Origin: Leptolyngbya sp. SIOISBB
GTDB taxonomy: Bacteria > Cyanobacteriota > Cyanobacteriia > Phormidesmidales > Phormidesmidaceae
Direction: 5' to 3'
DNA: 64,000 nucleotides
Assembly (NCBI GenBank): GCA_010671905.1
Contig: JAAHII010000001.1
Coordinates: forward strand, 6,720,026 to 6,784,025
In this document: one piece after another, positions 1 through 64,000 of the stretch
Layout of the letters: each line of letters starts with the position of its first letter
Numbering within the stretch: the first letter of the stretch is position 1
Notes under the pieces: model-generated
Database searches by the model: none
Told to the model about the DNA's origin: nothing
Seen by the model: only the letters and a program-made list of their open reading frames with translations
Made by a program: the position numbers and the translations under genes

Positions 1-29
1 CCTTGATACCTCCTGTTAGGTAGCATGCC

Positions 30-45
30 TCACCCAAGTGGGTGA
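30..45. repeat. Short intergenic palindrome TCACCCA-AG-TGGGTGA
   Basis: Seven-base arms TCACCCA/TGGGTGA are separated by two bases. Related sequences occur at 2335-2370 and 8300-8313, each outside genes, so this is a recurring motif. It lies just past the 3' end of the kinase gene on the minus strand. It may be a regulator binding site or a small dispersed repeat; the sequence does not decide between them. Confidence 0.45.
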
Positions 46-64
46 ATCAAAATGACGATGGCAA

Positions 65-619
65 TCAGGTCAATCCCGTCACGTGCAAAATTTCATCACG
101 AGTCTCTTCGGGTGTTTTGCCCTTTGTGTACACCGTGAACTTGGCCAGCTTAGCGTTGGAGGGATGGTGGACAAAGTGTTCGTTGGTTTGGCGAATATCG
201 TCGGGCAAATCACGGTTGCGATCGGCCAAAATCCTTACAGATTCATCCAGATCAGGTGACGGCAGCAGCAACACCACATGGGGATAGGGGGCGAGGGCGC
301 GCTGCACCCGAGCAAATAGCGCGGCATCCTCGTAGACCGAGTGACCCGCCCCAAAATCGATGACGCAGTCGGTCTGTTCCGCCAGCAACCGCTCGACAGC
401 ATGGGCCTCAAACGGTTGCCAATATTGAATGATGGCCCAGGCCCCGCCCGCTTCCCGTTTTTGCTGAGCGAGGGCTGGGTCGTAGCCAATCTCGTCGTAA
501 TAGCCCCAACGCAGTTCGTCCATTGAGCATTGAGGCAGCGCCAACTGGGTGGCCAGCAGTTCTCCAATGGTCGATTTACCGACGCCTTGAGGGCCAATGA
601 GAATAATGTCGGATGGCAT
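65..619 (-). CDS. P-loop kinase, shikimate-kinase-like
   Basis: A 184-residue cytosolic protein. The N-terminus has a hydrophobic strand followed by a Walker A motif (GPQGVGKST, residues 9-17), as in shikimate kinase and related small nucleotide kinases. An acidic residue stretch follows (CSMDELRWGYYDEIGYD), and a Walker-B-like strand reads CVIDFGAGHSVYED. The length suits a single-domain kinase. The shikimate-binding signatures of AroK are not obvious, so the substrate is unknown and it may be a general AAA/shikimate-kinase-fold protein. The ATG start at 619 is followed at once by the P-loop strand, as usual. It stands alone: the next minus-strand gene starts upstream across about 285 bases with no recognisable gene. 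Confidence 0.8.
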   Translation of the reverse strand: MPSDIILIGPQGVGKSTIGELLATQLALPQCSMDELRWGYYDEIGYDPALAQQKREAGGAWAIIQYWQPFEAHAVERLLAEQTDCVIDFGAGHSVYEDAALFARVQRALAPYPHVVLLLPSPDLDESVRILADRNRDLPDDIRQTNEHFVHHPSNAKLAKFTVYTKGKTPEETRDEILHVTGLT

Positions 620-904
620 GGCAATATCTTCTACAAGTGATAAAAAAGGTACTCAAAAATAACAGCCTGATGACCAAAGTGTGGCAGTCCCAAATTCTGC
701 CAGAGTGCGTTTCCATCTCAAGGATGTGATTTAAGCGTCCCCGCTTGTGGCGTGGATACTTTCGCATTGGCCAGACAGCAGCGGCTGAAAAATCGTTTGT
801 ACAACGTTAGCTAGCTAGACCGTGTGACCGACGGCTTGATCCGTCTCGATGTACTGAACTGAGATGTACTGACTGATAGGACAAGCCCAACCCTGCAATC
901 CTCT

Positions 905-1615
905 CTAGACCGGATCTTGGTGCCGTGCTCTTTGAGGGTGAGCATAGGGCCTAATCACCAAGGCAACTCCAACAGCCCAGCCGATTGAAGCGGCCCATCC
1001 TGCGACGATGTCGCTAGGGTAATGGACGCCAAGGTAAAGTCGGGTCCACCCGATCGCTAGCACAAATATGCCACCCAAAAGTGTGACCAGCCATTGCCAG
1101 CGGCTACCCCGCAGCAAAATGACTAGGGCGGCAATGAAAGTCATGCTGGACATGGCATGACCGCTAGGAAAGCTGTAATCCAGTTCCGGTGCGGGGGAGT
1201 CCCACAGAGCCGGGCGGGAACGCGCCGCGAGTGATTTAACGGTGACATTGATGAGCATGCTGCCTATAAGCGTCAGGCTGTAATAGGTGAGCGATCGCCA
1301 GCGACGCTGCCCGAGAAGGACTAAACCAATGATGAGCGCCAGCGGAAAAACGCCCCAATACACCCCAAACTGCGTCAGCACAACCGCAAACCGATCGAGC
1401 TGGGGTGAGGCCGTCTCACGTAGCCACAGCAGTATCGGCTGGTCCCAGGCAAGCCCTTCTTTCTCCCAAACTTCACCGGCCAACTCAGCAAATATCTGCA
1501 AGGGCAGGAGTACGCCCACAAACAGGACTAGCAGGGCCTGATAATGGCGACGTATCAGCTGCCAACCGGACTCGAAAAGCGCCCCTAGACGCTGCCAAGA
1601 CTTAAAACGGCGCAT
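905..1615 (-). CDS. PAP2-family membrane phosphatase
   Basis: A 236-residue integral membrane protein with about five or six hydrophobic segments. It carries all three motifs of the PAP2/type-2 phosphatidate phosphatase family: KSLAARSRP (KX6RP form), PSGH (SFPSGHAMSS) and TRLYLGVHYPSD (SRX5HX3D form with T for S). The conserved histidines act as acid and nucleophile in a phospho-enzyme mechanism. Likely substrates are phosphatidate, undecaprenyl diphosphate or another lipid phosphate at the outer face of the plasma membrane; the sequence does not choose. The start ATG at 1615 follows a GAGG-like site. It is a monocistronic minus-strand gene. Confidence 0.88.
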   Translation of the reverse strand: MRRFKSWQRLGALFESGWQLIRRHYQALLVLFVGVLLPLQIFAELAGEVWEKEGLAWDQPILLWLRETASPQLDRFAVVLTQFGVYWGVFPLALIIGLVLLGQRRWRSLTYYSLTLIGSMLINVTVKSLAARSRPALWDSPAPELDYSFPSGHAMSSMTFIAALVILLRGSRWQWLVTLLGGIFVLAIGWTRLYLGVHYPSDIVAGWAASIGWAVGVALVIRPYAHPQRARHQDPV

Positions 1616-1770
1616 GTCAAACTAACCTCGCTAACGCGCAACTTAACCCAAGCGTTATGCCAATGCCTTTGGGGCAGTTGAGCCACAAGACTATGAATAG
1701 ACTTGCCCATGGTAGACCATGGTTAACGTTTGATTAAGTTGTCGAACATGACAGCTGCAAACATCTATCG

Positions 1771-2238
1771 CTACTCATTAGCAGTATCAGTAGCTATTGA
1801 CATTAACGTCTTTAGACGGAGATAGATATAAAGGGTTGTGCCGATAACGACTAGCTGTGCCAAGTAGAATTGAAGCCAGCCTGAAAGCAGCGAAGACCCT
1901 AGAAAACGAATGAGGGTGAGCAGCACCGCATAGACTAGATCAGCTCGAATAGATAGAGATGCGGTCAGGCAAATAAATCGCTCAACAAAATTCTGATTAT
2001 CGCCTTGACGATTGACACGATAGCTAGCAATGATGCCCCACACTGGAATGCCCCACAGGGCTAACAGAGGCAAGCCGTATACACTAAACAGCGACCGAAA
2101 AGTCTCTAAAATACCGCTCTCACCAAAGATGGCGGAGAGTGCAATCAAGACCCAGAGAAAATTGAGCTTTTCTCTTTCGGTTAGGGTGTCATCTCGCAAG
2201 GCGATCGCAACTCTTTGAGGACTTTGAAAAATCGTCAA
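1771..2238 (-). CDS. Hypothetical membrane protein
   Basis: A 155-residue protein that I do not recognise. After a charged N-terminus (about residues 1-25) there are four likely membrane spans: NFLWVLIALSAIFG, VYGLPLLALWGIPVWGIIAS, a region near LVYAVLLTLIRFLG and FYLAQLVVIGTTLYIYL. The only in-frame start I see is TTG at 2238, so the start is uncertain. The inverted repeat at 2335-2370 lies about 100-130 bases upstream and could be part of its control region. Function is unknown. Confidence 0.5.
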   Translation of the reverse strand: MTIFQSPQRVAIALRDDTLTEREKLNFLWVLIALSAIFGESGILETFRSLFSVYGLPLLALWGIPVWGIIASYRVNRQGDNQNFVERFICLTASLSIRADLVYAVLLTLIRFLGSSLLSGWLQFYLAQLVVIGTTLYIYLRLKTLMSIATDTANE

Positions 2239-2334
2239 AATTCAGCTCCAGTTGCTTGTGAATAAAGAGAAAATTTCAAACGCTACAGTACAACAGTAAG
2301 ACAGTCTTACTCCAGTTTAAACCCTACTGGCGGG

Positions 2335-2370
2335 CACCCAACTGGATAAAAAGAATGCCCCAGTTGGGTG
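2335..2370. repeat. Inverted repeat CACCCAACTGG / CCAGTTGGGTG
   Basis: Perfect 11-base arms at 2335-2345 and 2360-2370 around a 14-base loop. The right arm and flanks (CCCAGTTGGGTGA, 2359-2371) are identical over 13 bases to 8301-8313. It sits between the Clp-N gene's 3' end and the hypothetical membrane gene's 5' end. No U-run follows on either strand, so it is not an obvious intrinsic terminator. Confidence 0.55.
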
Positions 2371-2420
2371 AGGTTCTATGTCTAAGATTTTCAAAGAAGG
2401 GATGACAAGGCGCTGTCTCT

Positions 2421-3086
2421 CTAGGGTCGGTCTTTGACTATCGCCACCTCCAACTGCTGGGCCAACTGCACCAAATCGATCGCTAATTCGTCTTTAAGAA
2501 TGTAGGTCGCTAAGCCACCACTTTCTTTAGCTTCATCCAACATCTCAAGCAGCAGATGCTCCGGCGCGATTTGAGCAGACTCAGCCATCGGTGTTGAGGA
2601 GAGCCTGAGTGATTGCGCCCGATCTAGTGCTAGCTCAATGACGCGTTTGGTCCGCAGCGCCAAGGGTAGTCGGGTCGGCTGCCAGCCCGCTGGTGGATGA
2701 GGGCGCACGCCCAGCTATTTCGCCACGAGAGGCTGCACCTTCGCAAACGTCACATCGAACGCCGCCAGTACTTGAGCCGCCAGATTCTCATCGTCGGCCA
2801 GCAACCCCAAAAGGAATCCTTCTGTCCCTAAAATATCAAAGTTGATCTGGCGAATTGCTTGTTCTCCTCGCTGCAGTACCTGCTGAGTAGCGGGACTCAA
2901 GATTTTGGTTATGGGAATCAACGACTCCGTCACTTCACCCAACGTCAAAAACGAAACAGCTTTCAGCATGTACTCAAAGGTGGTTTCGTCCATGCTGCCC
3001 CAGTCGGCGGTTGACAGCCCTGCTTGCTGATACATGCGGGTCAGTGAGGCATAAATGTCATGATCGCCATCCACAACAGATTTCAT
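2421..3086 (-). pseudogene. Clp N-terminal-repeat protein split by an in-frame amber codon
   Basis: The protein has two stretches resembling the Clp N-terminal (ClpA/C adaptor-binding) repeat. The first half (3086-2715) contains FDILGTEGFLLGLLADDENLAAQVLAAF. The second (2708-2421) contains RTKRVIELALDRAQSLR and IAPEHLLLEMLDEA. The halves are in the same frame, separated only by TAG at 2715-2717 and two further codons, so one roughly 220-residue protein is interrupted by a nonsense codon. Such proteins have no ATPase domain and probably bind partners. Its ATG overlaps the TGA of the upstream MerR gene (ATGA), implying translational coupling. Either the gene is decaying, or the stop is a sequence error or is read through; the truncated 123-residue form may still be made. 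Confidence 0.75.
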
Positions 3087-3644
3087 GCTGCCCAGCCAAC
3101 GTCTGGCGAGTAACGCACGTCAGGGCTGTTGAAGGCAGTCCCTTTTGCCATTTCAGCTCGGACTTGGGTCAGCAGATCTTCCCAATCGGCCTCGTTTTCC
3201 TGAAAGCGATCGGCGATCGCGGTCTGCTGCTCGGGGGTGAAATATTGTTCAGTCATGGTGATGGTCTCCATTGCTTCAATCAGGGTTTCAACCGCCACCG
3301 ATTGAGTGGTTTGCAGCTCTTGGGCAATGCCGCTGAGACGCTTGAGCAGGGTTTGAGAGAGGGCGATTTGCTCCCGGAGGCGATCGCGGTGCAGGTCAAT
3401 TACCTGCGGTAAGGAATAGTCAGGACTAACTAGACACTCGCGAATTTCGCTGAGTGACAGGCCCAACTGCCGCAGTGATAGGATCTGCTGCAGTCGAATA
3501 ATGTCCTCATTGCTATACAGCCGATGATCGGCCTCGGTGCGATGCGATGGCACCAGTAATCCAATTTCGTCGTAGTAATGTAACGTCCGAATCGAGAGGC
3601 CGGTTTGTTTGGCCAGTTCACCAATTTTTTAAGCGACTAGACAT
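3083..3644 (-). CDS. MerR-family regulator, frameshifted in an A6 run at its start
   Basis: The annotatable frame starts in mid-domain, but a typical MerR N-terminus lies just upstream in another frame: after ATG at 3644 (preceded by GAGGGGA) one reads MSSRL, then KIGELAKQTGLSIRTLHYYD. The shift falls in the A6 run (T6 at 3625-3630 on the plus strand), and removing one A restores a continuous protein of about 186 residues. The rest shows the MerR winged helix and dimerisation helix (RQLGLSLSEIRECL), then a region with EQYFTPEQQTAIADRF, resembling the TipA-like effector domain. It is co-transcribed with the Clp-N gene. The shift may be a sequencing error (see findings) or a real lesion in a decaying locus. 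Confidence 0.78.
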
Positions 3645-3841
3645 GAATCCCCTCAGTGCCTATTTCTCAAAGGATTGCGGTTGATGCTGGCATCCTAGAC
3701 CCTGACGTTACGTGAGGTTCAAGGGGGTAAAACCAGCATTTTTAGGTTTCAAGGTAACTGCCTGATTTAATTGCGGTTAGGATCAACGACATCCGCAACC
3801 CCAGCCGGCTTTAAATTTCTTTTGGATACTGAAGGCAAACT

Positions 3842-4444
3842 ATGACAACGCTGTTGATCCAGACAGAAAGTATTCCCCTAACCGTTAATCTGCCGATGCC
3901 GGTGGCTATGACGGTGGCAGAGTTTTACTCATTTTGTCAGGCCAATCGCGATTTGCGTATCGAGCGCACCGCTGACGGAGAAGTGATTATCATGCCACCC
4001 GCTTTTTCCGACACAGGCAATCGTAACCTCAAGATTGCCCAGCAGTTGGCCAACTGGGCAGATCAGGATGGGACTGGGGAAACCTTTGACTCTAGTACTG
4101 GCTTCACCCTGCCAAATGGGGCAACCCGATCGCCCGATGCCGCCTGGATTCGGCTGGAACGGTGGAATGCACTAACAGAAGCAGAAAAAGCATCCTTTGC
4201 GCCCATTTGCCCCGATTTTGTGGTTGAGCTGAAGTCGTCTAGTGATGCTTTGAGTCGGCTAAAAGCCAAGATGGCGGAGTATCTGGACAACGGGACGTTG
4301 CTGGGATTCCTGATCGATCGCCAACAGCGCCAGGTTCATATTTATCGGCCTGGTCAAGAGTCTGAGGTTTTAGAGAATCCCGATGGGGTGAGTGGCGATC
4401 CAGAAATGCCTGGATTTTTGCTGCAAATGGCCCGAATTTGGTAG
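3842..4444 (+). CDS. Uma2-family endonuclease-fold protein
   Basis: A 200-residue protein of the Uma2 (DUF820) family, which is greatly expanded in cyanobacteria and has the PD-(D/E)XK nuclease fold. The core is visible: TRSPDAAWIRLERW (the catalytic Asp of SPDAAW), CPDFVVELKSSSD (the E-x-K element) and the C-terminal dimerising region VHIYRPGQ. Activity has rarely been shown, and many members are thought to derive from mobile-element-associated nucleases. It stands alone on the plus strand between minus-strand genes. The ATG at 3842 follows GAAGG. Confidence 0.9.
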   Translation: MTTLLIQTESIPLTVNLPMPVAMTVAEFYSFCQANRDLRIERTADGEVIIMPPAFSDTGNRNLKIAQQLANWADQDGTGETFDSSTGFTLPNGATRSPDAAWIRLERWNALTEAEKASFAPICPDFVVELKSSSDALSRLKAKMAEYLDNGTLLGFLIDRQQRQVHIYRPGQESEVLENPDGVSGDPEMPGFLLQMARIW

Positions 4445-4580
4445 CCACCCTTGGGTTTTATCCCGCAATCGCAACCGACATTTCTCCCTTTTATGCAAGG
4501 CAAGCTCCTAAGAAATTGAGAGTTTAGTGCAGTCTCTGACGTTTGCATTGAGTGGCAGAAGTCCGCAATTTGCTCCATCC

Positions 4581-5381
4581 CTACTTTGAGGGAGCAGCAA
4601 CACTACCGGCTAAGATCCCGCCATCAATATTTAGCTCGATCCCAGTTACATATTTCGATTCATCACTCGCTAAATACAACGCGGCATAGGCCACATCGTC
4701 CGGAGTACCCATCACTTTTAACGGCACATCGGCGGCGATCGCTTTGATGGCCGCCTCTCGTTGTGGCCCCTCGCCAATCATGGCATCCCACATGGGCGTG
4801 AGAATTGCACCGGGATGAATCGAGTTACATCGAATCGGATAGCCCTTTTCGGCGCAATATAGGGCGACTGATTTGCTGTGATTACGAACCGCCGCTTTAC
4901 TCGATGCATAGGCTACGGCTGCAGGAATTCCCACCAATCCCGATCGCGAGGAGATATTGACAATACTGGCCCTGGCTGAGGCTTTCATGAGCTTGATGGC
5001 ATACTTACATCCCAAGGCCACCCCCTCTAGATTGGTCGCATGAACCTTGTGCCAGCTGGCCATATCAAGATTTTCCGGATCATGGGGGCCACTGGTTTCT
5101 AAAAATCCGGTGATCCCCGCATTGTTGATGACAATGTCCAAATGGCCATATTTTTGTTCAATATCGTCAGCCAGTGCTTGCCATTCTGCTTCCACCGCCA
5201 CATCCAGATGCCGGTATTCAGAATTTCCGGCAACGTCTCGCGCAGACTTTTCGCCCAGCACATCATTGATGTCGCTCAAGATTACCGTCGCCCCTTCACT
5301 CGCAAGCAACTTCGCGATCGCGAGTCCGATGCCTCTGGCCGCACCGGTCACCAGCGCGATTTTGTCTTCAACTCTTCGCAT
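4581..5381 (-). CDS. Short-chain dehydrogenase/reductase (classical SDR)
   Basis: A 266-residue NAD(P)-dependent oxidoreductase. The cofactor-binding motif is TGAARGIG near residue 13. Asp in LSDIND at the end of the second strand suggests NAD preference. NNAG (INNAGIT) and the catalytic Ser (VNISSRSG), Tyr and Lys (YASSK) are all present. The C-terminal YVTGIELNIDGG is typical of glucose-1-dehydrogenase or 3-oxoacyl-ACP-reductase-like members. Substrate cannot be assigned. The ATG at 5381 has a GGAG box six bases upstream. It is a single gene on the minus strand. Confidence 0.9.
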   Translation of the reverse strand: MRRVEDKIALVTGAARGIGLAIAKLLASEGATVILSDINDVLGEKSARDVAGNSEYRHLDVAVEAEWQALADDIEQKYGHLDIVINNAGITGFLETSGPHDPENLDMASWHKVHATNLEGVALGCKYAIKLMKASARASIVNISSRSGLVGIPAAVAYASSKAAVRNHSKSVALYCAEKGYPIRCNSIHPGAILTPMWDAMIGEGPQREAAIKAIAADVPLKVMGTPDDVAYAALYLASDESKYVTGIELNIDGGILAGSVAAPSK

Positions 5382-5597
5382 GTAATCTCCATCACCGATA
5401 ACAATGAAAAAATTCTAGGCCTCGCGCTCCAGATAATCGGAGCAGGATTGTTGTAGCAGTCCTGAGGGGGCAAGTTCTTTGACAAGTAAATAATTAACCT
5501 CAACCGGATTAACGAGGTTCGAAAGCCCCATAGATTTGTCTAGACCGAGCAGCAGTCTTAGGTTTTATTTTCATCAGTATGCTCAATATTCCACGGA

Positions 5598-6407
5598 TTA
5601 AGCCACTTGCTCAACTGCCTGAGAAGTGTTACCAGGCGTCAAAGTTGGTGGCAGGGGATGTCCCTGAATCCAGCCGTCTAGGGTGCGGGCAAATAAGTCA
5701 GGATTTTCGTTAGACCAGCCGTGGCCGACCTGCGGGACGATGTAGCATTGCGCATGCAGGGCTTGCTGCTGAAAAATATCGAGAGAGTCGAGGATAATGG
5801 GATGCTCTCTTGCACCCGCTAAAAACAGCTTCCGACAGGGGGACTGCAAAGCCGCTTGAGGTGGGGCGAAATCTAACACTTGTTGACCGATTTTGGCAAC
5901 TGTTTGGCGAATATTCTGTTTGGCCTGCTCAAGATATTTCGTCAGCTCAGACGGCGGGATGTTGAAGCCCCTGGCATTCAGTTCCCATAGCCGATCACTC
6001 GGCAAAAACGGGGGCATGGCCCAGTGCATCACGCTCATCATTTCCCGTTGGGGAATCGGCTCTGCATGAACGCCGCTGATCATGACGGCGTCGATTTGTT
6101 GAGGAATAGCTGACAGCAGGTGCATCGCCACGTACCCCCCGATGGAGGTGCCGACGACCGACACTTGAGCGGATGGCATTCTTGCTTGCAGTAACTCAGC
6201 GACTTGGTGTGCAGTGTCCTCAAAACTCACCCAGTCGACCTGATTGCTGTTGCCGTGGCCCGGCAAATCAACGGCGATGCAGTGGTAGTTTTCTAAGCGA
6301 TCAATCACCGATCGCCACATCCAGGCGCCGGTATTGGCTCCATGCAAAAAGAGGATGCTTGGGGCGTCGGGCTGGCCGTATTCGTAAAATTTCATAGCTT
6401 GAGGCAA
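5598..6407 (-). CDS. Alpha/beta hydrolase, last gene of three-gene operon
   Basis: A 269-residue alpha/beta-hydrolase-fold protein. It shows the oxyanion-hole HG (LFLHGANTGAWMW), the nucleophile elbow VVGTSIGGY (G-T-S-I-G, Ser at about residue 108), and a C-terminal catalytic His in VPQVGHGWSNENPD. It overlaps the preceding glycosyltransferase gene by 16 bases, so the two are translationally coupled. It may be an esterase acting on the glycosyltransferase substrate or product; that link is inferred from gene order only. Confidence 0.87.
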   Translation of the reverse strand: MPQAMKFYEYGQPDAPSILFLHGANTGAWMWRSVIDRLENYHCIAVDLPGHGNSNQVDWVSFEDTAHQVAELLQARMPSAQVSVVGTSIGGYVAMHLLSAIPQQIDAVMISGVHAEPIPQREMMSVMHWAMPPFLPSDRLWELNARGFNIPPSELTKYLEQAKQNIRQTVAKIGQQVLDFAPPQAALQSPCRKLFLAGAREHPIILDSLDIFQQQALHAQCYIVPQVGHGWSNENPDLFARTLDGWIQGHPLPPTLTPGNTSQAVEQVA

Positions 6408-7693
6408 TGCTTGGTCTGTGTGGTGGTGAGGACGGGGCTGCCGGTCGATATCACCTGCTCGATGATGTCGGCGGCTTGTGGGGTTCCCCCGGCAGCGCGA
6501 ATCGTCTTTTGCAGACGAACCGCATGGTGTCGATAAGCGGGTTGGATCAATACCTGACGAATTTTGCGACGCAGTTTAGCGACGGTCAATCGGCGGGGCA
6601 ACATCACCTCCCCGGTGCCCGTCCAGGCAATACGGGCAGCGACACCAGGCTGGTCGTTGGTAATGGGTATCGCCACCATCGGAACGCCGTTGCTCAGGGA
6701 TTCCAGTACGGTATTCATGCCCGCGTGGGTAATTGTCAGGGCGGCCTTTGACAAGAGTTGCAGTTGAGGAGCGTAGCCCACCACCAAGGGTGAACCGGGT
6801 AGGGTGGGCAGTGAGTTGGGCGAAGTCCCGCCGCCGAGAGCGATCACCAGTTGTACATCGAGATTTTCACAAGCCGCTGCGATCGCTTCAAACAGTCTGA
6901 ACAGCCGATTTTGCAGTGTTCCCAAAGAGGCATAAATCAGCGGTTGCCCCGTGAGCTGATCAAAGGGAAACGCCACCGGCTCGCGACTGGCCACATCGGT
7001 AAACGGGCCAGTGAAGTGAAAGCATGCAGGCAAAGACTGGCGAGGGAACTCAAACTGAGCTGGTTGCTGGCAAATCTGAGCCAGTTCCGAATAAGTATCG
7101 GTGGTGTATTGCAGAGGGGGCAAATGCCACTGCTGCCGATAGCCCGCAATCTGCCGGATACTGTCTCTAGCCAGGGTGGCCAGCAGTTGATAACCGATCG
7201 CATTGCGCAGCTTGGCCCACCCGATGGGGTGATAGCCCCAATGGGTAAAAAAGGGGGGCACAGACGGCTCGGGGTTGAACATCAAGGCGCAGCACACGGT
7301 GACAAAGGGCAGGTCGAGCACCTGGGCAATTGTGGAGCCACTATATAGAGATTGATCCACGAGCAGGCAATCAACCCCCGCCAGTTTGAGCGCTGGCGGG
7401 CCTTCTTCTAGCAAGATCGCGGTGGCGTGCTTGATTAACTTCAGGGAATATCGCAACGCCGCAATACCGCTGAGTTCACCAAGGGTCTGCAGAGATTGTC
7501 GCGTCGAGCCTGGGGGAAAATCAGCTGTGCCGATCGCCAAGAATTCCAAACTCGCCGCTAGGACTTTCGCTTCTCCGTCCAAAAAGCCAACGATGGTCAC
7601 ACGATGCGATCGCCGCTGGAGTTCACGACCAAGGGCGATCATCGGATTAAGATGCCCGGTCAGGGTTGGGCAGAGGATGCCGATATGAGCCAT
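6392..7693 (-). CDS. GT1/MGT-family glycosyltransferase, CrtX-like
   Basis: A 433-residue GT-B glycosyltransferase. The N-terminus (GILCPTLTGHLNPMIALGREL) has the His typical of the MGT/UDP-glycosyltransferase catalytic base. The C-terminal nucleotide-sugar site reads VVGYAPQLQLLSKAALTITH, then HAGMNTVLESLSNGVPMVAI and TNDQPGVAARI, which is close to the plant UGT signature. The family glycosylates lipophilic acceptors such as carotenoids, macrolides or sterols. It lies 6 bases downstream of the SnoaL-like gene and overlaps the hydrolase gene, so the three form one operon, perhaps tailoring a small molecule. Confidence 0.87.
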   Translation of the reverse strand: MAHIGILCPTLTGHLNPMIALGRELQRRSHRVTIVGFLDGEAKVLAASLEFLAIGTADFPPGSTRQSLQTLGELSGIAALRYSLKLIKHATAILLEEGPPALKLAGVDCLLVDQSLYSGSTIAQVLDLPFVTVCCALMFNPEPSVPPFFTHWGYHPIGWAKLRNAIGYQLLATLARDSIRQIAGYRQQWHLPPLQYTTDTYSELAQICQQPAQFEFPRQSLPACFHFTGPFTDVASREPVAFPFDQLTGQPLIYASLGTLQNRLFRLFEAIAAACENLDVQLVIALGGGTSPNSLPTLPGSPLVVGYAPQLQLLSKAALTITHAGMNTVLESLSNGVPMVAIPITNDQPGVAARIAWTGTGEVMLPRRLTVAKLRRKIRQVLIQPAYRHHAVRLQKTIRAAGGTPQAADIIEQVISTGSPVLTTTQTKHCLKL

Positions 7694-7699
7694 CGCTAT

Positions 7700-8116
7700 C
7701 TACGCGGCCTGCTCGGGGTGGCCCGCTGATTTCACCTTATAGACAGAGGGAATATCCCAGGCTTCGGTGATGCGATCGTCGACGATGCGCCAGACCACCA
7801 CCGCATCTAATTCAAACGATTCACCAGCAAACGTCATACTGGGGTTGGCATGGACCACCACCAGCTCCTCACCCACGGGAATGACCTGATGGATCTTGAC
7901 GTTAAAGGTATTGTCGGTGACAGCAGCCAGCTTTTCAAAAAAGGCACAGAGACCTTTAATGCCCTGATAATCGCCTGCGATCTCCGGTAAAGCGGGATTG
8001 AAGTAGTGCCAGACAAAGGTATCGGCAATCAGGTCTTGGGCGCTATCCAGGTTGTGAGGCAGTAGTTTCTCCAAACGTTCTAGAAGCGACAAATTGGTTT
8101 GTACAGCAGTATTCAT
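7700..8116 (-). CDS. SnoaL/NTF2-like protein
   Basis: A small protein of about 138 residues with the NTF2-like cone fold: ADTFVWHYFNPALPE, then IAGDYQGIKGLCAFFEKLAA, and alternating beta strands ending in VWRIVDDRITEAWDI. Relatives (SnoaL, ketosteroid isomerase, limonene-epoxide hydrolase) bind or isomerise small hydrophobic ligands. I chose ATG at 8116, with AGGA about 8 bases upstream, over the in-frame TTG at 8137. It is the first gene of the operon with the glycosyltransferase and hydrolase. Confidence 0.83.
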   Translation of the reverse strand: MNTAVQTNLSLLERLEKLLPHNLDSAQDLIADTFVWHYFNPALPEIAGDYQGIKGLCAFFEKLAAVTDNTFNVKIHQVIPVGEELVVVHANPSMTFAGESFELDAVVVWRIVDDRITEAWDIPSVYKVKSAGHPEQAA

Positions 8117-8793
8117 AGTCTGATTCCTGTTAGTCAATCAAGGGGGGCGAAACCGTAGAGGAACTCAGGGGGGCACCCGAAGAACACTGCGCAGGCAGAA
8201 CCTGACTGTCGGCCATTCACCTCACCGATGCCTCACTGTATGCGGGGGCGATGGTGTTGCTCTACCTACAGCTGGGTGGCCGCCTGGGGAAAAGTCGTGA
8301 CCCAGTTGGGTGACCCTGATAGCAGGACTCAAACGAGCTGATCGGTTGATAAAATAGAAGCTGCTTTGCGGCTGTGAGAAAACCCTCTCGTGACGATGGT
8401 GGCCCTCGGGAGTTGGCTGTAGAGCCGCGTTAGCGAGTAAGGAATTACTTTTGCGACAACGGCAGTGGTCAGAGGTTGATCGATGCAGAATGCCTTGCCG
8501 AAGTCGTCGAAGGACACTGTCAATTCAGCTTTCGCGATCGCCTCTATTGAGGGCTAATGGGGTGAACGGTAGCGGTTCATTGAGCGCACACCCACCAATC
8601 CTCGCGGGCATGGAAGGTAATACCCGTTCTTGAAGACCCGACTACAGATTTCCCACCCCATGCCCTTTCACCCTGCTACCTTCACACCTGTGGCATGGGT
8701 AACTCCAGAACAGAACATTGGTATAACCCAGCGCCTCATCATGCCACGCCCAACGGGAGTGACTGGACCACGCGAAAATCATGACGCCGGAGA
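8117..8793. other. Intergenic region without a convincing gene
   Basis: About 680 bases between two minus-strand operons. It should contain the promoter of the SnoaL operon near its left end. The only marked feature is the motif at 8300-8313 (CCCAGTTGGGTGA), shared with 2359-2371. Several short open frames on both strands lack family resemblance and good start sites. Confidence 0.5.
8300..8313. repeat. Copy of the ACCCAGTTGGGTGA motif
   Basis: The core ACCCA-GT-TGGGT is palindromic, and the 13 bases at 8301-8313 are identical to 2359-2371. It lies about 185 bases upstream of the SnoaL gene start. It could be an operator shared with the locus at 2.3 kb, or simply a dispersed repeat. Confidence 0.4.
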
Positions 8794-10419
8794 CTATCGC
8801 ACAATGCTGAACTGAAAAGGGCCGTCATTCAACGAATTGAGATAGGTTTGTGTCAGGTAAGCATCACGGTCTTCCTGGTTTCGTAGGTGTCGGTCAAAAA
8901 AAGCCAGGCTGAGCGATCTCAGGGCGGGCTGCGCCTGAACCGGGTCCGGACCGATGAGCACGTCAGGGACCGGGATCACCTGCTGATCAGACTCCATTGG
9001 GGTGAAGTGGGTGCCGTCTTCGATGATGACCAGATATTTGTCCTCAACCGTCAGCCATTGAAAGGGCTCGATTTGCTCTGGCAAGGCGGGCACAAAGTAG
9101 TCGTCGGTGCCAGCGATCAGCATCGTCGGTACGGCCAGGGACGCCATTCCATCTACCCCAAAGAGGTGACTGGTGAGCGGATTCATCGCCATGACTGCTT
9201 GAACGCGATCGTCCTGAACGATCAAAGACGCTTCATCTGTTAGCTCGTCAAAGCGGCATTGGAGCAACATCGACAGATTGAGTAAGGGTTGTTCGGCGAC
9301 GGTTTCGCTGCAGACGTGTTGCCAAAGATCGGGCTGCAACGTTGCCCCACCAGTGGCTAAAGCCGTGTAGCCTCCGAGAGAATGGCCGATGACGCCGACC
9401 GAGTCGAGGTCAAGCGATCGCCACTCCCCCTCTGCCCGCGCTTTGGTTGCGAGCGTGTCCAATACCGCTGAAACATCGCGAGGGCGGTGCAACAAGGATT
9501 GCGGATCCGGTGCGCCCTCTAGCCCAGTGAGAAATCGATGAAATTTCTCGGTGTTCGTATCGACATGATCTATAGCGACTACGGCATATCCGTGGGACGC
9601 TAAGTGCTCAGCCAAATAAACAAAAGTTTGTCGATTGGCAGCCATCCCATGGGAGATTACAATTACCGGCACAGAACCGGCTGCATTCTGTGGCATATAC
9701 AGGTCAGCGATCGAAGGGGCTGAGCGCTGGGGGTTGATAAAGGTGATCACCGCTTGGTGCCAGTGATAGTTGCCCTGTTCGCTGAGATCTGCAACGGGCA
9801 ACGTTCTCGGTTCGGTGCTGACCTGAGCCTGCTGCTGTAGGTCGGCAATCATGTCCCCCTGCTTCTGAAAAATGGCCTGGTTTTCGGCCAGAATTTTTTG
9901 GACCAGGGGCCAATCGAGCTGAATGGTGTCTAAAGGAAAATGGTGGATGATGTTAATAAGGCTCAGCCCCTGATCGTCTGCTGCCGCTAAAATCAAGGCT
10001 GATCGCAACGCCTGCGCTCCATTCAACCCAGTCTCTGTCTGCACAATCTGGCCGACACGAGACAACAAGTTTTCGCCTACATGGCTGTAGCTAAACTGCG
10101 AGAGGGTGACCACATCGATCGCCAACCGCTGATTCAGAATGGTTTGCAGGGTGGCCAAGTCGGCGTCGTTCAATTGGTCAATCCAGGGAGCATCAACCGT
10201 GGCTGGATTTTCGGCAGTGGCGATCGCCGCGAGATCGTCAACCCTGATAGTGAGCTCAAAGGGGCCATAGAAAAACTGCATGCGCTCTGCCCCGCGAGCG
10301 GGTAAGGACACGATCACGGCTGCGCCTAAACCCCACCAAATGGGCCAACCTTTGACGGCTTTGAGCGATCGCAGACAATTTTGGGGGGTGAGTTTGGCAA
10401 AGGGAGTGAGGGTCATCAT
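8794..10419 (-). CDS. DUF1400 plus alpha/beta hydrolase (PAF-acetylhydrolase-like)
   Basis: A 541-residue protein. A hydrophobic signal or anchor segment lies near residues 28-43 (WWGLGAAVIVSLPARGAE). The DUF1400 domain common in cyanobacteria follows (about 45-190: MQFFYGPFELTIRVDDLAAI, then FSYSHVGENLLSRVG). An alpha/beta hydrolase domain comes next, with VIVISHGMAANRQTF, the nucleophile elbow GVIGHSLGGYTA, the acid in IAGTDDYFVPA and His in IEDGTHFTPM. A secreted or periplasmic lipase/esterase is likely. It is the last gene of the cluster downstream of the DoxX and antiporter genes (44-base gap). Confidence 0.88.
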   Translation of the reverse strand: MMTLTPFAKLTPQNCLRSLKAVKGWPIWWGLGAAVIVSLPARGAERMQFFYGPFELTIRVDDLAAIATAENPATVDAPWIDQLNDADLATLQTILNQRLAIDVVTLSQFSYSHVGENLLSRVGQIVQTETGLNGAQALRSALILAAADDQGLSLINIIHHFPLDTIQLDWPLVQKILAENQAIFQKQGDMIADLQQQAQVSTEPRTLPVADLSEQGNYHWHQAVITFINPQRSAPSIADLYMPQNAAGSVPVIVISHGMAANRQTFVYLAEHLASHGYAVVAIDHVDTNTEKFHRFLTGLEGAPDPQSLLHRPRDVSAVLDTLATKARAEGEWRSLDLDSVGVIGHSLGGYTALATGGATLQPDLWQHVCSETVAEQPLLNLSMLLQCRFDELTDEASLIVQDDRVQAVMAMNPLTSHLFGVDGMASLAVPTMLIAGTDDYFVPALPEQIEPFQWLTVEDKYLVIIEDGTHFTPMESDQQVIPVPDVLIGPDPVQAQPALRSLSLAFFDRHLRNQEDRDAYLTQTYLNSLNDGPFQFSIVR

Positions 10420-10462
10420 TCTGGTCTTCTAAGGGGTAGGAGTGGCTTGGTTGTTGGCCAGA

Positions 10463-10864
10463 TCACTCGGTTTCAGGTCGCCGCAGCCAAGCGATCGCGA
10501 CGGTGATACCCAGCAGCGCGATCGCTGGAATGGGGCCGCCGTCGATGAGAGTGAGGTGAGCCAAGATGGCACTGCCCATCAAGATCGAGAGAATGAGGCT
10601 GCCGACGTAAGCGCGATCGGGAAACACCAGCAAAGTGGCACCAACAATTTCCAGGCCGCCAACCAAATGGCGCAGTCCCTGGCCGCCTGCACCCAGGTCG
10701 CTGAAGGTGGCGACCATGTTCTCCGCTCCGAGCAGTTTGGCGCTGCCCGCAGTCATGAAGACGATTAAGGCGGCGGTTTGCAGGGTCCAGGCGGCAGTCT
10801 GTTGCCAGTGAGAAATACGAGGATGTTGTCGATGGTGTTGCGGGTAACCGGTTTTCATGGGCAT
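10463..10864 (-). CDS. DoxX-family membrane protein
   Basis: A 133-residue protein with four likely membrane helices. It begins LQTAALIVFMTAGSAKLLG, matching the first helix of DoxX/DoxD proteins, and continues with GAGGQGLRHLVGGLEIVGAT and VGSLILSILMGSAILAHLTL. DoxX-like proteins have varied roles, often linked to redox stress or thiol balance, so function is open. It sits between the antiporter and DUF1400 hydrolase genes on the same strand, probably in one transcript. Confidence 0.78.
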   Translation of the reverse strand: MPMKTGYPQHHRQHPRISHWQQTAAWTLQTAALIVFMTAGSAKLLGAENMVATFSDLGAGGQGLRHLVGGLEIVGATLLVFPDRAYVGSLILSILMGSAILAHLTLIDGGPIPAIALLGITVAIAWLRRPETE

Positions 10865-10937
10865 GAGTTCCTGATTGTGAACAGAGAGCAGAGAGTGCGG
10901 GGGGCGAGTCGGAGTCAGGGCTAGAGGGCGATATCGG

Positions 10938-12308
10938 TTAATTCCCAGAAAGGGGGACTTGGGTGATGGGGGCAGGCGCGTTTGCGGCAGGCAGAGTCCA
11001 GCGCAGCAGCAGCGGGGCTACCAGGGTCGTCACAACGACCATGAGAATGATCGCGGCGGTCAACTCTTCTGACATCCCAATGGCGGAGCCGATGCCGACA
11101 AAGACCAAGCCCACTTCGCCCCGAGGTACCATGCCAATGCCGATCGCCAACCGATTTAGCTCACCCGCACGCGGCATGAGATAGCTGGCCACCCCTTTGC
11201 CTAGCACGGCAATGACGATGAGGCAGGCCGCCATCCCCAGCCCTGTCGCACTGTCAGGATTCGCTGGGTTCAACACGCTGAGGTCAGTTTTGGCCCCCAC
11301 CACGATGAAGAAAATGGGGGCAAGAATGCCTGCAATGGGCTCGAACCGCTCTAACAACTGCTGACGCTGCGCGGTACCGCTGAGCATGATGCCCGCAGCA
11401 AAGGCGCCTAGAATTGCTTCGAGGTGAAGGGCGTTAGCGATCGCCGCCATCATCAGCGCAAATACAATGCCGGAGATCAGCAGGCTATTTTCTGAGCGTA
11501 GCCAGCTATTAAGGGCGGTAAAGGCTTGGGCAACGGGAGATCGCAGCAGCACCACACTGCCGACAAAGATCGCTGTGCTCAGCAGTAGCCAGCCCAGTCC
11601 CGCGACGTTGATCGAGCCTTCCTTCACCAGGCTGACCACCAACGCCAGAATGAGAATCCCCAACAAATCATCCAGCACGGCGGCACCGATGATGATCTGA
11701 CCTTCGGTCGATTGCAGCTGTCCGAGGTCTTTCAGCACCTTGGCGGTGATGCCGATACTCGTGGCCGTGAGGGCCGCGCCGCCAAAGATCGCGGGCAATA
11801 GAGGCGTGCCAAATAATGTTATTAAGCCCACTGTGCCCCCCACCAAGGGCAGGACAACACCCGCCGTCGCCACGATCGCCGCCTGGGGACCAACCTTGAG
11901 CAAACTCTCAAAGTCCGACTCCAGCCCAATGAGGAAGAGCAGCGCCACCACGCCCAGATTGGCCGCGCCTTCAGAAATGGCGATGAGCTGGTGAGAATAG
12001 GCCGTTAACGCGATCTCCGCGTCGGCCTCGGTAGTCTGCTGAATCAGGCTAATCACTGCCGGGTTGATGGCCGCATCGCCCTCAGCAAAGACCAGAATTT
12101 TTAATGCTGAGACGCCTAACAACAAGCCCCCGATGAGCTGACCCAGTACCGGGGGCAGCCGCAGCCAAGCGCAGGTTTCTGCCCAGATCTGACTGGTCAA
12201 AAAGATGACGGTGGCCGATATCAGCAGCGCACTGAAGACCACGGACTCGCTGATTTCCCCAACGGTCGCCAGGGGAAATTGAGTCCATTCAAGCGGCATA
12301 AAAGTCAT
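10938..12308 (-). CDS. CPA2 cation:proton antiporter (Kef/NapA type)
   Basis: A 456-residue membrane protein with about 12 helices. Landmarks of the CPA2 family are visible: the TM region VVALLFLIGLESDFESLL, the paired aspartates GAAVLDDLLGIL that bind the cation, and GIGMVPRGEVGLVFVGIG near the C-terminus. No RCK/TrkA-N domain follows, so it is more like NapA/NhaS3 than full Kef channels. An open frame runs 98 codons further upstream, but the ATG at 12308 overlaps the preceding gene's TGA (ATGA) and is immediately followed by family-like sequence, so I take it as the start; ATG at 12314 is an alternative. It likely exports Na+ or K+ for pH and salt balance. Confidence 0.88.
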   Translation of the reverse strand: MTFMPLEWTQFPLATVGEISESVVFSALLISATVIFLTSQIWAETCAWLRLPPVLGQLIGGLLLGVSALKILVFAEGDAAINPAVISLIQQTTEADAEIALTAYSHQLIAISEGAANLGVVALLFLIGLESDFESLLKVGPQAAIVATAGVVLPLVGGTVGLITLFGTPLLPAIFGGAALTATSIGITAKVLKDLGQLQSTEGQIIIGAAVLDDLLGILILALVVSLVKEGSINVAGLGWLLLSTAIFVGSVVLLRSPVAQAFTALNSWLRSENSLLISGIVFALMMAAIANALHLEAILGAFAAGIMLSGTAQRQQLLERFEPIAGILAPIFFIVVGAKTDLSVLNPANPDSATGLGMAACLIVIAVLGKGVASYLMPRAGELNRLAIGIGMVPRGEVGLVFVGIGSAIGMSEELTAAIILMVVVTTLVAPLLLRWTLPAANAPAPITQVPLSGN

Positions 12309-12616
12309 GAGCATTCGGTTCCTGAATTTTGGTTTTCGGGATGTTCGTAAGCGCGAAAGTGCAGCTCTGAGCGCCAGCAGCGCTCCGCTAGCCAACGCGG
12401 GTCTTCTTCTCGCGGGTCGCGCGCACAAAAGTCGCGATATTGCATCACAAACGTTTGGTAATTTGTCTGCCAGCACTGTTCTAAAAAGGCATGGTGAAAA
12501 CAGCGATGGAGGTAGATCCGGCGATACTGCTGCCAGTATGCAATCGGGTTGCAAACGAGCGGGCGATCGCGGTCCCACAGGGGTTGATTCAGGTATTGCC
12601 AAAGGGGAAAATACAT
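12305..12616 (-). CDS. Small tryptophan/arginine-rich hypothetical protein
   Basis: A 103-residue protein rich in Trp, Tyr, Arg and Cys (NPIAYWQQYRRIYLHRCFHH, then ARDPREEDPRWLAERCW), with no membrane segment. I do not recognise the family. It is favoured over the overlapping upstream extension of the antiporter because its stop overlaps the antiporter ATG by four bases, a typical operon junction, and an AGGA site precedes its ATG. It may be a partner of the antiporter, but this is inference. Confidence 0.55.
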   Translation of the reverse strand: MYFPLWQYLNQPLWDRDRPLVCNPIAYWQQYRRIYLHRCFHHAFLEQCWQTNYQTFVMQYRDFCARDPREEDPRWLAERCWRSELHFRAYEHPENQNSGTECS

Positions 12617-12848
12617 AGATATGTCCTAGTTGCTGGCTGTTGATACAGGTCTACGGCTGACTTGGATGGGTTTCTAAAGGAAGACCATCGATGCGCAGTC
12701 AGTCTCAAGTCACTAGCGCGCTGAGTGCTGCTGAGAAAGTGAAGTCCAGCCCAGGGCCGCAGTTAAAATGAGCTTTTTGGAGAGCGGTTGCTGCTCAACC
12801 GAACCGAGAGTCTTCCAGGTCTTGAGGCGTTATGGCAGTGAACTCGCT

Positions 12849-13103
12849 TTAAGGCTTTCGGTAGGGTTGCCAATTCAATTGCAACTCTCCAGACTGCATG
12901 CCTTCCCAGATATAGCGCCGGATCAGGGTCAGTTTTTGCGTGGTTAAATGGCGCTTAACCGATAAATTTCTGAGGGCAATGTCTAGATCTTCAAAAAATA
13001 AGTTGCCGGTGGAGGTGCGGTTCTCTAGGTGTGACTTAAATTGATTCAGATCGGCAAAATCATTGGCATCTAAAGCCTGGGAATCGGCATAAGAAATGTT
13101 CAT
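12849..13103 (-). CDS. Small hypothetical protein
   Basis: An 84-residue soluble protein beginning MNISYADSQALDANDFADL. The ATG at 13103 has GGAGA about five bases upstream, which decides it against the in-frame TTG at 13115. The sequence is mixed charged and helical, with a C-terminal IRRYIWEGMQSGELQLNWQP. I do not recognise a family. It is isolated between the antiporter cluster and the RND pump gene. Confidence 0.5.
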   Translation of the reverse strand: MNISYADSQALDANDFADLNQFKSHLENRTSTGNLFFEDLDIALRNLSVKRHLTTQKLTLIRRYIWEGMQSGELQLNWQPYRKP

Positions 13104-13364
13104 TTTTATCTCCAAAAAACATTCAGAATAGTGCTCTGTTTCACTCGCTTAAAATCGATGCTGGCTGCTATCGCCCTACGTGCTCGGCTTTGATGAGATC
13201 ACCGGGGTCGTTTGAGACAAATCTGTAGACTCCAGTGGCGTAACCATCCCCTCCACATCGCTAGCTGAGCCGAGTCGAAGCGATAAACCAGCCCCAGCGT
13301 CCCTAGCCCCTTTGGGGCGGCAAAGCCAACGATTTCGCTCAGGGGACGCTTACCAGTTGCAGCT

Positions 13365-16300
13365 CTATACCAGAGACTGTTCGGGGGCACGCTGCTGGGG
13401 ATTTTCATCGGGGCGGGCCGGTGGTGAGCCATCGGATTTTTGACGCTGACCACATAGCAGGATGTAGGCGGCAGGCACGAAGTACAGGGCCAGGATGGGA
13501 GACCCGCCGATGCCCCCAGCGATCGCGATCGCCAGCGGGTTCCAAAACGGATCGCCAGCGGCTAACAGCGGCACAAAGCCCACCATGGTCGTAATGGTCG
13601 TGGTCAAGACGTGGCGAGTGGCCTTGACCACCACATCTTGAATCGCCTGGCGATCGCCTTGGCTGGCGCGGGGATGGTCATTGAAGGCCGAAAGTACGAT
13701 GATGGCCCCGTTGATAGCGATACCCACTAGGCCCATCGTGCCGACAATCGCCATGAACCCGAGCAGCGAGCCAAACAGCTTGAGCGAAAACAGCGCCATA
13801 CCGATAGAGCCCACCGCCACCGCCGCCACGATGCCTGTCTGCCGGAATGACCCCAGAGACAGCACCAGGGCCGTCAGCATAATCAGTCCCAGCAGCGGCA
13901 CATACAGCAGCAGCCTCCCCACGGCTGTATTGCGTTCGGCATATTCGCCACCAAACTCATAGCGATAGCCGGGGGGCAGCTCAAAGTTTTCGGCTTCCAG
14001 CTTGGCTTGCAGGGCGGTGAGTACCGTGTCGGGCAAGACCCCTGACTTGATGAACACCTGGACCGTGTTGACTCGCTGCTCGTGACGCCGGGCAATGCTC
14101 GCAAGTTCGGGCACCAGACCAAACTCTCCCAGCGCCGAGGTTGGTCGAAAGGCACGGTCTTGGACCTGGTCGGGACGCAAATCGAGGGCCGCCAGAGCGG
14201 CTAAGCTAGCGCGATCGGTATTGGTGAGCCGCACCCGCACGGGCAAGTTCTCCGTGGACTCCAAAATCGCGCCGCCTGTGATGCCTTCTGAATAGGCAGT
14301 GAGCTGCTGGGCGATCGCGGTATTGGTCAGCCCCGCCTGCTGCACTTGCTCGTTATCCACAAACAGCCCCAGCTTCGGACGCCCCTCAGTGAGGTCATCC
14401 CGCACTTGAATCACGTCGGGAATCGTGGTCAACATTGCCCGCACTGCCATCCCCAAGCGTCGCAGTTCAGTGAGGTCGGGGCCGTAGATGCGCATCTCGA
14501 CCGGGGCGGCAAACGGCGGTCCCTGCTGAAATTTCTGCACAATTACTCGGGCTGAGGGCAGTAGCGCCGTCAGGTCGGTTTGCAGCTCTTGCACTAAAGC
14601 ATCGACCCCCTCGTCAGACTTCAGCTGCACCATCGCCTGGGCATAGTAAGGCTGATTTTGGCGGTTTCCCGTCAGGTTGTAGTAAAACTTGGGCACGCTC
14701 TCGCCGACGAACCAATGGACATCCGCAACGTTCTCGTGGGCCAAAATTGCTTCCCGTGCCTGCATCACTTTGGCTTCGGTTTGCGCGATCGCGGTTTGTG
14801 ACGAAAACTCGACCTCAATGTGAAACTGGTCTCGGTCTAGCAGCGGAAAGAATTGGTTTTCGAGGGTCGTGGCGGCGATAAACCCGATTAGCGGCACCAT
14901 CATGGTGAGGGCAATGGCCAGTCGAGGGCGCGCTGTCACCCGCCCAATCGACCAGCGGTAGAGGCGTCCGAGGCGAGGCGAGGAAAATCCATCCTGCCAC
15001 CAGGCACCGGGTTGCATCAGAAACAGCACCAGTTTGTCCTTCAGACTTGGATGAGTCTTCTGCCTCACCTCGTCATACTGGTGGCGGCTGTTACCCAACA
15101 TGCGTCCGGCGAGAGCGGCAATCACCGTGAGCGAAATCACCAGAGATGAAATCAGAGACAAAATCACGCTGAGGGCGATCGACCCGACAAACTCTCCAGC
15201 ACCACCGGGCAAGAGATAAATGGGCAAAAACGTCATCACGGTTGTGAGCGTAGAGGCGAAGAGCGGCACTTGTAAATACTTCACCGTTGCGGTGACCGCC
15301 TGGAGTGGGGCTGCGCCATGCGACATCTCCACCTGAATTTCATCCACGACGACGACAGCATTGTCGATCAGCAGTCCTAACGCGATAATCAACCCCGTCA
15401 CAGACATCTGGTGAATCGGTACGCCAAATGCGCTCATCCAGCCAAACACGGCAAAGATGGTCAGCGGCAGGGCGGCCCCCACCACGATCGCCGATCGCCA
15501 GCCCATACCCACCAGCGTCACCCCAACGACGAGGACGGCCCCAAAGACTAGGTTGGCGAATAGCGTGCTGATCCGATTTGCGACGTAGCCGCTCTGGTCA
15601 AAAATCACATCCAGCGTGACCCCTTGAGGGAGGCGATCGCTGAACGTCGCCAGAGCTTGCTTGACCGCCGCCGACCACTGGTCAATCCGCAGGCCAGACT
15701 GCATCATGACGCCGATCACCACCGCCGGTTGACCGCTCACAATCGCTTGGTCGCTGAGGGGATAACGCACCCCCCGACTGACGCTGGCAATGTCGCTGAG
15801 CCGAGTAAATTGCCCCTCTCCCCGTTGAATCGGGAGTTGCCGAATCTGGTCGAGGGTTTCCAGCTCGCTCTCGACCTCAATGGCGACGTTTTGCTCAGGA
15901 CTCCGCAGTTGTCCGGCGCTGACTTTGGCATCGCTCAGGCTGATCTGCTGAGCCAACTGCGGCGGCGATAGCCCCACGCCGACCAGCTCTGCCGCATCAA
16001 TTGCCACCAAAATCTCTTCATCGGGACTACCAAAAAATTCCACTTCTTCCGTGCCCTCGACCCCCCGCATGATCACCGCCAGCGCTTCGGCATAGCGACG
16101 CAACACTGCGTAGTTCGGGTCGTCTGGCAGGTTCCACGTCAGCGAGGCAATGAGGGTGTATCCCTTGATATTGGTCTCTTCCAGCTCTGGCACTAGGGCC
16201 TCAGCTGGAAACCGGGCGGCCGCGTCGTCCATCTCGTCTCGCACCTTCGACCAAATCGGCTGAGCGTGATTCACCGTGTCCACCAGCTCGATCGACACGC

Positions 16301-16562
16301 TAGAAAAGCCCACGCGCGAGGTGGACGATAGGACGTCAATTTCTTCAATTTCCGAGAGTTCTTCCTCAAGCACCGTTGTCACGAGCGCCTCGACTCGTTC
16401 GGCACTGGCTCCGGGGAATGCCGTCGTAACCACAGCCGTGCGGGCCACCAGTTCGGGGTCTTCCTGGCGGGGCAGTCCCTGGTAGGAGGACAGGCCCCAG
16501 CCGAGGATCAGGATGATGGTCAGGATTAATAACCGAATGTTGGTAAAAAATGGGCGAACCAT
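13365..16562 (-). CDS. RND efflux transporter (AcrB/HAE-like inner-membrane pump)
   Basis: A 1065-residue pump of the resistance-nodulation-division superfamily. The N-terminal helix (LLILTIILILGWGLSSYQ), the porter segment (RTAVVTTAFPGASAERVEAL), the TM4 proton-relay region (LGLLIDNAVVVVDEIQVEM, with DN), and a second membrane half (VGIAINGAIIVLSAFNDHP, then TTTITTMVGFVPLLAAGDPF) are all present, giving the duplicated 6+6 helix plan. It lies downstream of the HlyD-type adaptor on the same strand, separated by a 134-base spacer holding an inverted repeat. No outer-membrane TolC gene is in the window. Lack of heavy-metal signatures favours drug or hydrophobe export. Confidence 0.93.
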   Translation of the reverse strand: MVRPFFTNIRLLILTIILILGWGLSSYQGLPRQEDPELVARTAVVTTAFPGASAERVEALVTTVLEEELSEIEEIDVLSSTSRVGFSSVSIELVDTVNHAQPIWSKVRDEMDDAAARFPAEALVPELEETNIKGYTLIASLTWNLPDDPNYAVLRRYAEALAVIMRGVEGTEEVEFFGSPDEEILVAIDAAELVGVGLSPPQLAQQISLSDAKVSAGQLRSPEQNVAIEVESELETLDQIRQLPIQRGEGQFTRLSDIASVSRGVRYPLSDQAIVSGQPAVVIGVMMQSGLRIDQWSAAVKQALATFSDRLPQGVTLDVIFDQSGYVANRISTLFANLVFGAVLVVGVTLVGMGWRSAIVVGAALPLTIFAVFGWMSAFGVPIHQMSVTGLIIALGLLIDNAVVVVDEIQVEMSHGAAPLQAVTATVKYLQVPLFASTLTTVMTFLPIYLLPGGAGEFVGSIALSVILSLISSLVISLTVIAALAGRMLGNSRHQYDEVRQKTHPSLKDKLVLFLMQPGAWWQDGFSSPRLGRLYRWSIGRVTARPRLAIALTMMVPLIGFIAATTLENQFFPLLDRDQFHIEVEFSSQTAIAQTEAKVMQAREAILAHENVADVHWFVGESVPKFYYNLTGNRQNQPYYAQAMVQLKSDEGVDALVQELQTDLTALLPSARVIVQKFQQGPPFAAPVEMRIYGPDLTELRRLGMAVRAMLTTIPDVIQVRDDLTEGRPKLGLFVDNEQVQQAGLTNTAIAQQLTAYSEGITGGAILESTENLPVRVRLTNTDRASLAALAALDLRPDQVQDRAFRPTSALGEFGLVPELASIARRHEQRVNTVQVFIKSGVLPDTVLTALQAKLEAENFELPPGYRYEFGGEYAERNTAVGRLLLYVPLLGLIMLTALVLSLGSFRQTGIVAAVAVGSIGMALFSLKLFGSLLGFMAIVGTMGLVGIAINGAIIVLSAFNDHPRASQGDRQAIQDVVVKATRHVLTTTITTMVGFVPLLAAGDPFWNPLAIAIAGGIGGSPILALYFVPAAYILLCGQRQKSDGSPPARPDENPQQRAPEQSLV

Positions 16563-16629
16563 GATGGGTTATCGGTGATGAATGATGGTGAATGCGGGCT
16601 GGATGATGGTGAATGGGCGAATATCTCGC

Positions 16630-16698
16630 AGGGGCGAGGCATTGCGGCCAATTCATTACGGATGACGAGGAATATTAATTCCGCAATGCCTCGCCCCT
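16630..16698. repeat. 18-base inverted repeat between pump and adaptor genes
   Basis: The arms AGGGGCGAGGCATTGCGG (16630-16647) and its exact complement (16681-16698) surround a 33-base loop. The right arm overlaps the adaptor stop codon. It could form a strong mRNA hairpin that lowers or stabilises pump mRNA relative to adaptor. GC-rich palindromes of this type occur as dispersed repeats in cyanobacterial genomes. Confidence 0.7.
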
Positions 16699-18040
16699 AC
16701 AACGGGTTAACGCGTTGACCCGGCACCAATCGATGCACGCCGTTGGCGACGATGCGATCGCCCGCCTGCAACGTCCCTCGCACCAGGGCCCGATCGCTTT
16801 CCTGATGCAAAATCTCGACGGCTTGGGGCTGGACTGCGTAACCGCTGTCCGCGTCAGTGGCGACGACCAAGTAGGCGCTCCAGAGGCCCCGAATGTCTTG
16901 GGTCAGGGCTGAGGTCGGTAGCCAGAGACCTGTGGTGGAGACGGTCTCGGTAATTTCGGCCCGCACCGTCTGCCCTGGATTGATCGCGGGAACGACCGCC
17001 GCGTCAAGCTGGAAAACGACCACCTGGGTGCGGGTGTCGGGGTCAACTTCGGGGAGTACCGCTGTGACGGTGGCCTCGTAGCGATCGCCATGCAATATCA
17101 CGATCTGGGTATCACCCACCTGGAGCTGGCTAGCCGTGGTGGCGGGCATACCAATGCGAGCTTCCGGTGCGACATTTTCAATTAAACGAACGACTGATTG
17201 ACCGACACCCACTACAGTGCCCTCGTCCACCTCGCGGCCCGCGACAATCCCGGCAAAGGGGGCTCGCAGCGTACTTTTCTGAATGTTTACATCGACATCG
17301 GCGATCGCCGCGTCTAACTGTTGCACAACGGCTTGCTGGGCCCGAATCTGCTCCGGTCGAGTACCGTTGCGCAACTCCGCTAGGTGGCTGCGGGCCTCGT
17401 CTAGCTGGGCCTGTAGCGCCCCCTGACCGTAGGCAAACTCATCTAGTTCCTCTTGAGAAATTGCGCCCCGCTCGTAGAGCCATTCTCGCCGCGATCGCTG
17501 GGTCTGCCGCAGCGCTAAGTCCTGCTCAATACGACGGACGTTCGCGGCGGCAGCGGCGAGATCTTCGGTTCTTGGTCCGACCTCAAGTTCGGCCAAAACC
17601 GCCAGAGCTTGTGCGCGGTCAGCCTCTAGCTGCTGTCGCTGGGTTTGCAGATTGCTGGTGTCAAGCTGGCCCAACGGCGTGCCCTCGGCTACGCGATCGC
17701 CCTCCTGCACCCAGATCACCTCCAGCTGACCGCTCCGCTCAAAGCCCAAATTACTGGAACGGAGCGCGGCGATTTCGCCGGTATAGGTACGCGTGGCGTC
17801 ATAGCCGTCAACGACTGCGACCGTCAACGTCTCAACCGCCAGCACCATCGACTCATTATGAGTGGCGGCGCTGGCATCCAGGCTGGCAAACTGGGTTCTG
17901 ACAATGGGAACACCGACTAATAGCAACAGCGCGATCGCGCCTGCCCCCATCGTTTTTTTCGGATGCTGACGGATGGGCACCAACACCTTGGCAGTCAAAA
18001 ATCCGCTGGCAGTTTTGGGGGGAGAAGCATGAGAAGTCAT
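16697..18040 (-). CDS. RND periplasmic adaptor (HlyD/membrane-fusion family)
   Basis: A 447-residue adaptor. It has an N-terminal membrane anchor (GAGAIALLLLVGVPIVRTQF, about residues 32-51), then the first lipoyl half (SNLGFERSGQLEVIWVQEGD). A long coiled-coil hairpin covers about residues 130-235 (QTQRQQLEADRAQALAVLAE, then SQEELDEFAYGQGALQAQLD). The second lipoyl half follows (STLRAPFAGIVAGREVDEGT), then the beta-barrel and membrane-proximal domains (GLWLPTSALTQDIRG). It couples the RND pump to an outer-membrane channel. It is the first gene of the efflux operon, divergent from the TetR gene, with palindromes in its promoter region. Confidence 0.92.
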   Translation of the reverse strand: MTSHASPPKTASGFLTAKVLVPIRQHPKKTMGAGAIALLLLVGVPIVRTQFASLDASAATHNESMVLAVETLTVAVVDGYDATRTYTGEIAALRSSNLGFERSGQLEVIWVQEGDRVAEGTPLGQLDTSNLQTQRQQLEADRAQALAVLAELEVGPRTEDLAAAAANVRRIEQDLALRQTQRSRREWLYERGAISQEELDEFAYGQGALQAQLDEARSHLAELRNGTRPEQIRAQQAVVQQLDAAIADVDVNIQKSTLRAPFAGIVAGREVDEGTVVGVGQSVVRLIENVAPEARIGMPATTASQLQVGDTQIVILHGDRYEATVTAVLPEVDPDTRTQVVVFQLDAAVVPAINPGQTVRAEITETVSTTGLWLPTSALTQDIRGLWSAYLVVATDADSGYAVQPQAVEILHQESDRALVRGTLQAGDRIVANGVHRLVPGQRVNPL

Positions 18041-18082
18041 CAGTAACCTCGATGGGACAGCAACTAGCTAGAGCAAAAAGTT

Positions 18083-18092
18083 CAAACGTTTG
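18083..18092. promoter_or_regulatory. Candidate TetR operator CAAACGTTTG (copy 1)
   Basis: A perfect ten-base palindrome about 45 bases upstream of the adaptor start. Similar sites at 18214-18227 and 18340-18351 suggest that the divergent TetR protein binds here. Binding is inferred from position and symmetry, not shown. Confidence 0.5.
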
Positions 18093-18213
18093 TTTTTTGC
18101 TTGTTTGCTTTCAGAGAGACATTGCCGGTAATGCCAGCCTTAATAGTCAGGTAGAAAGTTGACTTCAAGCTGATCCTCTGGACAAAGCCTCAAAAACATC
18201 CTCACCAGAAATT

Positions 18214-18227
18214 CAAACAAGCGTTTG
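18214..18227. promoter_or_regulatory. Candidate TetR operator CAAAC-N4-GTTTG (copy 2)
   Basis: The half-sites CAAAC and GTTTG are shared with copy 1 but spread by four bases (CAAACAAGCGTTTG). It lies mid-way in the divergent promoter region. Confidence 0.4.
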
Positions 18228-18339
18228 ATAAAATTAGAGCGCACGTTTTAAAAAATCGCAAGAGTTCCAAATCGATGATTTTCCTCATAGACCCTTGAAA
18301 CCTTGAATTTCAGGAAATCTCGCGTAGTATAGAAATTAA

Positions 18340-18351
18340 TCGAACGTTTGA
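18340..18351. promoter_or_regulatory. Candidate TetR operator TCGAACGTTTGA (copy 3)
   Basis: A 12-base palindrome with one mismatch, directly upstream of the TetR ATG at 18357. Its position would suit autorepression. Confidence 0.5.
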
Positions 18352-18356
18352 ATAGA

Positions 18357-18980
18357 ATGACTGCTGGGACATCGATTGATACCAAAACCCAAATCCTTGA
18401 TGCCGCTGAGCGTCTCATCGCTGAGAAGGGGTTTTCAGGCACAACGCTCCGCAATATCGTGAGCGCAGCGGGGGTTAATTTAGCCGCCGTCAGCTACCAC
18501 TTCGGCTCGAAGGAGGACTTGCTGCGGGCGGTGGTGCATCGCATTGCGGTGCCCGTGGTCACCGGTCAACGCGATCGGCTTGAACAGCTTAAGCAAAAGA
18601 CCGACACCCCGTCGGTCGAAGACTTATTGATCACCTTCCTGACACCGCCGCTAGAATTCGTCATGGGCAACGAAAGCTATCGCTTGGTTCGCGCCCAATT
18701 TATGGGGCGCTGCCGTAGTGAACCAGAGCCCGTCCAGAGCATTGCCCATGGAGAATTTAGCCCGAATGTTGATCTCTTTTTGGATGCGTTGCAGCGAGCC
18801 CTGCCCGACCAGTCGCGATCGCAACTCACCTGGAAACTTGATTTGGTCGTGGCGGCTCTCATTCGAGTGCAAACAGAAGCAAGCAAACCCGGGGCGTTAT
18901 TGCGCAGCAGCCAGCCCCAAGACATTCAAGAAACGATAGCGAGTTTGGTCAAATTTCTTGCAGCGGGAATGCAAGCGTAA
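18357..18980 (+). CDS. TetR-family transcriptional regulator
   Basis: A protein of about 207 residues. The TetR N-terminal HTH is clear: KTQILDAAERLIAEKGFSGT, then TLRNIVSAAGVNLAAVSYHFGSKEDLLRAVV. The C-terminal ligand domain has no distinct signature beyond the general TetR shape and ends in IASLVKFLAAGMQA. ATG at 18357 is preferred over the in-frame TTG at 18348. Being divergent to the RND efflux operon, it is probably its ligand-relieved repressor and its own. Confidence 0.92.
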   Translation: MTAGTSIDTKTQILDAAERLIAEKGFSGTTLRNIVSAAGVNLAAVSYHFGSKEDLLRAVVHRIAVPVVTGQRDRLEQLKQKTDTPSVEDLLITFLTPPLEFVMGNESYRLVRAQFMGRCRSEPEPVQSIAHGEFSPNVDLFLDALQRALPDQSRSQLTWKLDLVVAALIRVQTEASKPGALLRSSQPQDIQETIASLVKFLAAGMQA

Positions 18981-19356
18981 GTTCGACCCAATTCCGGTTT
19001 GACTCACACGTTTTTTTGATTTTGAGTTGGGGGCTAAGTTTGAGTAAGAGGCATGTTTTACAACCCGCTGGATTACCCTCGCTGAGGGGCCGCCTCGCAA
19101 CGATTATGCAACGCCCCAAAAGTGAGTCCCCAGAGCGAGATCTTAGGCCCAGCCACTGCAGCGTGAATACACTCAGTAATTGACAACACGCCTAAGAATC
19201 ATGAAGGTTTCATGACATTTTGAGTCGAGGATTGTCATGATTGATACAGATGCCACAGAAGAGTTGAAGAGTTTTGCTGATTTGTTAGCCCCATTTGAGT
19301 CGGCATAGCACTCCCTCATCTGCAGCGAACACCGCTGTTGTCGGAGGCTTTAGATC
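18981..19356. other. Intergenic region upstream of mdh
   Basis: About 375 bases. It should hold the mdh promoter. The only possible coding content is a 23-codon frame at 19237-19308, listed separately. I see no repeat or terminator with a T-run. Confidence 0.5.
19237..19308 (+). CDS. Possible 23-residue peptide upstream of mdh
   Basis: ATG at 19237 is preceded by GAGG at about seven bases, and the frame encodes an acidic peptide MIDTDATEELKSFADLLAPF plus three residues. It ends 48 bases before mdh. It could be a leader peptide or chance; no family is recognised. Confidence 0.2.
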   Translation: MIDTDATEELKSFADLLAPFESA

Positions 19357-20349
19357 ATGAATAATTTACCGGAAACCGCATTGCGGTACGTCCCCAAAGT
19401 GACCGTGATCGGCGCGGGGAATGTGGGGAGTTCACTCGCGAAGCGGCTTTTAGATACCCATTTAGCGAACGTCGTATTGTTAGACGTGGTGGCTGGTCGG
19501 CCCCAGGGAATTGCCCTCGATTTAACAGAAGCGAGTGGCCTGGAAATGCGCCCTCAGCAAATTATCGGCACTAACCACTATGGCGATACTGCCGACTCAG
19601 ATGTGGTGGTGGTGACTGCGGGAAAACCCCGTCAACCGGGGATGTCGCGCGATGATCTGATGCAGGTAAATGGTCAGATTGTAGTGGAAACTATCAAGCA
19701 AGCGATCGCCTATTCGCCCCAGGCAAAGTTCGTCATTGTGACCAATCCGCTTGATGTGATGACTTATCTAGCTTGGCAAACCAGTGGGCTACCGGCTGAG
19801 CAAGTGATTGGTATGGCGGGCATTTTAGACTCTGCTCGCTTCCGCACCTTTATCGCGATGGAACTCAACGTGCCACCGGAAGATGTCTCAGCTTTGGTGT
19901 TAGGCGGACACGGTGATTTGATGGTGCCGCTACCCAATTACGCCTCGGTTAATGGCATTCCCCTCACTGAGTTGCTGAATGCACCCACCCTCGATCGCTT
20001 AGTTGAGCGCACTCGTAATGGGGGCGCTGAAATTGTCAATCTACTGAAAACCGGTGGCGCTTACTACGCTCCTGCCGCGTCCATTTATTGGATGGTGGAA
20101 GCCATTTTAATGAATCGACATCGCATTTTGCCCGCAGCAACTTACCTCACTGGCCAGTACGGGCTACATGATGTTTACATTGGGGTGCCCTGTCGCATTG
20201 GTCAGCAGGGTGTCGAATCCGTGCTGGAACTCACCCTGAGTTCTGAGCAACAAGCCGCGTTAGCCCAATCGGCCGCCGCCATTCAAGCTAATATTCGGAA
20301 AATCACTCAGACCTTAATTGAACCAGCTCAGCTAGCGATGACGGTTTGA
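19357..20349 (+). CDS. mdh: Malate dehydrogenase (LDH/MDH family)
   Basis: A 330-residue NAD-dependent enzyme interconverting malate and oxaloacetate in the cytosol. It has the Rossmann motif VTVIGAGNVGSSLA, Asp for NAD in VVLLDVV, the mobile loop GKPRQPGMSRDDL, and the catalytic LGGHGDLMVPL (His). The Arg at the loop (KPRQPGMSR) where LDH has Gln supports malate as substrate. The length is normal. It is followed after 15 bases by tadA, so the two may be co-transcribed. Confidence 0.93.
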   Translation: MNNLPETALRYVPKVTVIGAGNVGSSLAKRLLDTHLANVVLLDVVAGRPQGIALDLTEASGLEMRPQQIIGTNHYGDTADSDVVVVTAGKPRQPGMSRDDLMQVNGQIVVETIKQAIAYSPQAKFVIVTNPLDVMTYLAWQTSGLPAEQVIGMAGILDSARFRTFIAMELNVPPEDVSALVLGGHGDLMVPLPNYASVNGIPLTELLNAPTLDRLVERTRNGGAEIVNLLKTGGAYYAPAASIYWMVEAILMNRHRILPAATYLTGQYGLHDVYIGVPCRIGQQGVESVLELTLSSEQQAALAQSAAAIQANIRKITQTLIEPAQLAMTV

Positions 20350-20364
20350 GTTTACCCGCTTGAA

Positions 20365-20871
20365 ATGGGCATGATGGTTCTGGACGAGACTTACCAACGA
20401 CATCGTGCTTGGATGGAGCAGGCGATCGCGCTAGCCGCCGCCGCTGGCACCGCCGGAGAAGTCCCGGTAGGGGCGATCGTGGTCGATGAAAATGACCGCC
20501 TAATTGCCAAAGCCGCTAATTTCCGCGAACGGGGACACGATCCGACTGCCCATGCGGAAGTCCTTGCCTTGCGTCAGGCGGGGCAAGCCCGTCGCAATTG
20601 GAATCTGACCGGTTGCACCCTCTACGTCACGTTAGAGCCCTGCCCCATGTGCGCCGGAGCGATCGGTCTCAGTCGCGTCAGTTTGCTGGTTTACGGCGCT
20701 GCCGATCGCAAAGCTGGGGCGGTGCGATCGGTGCTGAACCTTCCCGATAGCGCCGCCTCCAACCATCGGTTAGCAGTGCTCAACGGTATTTTGGAATCCC
20801 AGTGTCGAGAACAATTGCAAACCTGGTTCGCCCAGCGACGACAATCGCGCAACAACGACACCCACGACTGA
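20365..20871 (+). CDS. tadA: tRNA adenosine(34) deaminase
   Basis: A 168-residue zinc deaminase that converts A34 of tRNA-Arg(ACG) to inosine. The signature HAEVLALR (His and catalytic Glu) and PCPMCAGAI (two Cys zinc ligands) are intact, with the N-terminal VPVGAIVVDENDRLIAKAAN typical of TadA. It follows mdh closely. The start is ATG 20365, though ATG codons at 20371 and 20374 are alternatives. Confidence 0.94.
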   Translation: MGMMVLDETYQRHRAWMEQAIALAAAAGTAGEVPVGAIVVDENDRLIAKAANFRERGHDPTAHAEVLALRQAGQARRNWNLTGCTLYVTLEPCPMCAGAIGLSRVSLLVYGAADRKAGAVRSVLNLPDSAASNHRLAVLNGILESQCREQLQTWFAQRRQSRNNDTHD

Positions 20872-20878
20872 ATGTTTG

Positions 20879-21042
20879 ACGAAGATTCCAGCAACTGGTT
20901 TAGTCATACAACTATAGCAAGCCGCAGTTTGATCAGGTCGCCCTGGATTGTCGAAACTGCTTTCTAGCCTGCATTGCGATTCCGCATTCCGCCCTCCGCA
21001 TTCCGCATTCTGCTGCTATAAACCAGTTGCTGGAATCTTCGT
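20879..21042. repeat. 164-bp unit with 24-base perfect terminal inverted repeats
   Basis: The left end (20879-20902, starting ACGAAGATTCCAGCAACTGG) is the exact complement of the right end (21019-21042). Inside is another hairpin built from GCAGTTT and AAACTGC. The unit has no coding capacity. The size and ends resemble a MITE, but I see no target-site duplication at its borders, so it may instead be a folded repeat. Confidence 0.65.
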
Positions 21043-21112
21043 GGATTTCCTAAAACTGTCGTGAAGTAGACGAGTTCAGAACGGTAAACTGGATTTCTGT
21101 TTGTGTCCTTAG

Positions 21113-21285
21113 TTATTCGCCACCTGAACAACCGCTGGTTAGGTAACTTCAACGCGATGCAGGCCACTATTCTGGGCTTCGCCGGTGCCGGTGAACCTCA
21201 TTGCCTGCGGCACCTCTCCTTGAGAAGGAGAGGTTAGGTGAGGTTCTGCACTGTGAGACTCCACGATGCATCAGGTGGCGAATAA
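21113..21285. repeat. 173-bp unit with 15-base terminal inverted repeats
   Basis: TTATTCGCCACCTGA at 21113-21127 is complementary to 21271-21285. The interior contains the CCTCTCCTT-GAG-AAGGAGAGG palindrome that is also the MITE target at 32 kb. No target duplication is visible. Confidence 0.55.
21196..21233. repeat. Palindromic repeat, uninterrupted copy of the MITE target
   Basis: GCCTGCGGCACCTCTCCTT and flanks (21196-21221) match 32184-32209 at 24 of 26 positions. Here the palindrome CCTCTCCTT-GAG-AAGGAGAGG (21213-21233) is intact, whereas the copies near 32.2 and 32.6 kb are each split by an insertion. Confidence 0.7.
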
Positions 21286-21315
21286 GTCGTGACACTAACG
21301 ATTTCTGAAATGTGA

Positions 21316-23364
<2,049 letters not shown>

Positions 23365-23365
23365 G

Positions 23366-23385
23366 GCTTTATATCGCAATAAAGC
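23366..23385 (+). terminator. Weak hairpin just after ligA
   Basis: GCTTTAT (23366-23372) and ATAAAGC (23379-23385) form a 7-bp stem two bases past the ligA stop. No T-run follows, so termination is only suggested by position. Confidence 0.25.
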
Positions 23386-23648
23386 TAAAAATATTCGACA
23401 CCTATTTGCCGCAAGATTGTCATCGACTTTGGCGGCGAAGTGCCCCGCACTATATGGCGTTTTCCTGCCAAATGAGGGGCAGAGCTGAATCTGAAATCCT
23501 TGTATAACAGAGAGTCTAGGCTCACCAGTGCACCTCATGAGAGCAAGAAAGGCTGTACAAGAATTGACCAGCTTGCCCGGTTCGGTTGCTGCGATTACCT
23601 AAAGTGAGTTATTAGTTCCGGTCGAATAGAAGTATTAGGAGGAGACTC

Positions 23649-23924
23649 ATGGGCCGATTTGCTTTGCTCTTTTTGCTAGTGATGCCTGGTGTGGCAGGCA
23701 TGGTGGTATTTGGTGTTTACACCTTGATTGACTGGGCGGCGTTGGATCAAGCCTATCTAGCCTTTGAACAGGCAATTCAAGATTCAGCCGATCTGAACAC
23801 ATTATTTGCTCAAGCAACCAAGCAAAATAACCACCGCATCAATGTGTTTGCAGAAGGCGTCTGGTTTCTGTTGAGCGCAATTGTGGCGGCGATCGGCATT
23901 CATGGCATGGCCACTCGTCGATAA
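23649..23924 (+). CDS. Small two-helix membrane protein
   Basis: A 91-residue protein with a hydrophobic N-terminal helix (LLFLLVMPGVAGMVVFGVYT), a soluble middle of about 45 residues (ADLNTLFAQATKQNNHRINV) and a second helix (VWFLLSAIVAAIGIHGMA). AGGAGGA about six bases before ATG gives strong translation. I do not recognise a family. It stands alone downstream of ligA. Confidence 0.65.
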   Translation: MGRFALLFLLVMPGVAGMVVFGVYTLIDWAALDQAYLAFEQAIQDSADLNTLFAQATKQNNHRINVFAEGVWFLLSAIVAAIGIHGMATRR

Positions 23925-24126
23925 ACGCGCCGGCCCGATATCTGCGAGTTGATCATGGATAAGCTGCCTGGTCGATGAACCATTAGTGACACGCAAGACA
24001 CAACTGATGGGATGTGAGATAAATCACATACTTCTGCCTGCAGAATCACATCGTATATTCGTTATTGTCACGGGAAGAGGCACAAAGGTTTAATACCATC
24101 TAAAAATAGAGATCTGATATTGAGAG

Positions 24127-24225
24127 ATGGCACACACTTGTTGCAGGCCTTTGAAAAAGAATCCATTTAACGCCTATCGTGATCCAGTGACGGGTCGGTG
24201 GGTAGTGGTAAAGCCGCAGGCCTAG
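24127..24225 (+). CDS. Small basic protein with NPFNAYRDPVTGRWVVVKP
   Basis: A 32-residue frame (ATG 24127, TAG 24223) with core NPFNAYRDPVTGRWVVVKP. The pattern resembles a short conserved cyanobacterial protein I have seen before but cannot name. The composition looks like a real peptide rather than noise. A GAG-like site precedes the ATG. Function is unknown. Confidence 0.45.
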   Translation: MAHTCCRPLKKNPFNAYRDPVTGRWVVVKPQA

Positions 24226-24446
24226 AAGATCAGAGCGATCGCGTTGATTACACAGTTCAGCCTGCTGTGCAATCGGCTTGATTTTCCCAGAGGCCCTGCT
24301 CTAGCGTCTTAAATCAGGTTCTGTTATCAGTCAGCACGTCTAAAAATGACCTTGCAACCTCATCCCACGGTTTGTGTCTTTGTCTGCCAAGTGTCCCAAT
24401 CACTATAATTTGCAGAAGCGATAGACATCAATTTGGTTCAGCCTGA

Positions 24447-25409
24447 GTGACTTCTCCCAATCTCCGTAAGCTGTATCCGCCGATAGAGCCTTACTATGCT
24501 GGTACTTTGCCGGTTTCTGAGCGCCACACCCTTTACGTTGAAGCCTCAGGTAACCCCAATGGCAAGCCCGTCGTCTTTTTGCACGGTGGTCCCGGTGGGG
24601 GGACGGTTCCCCTGTACCGGCAGTTTTTTGATCCTGGACGGTGGCACATCATCCTATTTGATCAGCGGGGATGTGGGCGCAGTCACCCCCATGCTGACTT
24701 GGAAGAAAATACCACTTGGCATCTTGTTGCCGACATCGAAAAAATTCGCGAACACTTCGGTATCGATGCGTGGGTAGTGTTCGGTGGCAGTTGGGGCAGC
24801 ACTCTGGCCCTGGCTTATGCCCAGACACATCCAGATCGCTGCAAAGGGCTGATTTTGCGAGGTATTTTCACCCTTCGCCTCGAGGAGATTCAATGGTTCT
24901 ATCAATCAGGAGCGAGCTATTTGTTTCCGGATGCTTGGGAGACGTATTTAGCCCCGATCGCCCCTGAAGAACGGCATGATCTGTTGTCTGCCTACTACCG
25001 TCGGCTGACCCACACCGATCCGGAAATTCAGCTTGCCGCTGCTCGTGCTTGGTCAATTTGGGAAGCGCGTACGAGCAAGTTGATTCCTGATGAGGCATTA
25101 CTGGAAAAATTTGGTGAGGCGGCCTTTGCCACTGCCTTTGCTCGCATCGAATGCCACTATTTTGTGAATCAGGGATTTTTTGCCACGCCCAATCAACTCA
25201 TTGACCAGGCGGAGCGATTGCGTTCTATCCCCGGCGTGATTGTGCAGGGTCGCTATGACGTGGTGTGCCCTATGAAAACGGCTTGGGAACTACATCAAGC
25301 TTGGCCTGAAGCAGACTTCATTGTTGTGCCTGATGCTGGTCATTCGGCGACAGAAGCAGGCATCGTGCATGCCTTAGTTGAGGCCAGCGATCGCTTTGCC
25401 ACGCTTTAG
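24447..25409 (+). CDS. pip: Proline iminopeptidase (prolyl aminopeptidase)
   Basis: A 320-residue alpha/beta hydrolase of peptidase family S33 that releases N-terminal proline from peptides. It shows the HGGPGGG oxyanion motif (VFLHGGPGGGTVPLY), DQRGCGRS (LFDQRGCGRSHPH), the nucleophile elbow GGSWGSTLAL, the acid in GRYDVVCPM and His in VPDAGHSATE. The length matches the family. The start is GTG at 24447. It converges with aroQ, with stops 34 bases apart. Confidence 0.94.
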   Translation: MTSPNLRKLYPPIEPYYAGTLPVSERHTLYVEASGNPNGKPVVFLHGGPGGGTVPLYRQFFDPGRWHIILFDQRGCGRSHPHADLEENTTWHLVADIEKIREHFGIDAWVVFGGSWGSTLALAYAQTHPDRCKGLILRGIFTLRLEEIQWFYQSGASYLFPDAWETYLAPIAPEERHDLLSAYYRRLTHTDPEIQLAAARAWSIWEARTSKLIPDEALLEKFGEAAFATAFARIECHYFVNQGFFATPNQLIDQAERLRSIPGVIVQGRYDVVCPMKTAWELHQAWPEADFIVVPDAGHSATEAGIVHALVEASDRFATL

Positions 25410-25443
25410 CCGATGCAATCCAGACTCTGATTGGAGCGAAAGA

Positions 25444-25908
25444 TTAATCAGCAGACGATGCGGTTCGTAGGTGGTGTACGAGCGCTTGCAGGCCAAGACG
25501 ATAACTTTCTGCGCCAAAGCCAGAGATTTGGCCGATTGCCACTGGGGCAATGTAGGAATGGTGGCGAAAAGTCTCTCGTTTGTGAATGTTGCTAAGGTGA
25601 ACCTCGACGGTTGGAACCGCCACAGCCGCAATCGCATCCCGAATCGCCACACTCGTATGAGTGTAGGCCGCTGGATTAATTAGCAGACCGTCAAAAACAT
25701 CGAAGGTGCCCTGGATAAAATCTACCAGGACACCTTCGTAATTAGATTGCTCTATCGAGAGCTCTACACCTAGCTCTACAGCTACATCAAACAACTGCGC
25801 ATTGATGTCCTGTAAGGTGTTGAGACCATAAATGCCAGGCTCACGCTTACCTAACAGGTTTAAGTTAGGACCATGCAGCACCAAGATTTTGAGAAAGGGC
25901 TGAGTCAC
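25444..25908 (-). CDS. aroQ: 3-dehydroquinate dehydratase, type II
   Basis: A 154-residue enzyme for the third step of the shikimate pathway. Hallmarks are [18 protein letters not shown] (catalytic Tyr in GIYG), [27 protein letters not shown], and [11 protein letters not shown] with the catalytic His, followed by [11 protein letters not shown]. Type II enzymes assemble as dodecamers. The start is GTG at 25908, only three bases after a short upstream gene, so the pair is probably translated together. Confidence 0.96.
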
Positions 25909-25911
25909 GCT

Positions 25912-26043
25912 TTAACGCATGCGGCGATCATCAACAGGAACGGGAATGGGCTCGGACTCTGGTTGGGCTTGAGGACCAAAAAGAGCGTCGGCTAACCGGT
26001 TTAACCACTCTTTCAACTTGTCCAAAACCTTTTCAATATCCAT
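25912..26043 (-). CDS. Small amphipathic protein preceding aroQ
   Basis: A 43-residue protein: an amphipathic helix (MDIEKVLDKLKEWLNRLADA) then a proline-rich tail (LFGPQAQPESEPIPVPVDD, then Arg-rich end). It ends three bases before aroQ. The composition and tight coupling support a real gene. I believe similar short proteins occur upstream of aroQ in other cyanobacteria, but cannot confirm this here. The helix could bind membrane or a protein partner. Confidence 0.55.
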   Translation of the reverse strand: MDIEKVLDKLKEWLNRLADALFGPQAQPESEPIPVPVDDRRMR

Positions 26044-26196
26044 AAAGGCGCTCTCCGTCTCAGCTTTAGATGCCCCAACAGCGACTTAGCTTTAGCTAAC
26101 CAAGCAACAAGGAGCTTAATGATTAACAAACTAGCTTCAAAAGCATCCTGTAATGATGATAGCTGATCTTCACATATGATCAACCTTAAGCAAATG

Positions 26197-27455
26197 TTAA
26201 CTCGCTTGGAGTGATCGCCTCAGCAGATCCAAAGCGGTGCAACAACTGAGGTGTCGAATCCAGTCGCGTCCCCGCAGATTGCCAAATCGAAAGGGATGGC
26301 TGCTCACCTGGCGATCAGGCCCCGCAATGCCAATATAGACGAGGCCTACGGGTTTTTCCTCCGTGCCTCCTCCAGGGCCAGCGACGCCGGTAATGCCAAT
26401 GCCCCAATCGGTGCCTAACCGCGCCCCTGACTCCCAAGGCCATCTGACACGCCACTGGATCACTCACGGCCCCCCTCAGTCTCCAAGCTATCTGGCAGTA
26501 CTCCTAGCAGACCAATTTTTACGGCATTGTCGTAGGAAATAATGCCGCCCATAAAATAGTCTGAGCTACCCGCGACAGCCGTCAACATATGGCCCAGGCC
26601 GCCACCAGTGCAAGATTCGGCCACCGCCAAGGTTTGGCCTTGCTGTCGTAACAGATCGCCAACCACCGAAGCCAAGGTCTCGTCATCGTCTCCGTAATAA
26701 TGATCACCGGCAAGCTTGAGGATTTCTGCCGCAACAGGATTGATGAGGGCGATCGCGGCCGCCTCGGTGCTGGCCCGGGCCGAAACCCTTAGCTTTACGG
26801 TGCCTTGGCTGGCATAGGGAGCCACCGTCGGATTTTCTAAATCAAAGAGGTGATTAACTTGCTCGGCGAGATTCGATTCACCGATGCCCCAAAATTTTAA
26901 GGTGCGGCTGTAGATTGGGTCCGCCGCCCAACTGTGGGTTTGCAGATAGGGAACGGCAGTGGCTCGCCACATAATCTGCATTTCCTTGGGTACCCCAGGA
27001 AAGGTCATCAACACCAAGCCGGGGCGCGGTTCCCAAATGATGCCCGGCGCACTCCCAGCCGGATTGGGTAACACCGCTGCCCCTTGAGGAATCAAGGCTT
27101 GTTTGCGGTTACTGGGGGCGATGGCGCGGCCGCGATTCGCATATTTTTGCTGAATGTCAGCCCAGACCTCTGGTCGTTCTTCCAGAGGGGAACTAAAAAA
27201 GTCAGCTAAAGTTTCGTGGGTGAGGTCGTCGGGGGTCGGCCCGAGTCCCCCAGTAAAGATAAGCAAACGGGCGCGATCGCAAGCGATGGCCACGGCGCGT
27301 TGAATCCGCAACGGATTATCGCCCACGACCGTTTGGTAATAATGGGAAATGCCTAACTGAGCCAGTTCCTGAGCGAGAAACTGAGCATTCGTATTCGTGA
27401 TGTCGCCCAGCAATAATTCGCTGCCGACACAAATGATTTCCGCACTTCCCTTCAT
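26197..27455 (-). CDS. cinA: CinA, disrupted by two single-base shifts in G runs
   Basis: The protein has the N-terminal MoCF-like domain (AEIICVGSELLLGDITNTNA, then LLIFTGGLGPTPDDLTHETL) and the C-terminal NMN deamidase domain (LAVAESCTGGGLGHMLTAVA, then GITGVAGPGGGTEEKPVGLV). It deamidates NMN and may have nucleotide pyrophosphatase activity. The reading is broken twice: at a G6 run (26470-26475) and a G4 run (26424-26427). Removing one G from each restores ETEGAVSDPVACQMALGVRA running into RLGTDWGIG, as expected for CinA. The restored length is about 418 residues. I prefer ATG 27455 (MKGSAEIICVG) over ATG 27488. Confidence 0.88.
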
Positions 27456-27623
27456 GGGTGTTGCCGTTCCCTCTGCAGATAGGCCCATTTCCTAACCGGA
27501 TTGTCACACCATGTCATGATGTAGGGCACTGAGACGACATTTTATCTGCGATCGCTCAAAAATACCCGCGATGAACGCTCTGACCTAACGGTAGCGACCC
27601 CTGATGATTCTGTCTTTGGTGTT

Positions 27624-29258
27624 ATGAAACTTTTTGTACCCCAAATTTCTCGCGCTGTGTGGTGGTGGTTAGGGGGTGGTTTTCTGTTCCGCCTCGTCGT
27701 CGCCACGTTTTTGCCGGTAGGCTTTGACGAAGCCTATTACTACCTCTACAGCCGCCATCTTGCCTGGAGCTATTTTGACCATCCGCTACTGGTGGCGCTG
27801 ACCACAGGAATCGGTTGGTGGCCGCTTGGAACCGGCTCAGCCCTAACGATTCGCGTGGGGGCACTGTTGCTGTATGTCCTCAGTTTGCTGTTGCTCTATG
27901 TAACTGCCCGACACTTATTTGATGAAAGGACGGGAGTTTTAGCGATCGCCATCGGTTCCATCGCGCCGATCTTCTGGATTGCCTTTGGGGTGCTGACATC
28001 GCCGGACAATAGCTTGATTTTCTTCTGGACGCTGACGCTATTGCTGGCCGCTTGGGAATTTATTCCCGATCGCTTTTCCTCTACCTCCTCCTTAAGAAAA
28101 GCGACCTATCAACCGACCTATCGGATCGCTCTGATCGGTCTTACGGTGGGGCTGGCGTGTCTGAGTAAATATCACGGCTTTATCTTGGGCGCGGGACTGG
28201 TGGGATTTTGCTTAACCAGCGATCGCACCCGCAAGGTTTTATGGTCGCCCTGGTTACTGGTCTCACTGCTCTTGTTTCTCATAACGCTGACACCCCTGTG
28301 GTGGTGGAATTACGGAAATGACTGGTTCTCGTTTCGCTTCCATTTATTTCTGAGGTTCGAGGGCGATGGTGAGCCCAATCCTTATCGCATTCTGGATGCA
28401 CTGGGCACTTGGGGCTTAGGATTGCTGTATTTATTTCCCACAATTGGTCTGCCGCTGTGGTGGAGTACAGGGCGCGCCCTACTAGAACGGATTCAAACCA
28501 TCATTCAACCTCCGATGAGTGCTGGGGAACGGGTCGCCCGCGATCGCATTGCGCTCATTCTATGGTTATCGCTGCCGATTGCTTTGGGATTCACTCTCCT
28601 GGGCGGCAAACAAGCTATTTATCCCGCTTGGCCAGCGCCCGGCTTTTGGGGCATGACGCTGCTGTTGGCTCATAGCGCCAGCACCTGGAGTGGGCGCACC
28701 GTAAGGCGTTGGTTGGGCGGTACCGCCATTTTTCTCGGGACGCTGGCGTTGGTAGCACTGCTGCATTTGAATGTGGGCCTGCTGCAAAAGCCCAGCAATT
28801 ATGCCCTCTTGGGAGGGCTGGTGCCCATTGAGCAAGACGGCTCGACCACGTTGCTGGATGTCGGGCAGTTGAGATCGCGCTTTGCCCGGTCTCCTGAGCT
28901 GATGGCGGCTTTGGCCGAGGCGGATTTTGTTTTTACTGACGAGTTTTATCTGTCGGGATATGTGGATATGGCCCTGTACCCACTCGCTCAAAAGCCGCTC
29001 ACAGCCTTTAGTCAAGATCCTCGTGGCTTCGCTTTCTGGCATGAACCAGAGACCTGGATGGGGCAGGATGCGCTGTATCTGACGCTCAACAGCTTGCACC
29101 CTGATCCGGCTGAGTTAGTCGCTGAATTTCAGCCCTATTTTGCCATGGTCAACACGGTGGGGGAGATTCCCCTCACCCGTGGCGGTATCGAGGCCGATAC
29201 CGTGCTGATCTACCAAATGAATGACATGCAACGAGCCTATGAGTATCCTTACCCCTGA
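27624..29258 (+). CDS. GT39/ArnT-like membrane glycosyltransferase
   Basis: A 544-residue integral membrane protein with about ten helices. The first extracytoplasmic loop carries the acidic pair of the PMT/ArnT family (GFDEAYYYLYSRHLAWSYFDHPL). Such GT-C enzymes move a sugar from a polyprenyl-phosphate donor to lipid or protein on the outer face of the membrane. The C-terminal soluble part (from about residue 410: ALLGGLVPIEQDGSTTLLDV) is typical. The acceptor is unknown. It is divergent from cinA. Confidence 0.85.
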   Translation: MKLFVPQISRAVWWWLGGGFLFRLVVATFLPVGFDEAYYYLYSRHLAWSYFDHPLLVALTTGIGWWPLGTGSALTIRVGALLLYVLSLLLLYVTARHLFDERTGVLAIAIGSIAPIFWIAFGVLTSPDNSLIFFWTLTLLLAAWEFIPDRFSSTSSLRKATYQPTYRIALIGLTVGLACLSKYHGFILGAGLVGFCLTSDRTRKVLWSPWLLVSLLLFLITLTPLWWWNYGNDWFSFRFHLFLRFEGDGEPNPYRILDALGTWGLGLLYLFPTIGLPLWWSTGRALLERIQTIIQPPMSAGERVARDRIALILWLSLPIALGFTLLGGKQAIYPAWPAPGFWGMTLLLAHSASTWSGRTVRRWLGGTAIFLGTLALVALLHLNVGLLQKPSNYALLGGLVPIEQDGSTTLLDVGQLRSRFARSPELMAALAEADFVFTDEFYLSGYVDMALYPLAQKPLTAFSQDPRGFAFWHEPETWMGQDALYLTLNSLHPDPAELVAEFQPYFAMVNTVGEIPLTRGGIEADTVLIYQMNDMQRAYEYPYP

Positions 29259-29435
29259 TCATTAACCTGGGTAGACTGATCCCCATTTCGCTGCAGCCTG
29301 CCATTTGTGAATTCCTGGCAGAAAAAGGAACTTATGCCCCTTTGTGGGTCAAAATGGCCCCTCCTGACCGGTCGATGGGTCCATAGGGGGCTTGCGATTT
29401 AATAACATCCCTACCAGCAAGAACATTGACGGTAA

Positions 29436-29455
29436 GGGCGCAAGGCCTTGCGCCC
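29436..29455. repeat. 20-bp perfect palindrome GGGCGCAAGGCCTTGCGCCC
   Basis: Fully self-complementary sequence in the spacer between the GT39 gene and the insertion sequence. It is probably a dispersed cyanobacterial palindrome; no T-run follows, so it is not a clear terminator. Confidence 0.6.
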
Positions 29456-29473
29456 CTCCAAGAGGTACGCTAT

Positions 29474-30606
29474 CAGGAGTTACGCATTGACAGCAGAATG
29501 CATGTATGGGTTGAAAATCAAAGATGTTGAATAACCTATTCCGTTGCGGATTCTGACCAAACCTTCCACGGCGCACTGCACGCTCAACCTCTACGTCCGC
29601 TATCTGCTAACCCAACCGCAAGGTTCCGGCTGTTGCGAACTGGCTGAGATCCTCAAAACGGTGTCCCACGACAGCGTCAATCGCTTTCTGTGCCGAGAGC
29701 GCTACGAGCCGAAGGATCTGTTGGACGAGTTAGTCTCTCAAGGCTGGATTGACTTAGTCGGCGGTGTTGTGAGCGTGGACGATACCGTGCTGGAAAAGCC
29801 TTATGCGCAGCGAAAAGCGACCGCTCTGTTGGGCTATTTCTGGAGCAGTAAAGCCGCCCAGCCGGTGCTGGGACTTTCACTGGTCACACTTTACTACACC
29901 AGCCTCAATGGCTTGCGGGTGCAGATTAACTACCGGCTCTATGACAAAGCGGAGGGGAAAACTAAAAACCAATACTTTCAGGAAATGTGGCAGGAGGTGG
30001 GGCCGTGGGGTCTGCGCCCTCGCGCCGTCACGAGCGATACTTGGGATGCCGCCAAGGCCAATCTCAATGTGCTCAAAGACGACCAGACGGGATTTTTAGT
30101 CGGCGTTGCCAAGAATCGACTGGTGCGGTTGACGCCTCACCAGCCCTATCAACGGGTCGAAGCCCTGGAGATTCCCGAGGCTGGGAGGCTGGTCTATCTT
30201 AAGGGAGTCGGGCGAGTCAAAGTCTTTTGCCAGCGCTTCAAAAAACGAATCGTGTCGGTATTATGCTTTGTACTTGCCTGACCCTGAGGCGCTAGAAGCA
30301 GCCGCTGCGGCTGACTTTGAGCAATTGCACACCCAACACTGGGGCATTGAATGTTTTCACCGGGCCGGGAAACAGTTGTGTGCCCTCAAACGCTTTCGGG
30401 TGCGCTTAAAGGAAGCTATTCACACCCATATCTTCTGCCTTTGTCGAGTTGGAGTTGCAAGTCTGGCACCAGCAGTTAGGCAATTGGTATGAGCTACAAC
30501 GTCACCTCTATCAAGAGGTCGCTCGCCAGTTCATCCTCCAATCACCGCTGATGGGGAGGACCGCTTAAATTATGGTTTTGTTGAATTTGTCAATGCGTAA
30601 GTCCTG
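29474..30606 (+). mobile_element. Insertion sequence with 19-bp inverted ends and 5-bp target duplication
   Basis: The ends read CAGGAGTTACGCATTGACA (29474-29492) and the complement of CAGGACTTACGCATTGACA (30588-30606): 18 of 19 match. Both sides are flanked by GCTAT (29469-29473 and 30607-30611), a 5-bp target duplication. The 1133-bp element holds one transposase gene in three frames. The intact ends and duplication point to a fairly recent insertion. It landed 26 bases past the pcxA stop codon. Confidence 0.88.
29544..30568 (+). pseudogene. DDE transposase (IS4/IS701-like), frameshifted twice
   Basis: The first segment (29544-30281, TTG start) has the N-terminal domain SHDSVNRFLCRERYEPKDLL, the first Asp in VVSVDDTVLEKPYA, and the second Asp in VTSDTWDAAKANL. 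The second segment contains QHWGIECFHRAGKQ with the catalytic Glu, and the third FVELELQVWHQQLGNWYELQ ending at 30568. The first shift is an extra A in the A6 run 30240-30245 (restored reading FKNESCRYYALYLPDPEAL). The second lies near 30437-30445. If the shifts are real, the copy is dead; if sequencing errors, it is a normal transposase of about 340 residues. Exact IS family is uncertain. Confidence 0.82.
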
Positions 30607-30632
30607 GCTATTTCCCCGCAGATCCCTAGTCG

Positions 30633-32025
30633 CTACTCATTCATGTTTTTGTAGGTGGCAACTGATGATGGCGAGATGCGATTGAGATAGCGGAAGATCC
30701 AGTATTTAAATACGGTGTCGAGAATCACTGGGAAAGTTGCAATAAAGAGGAAGATAAACTCGCGATTGGCCGGAAAACCCAGATGACGCGATAACCCCTT
30801 CCATCAAAACCTCCCAACCATGGGGTGAGTGAAAACCGACAAACATATCGGTAAACAGGATGATGATGAACGCTTTGGCACTATCGCTGAGACCATAAAC
30901 GATTTCATCGAGGAACCCTTTAAGGGTGAGAATGCCGCGCTTTTGATTCATCAACAACAGCACAAACGCTCCCACTGCCAACATGTCGGAAAACACATTT
31001 TTGATCGAGTCGGCACTGCGTTGACGATATTCTTCCTCAATTTCGGTGGCTTTTTCGACGACTCGTTCCTCAATCTCGGCTTCGCGAATCGGGGCAACTT
31101 TGCCAATGAGAACCTCAAAGCGCAGGCGCTCTTCATACTGTTGGAGTTCGTGTAGCGCCTCTTCTTCCATTTCTAGATTGAGGAAAATATCGGCCTCTTG
31201 CTGCACTCGGGCGTAATCGACAATGGGGCCAACCACATAATTTTTGGCAAACTGTTGAGTTAACAGCGGCACAATAATCAGCAGCAGCAGGAATTTAATC
31301 GCGGTGGTGGTGCGTCCGCGAGAGGACCGAAAGTTTTTGACGACCTGTTCTTCAGCACCGGGGTCGAGGTCTTGGCGGATGCGATCGACGGTGCGCAAAA
31401 TTGAGCGTGGCAGCACACTGGCCCGATCAGAGAGACCCGCCGATTTTGACTGACCATTTTGCTCGGGGTTGGATGTTGTGGCTGAGTTTTGAGCAACGGG
31501 GGCGATCGCGCCATTGACGCTGCCATTCTGTTGCCGAGTTTGCCGCCGGGGCGCAGACTGGGTTGATCGGGATGACGCCGTGGTTGATTCCGGCATCATC
31601 ACCACGGTGGAACTGGCATTAGCTGCGGGGCGGCTATAGCGCGATCGCACCTCGTCCACAAATTGCAGTTTGCGAAAAAAGAGCGATGGCTGGTCAATGA
31701 CAGTCAGGGGCAGGTTGGGGTTGTCGCGATCGCTGACCTGAATTTCCATAATCTTGGGATCAGACACCCGCACGACCGCACTGCTGGCCCGAAACTCGGT
31801 CATGCGCAAATTGATGAGATTGAGATATTTTTGCAACTCCCCCTGAAAATAGGCCATGGAACTTTTACCGTAGTTGCCATAAGCGGCAGCGATGGGATTG
31901 CCATCAAAGTGCTCATTCTCAATGGCCTCGATCATTTTGGCCGCTTCGTAGGCTTGGTCGAGGGCACGCTCTGGCGTCTTGAAAAACCACTGCTGCGCCT
32001 TCTGAAGCAGGGAAGGAATAGCCAT
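30633..32025 (-). CDS. pcxA: PcxA/CemA-type proton extrusion protein, frameshifted near its C-terminus
   Basis: An inner-membrane protein of the CemA/PcxA family, required in cyanobacteria for light-induced proton extrusion and linked to CO2 uptake. The long soluble N-terminus ([20 protein letters not shown]) is followed by helices ([20 protein letters not shown]), a charged coil ([20 protein letters not shown]), and TM segments with [20 protein letters not shown]. Read directly, the frame is lost after MEG and stops at 30706. Removing one base of the C4 run 30795-30798 gives [20 protein letters not shown] and ends [24 protein letters not shown], the usual PcxA end, at 30633. The restored length is about 463 residues. 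Confidence 0.9.
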
Positions 32026-32183
32026 CAGGAGTTACCGGTGATTGCGTTTGGGGAAATGGAATTGAGTGCTCTGTAACCCACGATAGGGGTTGAACTGAGA
32101 GGCAGACGAGTGCAGGAGCGATCGCTAACAACCATGCTAAACCTCATCCAGGTCCAGAAGTGGAGTTTTGGTATCTGGCCCGA

Positions 32184-32209
32184 CCTCACCGCCTGCGGCA
32201 CCTCTCCTT
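32184..32209. repeat. Second copy of the GCCTGCGGCACCTCTCCTT repeat
   Basis: It matches 21196-21221 at 24 of 26 positions. Its palindromic continuation is split by the MITE at 32217-32418. Confidence 0.65.
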
Positions 32210-32216
32210 CTCAAGG

Positions 32217-32418
32217 CTACGGCTTATACATAAGTCATTCCCTAGAACACGCCTGAGCTTGGATCCCCCTTAATCCCCCTTAAAAAGGGGGAAATCCCAG
32301 TTTGAATCGGATAGAGCCCCCTTCTTCTAGCGCAGCCATGCCCGGAGGGCTTTAGGGGGCAGCAACAGCGGGGGATCGGCCATTGGCGCTGAGTTCTAGA
32401 GATGTGTATAAGCGGCAG
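32217..32418. mobile_element. MITE-like element 1 with Tn5-type ends and 11-bp target duplication
   Basis: A 202-bp non-coding element. The left end CTACGGCTTATACATAAGT and right end (complement CTGCCGCTTATACACATCT) are imperfect inverted repeats. The right end matches the Tn5 mosaic-end pattern at 17 of 19 bases. Directly outside both ends is CCTTCTCAAGG (32206-32216 and 32419-32429), an 11-bp duplication as in IS4-family elements. The interior has GC-rich hairpins (CCCCCTTAAAAAGGGGG). It needs a transposase in trans. Confidence 0.82.
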
Positions 32419-32468
32419 CCTTCTCAAGGAGAGGCTTAGTTAGACTCTGGTTCCTCTCCTTACCAAGA

Positions 32469-32634
32469 CTGCCGCTTATACATAAGTTTCTGGTTGGTCG
32501 TTTCCAGAGATCTAGCCCCCCTACATCCCCCAATTCTGGGGGACTGTGAACTCCGGCCTCCCCCCAAAGTTGGGGGGATAAAGGGGGCCAATGCAGCATT
32601 TTGCGGTCTTATTAGAGATGTGTATAAGCGGCAG
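32469..32634. mobile_element. MITE-like element 2 with Tn5-type ends and 11-bp target duplication
   Basis: A 166-bp non-coding element. The left end is CTGCCGCTTATACATAAGT (16 of 19 bases like the Tn5 outside end) and the right end complement is CTGCCGCTTATACACATCT, identical to element 1's right end. CCTTACCAAGA flanks both sides (32458-32468 and 32635-32645). Removing it rejoins CCTCTCCTT-ACC-AAGAAGAGG, the same palindrome family hit by element 1 in the same register. Confidence 0.84.
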
Positions 32635-32645
32635 CCTTACCAAGA

Positions 32646-33018
32646 AGAGGTGAGGTTTTGCTAAGCAAGCACAACTCCAGTTTTCAACTTGGACATGGTT
32701 TAATAGCTCCTAAAAACGTCAGAGCTTATTGTAAGACAAAGCAATTTTGGGTGACGGTGGTCAGGGCTGCAGTTCGCTCCCAAGGGGATGAAGGATCGAG
32801 CGGACAGACAGGATAAATGGGCATGACAAAGGGCATTGGGTGGGCGGCGTTGGTGGTGATGTTGTAGAACCGATTGTGCTGGTTGAGGACACTGAGATCA
32901 AGGTGACTGAAAACGCTACGGTTTCCGAAATCCTGCCTACATTTGGCGGTTCCTGTGTTAGAAACGAGGAACTTAGGGGGTGTCGCCTAGTGTCGCGAGT
33001 AGTAGCAAGGGGATCGGA
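32646..33018. other. Intergenic region before the kinase gene
   Basis: About 370 bases. Overlapping frames occur on both strands near 32760-33110 (for example PIVLVEDTEIKVTENATVSE on plus), but none has family resemblance or a good ribosome site. It presumably holds the kinase promoter. Confidence 0.4.
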
Positions 33019-33828
33019 ATGGGTGGCCAAATTTTGGGCGATCGCTATCAGGTAGAACGCCAACTGGGAAAAAAGGCTGGGCGATGGACGCTCAAAGCGC
33101 AGGATATCCAAACCGATAGTCCAGTGATTTTGAAGGTCTTGTTCTTGGACGATGGCTTAAACGCGACTGACCTGCGGTTATTTAAGCGTGAAGTGGATGC
33201 TCTCAAGCTACTCAATCATGAGGCGACCCCTCGTTATCTGAGCTACTTTGAGATGGAAATGCCGACCCAAGATCAGGTCATGGTGCTGGTGCAGTCTTAT
33301 GTCGACGGGGTGTCTCTAGAGACTTATCTAGGCCAGTCTCGCACCTTTAGCGAAACGGAAATCGTGGCGATCGCCCAAGCTGCTCTGGAAATTTTAGACG
33401 CCCTGCACAGTCATGAGCCCCCCATCATTCATCGCGATATTCGCCCTAGCAATTTACTCTTACAGCCAGGTTTACCGGTAGCAACCGCCAAAGTTTGTTT
33501 GGTCGACTTTGGGACGGTCAAAGCCTTGTCTGCCAGCACCACTGCCATCACGATGATTGGCACCGACGGCTACTTGCCCCCAGAACAATCAGCTGGCCGG
33601 GTTTTAGCCATTTCGGATCTGTATAGCCTCGGAGCGACGCTAGCTGAGGCGTTGACAGGAAAATCACCCCTGACGATGCGAGCCCAAGGACTCAGAATTC
33701 GATTTGAGGAATTTGCCGACGTGACGCCAGACTTTGCCGCATGGCTCAAGAAGCTGCTGGCACCTAGTCTAGATAAACGCTGGCAGTCTGCTCAAGCCGC
33801 ACTCACAGCCCTAAAACAACTGGGTTAG
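33019..33828 (+). CDS. Serine/threonine protein kinase (Hanks type)
   Basis: A 269-residue kinase domain with almost nothing else. The N-terminus MGGQILGDRYQVERQLGKKA begins the fold, but the glycine loop is degenerate (GKKAGRWTLKA). Lys in VILKVLFLDD, the catalytic HRD in IIHRDIRPSNLLL, DFG in LVDFGTVKAL and the activation end GTDGYLPPEQSAG are all intact. It has no transmembrane or sensor domain, so it is probably soluble. AGGGGA before ATG 33019 decides the start over an in-frame GTG 39 bases upstream. Confidence 0.9.
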   Translation: MGGQILGDRYQVERQLGKKAGRWTLKAQDIQTDSPVILKVLFLDDGLNATDLRLFKREVDALKLLNHEATPRYLSYFEMEMPTQDQVMVLVQSYVDGVSLETYLGQSRTFSETEIVAIAQAALEILDALHSHEPPIIHRDIRPSNLLLQPGLPVATAKVCLVDFGTVKALSASTTAITMIGTDGYLPPEQSAGRVLAISDLYSLGATLAEALTGKSPLTMRAQGLRIRFEEFADVTPDFAAWLKKLLAPSLDKRWQSAQAALTALKQLG

Positions 33829-33866
33829 TCTGCAGCAAGACTGAATCAAGCTGCTGCGTGACCGCA

Positions 33867-34196
33867 TCAGGAGACCTCTAATACTGAACTCAGCGGACCA
33901 TGGGTCACGGTCGTTAATGGATGGTTGATATCAAAAAGCTGAGTGGCAAAATCGGTCATTCCAGGCAGCGCTTTCATGCTAGCAACCACTGAACCCTGCA
34001 GATACTCGTTGGCACTGGTTTCGTCTTCAAACAGATAAATGCCGCCATAAATCGCTTCAGCAGGCTCGGCGATCCAGATTTTCCAGACTAAACCGGGCCA
34101 AGCGGCAATTTTATGAGCTCTTTCCCAAGCCGCCTTTTGGGCCGCTTCAGACCCACCATTAGGGTTGCGAAAGGTAATCTGCAAAATCTTGCTCAT
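33867..34196 (-). CDS. YdhR-like putative monooxygenase
   Basis: A 109-residue protein of the dimeric alpha/beta-barrel (ferredoxin-like) fold. AAWERAHKIAAWPGLVWKIW, then YGGIYLFEDETSANEYLQGS, are typical of the YdhR family (putative mono-oxygenase, function not proven). The length is near the family's 100-110 residues. It converges with the kinase gene. Confidence 0.82.
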   Translation of the reverse strand: MSKILQITFRNPNGGSEAAQKAAWERAHKIAAWPGLVWKIWIAEPAEAIYGGIYLFEDETSANEYLQGSVVASMKALPGMTDFATQLFDINHPLTTVTHGPLSSVLEVS

Positions 34197-34379
34197 TACG
34201 GATACGAAGCCCTGAACTTATCTTCAATACAATCGTAAGATGACAGAGATTATTTGTCGCTGCGGCGATCGCCCGCCCTCTGAATCGCGATCAGGGCTCG
34301 CTCATCTTATAAAGATGACTGGCTGCTAACACTGCTCAGGCTGCTCTGCATTCATTGCGCGGCAGCCCCGGATGGCGGA

Positions 34380-35657
34380 TTAGGACCGCGTCATCGCCGT
34401 GATTGCCTTCGGCGAACGGTAGTGCTGGTCTAGTCGCATGAGTGTGTGCAGCAGCACATTCGCGCCGTTGGCACAGTCTTCCGGACTAGTGTATTCCAGT
34501 TCGGAGTGGCTGATCCCGTTAGCACTGGGCACAAAAATCATGCCCATATCGGTCACACGAGAAATCTCTTGGGCGTCATGACTAGCGCGACTCGGCAAGT
34601 GGCAGTGACTTAAATTGAGATCCTCACACACTTGAGCGATCGCATTCTGAATATGGGAATTGGCCGGAGCTGGATCATTATCTAAGCGTTGAGCCATTGA
34701 AATGCGAGTCCCCGTATTTGCGGCAATCGTGTTGATCGCCTGCTGGATTTCGGCCAAGAGGTCGTCGAGGCGATTGCTGGATAAGTCCCGCAAATCCAAG
34801 CTCATTTCCACCCGGCCAGGAATACTGTTCGGCACATTGGGGTGCAGATCCATCCGGCCCACGGTGGCGACTTGATCACCGGGTTGATGGCCTACTTGAT
34901 TAATAGCGAGGACGACTTGAGCAGCAGCAACTAAAGCATCCTGGCGCATCTGCATCGGCGTTGTCCCTGCATGGCTAGACTGACCTTCCACGGTAATCCA
35001 ATAGCGACGCTGGCCCACGATACCGGTGACAACTCCAATTTGCTTTTCCATCATGTCGAGCACCGGGCCTTGCTCGACATGCAGCTCGACAAAGGCGGCC
35101 ATTGATTCCGGTGTGCGGCGGGCATGCTGAATAATGTCCCAATCGCCCCCCACCCGTTCTAAACAAGTTTGAATCGGTTCGCCATCGCGGCTGCGATAAA
35201 GTTTTGGATCGGGCAGCAGCTTGCCCGCGATCGCTTTGCAACCCACCATGGTGCGTTCTTCATCCGCAAAGACGATCACTTCGATGGGGTGGTCAAGGTG
35301 CCGGCCCTGGGCTGACAACGTGTTAACCGCTTCAATACCGGCCAGGACGCCGTAAGTACCGTCGTAATGTCCGGCGTTCGGCACCGTGTCAATATGAGAC
35401 CCCGTTACCAAGGGCGGTGCATCGGGAAACCGCCCGGCATAGCGACCAATCATGTTGCCAGCTTCATCAATGGTGACCGTCATCCCCGCTTCCACCATCC
35501 ACCGACGCACTAGCGCACGGGCGTGGCAGTCCTCTGGACTAAAGGCCAATCGCTGCACACCGCCATTCGGCAATTTGCCGAGCTGCGCGAGCTGGCGAAT
35601 CATGGCGCTGAGGCGATCACCATTGACCGCGAGGGTAGAAGCCACTTGATAAACCAT
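34380..35657 (-). CDS. M20-type N-carbamoyl/allantoate amidohydrolase
   Basis: A 425-residue zinc hydrolase. LVTGSHIDTVPNAGHYDGTY supplies the His/Asp metal ligands, IVFADEERTMVG the bridging Glu, and FVELHVEQGPVLDMMEK a family marker; the dimer lid contains GQSSHAGTTPMQMRQDAL. Members hydrolyse N-carbamoyl-beta-alanine, N-carbamoyl amino acids or allantoate. The divergent dihydropyrimidinase operon favours N-carbamoyl-beta-alanine (third step of reductive pyrimidine breakdown). It is divergent from the GntR gene and shares its promoter region. Confidence 0.88.
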   Translation of the reverse strand: MVYQVASTLAVNGDRLSAMIRQLAQLGKLPNGGVQRLAFSPEDCHARALVRRWMVEAGMTVTIDEAGNMIGRYAGRFPDAPPLVTGSHIDTVPNAGHYDGTYGVLAGIEAVNTLSAQGRHLDHPIEVIVFADEERTMVGCKAIAGKLLPDPKLYRSRDGEPIQTCLERVGGDWDIIQHARRTPESMAAFVELHVEQGPVLDMMEKQIGVVTGIVGQRRYWITVEGQSSHAGTTPMQMRQDALVAAAQVVLAINQVGHQPGDQVATVGRMDLHPNVPNSIPGRVEMSLDLRDLSSNRLDDLLAEIQQAINTIAANTGTRISMAQRLDNDPAPANSHIQNAIAQVCEDLNLSHCHLPSRASHDAQEISRVTDMGMIFVPSANGISHSELEYTSPEDCANGANVLLHTLMRLDQHYRSPKAITAMTRS

Positions 35658-35721
35658 GCACGAACCTCTTTGCAGGAAACCTGCGATTAATTATTCATTA
35701 AAGAACTTCATATCGTGAAGC

Positions 35722-35734
35722 GTATACTGTATAC
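35722..35734. promoter_or_regulatory. Candidate GntR/FCD operator GTATAC-T-GTATAC
   Basis: A 13-base symmetric sequence in the promoter region shared by the amidohydrolase and the GntR gene. FadR-subfamily regulators bind short palindromes of the TNGTNNNACNA class, and TTGTATACAG is embedded here. Regulation is inferred from position. Confidence 0.45.
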
Positions 35735-35800
35735 AATAATGCCTCTGTAAAATCATTTACAAGTATCGATAAACTAGATTGCTTGTTCCATCGCCCAAGG

Positions 35801-36514
35801 ATGCTGACTCCGGTGACATTATCGAATCCGCTGCCGCGCCGTGCCTCTCTGCATGAGCAGACCTACCAGACACTTCGGACCAGTATTTTGTCTGGTGAGT
35901 TGGCACCGGATGAACGGTTGGTGGAAACGCAACTTGCCCAACAGTTAGCAGTCAGTCGTACCCCCATTCGAGAAGCCTTGCGTCAGTTGCAGCGAGAGGG
36001 GCTCGTGACCATGGATACGAGTGGCGGCTTACGGGTGATTTCGATCTCGGTGGCTGATGCCGTACACCTGTATGATTGCCGGATTGCTCTAGAACAAGCC
36101 GCCGTGAGCGAAGCTTGCTTAAACGCCAGCGATCTCACGCTTGAAGAGCTTCAACAATCGATTGCCCAAGCCGAACGAGCCGTGCAGCGCGCTGCGTCCA
36201 CCCTCAACACTTTTGAAATGCTGAACCTGGACTATCAGTTTCATCGCCAGATAGCTGAAAGCACAGGCAATCCCTGGTTGACAGACTTGCTGGATCAAGT
36301 CTTTGACAAGATGATGCTGCTTCGAGTGCAAACTACACGGCATAATCCTAAAGTGCTGGAAATCTGCAGTGAGCATCGGCAGATTTGTGCGGCGATCGCC
36401 TCTCGTGACCCTGACACCGCGATCGCCGCCATTCAAGCCCATCTCGGCGCTAGCAAAATCCGGGTGGTGAAAGCCCTCGCAGCCTTACAGCCAGTCCCCG
36501 AAACCGATGTTTAA
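35801..36514 (+). CDS. GntR-family regulator, FadR/FCD subfamily
   Basis: A protein of about 237 residues. The winged helix reads LHEQTYQTLRTSILSGELAP, then VETQLAQQLAVSRTPIREAL, RQLQREGLV. The FCD ligand domain follows, with its helical bundle and metal-binding His pattern (LDYQFHRQIAES, then EHRQICAAIASRD). ATG 35801 is preferred; TTG 35783 is in frame. It probably controls the amidohydrolase and the genes downstream in response to a pathway intermediate. Confidence 0.9.
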   Translation: MLTPVTLSNPLPRRASLHEQTYQTLRTSILSGELAPDERLVETQLAQQLAVSRTPIREALRQLQREGLVTMDTSGGLRVISISVADAVHLYDCRIALEQAAVSEACLNASDLTLEELQQSIAQAERAVQRAASTLNTFEMLNLDYQFHRQIAESTGNPWLTDLLDQVFDKMMLLRVQTTRHNPKVLEICSEHRQICAAIASRDPDTAIAAIQAHLGASKIRVVKALAALQPVPETDV

Positions 36515-36839
36515 GGTTGTATCAATCTGTGATAGTTTTACAGCTTCCTGACTTGGTGGAAACCACTCTCACTTTCAATAGAAAAGGTTGGCTGAATGAG
36601 GCTGCTAACGGCAGGAGCGAAACTGTTAGGAACACGATTTTTTCCTGACAGCGGTGTTAAAGCTTCCACAGACGGCTTTGCCAGAGCAGACCTTAGGCTT
36701 CTAGACATCGCTTTGACGAAGGCTTCAGACCAGACTTTGCGGTTCGAGAGCGATGAGCCATCCCGAGGCCAGCGGTTGCTGTTTGCAACTTTGGCCCACC
36801 GCCTGCCACTTTCCCAACGTTCTGAAAAAGGTAGAACTG
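36515..36839. other. Spacer between regulator and catabolic genes
   Basis: About 325 bases. A 85-codon plus-strand frame in it lacks family resemblance. It likely carries the promoter for the two downstream genes. Confidence 0.4.
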
Positions 36840-37235
36840 ATGACGACGACTGAGACCAAGATGGTGTTCATTTGCGGCTCTGCCCTGCGGGGACAGCCTG
36901 ATCACGGCAATTTGCAGGGGGCCACGTTTGTCAAAGAGACTCAGACTGCTCCCCAATATCGCCTCCATGCGGTCAAAGAGGGTTGGCATCCGGGCATTTA
37001 TGCCACAGAGTCTGACGGCATCTCGATCCCCGGTGAACTTTATCGAATGTCTGTGGAGCAATATAACCATCTCGTCTCGACTGAGCCGCCCCATATGTAT
37101 CCTGCTGAGGTGACCTTGCACGATGGGGACACGGCGATCGCCATGCTTTATCCCAAAGAATTGATCGAAGAGCATGGCTGGCCCGATATTTCTGACATCG
37201 GGGGTTGGGCGGCTTACAAAGCACAACAAGCCTAA
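36840..37235 (+). CDS. Gamma-glutamylcyclotransferase / allophanate-hydrolase-C-like protein
   Basis: A protein of about 131 residues. MVFICGSALRGQPDHGNLQG and FVKETQTAPQYRLHAVKEGW, HPGIY resemble the gamma-glutamylcyclotransferase-like fold, especially the C-terminal domain of allophanate hydrolase (AtzF). Later it shows IPGELYRMSVEQYNHLVSTE and DDG-like LHDGDTAIAMLYPKE. The ATG at 36840 (MTTTETKMVF) is chosen because the upstream extension has no family character. It lies 35 bases before the dihydropyrimidinase gene. A role in ureide/pyrimidine breakdown is inferred from neighbours. Confidence 0.75.
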   Translation: MTTTETKMVFICGSALRGQPDHGNLQGATFVKETQTAPQYRLHAVKEGWHPGIYATESDGISIPGELYRMSVEQYNHLVSTEPPHMYPAEVTLHDGDTAIAMLYPKELIEEHGWPDISDIGGWAAYKAQQA

Positions 37236-37270
37236 ATTCCCAGACTGCGCCATCAGTTTGGAGCACCGAC

Positions 37271-38686
37271 ATGGGCAAAGTACTCATCAAAAGCGGTCGC
37301 ATTGTGACCACCTTTGATGAGTACGTAGCAGATATTTTGGTGGATCAAGGGCGGATTGAAGCGATCACCCGCGAAATTCCCGCTGCAGATATTGCCACCT
37401 ACGACGCTAGCGGCTTGATGGTGTTTCCTGGGGGCATTGATGTCCACGTCCATATGGAAACCCCAATGGGCAACGACATCTACACCTGCGACACCTTTAC
37501 CACCGGGACGAAATCGGCAGCGTTTGGCGGCACCACGACGATTATCGACTTTGCCCAACAGTTCCACGGCGACAGTCCTAAAGCTGCCCTCGATCGCCGC
37601 CTCGCCGCTGCAGAACCGCAGTGCAGCATTGACTATGGCTTTCATGTCATTCTCACCGATGTCAATAAAGCGTCGCTGGCAGAACTACCCGACCTGATCA
37701 ATCAGGATGGCGTTTCCAGCTTTAAGCTCTACATGGCCTACCCCGGTGTGTTGATGGTGGATGACGCCGCCATTTATCGCACTATGCGTGCGGTCGGTAA
37801 CCATGGTGGCATGGCGATTCTCCATGCTGAGAATGGGATCGTCATTCAAGCTTTGATTGAGGAGGCTTTAGAACAAGGCAATACCTCGCCGAAAACCCAT
37901 ATGCTGACCCGTCCCCGATTGATGGAAGGGGAAGCCGCCCATCGGGTGATTCGTATTGCCGAGTTGGCAGAAGTGCCTAGCTATATCGTGCATTTATCAG
38001 CTAAAGAGGCCTTGGATGCCGTGGTGGAAGCCCGCGATCGCGGCATCCACGCCTTTGCCGAAACTTGTCCCCACTATCTGTTTTTGACGGACGAAGAATA
38101 CGATCGCCCTGATTTTGAACCGGCTAAGTTTGTCATGACCCCGCCCCTGCGCGATCATCAATGTCAACATGCTCTCTGGCGTGGCCTCCGGTTCGATGAC
38201 TTGCAAATTGTCGCGACCGATCACTGCCCCTTCTGCTTCAACGAAAATCTCTTCGGCCTTCTGCAATCGAAACAGTTGGGGAAGGACGATTTCTCGAAAA
38301 TTCCCAATGGTGCGCCTGGGGTCGAGTTTCGCCTGCCGCTGCTCTACGACGGTGGAGTCAACGAAGGCCGCATTACCCTCAATCGCTTCGTGCAGCTCAC
38401 GTCAACAGCGCCTGCCAAGATGTTTGGTCTGTTCCCACAAAAAGGAGCGATCGCTGTCGGCAGCGATGCCGACCTCGTACTCTTCGATCCCAATGAACGC
38501 CATACCCTCAGCGCCAACACCCACCACTCCAATGTGGATTATTCTCTGTTTGAAGGGCGCGAAGTACAGGGCAAAGTGAAGCAAGTCTTTTTGCGGGGTG
38601 AGTTAATTGTCGATGGCGACGAGTGGCGCGGTCGCGCTGGCATGGGGCAATACCTGAAGCGATCGGCCTCCGGTCGCATCCTATAA
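37271..38686 (+). CDS. Dihydropyrimidinase / D-hydantoinase
   Basis: A 471-residue amidohydrolase. GGIDVHVHMETPMG holds the first two metal His, SSFKLYMAYPG the carbamylated Lys, AILHAENG and YIVHLSAKEAL the further His, and IVATDHCPFCF the catalytic Asp. It opens the ring of dihydrouracil, dihydrothymine or hydantoins to N-carbamoyl products, which the divergent M20 amidohydrolase could then hydrolyse. No dihydropyrimidine dehydrogenase gene is visible in the window. ATG 37271 (MGKVLIKSGRIVTT) starts the typical N-terminal beta-sandwich; an upstream in-frame start at 37205 overlaps the preceding gene. Confidence 0.92.
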   Translation: MGKVLIKSGRIVTTFDEYVADILVDQGRIEAITREIPAADIATYDASGLMVFPGGIDVHVHMETPMGNDIYTCDTFTTGTKSAAFGGTTTIIDFAQQFHGDSPKAALDRRLAAAEPQCSIDYGFHVILTDVNKASLAELPDLINQDGVSSFKLYMAYPGVLMVDDAAIYRTMRAVGNHGGMAILHAENGIVIQALIEEALEQGNTSPKTHMLTRPRLMEGEAAHRVIRIAELAEVPSYIVHLSAKEALDAVVEARDRGIHAFAETCPHYLFLTDEEYDRPDFEPAKFVMTPPLRDHQCQHALWRGLRFDDLQIVATDHCPFCFNENLFGLLQSKQLGKDDFSKIPNGAPGVEFRLPLLYDGGVNEGRITLNRFVQLTSTAPAKMFGLFPQKGAIAVGSDADLVLFDPNERHTLSANTHHSNVDYSLFEGREVQGKVKQVFLRGELIVDGDEWRGRAGMGQYLKRSASGRIL

Positions 38687-39022
38687 CCGCATCATTCCTC
38701 CATTTTTAGCCTCGCAGTCCTGTCCTGTATTCAAGGCATCTTTTATTCAGGATCCAGAAAAGCTTGGAATATAGTGCAAGGGCATCAAGTAAGGAGATTG
38801 CTGGCAACAAAAATATCCAGCTACACCATGCCACATAATCACCCATTCCAAAATGGGTTTCAAAGCGATCGAAAACCTCATGGTGTCAATGTTCTGATGA
38901 CTTTTAGAGCACATCATTTAGGCGGAAAGATTCTCTCTAATAAGTTGTTAGACAGCTTCATTTCTATAGGAAGCTGCTAAGCTATTCCAAGAAATTGAAA
39001 TCAATGAGTTATTTGAGTATCA
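38687..39022. other. Spacer at the left edge of the AT-rich accessory segment
   Basis: About 335 bases with no convincing gene. A hairpin CAGCTTC/GAAGCTG lies at 38953-38976. HIP1-like sequence (AGCGATCG) stops at about 38872, and base composition becomes AT-rich to the right. Confidence 0.4.
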
Positions 39023-40264
39023 ATGTGGAACTTGTTAGAGCAGCTTGATTGCATATTCAGTTTTTTAGGCTTTTCAGAGAAACTATATGAACCAATAACA
39101 GAACTTGAGTTAGAAAAACGGACAGAAGATTTGCCTGTGCAATTTCCTGAGCACCTTACTGCTTTATACAAATGGCACAATGGGAATTTTGAAAACTTTT
39201 TTCCTGGCTATGAGTTTCTATCATTACAAGAGGCTATTTCTCATTTCAATGGATTGATTGAACTTGCAAACGAGCTTCAAGAAGATGAGTTTTACAAGAA
39301 CTCCTATTTCCCTATTTTTCGGTACCAAGATAGCTACTTTGTTGTAGACTGCGATTCATGCTCTACTGGCGGTATTTATTGGGTATGGGTAGAAGGTGGT
39401 GATAAACCTGTCAAAATGTATGACAGTTTGGATCAAATGCTTCAAGTGATTGTTGATTCATATTTGTGTGGAGCTTTTTATATAGAGGATGAATTCCTTG
39501 ATGAAAATAGGGTTCTCTTTGAGAAGGTCAGAAAAAAGCATCTCTCAGTAGAACTACTTCATAAAGAAGAGGATGATTGGAAGTCTATTACAAATGAAGC
39601 GAAGGATTTTCGTTCTTTACTAGACCAAAAAGACTTTGTTAGAAGACTTTATGAAACGTATGATGAGCGTGCAATTCCTTACCTGCAAGACCTTTTAGGT
39701 AATTCCAATCCAGATATAATATCTGCAGCAGCTTTTGGATTAGGAGAGCTAAAATCAAGAGAGAGTTTACCTGAGCTCCTTAAACTTTTAGAACATCCAG
39801 AAGAAAAAGTGCGTAACCTATGTACTTCAGCAATTGCAGATATTATATGTCCTACTGATTCTCTACTTCTTCAGCCAATATTGAATAAGTTAGTTGATGA
39901 ATCTACTCTTGTTAGGATTCATGCGATAGAAGCACTGGGCCGGATCAGAAGCTCAAAGGCAACACCTATCCTGATTCAGACTCTTAAACAATCAAAGTCC
40001 AATATAAGGATTCATGTCATAGAGGCAATGGGAAAAATCGGAGATTCTGAATGCTTAGATGCAGTTAAAGCTCTAAGAGAGGAAGGTTTAGAAGGGTTGG
40101 AACTTCAAGTTGCTGAACGTGTAATTAGTTATATTGAAAAAAAAACTGTAGGATGCGCCCCTTGCTGCAACGCCAGTGACCCATTGATATATTTTTGGGA
40201 TAGCACCTACCATGCTCATAAATTCCTCGAAGCAATTGACAATGCCCCTGCCCCTGCAGCCTAA
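39023..40264 (+). CDS. SMI1/KNR4-domain protein with HEAT-like repeats
   Basis: A 413-residue protein. Residues about 20-150 match the SMI1/KNR4 (SUKH) fold (LELEKRTEDLPVQFPEHLTA, then FFPGYEFLSLQEAISHF, YFVVDCDSCSTGGIYWVW). Residues about 205-375 are HEAT repeats (SAAAFGLGELKSRESLPELL, then VRIHAIEALGRIRSSKATPI). SUKH proteins often serve as immunity proteins to toxins. The gene is clearly AT-richer than neighbours, with no GCGATCGC in it. After an A9 run (40137-40145) the last 42 residues look non-family, so the natural end may be SYIEKK plus a few residues. The stop TAA lies inside an attC-like site. Confidence 0.78.
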   Translation: MWNLLEQLDCIFSFLGFSEKLYEPITELELEKRTEDLPVQFPEHLTALYKWHNGNFENFFPGYEFLSLQEAISHFNGLIELANELQEDEFYKNSYFPIFRYQDSYFVVDCDSCSTGGIYWVWVEGGDKPVKMYDSLDQMLQVIVDSYLCGAFYIEDEFLDENRVLFEKVRKKHLSVELLHKEEDDWKSITNEAKDFRSLLDQKDFVRRLYETYDERAIPYLQDLLGNSNPDIISAAAFGLGELKSRESLPELLKLLEHPEEKVRNLCTSAIADIICPTDSLLLQPILNKLVDESTLVRIHAIEALGRIRSSKATPILIQTLKQSKSNIRIHVIEAMGKIGDSECLDAVKALREEGLEGLELQVAERVISYIEKKTVGCAPCCNASDPLIYFWDSTYHAHKFLEAIDNAPAPAA

Positions 40265-40343
40265 CCCTACGCAGGAGCGGACAGAATTTATAATCCAGGC
40301 ATCAACGCAACAAGACTGGCCGCCGCTCAGCTTCACGTTATGC
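40259..40343 (+). repeat. attC-like recombination site A
   Basis: The 85-bp site starts GCCTAAC and ends GTTATGC. Inside, GCAGGAGCGGAC (after a 5-base spacer) pairs with CCGCTCAGC (before TTCAC) with unequal extra bases, the R''-L''-L'-R' plan of integron attC sites with an extrahelical base. It overlaps the stop of the SMI1/HEAT gene, the normal place for a cassette's attC. R' (GTTATGC) departs from the GTTRRRY consensus at one base. No integrase gene is in the window. Confidence 0.62.
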
Positions 40344-40405
40344 AGATTTCACCCTAGGCTATAAACCCTTTTTTCCCATAGCAATGGCAAGATATGATTT
40401 AAGTA

Positions 40406-43180
40406 ATGTACAGGCCGATTTTAGCTACCAAACTATATATTCCTCCACTACGGCCCAATGCTGTGCTGCGCCCACGCCTGATTGAACGACTGAATGCAGG
40501 GCTGCACCGCAAAATGACCCTCATCTCTACCTCTGCTGGCTTTGGCAAAACAACTTTGCTCAGCGAATGGGTTTCGATCTGTGAACAGCCGGTGGCATGG
40601 CTGTCACTAGATAAAGAGCATAATGATCCAACGTGCTTTCTGGTTTACTTGGTGTCAGCCTTGCAAACGCTCACCTTAAGCAAGGTCGGGGAGGGAACTC
40701 AGCTCGGTGAGGTGGTTTTACAAGCATTAAAACCACCCCAATCGCCCCCACTCAATTCGCTTTTAACGACATTGATCAATGAAGTTACAGCTGTTTTCGA
40801 AAACTCCATTCTCGTCCTTGATGACTACCACTTGATTGAATCCGAAGCGGTGGATCAGGTATTGGAATTTTTGGTTCAGTACCTGCCGCCAACATCCATG
40901 CACCTTGTCATTGCCACCCGTGAAGACCCACCGCTGCCTCTGGCACGACTGCGCGCACGCGGTCAGCTGACCGAAGTGCGTGCCCCCGATTTGCGCTTTA
41001 CCCAAGTTGAAACGACCGAATTTCTTAACCAGACGATGAATCTTAATCTCTCGGCAGAAGAGATTACCGCACTTGAAAACCGCACTGAAGGTTGGATTGC
41101 CGGACTACAATTGGCAGCAATATCCTTACAAGGACATCCAAACACGGCCAACTTCATCAAATCTTTCTCCGGTAGTCATCATTTTGTGCTGGATTATCTG
41201 GTCAAAGAAATTCTAGAACAACAACCCGAAAGTATACAGAACTTCCTATTATCCACATCCATTCTTGAGCGACTATGTGGCTCTCTTTGTGATGCTGTTC
41301 TGCCTCAATCTTCTACCCCAGGCCAAGAAATCTTAGAATATTTAGAACGCACAAATCTGCTATTGGTTCCGCTCGATGACAAACGCGAGTGGTATCGCTA
41401 CCATCATCTTTTCGCTGATGCTCTGCAAGTACGCTTAACTAAGGGCAAACCCAACTATATAGCTGAGCTACATCTAAGAGCATGTGCATGGTACGAGCAG
41501 AATAATTTTCGACCCAATGCGATCCCCCACGCCCTCGCTGCTCGACATTTTGAGCGTGCGGCGGATCTCATCGAATTGGAGTGGTCAGCTAATATTGGAT
41601 CCTATTATCAGAATACAACCTGGACACAGTGGGTACAAACACTGCCGGACGAGTTAGTTCGCACCCGGACTACGCTCAGTATTGGCATGGCATGGGAGTT
41701 GCTTTTCTCAGGCAAGTTACAGGCTGCAGAGGATCGACTGAAGGACGCAGATCGTTTATTGGCATTGGCAGTCAACACTGGTGAGTTTATGGAGGCTGCT
41801 TCAAGCAATCAGGATGATAAAAAATTCCGTTCACAACAAGGGTTATTAAGTCTTGCTTGGGCTTTTCATGCTCAGGCACTCAGTGATAATGCTGGCACTA
41901 TTAAACATGCCCAGCAAACACTCAACCTCCTATCTGAGACAAACCATTATATCGCTGGCCTCGCAAGCTCTCTGCTAGGTCTGGCTTATTGGAGAAATGG
42001 AGATTTGGAGACAGCTGTTAAGTATATGTCTGCTGCGATCGCTCGCTTGCGGACGACAGGGCATATCCTTTTCGCCATCAGTGGGGCCTATACATTGGCT
42101 AGCCTTAAGATTGCCCAGGGTCGTCTTTTTGACGCGGTCAATATCTATAAAGAGGCCTTACTCTTTGCGACCGCACAAGGCGAGCCAGTATTGCTGGGCA
42201 CAACCGACTTACATCTCGGATTGAGCAAGCTTTATCATGAACAAGGCAACGAGGAAGCCGCCAATCAGCACCTGCAGAGATGCGAGGCCCTCGGAAAACA
42301 AGCAGCATTACCGGAATGGCCCTATGGCTGGTATCTTGTTCAGGCTCAATTCAAGATCGAGCAAGGAGAACTGGATGATGCCCTCAAGTTACTCGAAGCA
42401 GCGCAACAGCTCTACCATCGAAGCCCTGTTCCCAATCTTTGCCCTATAGCCGCCTTGAAGACGCGGGTATGGCTCCGACAAGATAGGCTGGCAGAAGCCC
42501 TTGGTTGGGTACGTGAGCAAGGCCTGTCTATTGATGATGAACTCAGCTATTTACAAGAATTCGCGTACATCACATTCGCTAGAGTACTCATTGCTCAGTA
42601 TAGACGTGACCAAACAGACGAGACCTTTCAAAAAGCGATAACACTGCTGACACAACTATACTCAGTGGCAGAAGCAGGCGGCAGGTCAGGCAGCATGATT
42701 GAGATTCTCATCTTGCAAGCAATTACCAATGAAGCACAAGGTAATCTCTCTTCTGCTCTCAAGTTTTTGGAACGCGCCCTCACACTCGCAGAAACTGAAG
42801 GTTACCTCCGCATCTTTGTCAATGAAGGTCAGCCCATGGCACATTTGCTCTATGAGGCCCTTTCCCGCGAAATAACCCCTAATTCTAATTATGTACAGCG
42901 CGTATTAACTGCGTTTCCTCTTAACGACTTAGAGCAAAAAAGATCGTTAAAAACACAATCTCAAGTAGCCGAGCTGCTCGAACCATTAAGCAAGCGAGAA
43001 ATCGAAGTGCTTTACCTGATAGCAGAGGGTCGAACCAATCAGGAAATTGCGACGACACTCTTTCTTTCGGTAAATACAGTGAAAGTTCATACTCGAAATA
43101 TTTACGGCAAGCTCGATGCCCATCACCGGGCAGATGCCGTTGCAAAAGCCCGTGGCTTGGGTATTTTGTCCGCAACGTAG
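40406..43180 (+). CDS. MalT-like LuxR regulator (STAND ATPase)
   Basis: A 924-residue signal-transduction ATPase. Walker A STSAGFGKTTLLSEW lies near residue 45 and Walker B SILVLDDYHLIE near 133. The middle (about 440-830) is helical TPR-like (AYTLASLKIAQGRLFDAVNI, then EQGNEEAANQHLQRCEALG). The C-terminus is a LuxR HTH: LSKREIEVLYLIAEGRTNQE, then LFLSVNTVKVHTRNIYGKLD. MalT-like proteins activate nearby genes on ligand binding, here probably the DUF4386 and dehydrogenase genes. It lies between two attC-like sites. Confidence 0.9.
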   Translation: MYRPILATKLYIPPLRPNAVLRPRLIERLNAGLHRKMTLISTSAGFGKTTLLSEWVSICEQPVAWLSLDKEHNDPTCFLVYLVSALQTLTLSKVGEGTQLGEVVLQALKPPQSPPLNSLLTTLINEVTAVFENSILVLDDYHLIESEAVDQVLEFLVQYLPPTSMHLVIATREDPPLPLARLRARGQLTEVRAPDLRFTQVETTEFLNQTMNLNLSAEEITALENRTEGWIAGLQLAAISLQGHPNTANFIKSFSGSHHFVLDYLVKEILEQQPESIQNFLLSTSILERLCGSLCDAVLPQSSTPGQEILEYLERTNLLLVPLDDKREWYRYHHLFADALQVRLTKGKPNYIAELHLRACAWYEQNNFRPNAIPHALAARHFERAADLIELEWSANIGSYYQNTTWTQWVQTLPDELVRTRTTLSIGMAWELLFSGKLQAAEDRLKDADRLLALAVNTGEFMEAASSNQDDKKFRSQQGLLSLAWAFHAQALSDNAGTIKHAQQTLNLLSETNHYIAGLASSLLGLAYWRNGDLETAVKYMSAAIARLRTTGHILFAISGAYTLASLKIAQGRLFDAVNIYKEALLFATAQGEPVLLGTTDLHLGLSKLYHEQGNEEAANQHLQRCEALGKQAALPEWPYGWYLVQAQFKIEQGELDDALKLLEAAQQLYHRSPVPNLCPIAALKTRVWLRQDRLAEALGWVREQGLSIDDELSYLQEFAYITFARVLIAQYRRDQTDETFQKAITLLTQLYSVAEAGGRSGSMIEILILQAITNEAQGNLSSALKFLERALTLAETEGYLRIFVNEGQPMAHLLYEALSREITPNSNYVQRVLTAFPLNDLEQKRSLKTQSQVAELLEPLSKREIEVLYLIAEGRTNQEIATTLFLSVNTVKVHTRNIYGKLDAHHRADAVAKARGLGILSAT

Positions 43181-43321
43181 TCATCAGCTTCCCCATCACC
43201 TAACTCCCCTTTAGCGATGGGTAATTACTCCTTGGATAATACCTGAGTGGTATGACCCTCATATCGTCTTGCCCGTAAGCTTCTTGTGTCAGTGATAAAC
43301 ACTCACAACGGGTATGGAGTA

Positions 43322-44025
43322 ATGAAAGAACAGACTGCAGAAGCTTCGTTGCCACTCAAAGCAAGAATAGGTGGCTTCTTATACTTAATTATCATTATTG
43401 GAGGACTCTTCGGTGCAGGCTATGTTCCTGCCACGATTGTCGTACATGGTGATGCAGCAACTACGGTAAATAATATCCTGACCAACGAATCGCTCTATCG
43501 ATTCGGCCTCGGAGTTCATATCATCGTAGTTCTTTGTAATATCCCTCTAGCAGTCATCTTTTATGACCTATTCAAATTTGCAAACAAGAGTCTCTCCCGA
43601 CTGGTGATGCTTTTTTATATTGGTATCAGCGACTATTGAGGGTGTCAGTTTACTCAATAAATTTGTCCCTCTAATCCTTTTACAGAGCGCTGCCATAATG
43701 ACCGCAGAACAGCTTCAGGCTACGGCTTATATGCACTTTCTGCTACATGAGATTGGGTTTAATCTCAGTCTTGCATTTTTTGGCTGCTATTGCCTTCTGG
43801 CTGGTTATTTGATTTTCAGATTAGGTGTCCTTCCTCGAATCATAGGTTTGCTTTTAGCGATAGGGGGGAGCGTGTTATCTGATTAATAGTTTCGCCAACT
43901 TTCTAGTCCCCGAATTCGCTGTTGGTTTGCTCCCTTATATCTTTATTCCATGTTTTTTTGGGGAAGTGACACTCTGTTTGTCGTTGTTGATTAAGGGTGT
44001 AAATCTTGAACAGAAGGTCATCTAA
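43322..44025 (+). CDS. DUF4386 membrane protein, two homopolymer frameshifts
   Basis: A membrane protein of about 234 residues with six or so helices (GGFLYLIIIIGGLFGAGYVP, then FGLGVHIIVVLCNIPLAVIF). Read directly it breaks at a T6 run (43611-43616) and a G6 run (43863-43868). Removing one base from each gives LVMLFILVSATIEGVSLLNK and AIGGACYLINSFANFLVPEF, AVGLLPYIFIPCFFGEVTL, the usual DUF4386 end. Its restored stop TAA (44023) abuts the ATG of the next gene. Function is unknown. ATG 43322 is preferred over an earlier GTG. Confidence 0.8.
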
Positions 44026-45018
44026 ATGAAAAAAATTGTATACACCAAATATGGCTCCCCAGATGTTATTGAACTGATAGAGACCGAGAAACCGTTACTC
44101 AGGGATACTCAAGTTTTGGTCAAGGTTCATGCGGCATCGGTCAACATCTTGGACTGGTATCATCTCACAGGCCCCCCGGTGATCCGTTTAACAAACGGTA
44201 CACTTTCCAAACCCAAAGAGACTTCACTTGGATTAGATGTGGCTGGTCGGGTTGAAGCTGTCGGCGATCGCGTAACCCAGTTTCAGCCAGGGGATGAAGT
44301 CTTCGGAATAGCCAAAGGTTCATTTGCAGAATATGCCTGTGCTGATGAACATGAGTTAGTACTGAAACCAGCTAACGTATCGTTTGAGGCGGCTGCGGCT
44401 ACCCCCGTTGCCGCCCTGACGGCACTACAAGCGCTGCAAGGCCGAATCCAGCCAGGTCAAAAGGTTCTTATCAATGGAGCCTCTGGAGGCGTGGGGACGT
44501 TCGCTGTGCAGATAGCCAAATCCTTTGAGACCGTGGTAACGGCTGTCTGTAGCACTCGCAATCTGGATATCGCCAGCTCAATAGGTGCAGACTATGTGAT
44601 CGATTACACGCGAGAAGCTCTCACCACAAATGGGCAGCGGTATGACTTGATTGTTGCTGTCAATGGCTACAACTCGATTTTTGATTATTGCAGGGTATTG
44701 AGTCCCACGGGTATCTATGTCTCAGCGGGAGGAAAGCTGGCCCAAATTATTCAGGCAGCGCTGGTGGGACCCATACTATCGAAAATTGGACGTCAGCAGC
44801 TCTCATTTATGGGAATAGCGCAAGTGAAGCAAAAGGACCTGTCTGTTATTGGAGAGTTGCTGGAATCTGGCAAAGTCGTACCCGTGATTGATCGATGTTA
44901 TCCATTAAAGGCAACATCAGAAGCCCTTCAGTCTCTTGGGGCAGGGCGCGCCAAAGGAAAAATCATCATCACTATGAGACTTGACGATGATAACTCGCAA
45001 GGCGCGAATTCTCTGTGA
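44026..45018 (+). CDS. NAD(P)-dependent alcohol dehydrogenase / quinone-reductase-like MDR protein
   Basis: A 330-residue medium-chain dehydrogenase without zinc ligands. KIVYTKYGSPDVIELIETEK, then VHAASVNILDWYHLTGP, then GLDVAGRVEAVGDRVTQFQP, GDEVFG form the GroES-like domain. VLINGASGGVGTFAVQIAKS is the NADPH site. It starts directly after the restored DUF4386 stop, implying one transcript with that gene. Likely reduces quinones or enones. It is followed after about 90 bases by attC-like site B. Confidence 0.88.
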   Translation: MKKIVYTKYGSPDVIELIETEKPLLRDTQVLVKVHAASVNILDWYHLTGPPVIRLTNGTLSKPKETSLGLDVAGRVEAVGDRVTQFQPGDEVFGIAKGSFAEYACADEHELVLKPANVSFEAAAATPVAALTALQALQGRIQPGQKVLINGASGGVGTFAVQIAKSFETVVTAVCSTRNLDIASSIGADYVIDYTREALTTNGQRYDLIVAVNGYNSIFDYCRVLSPTGIYVSAGGKLAQIIQAALVGPILSKIGRQQLSFMGIAQVKQKDLSVIGELLESGKVVPVIDRCYPLKATSEALQSLGAGRAKGKIIITMRLDDDNSQGANSL

Positions 45019-45108
45019 TTGATGTGCAAACTTGCTCTCTAATAAAGTTACTGCTTCAAATTATGGAAGTGGAGGCAAGCTAGTTTTATGAAGTTATTAG
45101 AATAGCCG

Positions 45109-45194
45109 CCTAACACTACGCTGGAGTGGACGAATTACAAAATCTGGGTATTGACGCCAAAACATTGACCACGGCTCAGCTTCACCGTTATGCC
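45109..45194 (+). repeat. attC-like recombination site B
   Basis: The 86-bp site starts GCCTAAC and ends GTTATGC. It aligns along its full length with site A, in the same orientation and 4.85 kb away. GCTGGAGTGGAC and CCACGGCTCAGC are the pairable inner arms, and CAGCTTCACCGTTATGC is nearly the same as in site A. It follows the dehydrogenase gene, so A and B bound the LuxR-DUF4386-dehydrogenase unit. Confidence 0.6.
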
Positions 45195-45365
45195 GATACT
45201 TAGATACTGTCTTGAATTCTGAGGAGCATTACTGTGCCCGCATCTCGCGAACAGACCAGAGGCTGTTGTTCTATCAGGGCCAAGATTTGACCACTCAACG
45301 ATGACAGCCCCTAGGGAAGATTGAGAGTGATCGTTTTTATATCAACCTCCGATTCTTCCCGTTTC

Positions 45366-47958
45366 TTAAGGTACAGCTACAAAGTTCACCAGCTTACCGG
45401 GAACAACAATCACTTTTTTGATTTCCTTACCTGCCAGGTATTTCTGAGCAATATCGGAGTCGCGGGCATATTGTTCCAAAGTTGCTTTATCGGAACTGGC
45501 AGGCACTTCGATGGTGCCGCGCGTTTTGCCCATGATTTGGATAACTAGAGTGATTTCGTCCGCTACGAGGGCGGATTCATCTAGTACAGGCCACGTTTGA
45601 TGGTGAATCGAACCGGTTTGCCCTAACTGCTGCCAGAGTTCCTCCGCCATGTGGGGAGCAAAGGGCGCGAGCAGCTTCACCAATGTGTGAATGCCCTCGA
45701 CATACACGGGGGAATCATTGCATTTCGCATCCGTCAGTGCGTTGCTGAGCTTCATCAATTCCGAAACGGCGGTGTTGAACTGATAGTCGCCTTCAATATC
45801 CTCACTAATTTCTTTGATGGCGATGTGAATGGCGCGGCGCAGGTCTTTTTCGGCCTTAGAGAGATCGCCAGCAATGGTTGAACTGTCAGCTTTGGCAGGA
45901 TTTTTGGCAAACTCGGTGACTAAGCGCCACACGCGATTGAGAAAGCGGTACTGGCCTTCAACGTCGGCATCATCCCACTCCAAATCCTTTTCAGGTGGTG
46001 CTTTGAACAGGATGAACATGCGGGCAGTGTCGGCCCCGTATTTGTCAATGACATCTTTGGGCGCAACGCCGTTGCCTTTGGATTTCGACATGGTGGCGTA
46101 GAGCCTTTGCAGGGGCTCGCCTGTCTTCGGATCACGTGGATCATCCAGATTTGCGATCTGGTCAGAGGGTACCCACTTGTCCTTCCCGCCCTTATTCGGG
46201 TTCATGTAGGTTAAGCCTTGCACCATGCCCTGGGTCAGCAAGCGGCTGAAGGGTTCATCCACTGAGATGAGGCCGCGATCGCGCAACACCTTGGTGAAGA
46301 AGCGGGAGTACAACAAGTGCAAAATGGCGTGCTCAATGCCGCCCACGTACTGATCGACGGGCAACCAGTCGTTAGCCTTGGCGGAATCAAAGATCGCCCC
46401 TTCGTTCTTGGCATCGACGTACCGCAAAAAGTACCAAGACGAGTCGATGAAGGTGTCCATCGTGTCGGTTTCCCGCTTCGCCGGTTCGCCACAGGTGGGG
46501 CAGGGCACATTGACCCAGCTATCCAACTGGGGAGAGGGGGGACGCGCCGCGACCGCTGAATTCCACATCTTGAGGCAATTCCACGGGCAATTGCTCATCC
46601 GGCACCGGCACGATCCCACAGCTCGGGCAGTGAATCACCGGAATCGGCACGCCCCAGTAGCGCTGACGCGAAATCAGCCAGTCCCGCAGGCGGAAATTGT
46701 CTTGCCCTTCACCTTTGCCCTCTTTTTCGAGCCAGGCGATCGCTTTCTCGACACTCTGCCCTTCCCCTTTGCCTGCGGGCAGCCCATCCAACGGACCCGA
46801 ATGCACCATAACGCCTTCACCGGGCCAAGCTTCCGCCATCGTGGCACCGTCCAAAGTCTCGCCTTCGGGCTGCACCACGACTTTTACGTCTAGACCAAAC
46901 TTACGAGCAAAGGCAAAGTCGCGGCCATCGTGGGCGGGTACGGCCATAATCGCGCCCGTGCCGTAGCCCATGAGCACGTAGTCAGCAATCCAGATGGGAA
47001 TCTGCTCGCCATTCACGGGATTGATGGCATAGCTGCCGGTCCAGACGCCGGTTTTCTCTTTACCTTCGTCGGTGCGATCGATGTCGCTTTTGGCTGCGGC
47101 TGCGGCTTGATAAGCGGCGATCGCCGCTTTTTGTTCTGCCGTGGTCAATTTTTCCACCAGCGGATGCTCGGGCGACAGCACCATAAAAGTTGCTCCCCAG
47201 AGAGTATCCGGGCGCGTGGTGAAGACTTCCAGATCATCCCCCTGTTCCGTTTTGAAAGTGACCTTGGCACCAGTCGATTTACCAATCCAGTTTTCTTGCA
47301 TGAGGCGCACCCGCTCGGGCCAGCCGGGCAGTTTGTCCAAATCCTGCAAGAGTTCGTCGGCGTACTCAGTGATTTTCAAAAACCACTGCTTCAACAGTTT
47401 GCGCTCAACTTTTGCGCCCGATCGCCAAGACCGGCCTTCGCTGTCCACCTGTTCGTTTGCCAATACGGTTTGGTCAATGGGGTCCCAGTTCACCGCCGCT
47501 TCTTTCTGATAGGCCAAGCCCGCTTTTAAGAACTGAATGAAGCTCCACTGGGTCCATTTGTAATAGTCGGGCGAACAGGTGGCGACTTCGCGATCCCAAT
47601 CGTAGGAGAGACCTAATTGCCGGAGTTGTTCCCGCATCTGATCAATGTTCTGATACGTCCACTTAGCAGGGTGGACGCCGCGATCGATCGCCGCGTTTTC
47701 AGCGGGCAAGCCAAAGGCGTCCCACCCCATGGGGTGCAACACGCGATAGCCCTGCATCCGCCGCACCCGTGCAATCACATCGGTAATCGTGTAGTTGCGC
47801 ACGTGCCCCATGTGCAGGTTGCCAGAAGGATACGGAAACATCGACAGCGCATAAAACTTGGGCTTGCTGGGGTCTTCGTCGGTCTTATCTAGCCCTTGCT
47901 CGGCCCAAACCTGCTGCCACTTTTCCTCGATCGCTGCGGGAGTGTACTTATCCGCCAC
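45366..47958 (-). CDS. leuS: Leucyl-tRNA synthetase, split by one extra base
   Basis: The N-terminal part (47958-46519) holds the HIGH-type motif [20 protein letters not shown], the editing domain and the zinc region [20 protein letters not shown]. The C-terminal part (to 45366) has [28 protein letters not shown], and the KMSKS motif as [14 protein letters not shown]. The two frames join at a G6 (46536-46541) or G4 (46529-46532) run on the plus strand; removing one base gives [16 protein letters not shown] without a break. The restored protein has about 863 residues, normal for bacteria. As leuS is normally essential and single-copy, a real null mutation is unlikely; an error is the better explanation. 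Confidence 0.93.
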
Positions 47959-48047
47959 GTCCGAAACTCCTTCTTTGCTATTCGCTTAACTACACAATTC
48001 TAAGGGGTGCTTTCCTTATCGGCGGGACGAATTCGGAATTTGTTATT

Positions 48048-48264
48048 GGGAAGTAGGGAATAGGGAATAGGGAAGTAGGGAATAGGGAATAGGGAAGTAG
48101 GGAATAGGGAAGTAGGGAATAGGGAATAGGGAAGTAGGGAATAGGGAAGTAGGGAATAGGGAAGTAGGGAATAGGGAAGTAGGGAATAGGGAAGTAGGGA
48201 ATAGGGAAGTAGGGAATAGGGAAGTAGGGAATAGGGAAGTAGGGAATAGGGAAGTAGGGAATAG
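48048..48264. repeat. Tandem array of GGGAATA and GGGAAGTA units
   Basis: About 217 bases of alternating 7-mer GGGAATA and 8-mer GGGAAGTA units, mostly forming a 15-base period. It resembles the short tandemly repeated repetitive (STRR) heptamer arrays of cyanobacteria. It lies upstream of leuS, about 90 bases from its start, and its length is likely variable between strains. Confidence 0.9.
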
Positions 48265-48519
48265 TTGTTGGTTCTTCGTTACGGGTTTTTAGGAATGGGA
48301 CACCTTGCTATCCATCGACCTCACCCACTCCACCGACCTCACACACTCTACTAACTTCACCCACCCTGCCACCCAATCACCCCTGCCACCCCTCACACCT
48401 AACCCCAATCACCCATTCCACTTACTCAATCTTTTCCATCAAGTTGTTGCGTTTCTAAAACAAGCTCAAAGTTTGTTGAGGCTGCTGGTTCATCACCAAA
48501 AAACCTGACGTTTACTGAT

Positions 48520-48619
48520 ACATGGAGACATGTCATGACGCTCTTCTTGAGTCATCGCACCGTCACATTAGCTCCATAGCCGCCGAGAGATAGGACATCA
48601 GATTACTCGGCGGTTTTTT
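48520..48619 (+). ncRNA. Possible structured RNA ending in an intrinsic terminator
   Basis: Three hairpins lie in 100 bases: ACATG-GAGA-CATGT (48520-48533), ATGAC/GTCAT (48535-48555) and CCGCCGAG/CTCGGCGG (48580-48613), the last followed by T6. This could be a small RNA, or an attenuating leader for the gene starting at 48642. No known cyanobacterial sRNA motif was recognised, and no promoter is certain. Confidence 0.35.
48580..48619 (+). terminator. Rho-independent terminator
   Basis: A perfect 8-bp GC-rich stem CCGCCGAG/CTCGGCGG (18-base loop) is followed directly by six T. It stands 22 bases before the next gene's start, so it cannot end that gene. It must end an upstream transcript or act as an attenuator. 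Confidence 0.8.
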
Positions 48620-48641
48620 AGTAGTCACAAAAGGTAGCGAG

Positions 48642-49523
48642 ATGATTTCTTCTGACCTTATGCATCTCGACGCAAGCATTTCGCGGCTCGATCGCAATCA
48701 GGTGCAACTAGACCTCGCCCTGGCCGATGAACACAAACTCAAATCTTTGTTGGTGAACTGTTCGTCAGCGATTGCTCGGCCTCACCAAATCGGGCAGATT
48801 CGGGTTGCAGTGGGGCCGCCGCCTAACTCGGATGGGTTGGAGCACATCGATGCGGTGATTGAGTATGAGCATGTCTGGTGTCTGCCAGCAGAGGGGGCGC
48901 CCTCTGGAGAAGACTTTTCAGTGCGAGATTTGCAGTCGCTGACCCGTTGCCAGTCTGATCTCAAGACGCTGGCCTGGCGGGTGAATCTTTCAGAAGCGAT
49001 CGCCCTGCTGCAACACGGCGGCTTTCATGAAGATCAAATCCAGCGGATTTTACAGCTGCCCTATGAGGCGTGGTATCGCTCTTGGTGGGACACGCTAGAA
49101 CCCCAGGGTCATCTCGGCTTACCCTTTCAACGCTGGTTCCGCACGCGCTGCTACAGCGATGGCACTTATACCCTGCAATATACCGACCACTATGCCCAAG
49201 ACGCACCTCGTTGCTTTCGAGGAGTTTGGCAGCAAGTCCCCCTAATGATTAGCCATAGCAGCGGCCAGTTTGGCGAAATCTTGACCGGTCTCCGTAAGGC
49301 TCGTCATATGCTCAAAACAGATCGCTGTCTGTTGCTTGCAGATGCCCTGACTGATTTAGAAGCCGAGGCCTATATTCGTCAGGGGGTGAGCCTATATTCC
49401 TTGCAGCAGTCGCCCTTGGTGGAATCGTCTTTATGTCAGCGGTGCGATCGCGTTCAGTGTCCGATGAGCGATCGGCTTGATGCTCCTGTCGTTAATTGCA
49501 AAGCTTATGTCTCTCATTCTTAA
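48642..49523 (+). CDS. Conserved-looking hypothetical protein with C-terminal Cys cluster
   Basis: A 293-residue soluble protein that I do not recognise. It has a mixed N-terminal part (LDASISRLDRNQVQLDLALA), a middle rich in Trp/Tyr/Arg (YEAWYRSWWDTLEPQGHLGL, then CYSDGTYTLQYTDHYAQDAP), and a C-terminal Cys cluster CQRCDRVQCPM followed by VVNCKAYVSH. HIP1 sites within it suggest a resident gene. Its last 24 codons are found again, diverged, at 51124-51196, on the other side of the EEP nuclease module. A terminator/attenuator lies just upstream. Confidence 0.65.
   Translation: MISSDLMHLDASISRLDRNQVQLDLALADEHKLKSLLVNCSSAIARPHQIGQIRVAVGPPPNSDGLEHIDAVIEYEHVWCLPAEGAPSGEDFSVRDLQSLTRCQSDLKTLAWRVNLSEAIALLQHGGFHEDQIQRILQLPYEAWYRSWWDTLEPQGHLGLPFQRWFRTRCYSDGTYTLQYTDHYAQDAPRCFRGVWQQVPLMISHSSGQFGEILTGLRKARHMLKTDRCLLLADALTDLEAEAYIRQGVSLYSLQQSPLVESSLCQRCDRVQCPMSDRLDAPVVNCKAYVSHS
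49451..49523 (+). repeat. Direct repeat copy 1 (3' end of the 48642 gene)
   Basis: The last 73 bases of the gene, including its stop codon. They match 51124-51196 at 57 of 73 positions with equal length, and both copies read VQC-MSDR-PVVNCKAY-SH-stop. Confidence 0.7.
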
Positions 49524-49673
49524 CACTTGAAACAAATATAATGGCCCGATTGAAACGGCAACGGGAGAGAGTTTCCGTGAAATCGCTAATGTTTTGGGTA
49601 GATTATTGATAATGCGAGGTAGAGGATTTCCTCCTGCCATAGTATTTACCCTCAAGATGAAGAAGAGATAGCT

Positions 49674-50490
49674 TTGTGTCAAATTGTTTTTTGGAATTTG
49701 AACCGGAAAGACTTGACTGACCTTGTCTGCAATTTGGCATTATCAACAAATGCAGATGTTATCGTGCTCATCGAATCTGCGGTCAAAATCTACGACAGTC
49801 TTACAGCACTTCAGTCAAAGGTTGATACTAACTACTTCATACCAACATCAATTTCCAACGAAAAATTCCATTGTCTTTGCCGACAGCCATCATTCGACAT
49901 GTCCGAGGTTCACAATGGATATAGAACAAGTGTGCGAAGACTTTCAATTGGCGAAGAACTTCTGCTTTTTATATCTTGTTCACGGGGTAGATGTTCGGAA
50001 CTACGATAGAGAATCGAGACAGGCCTTTGCGCATAGCCTTGGCGAAGAAATTCGTTTTGTTACATCTGAACAACAAAATAATCACCTGATTATTTTGGGG
50101 GATTTGAATATGAACCCATATGATCGAGGTATGAACCTCGCACCTGGTCTAAATGCCATGATGACAAGAGAATGCGTTCGTCGTGGGCAGCGGAAGTACC
50201 AGGGTAAGCAGTATGATCTCTTCTATAATCCGATGTGGAGCCTGTTTGGTGACAATACATCTGGGCCCGCTGGCACCATCTATGACACAAGCAGCCAAGG
50301 ACCTTACGGATGGAACATGTTCGATCAGGCATTAGTGCACTACTCGATTGTAGACAAGTTCGCCAATGTTCAAATCCTGACCCAAGCTGGTGCAACCCCG
50401 TTGTTGACCTCTAAGGGGCGTCCAAATTCTTTGCAAGCATCTGATCATTTGCCGATTTTGCTGAGTTTGAAGGGAGACAATAATGGCTAG
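49674..50490 (+). CDS. Endonuclease/exonuclease/phosphatase (EEP) superfamily protein, one frameshift
   Basis: A restored protein of about 271 residues. It has the EEP landmarks: QIVFWNLNRKD (Asn), VIVLIES (metal Glu), LIILGDLNMNPYD (GDxN), FDQALVHYS and SDHLPILLSL (catalytic SDH). The reading breaks at a T5 run (49966-49970); removing one T joins SIGEELLLLYLVHGVDVRNY. The start is TTG 49674. No GCGATCGC occurs in it. It overlaps the next gene by 8 bases. EEP proteins cut nucleic acids or dephosphorylate small substrates; the target is unknown. Confidence 0.8.
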
Positions 50491-51025
50491 TTATTGGCCT
50501 AAAGGCGTAGACCTCAAGGACATTTCATCACCTCGCACAATTTTGGAATCGGCTCAGCAAGAATGGGTTGATCATAGTGATGGTCTACTAACTCTTATAA
50601 TCCAGGATACCCAATCGACTGATGGTGACGCGATGCTTGTCGTATACGCTAAGCACATGCCATCGAATCGAACAGTTACTTTATTTTCTGTCGTACATAG
50701 AACTGACGCCCCCTATCCCGCACGAATTCAACCGCGTAATGAAGAACTTCCAAATTTCCTCAAGAAAACGTATACGCGTTCAGATGCAGCTGATTTAGAC
50801 AAGGTTGTCCGTCAAATGACAGCAAATACGATTGTTAACACATGGGTCTGTGATACACCTAGTGAATTTCGCTCTCGCCTCGAAGATGTGTTTGATCTCG
50901 GCACGGTGAAGTCAGAAATCCTTAATCTGATTGCAGTAGGGAACTCTGTTTCTGCTGGTTACGAAACCGAAATAACTGAAAGTACATCACAAGCCGGAGA
51001 AGACAAAGAATCAAACACTGAATAA
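50483..51025 (+). CDS. Hypothetical partner of the EEP protein
   Basis: A 180-residue soluble protein that I do not recognise. The N-terminal half has beta-rich character (GLLTLIIQDTQSTDGDAMLV, then SNRTVTLFSVVHRTD), the middle helical (RSDAADLDKVVRQMTANTIV), and the last 25 residues are acidic and Ser/Thr rich (low complexity). Its ATG overlaps the end of the EEP gene, so the two are translated together. It may be an inhibitor, targeting or effector partner; no evidence decides. Confidence 0.65.
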   Translation: MASYWPKGVDLKDISSPRTILESAQQEWVDHSDGLLTLIIQDTQSTDGDAMLVVYAKHMPSNRTVTLFSVVHRTDAPYPARIQPRNEELPNFLKKTYTRSDAADLDKVVRQMTANTIVNTWVCDTPSEFRSRLEDVFDLGTVKSEILNLIAVGNSVSAGYETEITESTSQAGEDKESNTE

Positions 51026-51389
51026 TAGCCAGCATTGGTTGTGGAAGTTTAGTCACTAAACGGACTTTTCGGGGTAAGGGTTTTTGTAACTGTTTCGTCT
51101 AGTGCTCGATGCGTTTGATATCTCGTTCAATGTCTGATGAGCGATCGGCCAAACATCCCCGTCGTTAATTGCAAAGCCTACATTTCTCATACCTAAAGCA
51201 CCTCTGCTCTCACTCAAAATCATTAGTGCGATCGCAAATCTCCATAGGCTGAGTTGATGACAGACAGTCCAGAAATTTAAGCTGACTGGCATTGGTTGGC
51301 CATGAATGTAAATTCTAAAGTGTCCTAACTCAGTCTTCCGTTGCCATTTTGTGAGGTAGATCGAGGCGTTATACGGCAGCAGCGATTGC
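51026..51389. other. Right border of the EEP module
   Basis: About 365 bases without a gene. It holds the second, diverged copy of the 48642 gene's 3' end (51124-51196). A HIP1 site (GCGATCGC) reappears at about 51230, marking return to resident-like sequence. Confidence 0.5.
51124..51196 (+). repeat. Direct repeat copy 2 (orphan gene 3' end)
   Basis: 73 bases matching 49451-49523, with stop codon in the same place. Differences are partly synonymous (for example GCTTAT to GCCTAC), so the copy diverged while still coding and probably came from a relative's gene. There is no upstream gene body in frame. Confidence 0.65.
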
Positions 51390-52517
51390 TTAGAAACTCA
51401 AGAATTCAAGTACTGTCTCGATAAACTGATTTCTCCCTCGCTCTGGCCGATCATTAAACAAATAATGCGTTGCGTCTGGGATGGTCATGGTTTGTACTAT
51501 TGGCGCATTCACAAGCTCAGATGCCAGGGTTGATGCATCTTCGGGACGTGACCAAAAATCTAGTGCCCCTCGAACAAATAACGTCGGGGTATAGATATCG
51601 CCGGCTTCCCAATACTGATAGCCCTGAGCCAGATTAAAGCTTTCTTCTCGATAAGCCGTTGGAATCTGGGCACTGGGCGGCGTTCGGGTTTGGCTAGTGG
51701 GATCTAATTGAACAGCGGTGCGAGCGTAAGCATCGGCAACGGCTGGATCGCGCCATTGGGCTTTGTCATCTATAGGAATCGAATTATCCCACCCTCGCAG
51801 AAACCCGTCGAAATCAACCAATCGATACGCGCCGCCGCTAGCGTTAAAGGTGCCTGGTTGATCGGGGTTCTCAAATCGTTCAGTCAATGGCCATGGTGCA
51901 TCCACCCCGTAAAGACTGTTCAGCATAATCAGATGGCTAACTCTATCGTTGTGACGAGTGGTATACAACCCCGCCCAGTGGCCACCTGTTGCCCAGCCAA
52001 TCAGGGCAATGTGGGTTTGCTCAGTGCGATCGCGTATCCACTCGATAACGGCACCAATATCACGGATAGCTTCCTCAGATGTCACTGCCGGAGGATTGCG
52101 ATTGGCGGGTTTAGCCAGCACCCTAGGGCGAGTCGAACGTTCCCAACCGCGGACATTCATAATGTAGACTCGGTGTCCTGCTTGAGCGAAATCGGCTGCC
52201 AGAGAGTAGCCCGGAACATTAAGGTCAAAGGATGCCACCCCGCCAGGTCCGCCGCCATGAATCAACAGAATCGGTACACCTGTTGGCGGTGAGCTTGACA
52301 TCACTTCTCGAACGAATATCTCGATTCCTGGGTCACTTTCTACAAATACATCGACGCGAGAGACCGTTGAGCTTGATAGATTCTTTTGCTCGCTTGCTTG
52401 GATAGCAGCGGCAGCAGCAAGCGTAACGCTGCTCTCGACGAGTACTGTCAGACCTGCTGCGACCCATAGAAGCAGCAGCATGCCATAAAAATTCCTGCTC
52501 GTTTTCATGCCAATCAT
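51390..52517 (-). CDS. Secreted alpha/beta hydrolase-like protein lacking the nucleophile Ser
   Basis: A 375-residue protein with an N-terminal signal or anchor (FYGMLLLLWVAAGLTVLVES). The hydrolase fold is visible: ILLIHGGGPGGVASFDLNVP, then VYIMNVRGWERS, and the acid-His region FVRGALDFWSRPED and IPDATHYLFNDRP. The nucleophile elbow reads IGWATGGHW, where Gly-x-Ser-x-Gly would put Ser; here it is Ala. It may be inactive or use another residue. It is divergent from a LysR gene. Confidence 0.82.
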   Translation of the reverse strand: MIGMKTSRNFYGMLLLLWVAAGLTVLVESSVTLAAAAAIQASEQKNLSSSTVSRVDVFVESDPGIEIFVREVMSSSPPTGVPILLIHGGGPGGVASFDLNVPGYSLAADFAQAGHRVYIMNVRGWERSTRPRVLAKPANRNPPAVTSEEAIRDIGAVIEWIRDRTEQTHIALIGWATGGHWAGLYTTRHNDRVSHLIMLNSLYGVDAPWPLTERFENPDQPGTFNASGGAYRLVDFDGFLRGWDNSIPIDDKAQWRDPAVADAYARTAVQLDPTSQTRTPPSAQIPTAYREESFNLAQGYQYWEAGDIYTPTLFVRGALDFWSRPEDASTLASELVNAPIVQTMTIPDATHYLFNDRPERGRNQFIETVLEFLSF

Positions 52518-52617
52518 CTTTCAAATTGCTCAATATCTGCCTATCTGCGACTGTAGAATGAGCCTTTATGGATGTCCAACACCTCTTAAGTCCGTAATTA
52601 ACACCCAAAAAGTTCAA

Positions 52618-53529
52618 ATGGAGTTACGTCATTTGCGCTACTTTGTGGCGGTGGCTGAAGAATTACACTTTGGCCGTGCTGCCCAACGCTTACAGATGGC
52701 GCAGCAGCCGTTGAGTCGGCAAATTCGTCATCTGGAATCGGAATTAAACGTATTGCTCTTTCACCGTACGAAACGCACCGTTCGCTTGACTGAAGCAGGC
52801 AAAGCATTTTGGCAAGAAGCCCAGAAAACGTTAAGGCAGGCAGAACATGCCATTGCCGTTGCCCAGCAAGTAGATCGTGGTGAAGCGGGTCATCTTCAGG
52901 TTGGCTTTACAGGACCCATTCTCAATAGTGTTTTACCCGCTATTGTGCGTCAATTCACAGAGCGTTATCCAGATATTCATCTGGAGTTAAATCGTCTATC
53001 CACAGCGGAGCAGATCGATGCTCTCCTCAGTCAAAATATCCAGGTTGGACTGCTGCACCCTCCTATTGATGCTCCCTCACTAGCCCAGGCAGTGATTTAT
53101 CGAGAACCGTTAATTGCCGCAATTCCAGATATTCATCCTTTAGCCCAAGACCTCTCAGAACCAATTTCGGTCAAGGCCCTTGCCAATGAACCGTTTATTT
53201 TGTTTCCTAGACAAATTGGCCCGACGCTATACGACGCGATTATCAGCTTTTGCCAACAATCTGGCTTCAGCCCAACTGTCGTTCAGGAGGCGTTTCCACA
53301 GCAAACCATTCTTGGATTGATCGCCTCGGGGCTTGGAGTATCGTTAATTCACGCCTCTGTTGAATGCATTCAGCAACGAGGTGTTGTCACCCTACCCCTT
53401 AGAGAAATCACGCCTCAATTAGAATCAGCAATTGTCTGGTCTACCGACACACCCCACCCAGCCCTGTTTAAGTTTCTTGAAGTGGTTCAGGAAATATGCT
53501 CCCATAACCCCCATGCACCCGACTGCTGA
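52618..53529 (+). CDS. LysR-family transcriptional regulator
   Basis: A 303-residue regulator. The N-terminal HTH begins MELRHLRYFVAVAEELHFGR, AAQRLQMAQQPLSRQIRHLE, typical of LysR proteins of the BenM/CatM-like group. The substrate-binding half has VGFTGPILNSVLPAIVRQFT. ATG 52618 is chosen because the domain starts there; the upstream open frame is not family-like. It is divergent from the secreted hydrolase gene, which it probably controls. Confidence 0.92.
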   Translation: MELRHLRYFVAVAEELHFGRAAQRLQMAQQPLSRQIRHLESELNVLLFHRTKRTVRLTEAGKAFWQEAQKTLRQAEHAIAVAQQVDRGEAGHLQVGFTGPILNSVLPAIVRQFTERYPDIHLELNRLSTAEQIDALLSQNIQVGLLHPPIDAPSLAQAVIYREPLIAAIPDIHPLAQDLSEPISVKALANEPFILFPRQIGPTLYDAIISFCQQSGFSPTVVQEAFPQQTILGLIASGLGVSLIHASVECIQQRGVVTLPLREITPQLESAIVWSTDTPHPALFKFLEVVQEICSHNPHAPDC

Positions 53530-53705
53530 AAGGTGATCTATCAGAGTCGAATCATCTGCAGCGAGTCATTGGAGAGGTTAGCCAGCAATCCTGAGACCCA
53601 TCGAAAGTTGCCGTGTCTGTGCGATCGCTTAAGCCCAGGTTCCGGTATTCAGCAGCGTAAAATCAAGGTGATGAAGCTGTCCTTGATGAATGACTCTGCT
53701 ACTCG

Positions 53706-54830
53706 ATGGAATACCAATATTATGAATTTCAGGCGATTGATCGCCCCCTTACCAACGCTGAACAGAACTATGTGCAAAGTTTATCGAGTCGGGTAAGACC
53801 GACTGCCACGAGAGCTGTTTTTACCTATAGCTATGCAGATTTTCGTGGGAGTCCGTTGTCAGTTCTGGAGAAATGCTTTGATGCCATGCTTTACATGGCG
53901 AATTGGGGCAGCTATCAATTGGCGTTTCGTTTCCCAAAATCAGCGGTCAATGTCCCGGCACTAGAGTCTTACTGTGTTGACAACATCATTGAGGTTGCTA
54001 TAGCAGCAAAGTATGTAACCCTCAATATCGAGATTCATGAAGAGGAAGGCGGTGGGTGGATTGAGGAGAATAATCATTGGCTGAGTGCGTTGATCCCGTT
54101 ACGACAGGCCATTCTTCAAGGCGATTATCGGGTTTTATATCTCGCCTGGCTGCAGGCAGCAGCGGTTTCTGCCTACTTGGAGGAGGATGCACAAGAGCCC
54201 CCGGTGCCACCCAATTTGCAAAAACTCAATGCTCCACTCCAATCATTTGTTGACTGGTTAGAAATGGATCCGGATTTAATTGCGGTGGCAGCACAGATCA
54301 GTCAAACGCAAAAAGTACTCAAAGAACCTTTCAAAGATTGGGTTAATGCACTCTCGGACAAAGAGAAAACAAAATTGCTCGTAGAAATTGTGACAGGAGA
54401 CTCAGCGATCGCGAGCCAACTCCAGGCACGTTTACGTCAGCAGTTTGCTCAAGCCCCTGAACTCTCCTCTGTATCTGATGTTGATCGGCGACTCTTTTCA
54501 GAGCTAAGAGCCCTAGCTGAAACACAACGTTCGGAGCGTCAGGCCAAAGAGAAAGCTGCAGCCAAAGCCAAACGCCATCGGTATTTGAAATCCTTAAAGC
54601 CTCAGCAAGCACAGATTTGGGAAACCATCAAAGATCTGATCGCGCGCAAGCAAGCGCAGCACTATGAGCAGGCTATCCAACACCTGATTGACTTGCGGGA
54701 TTTAGCGGCGTTAGAGGGTGATTCAGCTATTTTCCAGTCTAGAATCCGACAAATGCAAGCAGATTATTCGAACCGTTCGGGTTTGTTAAGGCGGATGCGT
54801 GAAGCTAAACTTCTGAGAGGGGAGACCTAA
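53706..54830 (+). CDS. Conserved hypothetical protein (SWIM-associated type)
   Basis: A 374-residue protein beginning MEYQYYEFQAIDRPLTNAEQ, followed by YSYADFRGSPLSVLEKCFDA and HEEEGGGWIEENNHWLSALI. I recall this N-terminal region from proteins often encoded next to SWIM zinc-finger genes; no such neighbour is present here. The C-terminal half is charged and helical (AETQRSERQAKEKAAAKAKR), probably a coiled coil. Function is unknown. A weaker attC-like site follows 45 bases after its stop. Confidence 0.75.
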   Translation: MEYQYYEFQAIDRPLTNAEQNYVQSLSSRVRPTATRAVFTYSYADFRGSPLSVLEKCFDAMLYMANWGSYQLAFRFPKSAVNVPALESYCVDNIIEVAIAAKYVTLNIEIHEEEGGGWIEENNHWLSALIPLRQAILQGDYRVLYLAWLQAAAVSAYLEEDAQEPPVPPNLQKLNAPLQSFVDWLEMDPDLIAVAAQISQTQKVLKEPFKDWVNALSDKEKTKLLVEIVTGDSAIASQLQARLRQQFAQAPELSSVSDVDRRLFSELRALAETQRSERQAKEKAAAKAKRHRYLKSLKPQQAQIWETIKDLIARKQAQHYEQAIQHLIDLRDLAALEGDSAIFQSRIRQMQADYSNRSGLLRRMREAKLLRGET

Positions 54831-54874
54831 CCAATGACTCTTGGTGAGAGGTTAATTGGGTGCGGCGTCATGCT

Positions 54875-54962
54875 GGCTAACACTTAGCCGTGGCGGACTA
54901 CTTTATCCAGGATCGGCTGGGTAAAATAGGCTCTCTGAAGCTGCTGAGCGTCGCCGTTATGC
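54875..54962 (+). repeat. Degenerate attC-like site C
   Basis: 88 bases from GGCTAAC to GTTATGC. The left part (GGCTAACACTTAGCCGTGGC, then GGAC) and right part (GCTGAGCGTCGCCGTTATGC) resemble sites A and B, but the inner arms pair poorly. It may be a decayed attC or coincidental similarity. Confidence 0.35.
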
Positions 54963-55042
54963 CGCAGTTGTAAGAGCCAATAATCAAAAACGCGGCTCAC
55001 TCTCAAATTGGTGTGAGCCGCACAGAGATTAAAAATTGCAGT

Positions 55043-55279
55043 CTATGCTAAATCTGTCAGAGATGCACCAAAGTTGATATGGAAAGGTTGGTCATCTAAT
55101 ATCAATGCTGGAACAGATTGAACACCTTGGGCTTTTGCCTCTGCAATCTTTTCTTTTCTTTCACCCAAATGAATTACGTCTAATTCATAGCGATTAGGAT
55201 CAAGAGCCTGAGCAACATTTTGCTCAGCACTGATGCAAACTGGACAACCAGCATGATAGAAAGTCGCCTTTGATTTCAT
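55043..55279 (-). CDS. Thioredoxin/glutaredoxin-like protein with CPVC
   Basis: A 78-residue protein: ATFYHAGCPVCISAEQNVAQ supplies the CXXC redox site, and GVQSVPALILDDQPFHINFG has the cis-Pro loop. It is short for thioredoxin and near glutaredoxin or NrdH size. It is divergent from an HxlR gene, suggesting a redox-regulated pair. Confidence 0.85.
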   Translation of the reverse strand: MKSKATFYHAGCPVCISAEQNVAQALDPNRYELDVIHLGERKEKIAEAKAQGVQSVPALILDDQPFHINFGASLTDLA

Positions 55280-55344
55280 AGTGTGTATTCCTTACTTTAG
55301 ATTGCAAAATCACCCTAGCAAAATGGCGAAATCAGAAAAAGCAG

Positions 55345-55377
55345 GTACGATTTAGTGTCATAGGTACTTTTTAGTAC
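55345..55377. promoter_or_regulatory. Candidate HxlR operator with three GTAC cores
   Basis: GTAC occurs at 55345-55348, 55364-55367 and 55374-55377, the last two as GTAC-TTTTTA-GTAC. It lies between the divergent thioredoxin-like and HxlR genes. HxlR-type regulators bind GTAC-containing inverted repeats, so autoregulation is likely. Confidence 0.45.
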
Positions 55378-55390
55378 TGAATTGAGTCAG

Positions 55391-55774
55391 ATGACTGATC
55401 CAGAAAATACAAATACTTTTGTTAAGCAGACACCAGCATTCAAAATGACTGAGGATGTTTTGGGATGTAAATGGTCGCTGACAGTTCTTCAACTTGTGCG
55501 GCAAGGAATTTCCCGACCGGGTTCGATGGTGCGTAGTGTTGAGGGACTGACAACAAAAGTGTTAAATGAACGCTTAAGAAAGCTAATGCGTTATAAGATT
55601 CTCAAACGTCATGCCTATCCAGAAATCCCTCCTCGTGTTGAATACCGTCTAACTCCTTTGGGAGAAAAATTTATAGGTATTTTGGATCAGCTTGCAGAGC
55701 TTGACGAAGAACTTGAGAGTGAAATAAGCAGTAATGACTCTGGTATAACCAGCCTGTTGGGGCGGAAAATTTAG
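55391..55774 (+). CDS. HxlR-family transcriptional regulator
   Basis: A protein of about 127 residues with the winged helix of the HxlR family: EDVLGCKWSLTVLQLVRQGI, then RPGSMVRSVEGLTTKVLNER, LRKLMRYKILKRHAYPEIPP, RVEYRLTPLGE. HxlR proteins sense oxidants or electrophiles, and Cys in VLGCKW near the N-terminus could be the sensor. ATG 55391 is chosen over TTG 55382. Confidence 0.92.
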   Translation: MTDPENTNTFVKQTPAFKMTEDVLGCKWSLTVLQLVRQGISRPGSMVRSVEGLTTKVLNERLRKLMRYKILKRHAYPEIPPRVEYRLTPLGEKFIGILDQLAELDEELESEISSNDSGITSLLGRKI

Positions 55775-56284
55775 AGATCTTGATGTTGTTTCAAAGATCG
55801 CTCACTGTCGCTCAACAAGAGCATTATGCAACCCGCTCAATCAGTAAATTGTTTCCTCTTATCTCAGAAATCACATGCCAGAATTTCATTGGGAAAAGTT
55901 GCATTGTAAAAACCAACCAACCGGAGGGCTGGGCGCATGGCGGGCAAAAGTACCTGGTGGTTGGATAGTCGCTATTCGTTGTGGGGGGTAGTGAAGGAGG
56001 GGGGAGTGACATTTTATCCAGATCCTTACCATCAATGGGATGGTGGAACTTTACCTTCGTGATTGCCCCTGTGTTGAGGATGTCCGAGCAATATGAACGG
56101 ATGAAATAGTAATGGCTTATAGAGTGATATCTCTAAGAGTAGAATTTCATGAAATAAAAGCGTATAGCATTCAAGCTCCGGATGGTTACTGACTAATGTT
56201 TGGGCTCAATTCTGATGAGGAGATAATCGAGCCTGGAAATTGGTGCCGTTGCTCACAAAAAGGTTACCGCTCAATAAATCAAGC
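55775..56284. other. Intergenic region with no supported gene
   Basis: About 510 bases. A 41-codon frame from the ATG near 55937 (MAGKSTWWLDSRYSLWGVVK) is present but has no family resemblance or clear ribosome site. Confidence 0.4.
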
Positions 56285-56653
56285 ATGACAATTCAACGAA
56301 CTCTGTATGTTTTGGCAGTACCCGATCTTGAAAAATCTATCGGTTTTTATAGTGACGTATTAGGCTTTACTATTCATGAGATTGGTGATCCAGGATGGCG
56401 AATATTTGTAAGAGATAATTGTCGGATTATGGTCGGACACTGTCCTGACGCTGTGCAACCCAATGAATTGGGCGATCATTCTTATTTTGGATATTTTGTT
56501 GTCGATGATGTTGATGATTACTATGACACCGTCACATCCAAGGGTGTCGAAGTGATCAAACCTCTCAAGAGCGAACCGTGGGGTATGCGAGAGTTTGGGA
56601 TCAGAACCATCGATGGTCATCGAATTATGGTGGGCCAAGATCTTGATGAATAG
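56285..56653 (+). CDS. VOC/glyoxalase superfamily protein
   Basis: A 122-residue protein of two beta-alpha-beta-beta-beta units. LYVLAVPDLEKSIGFYSDVL, GFTIHE forms the first and YFGYFVVDDVDDYYDTVTSK, ending GIRTIDGHRIMVGQDLDE, the second. Relatives include glyoxalase I, dioxygenases and resistance proteins. ATG 56285 (MTIQRTLYVLAV) begins the domain. Substrate unknown. Confidence 0.85.
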   Translation: MTIQRTLYVLAVPDLEKSIGFYSDVLGFTIHEIGDPGWRIFVRDNCRIMVGHCPDAVQPNELGDHSYFGYFVVDDVDDYYDTVTSKGVEVIKPLKSEPWGMREFGIRTIDGHRIMVGQDLDE

Positions 56654-56733
56654 CTCAGTTCCCAAAAATCCCTTTTAGCATCGTTTATTCGCTACAAGGG
56701 ATTTTCTGACTGCTCAACTTCAAATATCTCTTG

Positions 56734-57645
56734 CTACAGTAAATCGTTGAAGTGATGACTTAAAAAGTCGATAAAGGTTTGTACACGCAACGAATGTCGG
56801 CGATTCGGTAGATAGAGGGCATAGATGCCGGTATCCAGATGGGCTTGTGGATGCAGCTGAAAATCGGTCAGCACGGCTTGCAACTGCCCTGCCTGGATGT
56901 CTTGCCCAATCAGCCAAGTCGGCATCAAAATCAAACCAACCCCATCTAGGCAAGCCTGACGCAGCACTTCAGAACTGTTGACTGTTAAGGAACCGGCGAC
57001 TTTGACCTCACAAGTTTCCTCATGACGCTGGAACCGCCAAACTTCCTCACGGGTGGCGTAGGTAAAGCACAAACAATTGTGGTGAACCAAATCATCGGGA
57101 TGGTTAGGGATGCCGTGACGCTCAAAATAAGTCGGACTGCCACAGATTAGACGTTGATGGGAGGCGAGTTTGCGGAGGATGAGGCGATCGCTAGAGCGAT
57201 CCAGATTGCCAATGCGAATCACCAGATCGAGATCTTCTTCCACCAGGTTGGCTAACCCGTCGCTCAAACGCAAATCAAGCTTGATCTGAGGATACTGCGC
57301 CAAAAACTTTGCCAGCAGAGGAGCGATATGCAGTCGCCCAAATGCCATGGGCAGGCTGACTCGCAAAATGCCGCGCGGCACATTGCCCTGCTCAGTAACG
57401 GCGAGGGTCGCGTCCTCAACATCTTGGAGGATGCGTACCGCGTGGTCGTAGTATTTTTGCCCTTGAGGTGTCAGCGTGATGCTGCGGGTCGACCGATTCA
57501 GTAACTGTGTGTTGAGCAGGACCTCTAGGGCATTGACTTGGCGCGTGACAGAGGAAACTGCTAGACCTAGTTTGCGAGCCGCTTCCGAAAAGCCTCTCAC
57601 TTCAACTACTTTGACGAACGATCGCATGGCTGCCAGTTGATCCAT
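56734..57645 (-). CDS. LysR-family transcriptional regulator
   Basis: A 303-residue regulator of the common CrgA/AaeR-like group: MDQLAAMRSFVKVVEVRGFS, EAARKLGLAVSSVTRQVNAL in the HTH, then GILRVSLPMAFGRLHIAPLL and LVIRIGNLDRSSDRLILRKL in the effector domain. The true ATG is 57645; the preceding TTG is in frame. It is divergent from the DsbA-like gene. The spacer has TTTGCA/TGCAAA arms (about 57663-57680), a plausible LysR box. Confidence 0.92.
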   Translation of the reverse strand: MDQLAAMRSFVKVVEVRGFSEAARKLGLAVSSVTRQVNALEVLLNTQLLNRSTRSITLTPQGQKYYDHAVRILQDVEDATLAVTEQGNVPRGILRVSLPMAFGRLHIAPLLAKFLAQYPQIKLDLRLSDGLANLVEEDLDLVIRIGNLDRSSDRLILRKLASHQRLICGSPTYFERHGIPNHPDDLVHHNCLCFTYATREEVWRFQRHEETCEVKVAGSLTVNSSEVLRQACLDGVGLILMPTWLIGQDIQAGQLQAVLTDFQLHPQAHLDTGIYALYLPNRRHSLRVQTFIDFLSHHFNDLL

Positions 57646-57770
57646 CAATCCCGTTTTTTAAATTTTGCATTTTTTGCAAAGGTCTTTAGCCTGTTTGCCA
57701 TATTAACGTTCTTCTTGAATGCAATTAAAGTGAGAACGGTAAACGATATAGCCACCGCAAGGAGGCCATC

Positions 57771-58415
57771 ATGGCATTAACCATCGCCATCACCTCAGAT
57801 TTCATTTGTCCTTGGTGTTTAGTGGCCGAAACGCGCCTACAGCAAGCCATTGCCCAACTCAATCCAACAATCGATATTGAGCAGATTTGGTATCCCTTTG
57901 AGCTCAATCCAGACATGCCGGAAGCGGGGATAGATCGCCAAGTCTATCGTTCTCAGAAATTTGGCAGTTGGGACTATTCGCAGCAGCTAGATGCCAAGAC
58001 TGTCGAAGCCACAGCGGCTGACAATATCACCTTTCGCTACGACCTCATGACCAATACGCCCAACACCCTGAAGGCTCATCGTTTGACTTGGCTGGCCGGA
58101 CAACAGAATCAAGCCACCGCGATGGCAGAGCGGATTTTGCGAGCCTATTTCACCGAAGGTCAGGACATTGCTGATGCGGCAGTTCTCATCAATTTAGCGG
58201 CGGAGATTGGCCTCAAGATAACCGATGTTGAAGCCTTTCTGCACTCGGAGGCGGGTCTACCAGAGGTGCGGGAGTTAGAACGTCAGGCGATCGCCCTGGG
58301 CATCCAGGGTGTGCCCCATATCCGTATTGGTCAACAAGTCATATCCGGTGCGGCATCCGTAGATGTTTTACTCAAGGCCTTACAAAATGCGGCTCAAGCA
58401 TTGACTACGGCCTGA
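57771..58415 (+). CDS. DsbA-family oxidoreductase (FrnE-like)
   Basis: A 214-residue protein of the FrnE/DsbA-like group. TSDFICPWCLVAETRLQQAI contains the CPWC active site. The inserted helical domain follows (NTPNTLKAHRLTWLAGQQNQ), then GIQGVPHIRIGQQVISGAAS with the cis-Pro loop. There is no signal peptide, so it acts in the cytosol. Its neighbour is a flavin monooxygenase; both may be under the divergent LysR. Confidence 0.9.
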   Translation: MALTIAITSDFICPWCLVAETRLQQAIAQLNPTIDIEQIWYPFELNPDMPEAGIDRQVYRSQKFGSWDYSQQLDAKTVEATAADNITFRYDLMTNTPNTLKAHRLTWLAGQQNQATAMAERILRAYFTEGQDIADAAVLINLAAEIGLKITDVEAFLHSEAGLPEVRELERQAIALGIQGVPHIRIGQQVISGAASVDVLLKALQNAAQALTTA

Positions 58416-58522
58416 GTTAGGCCGCGAGGCACTAGAAAACGGAAGCGACCTCAGTCAGGGTCGGCACCATGGCAGCCACATTGAATGTGGCCCTATATCC
58501 ACACGCATTAGGAGGTAGTCAA

Positions 58523-59662
58523 ATGAACGCGACAGAAAATCGGGCCATTGTCATTGGCGGTTCGTTAGGTGGGTTGTTTGCAGGCATTTTGCTGCGCTCA
58601 ATCGGTTGGCAGGTCGATATTTACGAGCGATCGCCCCATGCCCTCGATAGTCGTGGCGGCGGTATCGTGCTGCAACCTGAGATCGTAGAAGCGTTTCAGC
58701 GAGCAGGCGTAGTCTATGAACCGCCTTTGGGCGTGGTGGCCAATGAGCGCTATTATCTGCAACGCGATGGCCGCATTGCCCAGCGGCTGCCGATGCGCCA
58801 AACCTTAACCTCTTGGAATTTGCTCTATGGCCATATGCGACGGCACTTTCCGGCAGCGCATTACCACCCCGGCAAAACCCTGAAAGCGATCCAACAGCAG
58901 CCGGAACAGGTGACGGCGCTATTTACCGATGGCACCTCTGAAACCGCTGATTTGTTGATCGGTGCTGATGGCCCCAACTCAACGGTGCGCAAACAGCTAC
59001 TGCCCAGCTATCAGCCGCGTTATGCCGGGTACGTGGCCTATCGCGGCTTGGTGGACGAAGCGCAACTTGATTCAGCCACCGCCGCGCTGCTGACAGAACG
59101 ATTTGTCTTTTATCAATTGCCGAACTCGCATATTCTGCAATATGTCATTCCCGGCGCGGACGAATCGCTGGTACCAGGGCAGCGTCGCTTCAATTGGGTG
59201 TGGTATGTCAACCACGACGAGCAAACCCAATTGCCTAACATTCTGACCGATCGAACTGGCCAGCGCCGCGATTACTCAGTGCCCCCCGACCTGATGGCCC
59301 CAGCGGTGGAACAAGCCATGCAAGCCTATGCTGACCAAGTGCTTGCACCGCCCTTTCAAAAGTTAGTCGCTGCGACGCAAGCACCCTTTGTTCAGGCAAT
59401 TTTAGATTTGGGAGTGCCCCAGATGGCGTTTGATCGAGTGGCCTTAGTGGGGGATGCTGCCTTCATTCCCCGACCGCATACAGCCGCTGGGGTATCAAAA
59501 GGGGCCGCCAATGCGATCGCGATCGCGGATGCTTTGGTGGCACAAGATCATGACGTGGCTAACGCCTTACATAGCTGGGAAACTGACCAACTGAGATTAG
59601 GCATGCATTTGTGGAAAGTGGGTCAAGAGCTAGGCGAACGCTCTCAGTTTCAAAATTATTGA
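58523..59662 (+). CDS. FAD-dependent monooxygenase
   Basis: A 379-residue flavoprotein of the PHBH-like class A group. GGSLGGLFAGILLRSIGWQV is the FAD ADP-binding motif (GXGXXG variant GGSLGG), the middle has LLIGADGPNSTVRK (DG motif), and FDRVALVGDAAFIPRPHTAA, GVSKGAANAIAIAD is the GD motif. These enzymes hydroxylate aromatic or related substrates with NAD(P)H. AGGAGG before ATG 58523 fixes the start over an earlier in-frame ATG at 58469. The substrate is unknown. Confidence 0.9.
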   Translation: MNATENRAIVIGGSLGGLFAGILLRSIGWQVDIYERSPHALDSRGGGIVLQPEIVEAFQRAGVVYEPPLGVVANERYYLQRDGRIAQRLPMRQTLTSWNLLYGHMRRHFPAAHYHPGKTLKAIQQQPEQVTALFTDGTSETADLLIGADGPNSTVRKQLLPSYQPRYAGYVAYRGLVDEAQLDSATAALLTERFVFYQLPNSHILQYVIPGADESLVPGQRRFNWVWYVNHDEQTQLPNILTDRTGQRRDYSVPPDLMAPAVEQAMQAYADQVLAPPFQKLVAATQAPFVQAILDLGVPQMAFDRVALVGDAAFIPRPHTAAGVSKGAANAIAIADALVAQDHDVANALHSWETDQLRLGMHLWKVGQELGERSQFQNY

Positions 59663-59790
59663 TGAGTCTGCTGACTCAATTATTAAGCTGACGTATACCT
59701 GATGAACTGAGCAGTTAGATGAATCATTGCTTTGGGAATCATACATCCATCCTCTGCCAGTATTGATACATATCAGGTATTTCTAACGCA

Positions 59791-60405
59791 ATGAATCCGC
59801 ATAACACCGCCTTAGTGCTGATCGGTTTTCAAAATGATTATTTTGCTCAAGACGGCATTTTGAAAGGTGTGATTGAAGAATCTGCCACAGCTACCCATAC
59901 AGTAGAAAATACGATCAATTTGCTAAAGAGCCTAGTCAAGACACCTGTTTTACTCATCTCAACACCAATATTCTTCACGCAAAACTATGAAGAATTAGTT
60001 GAGCCTGTCGGCATCTTAAATACGATCAAAGAGGTTGGCGCTTTTCAGGAAGGAACTAAAGGTTCTCAAGCCATCGAAGAGTTAAATTCCTTTCAAGGCA
60101 GCATTTTAGAAATCCCCGGAAAAAGAGGTTTAAATGCCTTTGTAAATACCGATCTAGATGACGTTCTACGGCAAAGAAACATTAAGAACTTAGTGCTAGC
60201 TGGTGCGGTGACATCTGTTTGTATCGACTCTACTGGACGTTCCGCTTACGAGCAGGGGTATCAGGTATCGGTATTGAGCGACTGTACATCCGCTCGTACT
60301 TGCTTCGAGCAAGACTTTTATTTTGAAAATGTATTCCCTCTCTATGCCAACACGATGACCTCGGCAGAGCTGTTGGAAAAGTTAGCGCCGACACCAGTAT
60401 CGTGA
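59791..60405 (+). CDS. Isochorismatase-like cysteine hydrolase
   Basis: A 204-residue protein of the isochorismatase-like fold. NTALVLIGFQNDYFAQDGIL starts the domain, Lys is in EIPGKRGLNAF, and the nucleophilic Cys in AGAVTSVCIDSTGRSAYEQG. The first catalytic Asp of the usual VIDMQNDF motif reads Gly here (LIGFQNDYF), although the following Asp of QND is kept. The function could be amide hydrolysis; altered chemistry is possible. AT-richer than its left neighbour. Confidence 0.85.
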   Translation: MNPHNTALVLIGFQNDYFAQDGILKGVIEESATATHTVENTINLLKSLVKTPVLLISTPIFFTQNYEELVEPVGILNTIKEVGAFQEGTKGSQAIEELNSFQGSILEIPGKRGLNAFVNTDLDDVLRQRNIKNLVLAGAVTSVCIDSTGRSAYEQGYQVSVLSDCTSARTCFEQDFYFENVFPLYANTMTSAELLEKLAPTPVS

Positions 60406-60491
60406 TCCTGTGTGATTTAGAGTTTATGGGTTTTCTATCTGGTGTACATCCAGATACTCATATTGAGGAAATCCACCAAAGGAACGGCTAG

Positions 60492-61826
60492 ATGCGCGAG
60501 CTTGATACCAAAAATGAACTGCATACGCAAATTCAATATCGTTTAATAGAGAAGTTAACTGAATCAGAACGGCGGCATCGCGAGCTGGTTGAAAATCTGC
60601 GAGAAATTGTATTCGAGTGTGATTACCAAGGTCAGTTAACTTTTATCAATAAAGCTTGGACTGAGACCCTCGGATATCCTGTTCAGGATTCCGTCAGTCA
60701 ACCGTTGGATAAATTTATTCATGGCCCTGATGCCAAAGTTTGGCAATCAGTCTTGAGGCAGCAAAAAGATTGTTGTTTGGAGTTGCAATTCTCTCACCAA
60801 CAAGGAGACATTCTTTGCTTAGAACTCTCAATCCGGTTTAGTCCAACGGCTAAGCCATCAGGCTCGCTCATTAATATTACAGAGCGCAAGCAAGCAGAAT
60901 TAATTCTCAAGCAAACGAATGAATTATTAGAAGATAGAGTTCAGAAACGGACGAGTGAACTCACTCAGGCCAACCAAGAATTAACGATCGCTCTACAGAA
61001 GCTTCAGCAAACTCAAGGTTGGTTGATTCAGCAAGAGAAAATGTCCAGTCTAGGGCAGCTAGTGGCAGGCGTTGCCCATGAAATTAATAATCCAGTTAAT
61101 TTTATCCACGGCAACCTGCTCCATGTTCAACACTATGCTCAAGACTTGCTAGGGCTGGTACAAAAATATCAACAATATTACCCAAATCCGGTCTCTGAAA
61201 TCAGTGCAGAAATTGACGGGATAGATTTTGACTTTATTCAAGCGGACTTGCCCAAAACATTGTCTTCAATGCAGACGGGCAGCGATCGCATTCGCCAGAT
61301 CGTCTCATCTTTGCGCAACTTCTCTCGCCTAGATGAAGCCGGGAGCAAAGCTGCTGATTTGCATGAAGGCATCGAAAACACCTTAGTGATCCTCAATCAT
61401 CGTCTCACATCAGACATTGAGATCGTTAAGCACTACGGAACTCTGCCGTTGATAGACTGCCACCCGGCTCAGTTGAATCAGGTTTTCATGAATATCCTGA
61501 CGAATGCTCTAGACGCGCTGCAGGCTCACGCGGTGACAACTCCCCGGATTACCATTTGCACCGCAGCGATCGCCCAGCAGCAGGTCAGAATCGTCATTAG
61601 TGATAACGGTCCCGGCATTCCAGCAGAAATTCGTGATCGGATATTTGATCCCTTTTTTACCACCAAGCCAGTTGGAGATGGTACAGGGCTTGGTCTGGGT
61701 ATTTGCTATCAAATTGTGGAAAAACACCAAGGCCAAATTCAAGTGAAGTCATCTGCTGACCAGGGCACCGAATTTATCATTACACTGCCCATCACCCTGG
61801 AGAATGCTGCAACGCTGCCAGCTTGA
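60492..61826 (+). CDS. PAS-domain sensor histidine kinase
   Basis: A 444-residue soluble kinase. One PAS domain (about residues 25-135: [20 protein letters not shown], then [10 protein letters not shown]) is followed by a coiled coil ([20 protein letters not shown]). The HisKA/H-box is [20 protein letters not shown], then the ATPase shows N box [20 protein letters not shown]1 [20 protein letters not shown] and G2 [20 protein letters not shown]. The insertion after the H-box is long, as in cyanobacterial kinases of this class. No response regulator is adjacent. Confidence 0.92.
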
Positions 61827-62688
61827 GGAGTGCAGACCCGGCCTGACAGTGTTACCAGTGGGTGAATTTCAGCAAATAACGTTCTCCGTTTATGCATGCT
61901 CTTGAGCGATCGGGGAGATATCCACCGCAAGGCTGTTATGGACCAAGCGTGAGTAACCGATGCACACGACATTGACTGTTCGCGAGTATAGCCGACGGTG
62001 CCCACCAGTGCCTTTTCTTGCAGCCGACGGCAGCCCTGATTTCCTTATTCTGAGCTCCGGTTAATTGAGAAGCATTCTTCTAGATCTAAAAGTGCAGTCA
62101 AAAAATCATCAGTTCAAAAGAACTATATCGGCCTTGATGTTGTCTTTTATACTATTTTTACCTGGACATAGAAAAGACTCAATAAATTCCTGAAAACCTC
62201 TTTGGGTAATGGATTCAGGCTCGTGTAGAAGATTGGGTAAACGGATTTTGACGAGGTTTTACAAAAATTCAGTCTCAATTTTTTGAAGTTTTTTGGAATT
62301 CACAGATAATCCACAATTTTTGGTCAGAATTCCACAGAGTTTTCCACAGATAATGACGAGCCTTTAAGGCTGCGGCGAAACCTGTGGATTAACCCAAAAA
62401 ATAATTCCCCATGCTGTGGAATTGCTCGGAAAATGGGGATCGCTGAGATAGATGCCATGAAAGCCTGATTGCTTCGTTTCACCAGACCTTATGAGGCAGA
62501 TCTACTGTTTTTTTTCAACATTGACACGACTCTGAGGAGTAGGCAGAATGATGCGACCGGAAGACGTTGCGCCTGTGATTACAGCAGCTAGAATCCCTCT
62601 CCTGACGGGGGATTAGAGAGCTGGCTAGATCATGGAGGTGCGGTTTTTGGGTGTTTGCCTATTGGTTATGGTGTCAAAGGAGGAATGG
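61827..62688. other. Intergenic region containing the DnaA-box cluster
   Basis: About 860 bases with no supported protein gene. The DnaA-box cluster at 62307-62423 is the main feature, flanked by AT-rich runs (62276-62300, 62394-62406). A minus-strand frame near 61905-61990 (CIGYSRLVHNSLAVDISPIA) could be a small or remnant gene but lacks support. Confidence 0.5.
62307..62423. other. oriC: Candidate replication origin (cluster of five DnaA boxes)
   Basis: Five boxes lie in about 120 bases: TAATCCACA (62307-62315), AATTCCACA (62328-62336) and TTTTCCACA (62340-62348) on plus; TAATCCACA (62383-62391) and AATTCCACA (62415-62423) on minus. TTTTCCACA is the form described for cyanobacterial DnaA. 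The two halves face each other, and AT-rich DNA that could melt lies on the left. The region is intergenic. dnaA or dnaN is not in the window, so this stands on box density only. Confidence 0.6.
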
Positions 62689-62892
62689 ATGAGCGGCCCT
62701 ATGGTTAGCTTGTTAGTGGAAGTGCCCGAAGAACTCCACGAATCTCTTCAGTGTTATCTCGATTCTCATCCGGCCTGGAATCAGCAGCGTGCGTTTTGCG
62801 CTGCACTATCTCTTTTCCTGATGCAGAACGGCAGTTGCGATCGCCGCGTTAACCGTATCTACCTCGATACGTTATTCGACTTTGCGGCTTAA
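62689..62892 (+). CDS. DUF2811 family small protein
   Basis: A 67-residue protein matching the DUF2811 family: MVSLLVEVPEELHESLQCYL, DSHPAWNQQRAFCAALSLFL, MQNG, then RRVNRIYLDTLFDF. It looks like a ribbon-helix-helix-type or small DNA/RNA binding fold, but its role is unknown. AAGGAGG five bases before ATG 62689 decides the start against the longer frame from 62632. It sits directly after the candidate origin and has its own terminator. Confidence 0.85.
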   Translation: MSGPMVSLLVEVPEELHESLQCYLDSHPAWNQQRAFCAALSLFLMQNGSCDRRVNRIYLDTLFDFAA

Positions 62893-62903
62893 ATTGAGCT
62901 GAT

Positions 62904-62948
62904 GTGACGGGAATGTGGGGTGTTATCTGGCATTCCCGTCACGCTTTT
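62904..62948 (+). terminator. Intrinsic terminator of the DUF2811 gene
   Basis: A perfect 12-bp stem GTGACGGGAATG (62904-62915) and CATTCCCGTCAC (62931-62942) with a 15-base loop is followed by GCTTTTG. It begins 12 bases after the stop codon. Confidence 0.8.
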
Positions 62949-63277
62949 GAACGTTTTGCGGGTTTACAGGTTTTCTGGTTTACAGGATAGTTCGCTGACT
63001 AAGGTGTGAAAGCTATTGAGAATTCCAGGTGTTAGATTCCTGCTCAGACTGCACCAGTTAGCGTTATGCGATCAATAACGCTCGTTTACCCCACTGTTTG
63101 TAAAAAAACAGTTGAACTCCCAGCCGTTTACCAAACAGGTTTGATAGGGTGAGCGGGCATCAATAATTCTACGCTGCGTGGGTATGAGGCAAGGCTTTGT
63201 ACTAGCGCAGACGTCATTAAGCGGATCAGAATGAGGATTTTGGTCCGCTTCTTAATCCTTTGAGGTTCATTGTCATC
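62949..63277. other. Spacer upstream of the MFS gene
   Basis: About 330 bases with no gene. A hairpin-forming ACTGTTT-GTAAA-AAACAGT near 63100-63120 and a related CCAAACAGG near 63130 could be a control element for the transporter. Confidence 0.35.
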
Positions 63278-64000
63278 ATGTCCCCCAGTGCGACACTACA
63301 GAACAAATCCCAAGTTCTTTGGGCTAAGGTCAGTGGCCTAGCGTTGGTGCAGGGGGCGATCGCGCTGATGTGGGTGATTTACAACCTGTATCTGGTGGAT
63401 CTGTTGACCCAAGTAGGGTTGGCCCGTTCCCTGGCAACGGGCTTACTCGTCCTAGAAAATTTGCTGGCCATGGTGATGGAACCGTTAATGGGGAGTCTGA
63501 GCGATCGCCTACAGCAGCAACTGGGCACGCGGTTTCCGCTCATTAGTTTGGGGGTGATTTTAGCCGCTGGTACCTTTATCGCCATTCCTGTCATGGTGGT
63601 TGGGGGTATCGCTGCTGCCGGACGTTGGGTGCTGCCTCTGATGCTGGTGTTGTGGGCGCTGGCAATGACGGTATTCCGCAGTCCCGCGATGTCTCTCTTG
63701 GGTCGTTATGCCTTTGGGACGCGGTTGCCTCAGGCTGCCAGTATTTTGACTTTGGTAGGGGGCGTTGCTGGGGCCATGGGCCCCCTCGCCAGCGAACAGA
63801 TTTTGAGTCGGGGGCCAGTTGTGGCCTTTGCCTTAGGTTCCGGAGTTTTGCTGGTAGCGGCCTTTGTACTTAGACTCACAGCACCGGCAGCAACTGATGC
63901 TGATCCTGAACGTGCAAGTGACGCAATGCCCGCTGGCTTCGCGGGTATTTCGATTCCCGCTTTAGCGATGATTTTTGGTGCCGGGGTTGGGGTCACCTTG
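63278..64000 (+). CDS. MFS transporter, 3' part outside the window
   Basis: An open frame of 241 codons running off the right edge. It shows MFS character: helix 1 LVQGAIALMWVIYNLYLVDL, the loop 2-3 motif EPLMGSLSDRLQQQLGTRFP (G-x-x-x-D-R), helix 4-5 LVLWALAMTVFRSPAMSLLG, RYAF, and later GGVAGAMGPLASEQIL. It resembles cyanobacterial sugar/H+ symporter-like MFS members, but substrate is unknown. ATG 63278 follows TGAGG at a distance. Confidence 0.85.
   Translation, partial: MSPSATLQNKSQVLWAKVSGLALVQGAIALMWVIYNLYLVDLLTQVGLARSLATGLLVLENLLAMVMEPLMGSLSDRLQQQLGTRFPLISLGVILAAGTFIAIPVMVVGGIAAAGRWVLPLMLVLWALAMTVFRSPAMSLLGRYAFGTRLPQAASILTLVGGVAGAMGPLASEQILSRGPVVAFALGSGVLLVAAFVLRLTAPAATDADPERASDAMPAGFAGISIPALAMIFGAGVGVTL

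Follow-up and report, generated by a model that had tools for sequence, protein, structure and literature searches.

Miniature elements with Tn5-like ends at the axis of repeated palindromes in Leptolyngbya sp. SIOISBB, and the target choice of an IS50-like transposase

The stretch of DNA analysed here (the window; 64,000 nucleotides of Leptolyngbya sp. SIOISBB, contig JAAHII010000001.1, positions 6,720,026 to 6,784,025) contains two short elements, each of which interrupts a palindrome of the same kind in the same register. This raises the question of which enzyme moved them, and of what it recognises in its target: the sequence of the palindrome arms, their dyad symmetry, or an extruded hairpin. 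Our reading, to which we assign a probability of about 85%, is that they are MITEs of an intact IS50-group element of the IS4 family, whose trans-acting transposase would prefer dyad-symmetric targets of the form CYC-N...N-GRG.

Elements, duplications and host repeats in the window

The earlier note on this DNA had placed two MITEs with Tn5-like ends in 32206-32645, and both are found there, as elements of 202 bp (32217-32418) and 166 bp (32469-32634). The perfect 11-bp duplications that it described flank both of them at the positions first given, and the common palindrome register holds as well: the duplications are centred on CCTCTCCTTNNNAAG(G/A)AGAGG, each being identical to the palindrome core CCTTNNNAAG(G/A). 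The outer arms CCTCT/AGAGG stay single-copy, and the complete 21-bp palindrome is present at both insertions. The empty palindrome claimed at 21213-21233 is an exact match. The features are the following.

21099..21299, strand not assigned: second host repeat H2 around the empty palindrome, with 29-nt inverted ends that are 83% complementary
21213..21233, plus strand: empty palindrome CCTCTCCTTGAGAAGGAGAGG, rank 4 of 63,978 by the arm profile described below
32138..32702, strand not assigned: host repeat H, with inverted ends TAAACC...GGTTTA, which holds palindromes P1 and P2 and is 180 bp long when empty (empty homologue: L312)
32201..32205, plus strand: left arm of palindrome P1, CCTCT, single copy
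32206..32216, plus strand: target duplication 1, left copy, CCTTCTCAAGG
32217..32418, plus strand: type A non-autonomous IS50-type element, 202 bp, CTACGGCTTATACATAAGT ... AGATGTGTATAAGCGGCAG
32419..32429, plus strand: target duplication 1, right copy, CCTTCTCAAGG
32430..32434, plus strand: right arm of palindrome P1, AGAGG
32453..32457, plus strand: left arm of palindrome P2, CCTCT
32458..32468, plus strand: target duplication 2, left copy, CCTTACCAAGA
32469..32634, plus strand: type B non-autonomous IS50-type element, 166 bp
32562..32572, plus strand: inner palindrome core of the type B element, GCCTCC[CCCCAAAGTTG]GGGGGA
32635..32645, plus strand: target duplication 2, right copy, CCTTACCAAGA
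32646..32650, plus strand: right arm of palindrome P2, AGAGG

Exact minus-strand copies of the right end CTGCCGCTTATACACATCT lie at 32400-32418 and 32616-32634; the window has three matches to this end with up to three mismatches, against a shuffle mean of 0.02. This end differs from what we take to be the Tn5 mosaic end at 2 of 19 positions, which counts against a sequencing-adapter artefact, and such an artefact is ruled out by the fact that the same ends bound a transposase gene elsewhere in the genome. Both window elements are short, contain no transposase gene, have the ends of an autonomous element and are flanked by target duplications, as is characteristic of MITEs. The first 23 bp of the type B element (CTGCCGCTTATACATAAGTTTCT) are common to the autonomous copy, and the other MITE copies in the genome are mostly 163-204 bp long with the ends of the 1482-bp element. 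Among the paired elements, the outermost end bases are mainly of two forms, CTGCCG or CTACGG, whether the end is a left or a right one.

The target palindromes sit inside larger inverted repeats, H and H2. At L312, host repeat H is 180 bp long and both of its palindromes are empty, one of them with two mismatches; this homologue is direct evidence for two insertions into a pre-existing host repeat. The earlier note had allowed that the palindromes might themselves belong to the element; we reject this, since perfect duplications are also present at sites without the palindrome and the host is doubly empty at L312.

A further transposase ORF of the window (29544-30281, 245 aa) is of the IS701 type and covers model positions 2-221 of 318 with 228.9 bits against a curated cut-off of 250; it looks truncated by a frameshift or a stop.

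A likely source of the transposase

An IS4-family element with the same ends, which the earlier note proposed to look for, is present in the genome at C1:7532291-7533772. It is one of two copies of about 1.48 kb with MITE-type ends and the intact one, the other being split into two frames; it is 1482 bp long and encodes a 473-aa transposase. The protein matches the NCBIfam model transpos_IS4_3 with an E-value of 5.5e-109 and scores 364.8 bits with NF033590, whereas the next IS4 model gives 43.2. Among solved structures the match is Tn5 transposase (E 8.3e-33), and every one of the six distinct solved sequences found with E up to 1 is either Tn5 transposase or the inhibitor form of it. The residues D97, D199 and E340 (DDE) and Y333/R336/E340/K347 (YREK) are invariant or nearly so among 11 aligned proteins, and thus the protein carries the DDE and YREK signature by which the IS4 family is recognised.

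According to the accessible text of PMC2266710, the IS50 subgroup has direct repeats of 8-9 bp, the end consensus CW------Y---CA-A--W- and a size of 1350-1550 bp. The element resembles IS50/Tn5 in its transposase family, which is nearest to the Tn5/IS50 type, in the DDE and YREK residues, in its size of 1482 bp and in its ends: 16 of 19 terminal positions are inverted, and CTGCCGCTTATACACATCT and CTGCCGCTTATACATAAGT fit the consensus at every stated position when compared by eye. It differs in its direct repeats, which are mostly 11 bp in this genome, and we therefore class it as an IS50-like variant rather than a typical member. The intact copy's own duplication is imperfect (CCTTTCAAAGG/CCTTGAGAAGG). 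This insertion sequence is the likely driver of the MITEs, and the common ends suggest that it is the 473-aa protein which moves them.

Transposases of the ISAs1 and IS1182 types were rejected as MITE drivers, though they occur between the same ends in elements of 1368, 1369, 1388 and 2078 bp. Their junctions fall inside the inner palindromes of ordinary MITEs, and they are therefore read as nested passengers. The ISAs1-type elements interrupt the inner palindrome of type A MITEs at L070, L025 and L071 (C1:1012330-1013697, 3569993-3571361 and 6554404-6555791), which represents a second case of palindrome-associated insertion, and an IS1182-type element lies in the inner palindrome of a type B MITE at L066 (C1:7529323-7531400). 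At C1:891541, 4818619 and 7384779, elements of about 340 bp have inserts of about 180 bp in the type B inner palindrome, with ends like those of L066 (TTGATACCGCTGGCGAAATATTTCG and variants). Elements of at least three kinds have thus inserted into palindromes of this genome, nested in one another. The same genome also has a second, distant IS50-group element, L134 (G000 C1:3194885-3195946), with CTGACTTTTC ends and a 9-bp duplication; arm pairing at its site begins only at the third position.

Insertions and target choice across the genome

The survey covered the 8.34-Mb genome (two contigs) with both end patterns. The genome-wide search that the earlier note had called for gave 76 matches with up to three mismatches for the first pattern and none for the reversed pattern; the second gave 74, a list overlapping the first, and one when reversed. 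Pairing by script at up to four mismatches, in the fetched stretches, yielded 110 ends, 48 pairs and 14 unpaired ends, three of which were used to mend one pair and add another, giving 49 paired elements. A duplication of 9-12 bp with no more than one mismatch flanks 29 of the 49, and 21 of these duplications are perfect (fourteen of 11 bp, four of 10, two of 12 and one of 9).

The earlier note had also asked whether the copies centre on the palindrome. This holds for 24 of the 49 elements, counted with up to one mismatch per outer arm and two per core, while 25 lie outside the strict register. These 25 go halfway towards what the earlier note had named as telling against it, copies at unrelated sequences: they are off register, yet the 14 well-resolved ones without CCTCT/AGAGG arms share a CYC-N-[9-12 bp]-N-GRG tendency. 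Random placement would be expected to give about 0.0002 register insertions (49 elements, about 32 palindromes, 8.3 Mb, copying of occupied hosts ignored). Occupied hosts have in fact been copied, since the insertions at 1153108 and 4869881 have their flanks and a mutated duplication in common, and the number of independent register insertions is therefore below 24. Empty palindromes with up to two mismatches number 8 or 9, the ninth (1501504) having a different stem; the thresholds for occupied (24) and empty (8-9) palindromes differ, which makes their ratio rough.

Such copying, and the small number of empty palindromes left, would fit a palindrome and MITE that spread together as one mobile unit, the common register then reflecting only a few insertions. 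We consider this unlikely, because the 24 insertions involve two element types in both orientations and several different central triplets that are identical left and right (ATC, CTC, GCC, GCG, TTC, ACC and GAG), because host H is empty at L312 and perfect duplications occur outside the palindrome, and because a relative in another cyanobacterial genome (G338, see below) occupies the same kind of site.

The central triplet is equal on both sides in 14 of the 24 register insertions and unequal in the other 10, nine of which mismatch nowhere else; a single simple insertion therefore does not describe these 10. The confinement of mismatches to the triplet in 9 of 24 would be natural for conservative site-specific recombination with a 3-bp overlap between CCTT and AAGG half-sites. 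We give this mechanism hardly any credence, the least of the alternatives discussed here, as perfect duplications of 9-12 bp are found at sites without CCTT/AAGG and a DDE/YREK transposase is found between the same ends. The best explanation appears to be recombination between copies. The right end of host H has nine matches in the genome, eight of them with a recognisable left end; five of these eight (L304, L305, L307, L309 and L310) have one element between the P1 left arm and the P2 right arm and lack the middle part present in L312, two others (L306 and L308) carry two elements, and the eighth, L312, is empty. If the elements in P1 and P2 recombined, the intervening stretch would be lost and the duplications left unequal. 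An alternative for the one-element hosts is a form of the host with a single palindrome. Unequal repeats of ISRm22 have also been ascribed to recombination between copies, according to the accessible text of Tobes and Pareja (2006, PMC1525189).

To describe the target itself, a profile of six arm bases per side was built from the 14 well-resolved insertions without exact CCTCT/AGAGG arms, at least three of which (194285, 7749006 and 7749110) lie, by eye, in other palindromes or C/G-rich inverted runs. C stands at -2 in 13 of the 14 and G at +2 in 13; all have T or C at -3, and 10 have A at +3. This profile, which comes from other sites, ranks the empty palindrome at 21213-21233 fourth among 63,978 window positions, and the arm sequence therefore matters. 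The fifth best target is the inner palindrome of the type B element (32562-32572), and in another type B copy exactly this site is occupied by a type A element (C1:7749006-7749389). Since the 14 insertions share the CYC...GRG tendency without the exact arms, the enzyme, judged from its insertion sites, reads sequence at least partly in this genome, and a hairpin loop is not required. The targeting of a hairpin loop, as the earlier note had suggested, is one possibility for this genome; it has better, though not conclusive, support in certain relatives with CTGTCTCTT ends.

Symmetry probably adds to the arm-sequence preference, because three higher-ranking sites per 64 kb correspond to some hundreds genome-wide, a rough scaling that is inflated by host copying, and yet half of the elements sit in a few dozen palindromes. 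Its role beyond sequence preference may be played by a transposase dimer that reads two half-sites or by an extruded hairpin. Off the main register, arm pairing showed no excess over an arm shuffle (18 insertions with 63 pairs; shuffle mean 58.3, with as many pairs or more in 202 of 2000 shuffles), and in 6 of the 18 the best axis was no more than 0.5 bp away from the centre of the duplication.

We suppose the following sequence of events. The transposase of C1:7532291-7533772 would act in trans on the ends of non-autonomous copies and insert these at staggered cuts spaced by 9-12 bp (of the 21 perfect duplications, 14 measure 11 bp). Its preferred targets would be dyad-symmetric, with CYC-N...N-GRG arms outside the cut. 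Given this preference, the repeated palindrome CCTCTCCTTNNNAAGGAGAGG, which occurs in at least two older inverted-repeat elements, would offer a near-ideal landing site at its axis. The ends, the duplications, their register, the empty host repeat, the ends common to the transposase copy and the arm consensus can be read directly from the DNA.

Relatives and known systems

Insertions of IS50-like elements in other genomes were collected from several sources. Genome contigs gave 27 loci, 10 of 386 genomes of the phylum had a match, as did 13 of 15 genomes from which loci had come, orders around three centres had matches in 12 of 345, 9 of 349 and 41 of 243 genomes, and viral contigs gave 7 loci, 2 of them with callable ends; the longer locus lists were sampled in part. 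Ends were called by a script from inverted repeats and duplications, blind to palindromy. Of 176 loci, 74 were called and 102 had no callable ends, and 57 sites were left after duplicate removal; a set of 60 sites consists of these 57 minus two rows of the window genome plus five found by copy comparison. As controls we used IS256 elements from the order of Alishewanella, called with nearly the same script (20 of 40 loci without callable ends, 20 sites used; 24 sites after duplicate removal under a looser end rule). A start with CT or CA was required of the IS50-like calls but not of the IS256 calls.

The duplication centre and the best symmetry axis are no more than 0.5 bp apart at 29 of 57 IS50-like sites and at none of the 20 IS256 sites. 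At least four of the first five arm positions are paired at 29 of 60 and 1 of 20 sites, respectively, and in total 230 of 360 arm positions are paired (arm shuffle mean 154, maximum 181 in 5000, a comparison that also reflects differences between lineages) against 27 of 120. These controls bear on the possibility that insertion is random and that elements persist only in non-coding palindromes. Palindromes and terminators as a rule lie between genes, and selection against insertion in genes is general, which would favour such survival. It leaves the exact centring unexplained, though, and the IS256 elements do not share the pattern, so that we regard this explanation as very improbable.

The pattern is clearest in the CTGTCTCTT-ended branch, where 13 of 16 sites exceed the pairing threshold and 85 of 96 arm positions are paired (arm shuffle mean 46.3, maximum 68 in 5000). 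Whether 8, 9 or 10 bp long, its duplications have the same centring, as at CCCC[GGTTTACC]GGGG, CCCC[GCCAACGGC]GGGG and CCCG[GCACTGAGGC]CGGG. When arms were permuted only among close relatives, in four groups with 13 sites in all (from two Alishewanella species, G687, G414 and two viral contigs), P was 12/6912. Several sites of relatives are terminator-like, e.g., AAAAAGGCA[CCCATTGGG]TGCCTTTTTT, and five hand-picked sites (three from CTGTCTCTT-ended relatives, two cyanobacterial) fold well as single strands, with z from -3.4 to -6.3. In the window genome, 12-bp duplications occur on an even palindrome (CCCAACATTGGG, two copies) and 11-bp duplications on an odd one. All this would be expected if the transposase recognised an extruded hairpin or cruciform and cut symmetrically near its tip, the duplication length following the palindrome. 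We hold this structure-guided insertion to be possible and rather doubtful. None of the four permutation groups is significant singly (as high a value came from 2 of 24, 2 of 24, 3 of 6 and 1 of 2 permutations), insertions in the window genome occur at CYC...GRG-like arms without a clear hairpin, and some sites are off the axis: L172, and the palindromic sites 194285 and 1202598, where 10-bp duplications appear so by eye. Besides, a symmetric dimer with flexible spacing on a duplex palindrome predicts the same pattern. Palindromy is also missing from two lineages, namely the CTGACTTTTC-ended sites in other genomes (0 of 4 over the threshold) and the G1072 sites (0 of 5).

Sites of near relatives support the reading that we prefer, a sequence preference with dyad symmetry. 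In the sister lineage of the window element, 4 of 6 sites exceed the pairing threshold. In G338, another cyanobacterial genome, with a transposase 58% identical to that of the window genome, four of the five copies have ends that could be called, and three of these four lie at palindromes, CCTCC[CCTTAGCAAGG]GGAGG (two sites) and CCTCC[CCTTATAAAGG]GGAGG, with 11-bp duplications; extra arm covariation was not found within G338 (6 of 24 permutations as high). In the CTAATCYTGTAGGGG-ended lineage 2 of 12 sites exceed the threshold, and by eye the sites are perhaps offset by about one base. Palindrome targeting in every lineage of the IS50 group is rejected, as 31 of 60 sites pair at fewer than four of five arm positions. 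On a tree of the transposases the palindrome label was not clearly clustered (13 changes, 84 of 500 shuffles as low); this tree includes one wrong reading frame (L274, a very long branch), leaves out three short rows and takes its labels from a site table earlier than the 60-site one. Single IS50-like insertions at palindromes were also seen in two further phyla, at L112 (Paenibacillus algorifonticola) and L090/L145 (Pedobacter rhodius), an example of such a site being CATTCATCCCCCA[CTTTAGAAG]AGGGGGATGAATG.

The nearest known parallel is ISRm22 of Sinorhizobium meliloti, an IS4-family element whose nine of nine chromosomal copies and single pSymB copy lie in REPs at the axis of palindromy, as given in the accessible text of Tobes and Pareja (2006, PMC1525189). 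It resembles the window elements in its family, in insertion at the axis and in imperfect duplications. As far as the accessible texts go, the two differ in that ISRm22 belongs to the subgroup IS4Sa (PMC2266710), has 6-bp repeats and no described MITE cohort, whereas the window genome has IS50-group elements with mostly 11-bp repeats and non-autonomous copies; ISRm22 copies are all in REPs, whereas about half of the copies here lie outside the main palindrome. IS1272, grouped with the IS1182 family, likewise targets stem-loops, but the accessible text of PMC5678879 describes it as replacing the inverted repeat without duplication, while the window elements keep the palindrome and duplicate its core. 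In the part of PMC1525189 available, the insertion point given for ISPsy8 is the axis of symmetry of a predicted hairpin, and members of the families IS3, IS110, IS256 and IS5 are described as targeting REPs; ISPsy8, IS1397 and IS621 are alike in inserting into repeated palindromes and differ in family (IS3, IS110). The same source, citing others, notes that Tn5 target sites are often palindromic, with G/C pairs at the repeat ends. The accessible text of PMC2266710 contains no mention of hairpin or terminator targeting by the IS50 subgroup, and in the open literature we found no report of palindrome or terminator targeting across the IS50 group, palindromic Tn5 targets being mentioned in the accessible part of PMC1525189. 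As far as this search shows, the IS50-group case, with its mostly 11-bp duplications and its MITE cohort, and the wider pattern in IS50-group relatives are new.

Genomics relies heavily on Tn5 transposase, whose target bias is regarded as no more than mild. We tentatively suggest that several Tn5/IS50 branches may be hairpin seekers, which read an inverted-repeat dyad, terminators included, and insert at its axis, with a duplication of 8-12 bp that follows the palindrome; the odds seem to us somewhat against it. If it were true, the palindromic tendency of Tn5 targets would be a trace left by an ancestor that was guided by structure or symmetry. If relatives, whether near or distant, choose the axes of palindromes and terminators for insertion, target choice in this group would become approachable by comparing enzymes with and without this preference. 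The case also illustrates how palindromic repeats turn into nested landing pads within a genome.
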